A stretch of 9,342 nt of DNA, taken from contig JAHEDF010000128.1 of assembly GCA_024641365.1 (NCBI GenBank), positions 1-9,342 on the forward strand, in the 5' to 3' direction. The translations under genes were made by a program, and so were the position numbers. This DNA comes from Planctomycetota bacterium. GTDB lineage: Bacteria; Planctomycetota; UBA11346. This document shows positions 1-9,342 of the stretch, in pieces. Each line of letters opens with the position of its first letter. The first letter of the stretch is position 1. The notes beneath the pieces are model-generated. The model was not told the DNA's origin and made no database searches. It was given only the letters and a program-made list of their open reading frames with translations.

Positions 1-613
1 TGAAATAGCGGAATTATGCCGACAAGGCCTTAGCACCATGACAATGCTGCAAGGATTAGTCGATAATTTATTATTGTTATCACGCTTAGAAGCTGGCAAA
101 GAACGTCCTAATGCGACAGCAGTTGAATTCGCCGAAGTATTGGCCAGCGCGTGGAGTTTGCATCAACCAACGGCCGTCGCACGCAAAGTGACATTAGATC
201 GAAAAATAGAACCGGCTCTCAGCTTAGTTACTGATGGCGATAAATTGCGCGCTATATTATCGAATTTACTGAGTAATGGTGTTACTTATGCCACTCCTAA
301 TTCGCACATTTTGGTTACCGCGCACGAACAAGGTGATTCTCGAATTAGAATTAGTGTCAGTAACCCAGGGGCAACTATTTCCGCAGCGGACGCCGAACGT
401 GTTTTCGAAACATTTTGGCGCGGCGATTCAGCGCGCACGGTTGAAAAAGGACACTGCGGTCTTGGCCTGCCATTGGTACGTCGATTAGTACATGTACTCG
501 GCGGCACTGTAACAGCTCACGTAAAAGATGCGCTGTTTACTATATTAATATTATTACCCGCAGATGTACGCAAAACCGATGTCGATAGTAAACCAGTACT
601 GTACGTGCCGTAA
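1..613 (+). CDS. Sensor histidine kinase, C-terminal part (5' end outside window)
   Basis: This is the C-terminal part of a membrane-type sensor histidine kinase, which would autophosphorylate and pass phosphate to a response regulator probably encoded upstream. The frame is open to the left edge: codons before the ATG at 38 read EIAELCRQGLST and continue the dimerisation helix, so that ATG is not the start. About 203 residues are visible. Residues 13-33 are the end of the DHp helix pair (VDNLLLLSRLEAG); the phospho-accepting His lies outside the window. The ATPase domain follows, with an N box near residues 85-97 (LSNLLSNGVTYA), a G1 box that reads SNPG instead of DxG, an F box (FETFWRGD, about 135-142) and a G2 box (GHCGLGLPLV, about 150-159). 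NPG-type G1 boxes are known in CusS-like and some PVC-group kinases, so activity is plausible. The gene is convergent with the sigma-factor gene. The signal sensed cannot be told. Confidence 0.93.
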   Translation, partial: EIAELCRQGLSTMTMLQGLVDNLLLLSRLEAGKERPNATAVEFAEVLASAWSLHQPTAVARKVTLDRKIEPALSLVTDGDKLRAILSNLLSNGVTYATPNSHILVTAHEQGDSRIRISVSNPGATISAADAERVFETFWRGDSARTVEKGHCGLGLPLVRRLVHVLGGTVTAHVKDALFTILILLPADVRKTDVDSKPVLYVP

Positions 614-643
614 ATTATTTATTTTAAAATTAAACGCCTAAAT

Positions 644-700
644 AAAAAAATGATTGAGGGCATCGCTAGAGGAATTGAGGGCGATCTTCCCTCATTTTTT
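644..700. terminator. Probable bidirectional intrinsic terminator
   Basis: An imperfect hairpin pairs TGAGGG (655-660) with CCCTCA (689-694) and, inside it, ATCGC (662-666) with GCGAT (681-685). Six T follow on the plus strand (695-700), and seven A precede it (644-650), which become a T run on the minus strand. It lies 31 bases after the kinase stop, so it should end that transcript, and it could act as a back-up for minus-strand transcripts from the sigma gene. A shorter hairpin using GAGGG at 677-681 with a 7-base loop competes for the same 3' arm. Confidence 0.7.
653..682. repeat. 9-bp direct repeat inside the terminator
   Basis: ATTGAGGGC occurs at 653-661 and again at 674-682. Both copies can supply the 5' arm that pairs with CCCTC at 689-693, so the RNA has two mutually exclusive hairpins. 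This may simply be a duplicated terminator arm. Confidence 0.6.
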
Positions 701-761
701 GGTCAGCGGATTAAAGTTATATTAATCAATATAATATCGCTGCATGCTTATTATTAATTTC

Positions 762-807
762 AAAAAACGGCAGGTATTGGCAACTGCTTTGCAAACACCT
801 GCCGTTT
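762..807 (-). terminator. Intrinsic terminator of the sigma-factor gene
   Basis: AAACGGCAGGT (765-775) and ACCTGCCGTTT (797-807) form a perfect 11-bp stem with a 21-base loop. Read on the minus strand, the stem starts 7 bases after the TAA of the sigma gene and is followed by a run of T (complement of the A run 762-767). The stem and T run are typical of Rho-independent termination; the loop is longer than usual. Confidence 0.85.
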
Positions 808-814
808 CTAAATG

Positions 815-2032
815 TTATGGTTTAGGTCCGATAAAATAAATTTCTTTTCCATCCTCGGATTGTCTACCGCGAGCTTGCTGTGCCGTACCGCCGAGTAATT
901 CGGCAATTTCATCTAATGCTTGCTTCACTGGCTTATTTTTCGCTTCGTAGGTGATGGTTTTTTCATCAAAAGACCCATCAATAATTACGGATAAACCTGA
1001 CTGTCTTTTTATAAATGCCGCTAAGGTCTTTCCCGACACTTCTTTTAGACTAAGCGTGATGCCATTGTCTACTGCGTTCTTTTCATTTGCCTCAGCCCTG
1101 GGGGCTTCTGCATTTGGTTTACCTGCTTGGTTTATGGGTTTCTCATCTGACTGCACTAAACGCTTTACCAATTCCTCGGCACTTGGTGTACTTGCTTCGG
1201 CTCTTAGTTGTGGATCTGATTTCACGGAAACATCAATCGCCGCGAGTCCCGTCGCTCCGATTGTAGCAACGAGGCCAACAATAATTAATGGTGATTTTAT
1301 TGCTGCTATGGTAATATGCATGCAGGCTCCTTCTGCCAATGAACTGGCGGTGGTGGTTTTTGCGAGAGATAATAATGATTTTGCACTTGGAATAATGGAG
1401 GTAAATTCCTGTGCGAAATTTTGGCTCATACAGGTTAATAATGTAGCGGCGGTTATTGGAACACGCTTACGCGCAAAATATTTCCTGAGTCTTTCCATGC
1501 CCCGATTTGTTAATTTATAGGCATTCTCAACGGTAACATTTAACCGCTGGGCAATTTCTTGTGTCGTTTTATTTTCTGCTTGTAGAATCACAGCTGCCCG
1601 TTGCTTATCTGGTAATTTCAACAGAGCCTCATCCAGTTGCGTTAAAATTGCCGCGTCCGGTTCTAAATCATTATTTTGTACTCTTGACTCGTTCGCAGGT
1701 AATGTGTTCATCAGTTTAGTGCGATTTTTTTCCGCTCTGCGCGCGTCGCGACACACAAAATGACAAACTCGCAGTAACCATGCGGCTAGCGCCGGAGCAC
1801 GTTCTGCTGCTTTTGGACGTCGAACTAAAACAAGAAAAACAGCCTGTACACAATCGTCTACTTCCGCTGCTGGCACTTGCCGCCGACAGGCATTCTTAAC
1901 CATTTGTTGATAGCGAGTCACCAACATTGAAAACGCTTGGTCATCGCCATGACCAAATGCCTTCAATAAAGTGGCATCATCGCTTAATTTATATAACGCA
2001 GAATTCCCTGCGACCTGGACTGCACCGGACAT
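815..2032 (-). CDS. ECF-type sigma factor fused to a membrane segment and an STN-like domain
   Basis: A 405-residue protein. Residues about 16-105 are sigma-70 region 2 (core binding and -10 recognition), including DDCVQAVFLVLVRR at 59-72. Residues about 134-188 are region 4 with the helix-turn-helix TTQEIAQRLNVTVENAYKL. Ordinary ECF factors end there. This one continues with a linker, a single hydrophobic segment (247-266, SPLIIVGLVATIGATGLAAI), a charged low-complexity stretch and a C-terminal domain (about 325-382, ITLSLKEVSGKTLAAF then VIIDGSFDEKTITY and KPVKQALDEIAELLGG). That pattern matches the secretin/TonB short N-terminal (STN) fold, also seen at the end of FecR-type regulators. Predicted topology is sigma domain in the cytoplasm and STN domain outside the inner membrane. 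The start at 2032 was chosen for its strong AGGAGG site; an upstream in-frame ATG at 2101 has none. No separate anti-sigma gene is visible. Target promoters are unknown. Confidence 0.87.
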   Translation of the reverse strand: MSGAVQVAGNSALYKLSDDATLLKAFGHGDDQAFSMLVTRYQQMVKNACRRQVPAAEVDDCVQAVFLVLVRRPKAAERAPALAAWLLRVCHFVCRDARRAEKNRTKLMNTLPANESRVQNNDLEPDAAILTQLDEALLKLPDKQRAAVILQAENKTTQEIAQRLNVTVENAYKLTNRGMERLRKYFARKRVPITAATLLTCMSQNFAQEFTSIIPSAKSLLSLAKTTTASSLAEGACMHITIAAIKSPLIIVGLVATIGATGLAAIDVSVKSDPQLRAEASTPSAEELVKRLVQSDEKPINQAGKPNAEAPRAEANEKNAVDNGITLSLKEVSGKTLAAFIKRQSGLSVIIDGSFDEKTITYEAKNKPVKQALDEIAELLGGTAQQARGRQSEDGKEIYFIGPKP

Positions 2033-2376
2033 CGACCCCTCCTCAGATGATAGGATTGTAGTCTTGTCAGGGGTATCAAAAAGAAGCGCTGTCGATTTCA
2101 TAGTTAGTTCTGCAATTACTATGGCAGCTGAGCACGAGGTTTGGACAACCACTTTTCATGAGTCAATTTTGGCCACTACTATCGCTTAAATTGCGTGATG
2201 TGGATCCAAACGATCTGGCAGCATTAATAGGACGGGAATATCCACTAAGGCCCTAATAAATTTCTTATGTACTACAATTAAGCCAAAATAGAACAGTGCA
2301 CAATCAATCTAGCCATCAAAGAACATTGGCGTATTTAATTACTAATATTATAATCTAAACATTAATAGAGCGATTT
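2033..2376. other. Non-coding region between ftsA and the sigma gene
   Basis: 344 bases separate the ftsA stop from the sigma-factor start. The ftsA-proximal part (about 2250-2376) is AT-rich. I see no convincing gene, no ftsZ remnant, no hairpin with a T run that would end the ftsA transcript, and no clear sigma-70 promoter. A promoter for the sigma gene is expected here but may be of an alternative class that I cannot recognise. Confidence 0.6.
2036..2043 (-). promoter_or_regulatory. Ribosome binding site fixing the sigma-factor start
   Basis: On the minus strand AGGAGGGG ends 3 bases before the ATG at 2032, and its AGGAGG core ends 5 bases before it. It decides for this start over in-frame candidates at 2101 and 2152, which lack a comparable site. 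Confidence 0.85.
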
Positions 2377-3771
2377 TTATTCGATTTCCCTCGTCAGCCA
2401 ATTCCACACACCGCTAGCGGTTTTACGGATGCGCGAGGAATGGTGCGCTAAATGGGTGCGCCGTAAATCCGCCGCCGTGCATACTAATCCACTCACTAAA
2501 ACATCGGCTAATTCTGCGCTCGGGTCGCGGTTTTTATGGCCAGAGCCTAACACTACGGTGAGGCCAAAAATATCACGTAAGAACATAGCGATGCCGCCAA
2601 GTGAACTAGCACGACCAACTAAATGGACCTGACCATGTTGCACTAAATGTCCGTGATCGCGTAGTTCTTGTGCGCGGGCGCGGAAAAATGAACCAACCGC
2701 TTCCGACATAATGGTCATGGCTGGCCCTAATAAACGATGCCGCTCACGTACATCGCTCCAAATAAATTGTTGGCCCATATGGTTATCGCGGTCATCTAAA
2801 CGTTGTGATATATCAAGATCGCGTTTTAAATCTTCTGCCTGCGATGGTGTGATTTGTAATTTTTCAACTAATAAACGGGTCAGATCTTCGCCGCCAAAGG
2901 CGTACGTTTCAATATGCATTAAACGATCTTTGCGCTTGACTAAAAACGTGGTGCAGCGAGCGCCGCAATCAATAATGACAGTATTTGTTTTTCGCGGTAA
3001 GGCGCCTGCGATACCACGATATAAGGCAACTGGTTGGGCAATAATGCCTTCTAAATCTAAACCAAGACCGGCAACTAATTCGGTTAATTCTTCGCGATAA
3101 CCACGGCGTGCCGTAATTAATAATGCCTGACAGGTGAGACGGCTGCCGCGTTCACCAACGGGTTCTTCAACATCACGTTCACCATCACGATCACGTACCG
3201 TCCATTGCACGGGAATGGCATCAATTAATTCCTGATCCGCTCCCGTTGCCTGATCGCGCGCCCGTTTTAGTGCCCATAAGCGTTCATGTTCAGTTAAAAT
3301 AACTTCGTCACCGGGGTCAGCCCAGCCAACCGCAATGCGTGATGAAAAACTCGCATCATTCATCGAGACATATAATGAATATGCTTCAACGCCGGCTGAA
3401 TCGCATGCTAATCGTACTGCATCAGCTAACGCTTCTTGCTTGCCGCTTTGACTTAAATGATGCCAATCACAATCAATGGATTTGTGTGCCACCACTTTAT
3501 CGCCATGAGTCGGATGCAAGGCCGCTACGGTCGCACTGACGCGGCGACTCGAAACTTGTGCTATTACCACTAAATGCTCTGGAGCGATGTGCACTCCGAG
3601 GCGTTTTGAAAGGCCCACCTGTTTCGTTTGTGTTTGTCCAATATTTCTGGCAAAATTTGCCACGCGACCAAACCAACGACTCGACTGTAGGCGATTCGTC
3701 GTTTCAGTCGGACGCTCCGCATGCTCGTGTGTCGATGGTAATTCGTCTTCTGTCCAGGTGGCTTTGCGCAT
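2377..3771 (-). CDS. ftsA: Divergent cell division protein FtsA
   Basis: FtsA is an actin-like protein that normally tethers FtsZ to the membrane and recruits later divisome proteins. This 464-residue version has a charged N-terminal extension of about 57 residues. The core begins at GVHIAPEH (59-66). The FtsA-specific 1C subdomain carries EEPVGERGSRLTC (about 202-214), matching the family DPVGxxGxRLE pattern. The C-terminus (447-464, ending GVWNWLTREIE) looks like the amphipathic membrane-targeting helix of FtsA. All three nucleotide motifs are degenerate: phosphate 1 reads HIAPEH instead of DIGTxK, phosphate 2 reads IDCGARCTT instead of VDIGGGTTD, and the adenosine motif reads LVGRASSLGG instead of LTGGASxLxG. 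PilM is the main alternative, but the 1C motif, the helix and the position after ftsQ favour FtsA. The start at 3771 was chosen because GAGGT lies 4 bases upstream; longer frames would run back into ftsQ. No ftsZ follows. Confidence 0.88.
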   Translation of the reverse strand: MRKATWTEDELPSTHEHAERPTETTNRLQSSRWFGRVANFARNIGQTQTKQVGLSKRLGVHIAPEHLVVIAQVSSRRVSATVAALHPTHGDKVVAHKSIDCDWHHLSQSGKQEALADAVRLACDSAGVEAYSLYVSMNDASFSSRIAVGWADPGDEVILTEHERLWALKRARDQATGADQELIDAIPVQWTVRDRDGERDVEEPVGERGSRLTCQALLITARRGYREELTELVAGLGLDLEGIIAQPVALYRGIAGALPRKTNTVIIDCGARCTTFLVKRKDRLMHIETYAFGGEDLTRLLVEKLQITPSQAEDLKRDLDISQRLDDRDNHMGQQFIWSDVRERHRLLGPAMTIMSEAVGSFFRARAQELRDHGHLVQHGQVHLVGRASSLGGIAMFLRDIFGLTVVLGSGHKNRDPSAELADVLVSGLVCTAADLRRTHLAHHSSRIRKTASGVWNWLTREIE

Positions 3772-3775
3772 GAAG

Positions 3776-3780
3776 ACCTC
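3776..3780 (-). promoter_or_regulatory. Ribosome binding site of ftsA
   Basis: GAGGT on the minus strand lies 4 bases before the ATG at 3771 and overlaps the ftsQ TGA. This supports the short start of ftsA and coupling to ftsQ translation. Confidence 0.7.
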
Positions 3781-4897
3781 AGGGTTGCGAAGCGACATGC
3801 TGCGCATCACGCAGCACGAAATACGGTTGTTTAAACCGTACGTTGATTGAGGCGACGCGACTAACGTCACCTTGTGATCGTAGGCTATGAACTAAATCGC
3901 GAACTTTATCCGCTGGTTTAATGCCATAGCGATCATCATTTGGACGTCCCCAAATTAAACGGCTACCGTGACGGGTATATAATACGATGCCACGTTGAAT
4001 GCCGCGTTGATCGAGTACGTCATATAAATGAATGTCTGTGATTAAACCCGCTTCGACTTGTGGTTCAAGTAACTTCCACATGCCGAGCGCCGTTTTTACC
4101 CCTTCAATTCCAGCCCACTCAATAGCGCGTAAAACTGGACGGCGCACTGAAGGACCGGCTAATGAACCTGGTAATAAATAGCCGTCATTATCTACCCACG
4201 CCCGCTCACCACTTGCTAATACGACCGGCATAACCGGCTGGCGAAGCGCCATGACCACTTGTAAATTCCGCTGTAATTGTTCGGGGTGATTAGCAATCGG
4301 TACATGAACGACACTAATTTCCTGAATTTCTGAGACCATGGGTTGTTTGCGTAAATAATCTGCTAATTCCCCTAATACCGCAGGATCGCCATTGCGTAAT
4401 TGAGCCGCTTTAGGGAATACGCGAATCCATTTTAAGACTTCTGCATCTGGTACTTTTGGTCCAGCCAACCATCGTACTTGAAAACCACTGACCGTTAATG
4501 GAGCCGGACTCTTATCGATGGCATAGAAACTAAACACGACCAGCAATGCAATCATTGAAACAGCAGCGCAGCCCCACAAACCTAAACGTACTAAACCGTT
4601 TTGCGTTAATTGGGCGCCGCTTAATCCGGCATGAATGCCACGGGTGACGAGTCCAGGATTAGCCTTTTCGTCGTTTTTATTCATGGCTGCCCGTTTAGCT
4701 GGTTTCTTTTTCGCCCGTCGGCGAGCTGGTTTTTCCGGTGCTTCGCTGTCATCCATTTCAACATCATCGAATTCGGTATCTAATTCATCATGACCAATGC
4801 TATCGACTAACACCTTGCGTTGTCCTTTGCGTTTGCGTTCAGCAACGGCAATTAATTCTTCGATTTCATGTTCAGAGGTCACATCGGCTCGACTCAT
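3779..4897 (-). CDS. ftsQ: Cell division protein FtsQ/DivIB
   Basis: FtsQ is a bitopic inner-membrane divisome protein that links early cytoplasmic and late periplasmic division proteins. This one has 372 residues. It has an unusually long cytoplasmic tail of about 103 residues: an acidic cluster (about 37-55, with DTEFDDVEMDD) followed by a lysine- and arginine-rich block (59-69, RRRAKKKPAKR). One membrane segment follows at about 104-126 (LGLWGCAAVSMIALLVVFSF). The periplasmic part has a POTRA-like region (about 134-200) and the FtsQ beta domain, recognisable by LQVVMALRQPVMPVVL and WVDNDGYLLP (212-243). Sequence similarity within this family is always low, so position between ddl and ftsA carries weight. 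Its ATG overlaps the ddl TGA as ATGA, with GGGAG 6 bases upstream. Confidence 0.9.
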   Translation of the reverse strand: MSRADVTSEHEIEELIAVAERKRKGQRKVLVDSIGHDELDTEFDDVEMDDSEAPEKPARRRAKKKPAKRAAMNKNDEKANPGLVTRGIHAGLSGAQLTQNGLVRLGLWGCAAVSMIALLVVFSFYAIDKSPAPLTVSGFQVRWLAGPKVPDAEVLKWIRVFPKAAQLRNGDPAVLGELADYLRKQPMVSEIQEISVVHVPIANHPEQLQRNLQVVMALRQPVMPVVLASGERAWVDNDGYLLPGSLAGPSVRRPVLRAIEWAGIEGVKTALGMWKLLEPQVEAGLITDIHLYDVLDQRGIQRGIVLYTRHGSRLIWGRPNDDRYGIKPADKVRDLVHSLRSQGDVSRVASINVRFKQPYFVLRDAQHVASQP

Positions 4898-5841
4898 AAC
4901 TGACTCCCGGAGGATACGGGTGAACGTTGGGCTGCTCGAGCGACAAGGCGCTCGACCAGTTCATCAAAAGAAATGCCTGCCAAGGCAGCTGCCTTTGGCA
5001 CCAGACTATTAGCGGTAAAACCTGGTAAGGTGTTAATTTCTAGAATCGCAAATTCACCATCGCTGGTTTTCATCAGGTCACATCGCGAGATATCACGACA
5101 GCCACATGCACGATGCGCAGCGAGCGCTAAGGCTGTTAGTTGGAGAACCGTATTGGCGTCATCGACGCCAATTTCTGCGGTATCAGCACGTTGGTATTTT
5201 GCGGCAAAATCAAAAATACCGTCCGCTGGCGTTATGGCGAGTGGGGGTAAAGCAATCGGTCCAGTTTCGGTTTCTAAAACTGCCACTGTAAATTCAGGTC
5301 CTGGCAATTTCTCTTCCAAAACATAAGGAATTGGACCAAGCTCACGTAAAATCTCTTCAATTGCCGGAAGTACAAACGAAGGATTTGCTAAAATTTTTAA
5401 GCCAACAGAACTGCCGTCTTGTGCAGGTTTCAAAACTAAACCGGCATGATTAGGAATTTTTAAATCACGTGGACTAAATGGCTGACGCAAATCAAGCGCA
5501 ACTCCCCATGGAACGCGCAAATTATGTTTTTGTAAGCAGGTCTTAGTTGCCACCTTATCCATGCACAAACGTGAAACCGCTGCATCGCTACCGACAAAAC
5601 GGAAGCCAGCTTGCTCGAGTTCGCCCTGCAAGGTGCCGTCTTCACCATAAGTACCATGAATAATATTAAATACGACTGCACCTAGTCGTATTTTTGTTAC
5701 ATCTAAACGATCAGTTACATCAATCTCAGCAACATCATGTCCGCGATTTTTTAGACCAGCAACAATTGCTCTGCCCGATGTGCGACTAATAGACGCTTCT
5801 CGTCCCGGTCCACCATAAATAACATCAACTTTGTAGGTCAT
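4894..5841 (-). CDS. ddl: D-alanine--D-alanine ligase
   Basis: Joins two D-Ala with ATP hydrolysis in the cytoplasm to give the D-Ala-D-Ala end of the peptidoglycan stem peptide. The 315 residues match the usual length of about 306 for DdlB. The N-terminal motif GGPGREASIS places the catalytic Glu at residue 15. The ATP-grasp part shows LVLKPAQDGSSVG (135-147), LEEKLPGPEFTV (175-186), AAKYQRAD (213-220), SRCDL (252-256) and the metal-binding EINTLPGFTANSLVPKAA (268-285). The ligase specificity residue is Tyr (AKY, Tyr216), as in DdlB; D-Ala-D-Lac ligases of the Leuconostoc type carry Phe there, so a normal D-Ala-D-Ala product is expected. ATGA overlaps occur at both ends (with murB and ftsQ). 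Its own ribosome binding site is weak, so it probably depends on coupling to murB. Confidence 0.96.
   Translation of the reverse strand: MTYKVDVIYGGPGREASISRTSGRAIVAGLKNRGHDVAEIDVTDRLDVTKIRLGAVVFNIIHGTYGEDGTLQGELEQAGFRFVGSDAAVSRLCMDKVATKTCLQKHNLRVPWGVALDLRQPFSPRDLKIPNHAGLVLKPAQDGSSVGLKILANPSFVLPAIEEILRELGPIPYVLEEKLPGPEFTVAVLETETGPIALPPLAITPADGIFDFAAKYQRADTAEIGVDDANTVLQLTALALAAHRACGCRDISRCDLMKTSDGEFAILEINTLPGFTANSLVPKAAALAGISFDELVERLVARAAQRSPVSSGSQL
4904..4908 (-). promoter_or_regulatory. Ribosome binding site of ftsQ
   Basis: GGGAG on the minus strand ends 6 bases before the ATG at 4897 and lies inside the end of ddl. Confidence 0.6.
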
Positions 5842-6779
5842 GCAGTTACCAAATGAGCTATTTCGCTTGGGTGAATGTGTAATTCAGGAGCGCAATTCCA
5901 GGTTTCGACTTCCATGTTTAAAACCACGCCACGTTCCCGCCACGCGCATTCACGGATGCGATGAATTAATTGTTCGACCTCAGCACATGTAGCGGTACGA
6001 TTTGGATTAACAATAAAATTAGCATGAACCGTGCTGACCTCAGCCTGGCCAACGCGGGCCCCCTTTAATCCAAGTTCTTGAATTAAGCGACCAGCCGGTA
6101 ATTGCGGGGTTGGGTTTTTGAAGACACAACCTGCACTTGGTAGAGCTAACGGTTGGCTTGCTGCTTTCGCTTGTTTCAGGCGTGTGGCTGTCCCTTTTAA
6201 TTTAACTGGGTCATCCGTCGCTAAAAACATTTCACAACCAAGCAGTAATGTACCCACCGGTAATCCGCATGAACGATATGACGCCGGTAATTGTGCCCGT
6301 TCTAACCACACTGGTTGATCAGAATCCGGCGAAACAACTTCAACACGTGACACCCAATCCAACATCCAACAGGTACTGGTGCCCGCGTTCATGCGCAGTG
6401 CTCCCCCTACGGTTGCAGGAACTCCTGCAAGACCTTCTGGTCCAGCGAGTCCCGCTTTAACACATAAACTAATTAATTCTGCTAGATCAGCAGCGGCGCC
6501 GACGCGCACTAAGGCGCGATCACCAATGACTGGCTCTATATGAATGTCTTTAAATACGTCACCTAATTTCACAACCGGTTCTTCAATGCCGTGGTCACCT
6601 ACTAATAAATTGGCACCCTTCCCCAACCAGCGGTGTGATTGCGCCAATAATTCGGGTAAGTCCTGCCGATCTTGTAATGTCACCATGGTTGCCGGACCAC
6701 CAATACGCATCGTCGTAGCAGCAGCCAAGGGCTTCTGCTCAATACGATTGCGAGAAAGAAAATCTGCGGTGAAGGTCAT
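5838..6779 (-). CDS. murB: UDP-N-acetylenolpyruvoylglucosamine reductase (type II MurB)
   Basis: Cytoplasmic FAD enzyme that reduces UDP-GlcNAc-enolpyruvate with NADPH to UDP-MurNAc. The 313 residues show the FAD-binding parts TTMRIGGPATMV (22-33), GKGANLLV (53-60) and GLAGVPATVGGALRMNAG (116-133). The catalytic Arg is in ASYRS (166-170, Arg169), and the catalytic Glu is probably Glu290 in LNMEV. The short form without the extra type I loop, together with AGRLIQELGLKG and VHANFIVN, indicates type II. The residue that usually acts as proton donor (Ser in SAGSVFKNP) is Cys here (PSAGCVFKNP, Cys218). The ATG at 6779 has no clear ribosome binding site. It lies 27 bases after the murC TAG and in the same frame, with 9 sense codons between. 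About 20 residues after the usual end (ETWNC onwards) are an unexplained tail. Confidence 0.96.
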   Translation of the reverse strand: MTFTADFLSRNRIEQKPLAAATTMRIGGPATMVTLQDRQDLPELLAQSHRWLGKGANLLVGDHGIEEPVVKLGDVFKDIHIEPVIGDRALVRVGAAADLAELISLCVKAGLAGPEGLAGVPATVGGALRMNAGTSTCWMLDWVSRVEVVSPDSDQPVWLERAQLPASYRSCGLPVGTLLLGCEMFLATDDPVKLKGTATRLKQAKAASQPLALPSAGCVFKNPTPQLPAGRLIQELGLKGARVGQAEVSTVHANFIVNPNRTATCAEVEQLIHRIRECAWRERGVVLNMEVETWNCAPELHIHPSEIAHLVTA

Positions 6780-6806
6780 GTTCTTAATTTCGTGTCGTTC
6801 AGATAA

Positions 6807-8246
6807 CTATCCGACGGCTCCTGTATATTGTGCGGTTTTGTGTGTGTAGTCCGGAACGCTCTCACGTTCCGGCTCGTGAAAAAAATCTATGAGCGGTCCT
6901 GCCAATTGGCCAACATCGCCAGCACCTAACAATAAGCAGGTGTCTCCTGGGCGAACATGATCAGCAATAAAACGAATGGCCTGTTCCGCATCGTCAACCA
7001 CGGCGATGGTATTATGAGACAATCCAGCCCAATGCTCCGATATTGCCTGTCCTAATGCTGACGAGGACACATCTGGCAATGCCGTCTCACCTGCGGCATA
7101 AATAGGTAACAGCGCTAAACTGTAGGCTTGGTCAAAGGCACTAATAAAATCAATAAAACATTCAGCGGTTCGTGAATAACGATGTGGTTGAAATATTACA
7201 TGTACACGACCACTGCCTAATCGCGCTGCTGCAATGGTGGCACGAATTTCAGTCGGATGATGGCCATAATCTTCAACGACACGAATATCGCGGGGGCGTC
7301 CATGTACTGTAAAACGACGACGTACACGTTCGCAGTTAGCTAAAGCTTGCAAATGAATAGGAGCTCCCGTTTTAATTGCTGCGGCAATGGCCATCAGTGC
7401 ATTTAAAACCATATGTGCTCCAGGCAGCGGCACGGAAATTTCTCCAATGTTTTTTCCGAATGCATGTACCTGTGCGCGACTACCGTCAGCACCTAATTCT
7501 AATTGTGAGCAAAATACATCGCCATGATCCAAACCACAGCGAATAACCTGACAATGCAGATTACCTAATAAACGCTCACTCATCCCTAAAACGGGAACAA
7601 TCACTGCACCAGTTTTGGGGATATGTGACACCCATTCATGAAATTGCTGCTCAAGAGCCGCAAATGATCCATAATGACTGAGATGTTCTTGGTCGAGATT
7701 TGTAATAATTGCAATTTCTGGTCGTATACGCGCAAAGCTGCCGTCGCTTTCATCGGCTTCCGCAACGAACCATTCACTGGAACCAACCCGTGCGCCACCG
7801 TCTAGCGAAGCGACAGAACCACCAACCATGACCACTGGGTCGAGTCCAGCTTCGGTTAATAAATGGCCTAACATCCACGTGGTGCTGGTTTTTCCATGAC
7901 TACCAGCAACAGCAATGGTGCGTGTGCCTACCATTAATTCGACTAAACATTCTCCGCGCGTCATGACAGGAATGCCGCGCAAACGAGCGGCTACTAATTC
8001 CGGATGGTCGTGTTTCGCCGCTGCCGTGTGGACGACTAAATCGACGCCGTCTAAATGTACGGGATCATGTCCGTGATAAATGTCATAGCCTTGTCGTTGC
8101 AATCGTTCTTGCATCGCACCTGTGCCACTATCACAGCCACTTACGCGAGCGCCGACTTTCGTTAACAACGGAGCCAAGGCGCTAACACCTGATCCGCCAA
8201 CACCAATTAAATGGACATGACGTCCACGAAAGCGATCCGTAATCAT
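6807..8246 (-). CDS. murC: UDP-N-acetylmuramate--L-alanine ligase
   Basis: Cytoplasmic Mur ligase that adds L-Ala to UDP-MurNAc with ATP. The 479 residues match the family length. The N-terminal Rossmann domain has HLIGVGGSGVSALA (12-25). The central ATP domain has the P-loop AGSHGKTST (114-122), EADESDGSF (163-171) and NLDQEHLSHYGS (183-194). The C-terminal domain has YGHHPTEI (327-334) and FQPHRYSRT (352-360), both MurC signatures, and ends in a LLGAGDVGQL segment. The start at 8246 was chosen for an AAGGAG site 6 bases upstream and the ATGA overlap with murG; an upstream ATG at 8270 would add only 8 residues inside murG. The stop is TAG, the only one among the genes here. The last 20 or so residues (EPERESVPDYTHKTAQ and on) are linker-like and run in frame toward murB. 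Confidence 0.96.
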   Translation of the reverse strand: MITDRFRGRHVHLIGVGGSGVSALAPLLTKVGARVSGCDSGTGAMQERLQRQGYDIYHGHDPVHLDGVDLVVHTAAAKHDHPELVAARLRGIPVMTRGECLVELMVGTRTIAVAGSHGKTSTTWMLGHLLTEAGLDPVVMVGGSVASLDGGARVGSSEWFVAEADESDGSFARIRPEIAIITNLDQEHLSHYGSFAALEQQFHEWVSHIPKTGAVIVPVLGMSERLLGNLHCQVIRCGLDHGDVFCSQLELGADGSRAQVHAFGKNIGEISVPLPGAHMVLNALMAIAAAIKTGAPIHLQALANCERVRRRFTVHGRPRDIRVVEDYGHHPTEIRATIAAARLGSGRVHVIFQPHRYSRTAECFIDFISAFDQAYSLALLPIYAAGETALPDVSSSALGQAISEHWAGLSHNTIAVVDDAEQAIRFIADHVRPGDTCLLLGAGDVGQLAGPLIDFFHEPERESVPDYTHKTAQYTGAVG

Positions 8247-9342
8247 GCGGATCTCCTTATGAGTGGCCACACTAACCGTTCACGAAAACGGCGACGTGCA
8301 ATTATGCGACGTGCTAGCGCAGTTTCAGCTGTTGTCTGAATTTCTTCCACTAATTGTGCTACTTCACTGGCAGCTTGGGGGCGTGCTAAACTCAAAGATG
8401 CAACACTCATATTTTTTACGTCACTGCGATTCACCGACAAACGATTTAAATGTTCAGCCAACATGTCAGCAGTCGTTGTCGCTTGTGGCAAAACAATTGC
8501 ACCGCCTATGCGTGACACCGCTTGTGCATTTGCGGTTTGATGATCATCTGCGGCCCATGGCAATGGAATATATAAGGCAGGAATTCCTGCGGCACATAAT
8601 TCTGCAACCGTCGTTGCTCCTGCCCGCGTAATAGCGATGTCAGTACGATCATAAATAGCTGGCATGTCACTGCTGAAGCCAAGGACTTCAGCGTCTACAC
8701 CCGCCTCTTTATAGGCAGTAGTAACACGTTCACGATCCTGATCACCGGCTAAATGAATAAAACTAATATTTTTAATTGCCGCAATTGCGGGAAGCGCCGC
8801 AATAATCATATCATTTAATGATTTCGCCGACAAACTACCGCCTGCAATGAGCACGCTTAATTTTTCTGCATCACCCCGTGGCTTACTGTTTATAAATCGT
8901 ACTGGATTTCCTAATTGAGCGACGCGACGTCCTGGAAAACCACGACGTGCTTCTGGAAATTGTGTGATAATAACGTTGGCAAATCGGGCCAATAAACGAT
9001 TGGTTCGACCACTGCGTGCATTTTGCTCCATAACAATTAACGGGCGACGCAGTAATGGTGCGAGTAATCCCGGTAATAACGCTGCGTAACCACCTAATGC
9101 CACAACAGCACGCGGCGGTGAACGACGTAATTCCTGAAAACAATTCCACGTTTGCCGTAATGAACGAACGGTCCAAAACGGATTCCAAATACGTGGGCGT
9201 GATAAACCGTATGGTAATAATTCTATACCGGCTTGAGGTACTAATGTCGCTTCAATACGTGCGGGATCACCAATCCAGCGAAATGTTTTTTCGCCGCGCG
9301 CGCGTAATGCCTGCGCAACCGCTAGACCTGGAAGTACATGAC
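8243..9342 (-). CDS. murG: UDP-GlcNAc:lipid I GlcNAc transferase (N-terminal edge outside window)
   Basis: Peripheral inner-membrane glycosyltransferase that turns lipid I into lipid II. The frame is open to the right edge; 365 residues are visible, starting HVLPGLAVAQALRARG, which fits directly after the usual N-terminal GGGTGG loop. Probably only about 15 residues are missing. Visible motifs are WIGDPARIEATLVPQAGI (22-39), ALGGYAALLPGLLA (81-94), MEQNARSGRTNRLLARF (104-120), the second-domain glycine loop LIAGGSLSAKSLN (164-176), and the UDP-GlcNAc site RAGATTVAEL (239-248) with PWAADDHQTANAQ (261-273). A GTG at 9103 is an internal Val codon, not the start. After the normal end of the fold there is a tail of about 30 residues rich in Arg (RRIIARRRFRERLVWPLIRR). 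The TGA overlaps the murC ATG. Confidence 0.96.
   Translation of the reverse strand, partial: HVLPGLAVAQALRARGEKTFRWIGDPARIEATLVPQAGIELLPYGLSRPRIWNPFWTVRSLRQTWNCFQELRRSPPRAVVALGGYAALLPGLLAPLLRRPLIVMEQNARSGRTNRLLARFANVIITQFPEARRGFPGRRVAQLGNPVRFINSKPRGDAEKLSVLIAGGSLSAKSLNDMIIAALPAIAAIKNISFIHLAGDQDRERVTTAYKEAGVDAEVLGFSSDMPAIYDRTDIAITRAGATTVAELCAAGIPALYIPLPWAADDHQTANAQAVSRIGGAIVLPQATTTADMLAEHLNRLSVNRSDVKNMSVASLSLARPQAASEVAQLVEEIQTTAETALARRIIARRRFRERLVWPLIRRSA
8253..8258 (-). promoter_or_regulatory. Ribosome binding site fixing the murC start
   Basis: AAGGAG on the minus strand ends 6 bases before the ATG at 8246, inside the 3' end of murG. It is the clearest Shine-Dalgarno site in the operon. 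Confidence 0.85.

Follow-up and report, generated by a model that had tools for sequence, protein, structure and literature searches.

A planctomycete ECF sigma factor with a predicted membrane span and a C-terminal STN domain

Results

Gene neighborhood of the sigma factor

The window, by which we mean the whole 9,342-nucleotide stretch of DNA that was analyzed, is a piece of planctomycete chromosome. Its genes were named by family matches, except for one that lacked an NCBIfam match and that we take to be ftsQ from its position. The features of the locus were as follows.

2-613, plus strand: kinase end, a histidine kinase gene (Pfam/NCBIfam family matches)
761..807, minus strand: possible terminator of the sigma factor gene (19-nt arms, 5-nt loop, then a T run)
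815..2032, minus strand: gene of the putatively tethered ECF sigma factor (405 amino acids plus stop, ATG at 2032)
2036..2044, minus strand: Shine-Dalgarno-like GAGGAGGGG upstream of the sigma gene ATG, read directly
614..2376, no strand: stretch present in the window and absent from two close relatives (kinase gene-ftsA interval compared with genomes G001 and G177)
Minus strand of the window: murG, murC, murB, ddl, ftsQ and ftsA (family matches)

The sigma factor frame (815-2032) was open throughout and was the sole minus-strand gene between the kinase gene and ftsA. A GGAGG motif was located 5 nt upstream of its ATG on the minus strand (2038-2042 in plus-strand coordinates). Beyond the stop codon, inverted repeat I1 (765-783/789-807) resembled a terminator, its T run being read directly on the minus strand; this repeat was absent from the output of the terminator scan. 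An earlier sequence-only reading of this DNA had noted that no anti-sigma gene adjoins the sigma gene, and this held within the window, where the flanking genes encode the histidine kinase and FtsA. A nearby protease, secretin or TonB receptor gene, for which that reading had suggested a search, was not present in the window. Rfam yielded zero matches in the window, and promoter-like sites in the 560-2450 region were fewer than in shuffled sequences (2 versus 4.9). A 32-residue open frame starting MSQFWPLL was observed on the opposite strand between the sigma gene and ftsA (2158-2256, plus strand).

We compared the kinase gene-ftsA interval with those of close relatives. MurC of the window and MurC of G001 share 78% identity; G001 is a Planctomycetota MAG (isolate CH-Jul18-104) and is also home to one of the homologous loci described below (L001). 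Only a 72-bp gap separates the kinase gene from ftsA in G001, compared with 1763 bases in the window, and in G177 the two matched blocks are about 25 bp apart; neither genome has a sigma gene between them. The other relatives retrieved (L156-L160) yielded no kinase gene and are therefore silent on the insertion. The simplest reading is that the sigma gene was gained in the lineage of the window, with two losses being possible as well. The third-position GC content (GC3) of the sigma gene (0.355) lies within that of the neighboring genes (0.309-0.401). No plasmid match and no obvious flanking repeat pair indicative of a mobile element were detected for positions 560-2450. We rejected a functional link to the cell-wall/division cluster because the kinase gene and ftsA adjoin without the sigma gene in both relatives.

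As a separate observation, positions 2377-4897 of the window carry ftsA and ftsQ. No FtsZ/tubulin match was obtained in any of six genomes of the order (G001, G002, G132, G295, G177 and G190), with 13 of 14 controls positive, and ftsA homologues were seen in G001, G177, G190 and G295. FtsA seems to persist without FtsZ in this order, in genomes that may be incomplete.

Domain organization of the protein

The 405-residue protein was divided into the following parts.

1727..1924, minus strand: sigma region 2 (residues 37-102; Sigma70_r2, PF04542, E 1.7e-8)
1487..1639, minus strand: sigma region 4 (residues 132-182; Sigma70_r4_2, PF08281, E 3.3e-11)
1292..1477, minus strand: juxtamembrane, presumably cytoplasmic segment (residues 186-247; two short helices and the start of the span helix)
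1235..1291, minus strand: single predicted membrane span (residues 248-266; hydropathy 2.15)
1064..1234, minus strand: flexible linker (residues 267-323; pLDDT blocks 40-58)
818..1063, minus strand: STN domain of the secretin N0/FecR C-terminal type (residues 324-405)

The protein is an ECF sigma factor, with regions 2 and 4 and without region 3. Both regions, already recognized in the sequence-only reading, scored above the Pfam cut-offs, and region 3 gave no match at E values up to 10. The protein also matched TIGR02937 (E 5.2e-20), AlphaFold modeled most of the two regions with pLDDT values of at least 90, and structure comparison of the entire model ranked ECF sigma factors highest (Escherichia coli sigmaE, with SigW also matched). 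No anti-sigma or FecR domain was matched in Pfam at E values up to 10, a DUF4179 row (E 3.8) being at chance level.

The membrane segment was called by Kyte-Doolittle hydropathy only. The best 19-residue window spans residues 248-266 with a mean of 2.15, compared with 1.28 for the next best, in agreement with the segment at 247-266 on which the earlier reading had been made to depend. In the AlphaFold model this segment is contained within a long helix (residues 227-268), preceded in the juxtamembrane region by helices at 195-207 and 217-223 (pLDDT blocks of 53-81 over residues 191-250). The linker of about 57 residues that follows is modeled without strands, and an all-beta juxtamembrane subdomain of the PupR type is absent. 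We infer that the N-terminal sigma domain resides in the cytoplasm and the STN domain in the periplasm.

The C-terminal domain was modeled as strand-helix-strand-strand-helix-strand-strand (pLDDT 86-96), and the two beta-alpha-beta units that form an STN fold were present in the predicted models. Its best-ranked PDB matches were STN-type domains, with the PupR STN domain at the top. The predicted fold thus bears out the STN-like domain on which the first reading had also hinged, although the domain extends over residues 324-405 rather than about 325-382. The window protein carries a single, diverged copy, for which Pfam STN remained below threshold (E 0.11; at most 13.4 bits versus 28.4). A leave-one-out profile of the repeats of homologues scored 35.2 bits on the window protein, whereas its C-terminus, shuffled 2000 times, reached 6.6 bits at most. 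The STN repeats also gave a profile match to the N0 domain of PilQ (4ar0; E 5.4e-6 over positions 2-76 of 78), and FecR_C (PF16344) was above cut-off in homologue P0007 (32.3 versus 24.4). The secretin pore domain (PF00263) had no match in the window protein at E values up to 10.

A family of sigma factors with a span and a C-terminal module

The suggested search for homologues of the same architecture was successful: the sigma-span-STN order recurs in 16 other proteins with 31-45% identity to the window protein. In a family pool of 122 proteins, 17 contain between one and four well-scoring STN repeats (six of these 17 supplied repeats for the STN profile) and four more are weak; for most of the 17, the repeats stand in tandem, and P0003 is apparently cut short within its repeat. 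Although a first genome scan with a single protein as query returned zero matches, a profile scan identified five loci, two of them weak (L004 and L005). STN-bearing members were found in at least four of 23 genomes of the host's order (G001, G002, G132 and G295) among the scanned frames on the match list, and the sample of the phylum gave at least 35 of 294 with five candidates scored per genome. This recurrence, including in four genomes of one order, together with the uninterrupted frame, already refutes the notion that two genes were joined by misassembly or a frame error, an explanation that we regard as hardly credible.

The predicted span is a property of the family. After omission of seven pooled homologues with fewer than 60 residues following the sigma profile, 107 of 115 had a hydrophobic segment within 130 residues past that profile, at a median distance of 63; the same test applied as a control to the first 170 residues was positive for 2 of 122. 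Among 45 distinct planctomycete frames, which were drawn with the STN-sigma family as query and hence are no census of planctomycete ECF sigma factors, 41 had a span (median distance of 60 from the sigma profile), four had clear STN repeats and two had weak ones.

In a phylogeny of the sigma part, the window protein and P0002-P0005 fall into one group (support 97/94). The presence of STN repeats required seven changes on this tree, of which well-supported branches impose at least four, with the count affected by the uncertain labels of the weak cases P0008, P0031, P0037 and P0038. In a second group (P0008, P0037, P0038, L046 and L047, with P0037 and L047 apparently being the same protein), profile-profile comparison identified one STN-like domain at the end of the chain (probability 96.6).

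Other homologues carry different modules after the span: HlyD adaptor domains (P0056 and P0066), PDZ plus an S41 (Prc-type) protease (P0098), a TonB C-terminus (P0101), Poly_export (P0009), an outer-membrane efflux domain (P0118, span marginal at 1.58), thioredoxin (P0120, span marginal at 1.45) and a sub-threshold sugar-hydrolase-type domain (L003). A C-terminus outside the cytoplasm is supported because most of these modules are extracytoplasmic parts. P0098, with sigma factor and Prc-type protease in one chain, possibly carries its own releasing protease.

The neighbors differ across the five STN-sigma loci that were read (the window and four others), and these loci have no partner gene in common. 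The neighbors of L001 comprise a 3-keto-disaccharide hydrolase gene and an operon that, as judged from its sequence rather than by family search, is presumably of the deoxy-sugar type; L104 is accompanied by a family 28 glycosidase and a META protein, and L106 by an EF-hand protein, and the genes around L105 had no family assignment. Such variability, the lack of the gene at this site in both close relatives, and the single, diverged STN copy would suit a drifting paralogue, that is, a mobile, lineage-specific copy whose sigma-STN fusion persists although no dedicated signal acts on it. The intact frame and Shine-Dalgarno sequence, the ordinary GC3 value and the recurrence of the architecture at 31-45% identity argue against it, and we consider this explanation very improbable.

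Candidate partners and proteases

Within the set of proteins examined from the same genomes, long secretins were most closely related to the STN repeats of the homologues. The second repeat of P0007 with its leading linker was 52% identical over 109 residues (90 bits, phmmer) to a G001 secretin with Pfam TPR, N0 (below cut-off) and secretin domains. Although the homologues' repeats match the long secretins, the STN domain of the window protein does not; its highest direct score was 15.8 bits, against shorter secretins whose frames span 558-643 amino acids. Because these direct matches are weak, the secretin kinship of the window protein is by family and not by itself.

An STN domain was present in 12 of 16 secretin frames examined (six genomes, 32 match rows; two of the four misses were truncated). 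Pfam STN gave five matches in G001, G002, G132 and G295, comprising four secretin frames and one TPR protein. The latter is a 725-residue frame on G001 contig 102 (L133:2592-4766) with STN and TPR domains and without a barrel or secretin domain, and its STN was missed by the repeat profile. Because this protein, another possible partner, is neither secretin nor receptor, the candidates are not limited to secretins. Several properties of the secretins were seen in passing. Long ones (758-885 amino acids) with an STN domain in mid-chain are encoded at L149:707-8186, L150:463-3015 and L151:2-2536, partly in tandem, with three in a row on contig 4 of G295; of two checked by Pfam, one had TPR, N0 and secretin domains and the other the secretin domain only. 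The best local match between L151 and P0002 runs from the first half of an STN repeat into the second half of the STN domain of the secretin, which hints at half-domains shifted in register.

The sequence-only reading had named contact with a secretin or a TonB receptor. In contrast to the secretin frames, none of 19 TonB-receptor loci read in G001, G002, G132 and G295 had an STN domain by the repeat profile (19 of 21 matches covered, at least two loci being cut off at the N-terminus). Pfam STN likewise found none on the receptor contigs. We therefore do not favor a TonB receptor as the STN partner. A strict IutY/FecR-type arrangement, in which the signaling domain of a TonB-dependent receptor contacts the STN domain and the sigma factor controls the receptor gene, would account for PupR STN, the partner of the PupB signaling domain, as the best structural match; receptors are present in all six genomes examined, and IutY as described has the same gross order of sigma factor, span and periplasmic regulator. 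Beyond the receptor counts, this arrangement is opposed by the lack of a receptor gene in the window and by the absence of the juxtamembrane subdomain on which binding by PupR depends, in place of which the window protein has its low-confidence linker. We regard it as improbable.

FecR genes were rejected as the source of the STN domain, with none of 15 FecR-domain loci carrying one (15 of 20 matches covered: 12 in G001, two in G132 and one in G295, leaving out five of G002). At 10 of 11 G001 FecR loci (L134-L144), a frame of 174-234 amino acids directly precedes the FecR gene, an arrangement that resembles classical sigma/FecR pairs; the sigma profile matches five of these ten frames, and the FecR proteins there are without STN. 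The S41 (Prc-like) and M50 (RseP-like) protease families were present in six of six genomes examined. Both are widespread (10 and 14 of 14 control genomes, respectively), and their presence therefore says little.

Discussion

Several elements of this protein are already known separately: periplasmic signaling by a one-chain sigma factor (IutY), an STN domain behind a span (PupR), and planctomycete ECF sigma factors with extensions. IutY of Pseudomonas putida (group ECF243 in PMC8999054) is described as a single polypeptide that combines a sigma domain with one membrane span and an anti-sigma part in the periplasm (PMC5411451). By description rather than by sequence alignment, it shares with the window protein an ECF sigma domain, one span and a periplasmic signaling part, but it adjoins the TonB receptor gene iutA, whereas the window sigma gene has no receptor gene nearby, and its periplasmic domain is of two parts, in contrast to one STN domain (up to four in relatives) behind a short, low-confidence linker. 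In PupR/FecR-type regulators (FecR_C, PF16344), too, one span precedes an STN domain at the C-terminus. There is thus precedent for an STN domain placed after a membrane span, as the account of the C-terminal STN subdomain of PupR makes clear (PMC7186176); those regulators, however, have an N-terminal anti-sigma domain where the window protein has the sigma factor itself, and PupR has a juxtamembrane beta subdomain that the window protein lacks. The N0/STN domains of secretins (PilQ, GspD and the long planctomycete secretins) are alike in fold and sequence profile, but the window protein has no pore domain. Other tethered planctomycete ECF sigma factors share the C-terminal extension, the span about 60 residues after region 4 and an outer module; in the window family this module is the STN domain, an interaction domain of envelope machines, mostly in tandem. 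ECF sigma factors of Tuwongella are reported in Triton and SDS fractions (PMC8567305). In the literature searched, to which the main ECF classifications and planctomycete surveys did not belong, no sigma factor with STN repeats was found, and with respect to that literature the direct joining of a sigma factor to STN arrays, without an anti-sigma domain and with secretin kinship, is apparently new.

We propose that the protein is a one-component transmembrane sigma factor that is idle while tethered and is released when the contact of its STN domain with a partner, most likely a secretin, changes, a reading to which we assign about even odds (roughly 0.5). The ECF sigma domain would be cytoplasmic, anchored by the single span, with one STN domain extending into the periplasm, and the intact tethered protein would be kept from RNA polymerase, with the juxtamembrane segment as a candidate silencing element. 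The STN domain would contact another periplasmic STN-type domain, most likely in a secretin. A change in this contact would allow an S41/Prc-type protease to trim the periplasmic part, after which an M50/RseP-type protease would cut the span and free the sigma domain to start transcription. The mechanism is probably of this kind by analogy with IutY, for which trimming by Prc, cutting by RseP and constant activity upon truncation are described (PMC5411451), and with PupR/FoxR, for which proteolysis is proposed to be governed by STN-STN contact (PMC7186176, PMC11637429); the partner given for the PupR STN domain is the signaling domain of PupB (PMC7186176). Tethering followed by proteolytic release is plausible on the same analogy. 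The STN domain, which had been called an unusual output, stands as an STN domain but is better read as a sensor (input).

Alternatively, the protein could be active while membrane-bound, or STN contact could switch its conformation and free the sigma domain from the juxtamembrane helices without cleavage. The juxtamembrane length is similar across the family, the model contains helices in this segment (195-207 and 217-223), and PMC8999054, where it treats extensions, describes ECF41 and ECF42 as acting by conformation or interaction. The extensions of those two groups are, however, SnoaL-like and TPR domains, with no span mentioned for them there, and the same source expects proteolysis for extensions with membrane spans, IutY being the experimentally characterized case. 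We consider activity without cleavage unlikely.

A broader and rather doubtful extension of the proteolytic reading is that planctomycetes and their relatives use membrane-anchored sigma factors to display copies of envelope-machine parts, such that docking on the machine, and its assembly or use, might lead to sigma release. The displayed parts among the pooled homologues would be secretin STN repeats, HlyD, outer-membrane efflux protein, Poly_export/SLBB, the TonB C-terminus and the S41 protease. No experimental study of such tethered fusions was present in the literature searched.

The transfer of a signal from the envelope to a sigma factor usually needs a separate anti-sigma factor. On the broader and rather doubtful reading, tandem STN repeats taken over from secretins would turn the sigma factors of this group into sensors of secretins that work without an anti-sigma factor. 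A one-chain family with a secretin-like sensor would offer a minimal setting for testing sensing, tethering and release by the swap of a single domain, and tethered sigma factors fused to envelope-machine parts would provide clear predictions of what each one senses.
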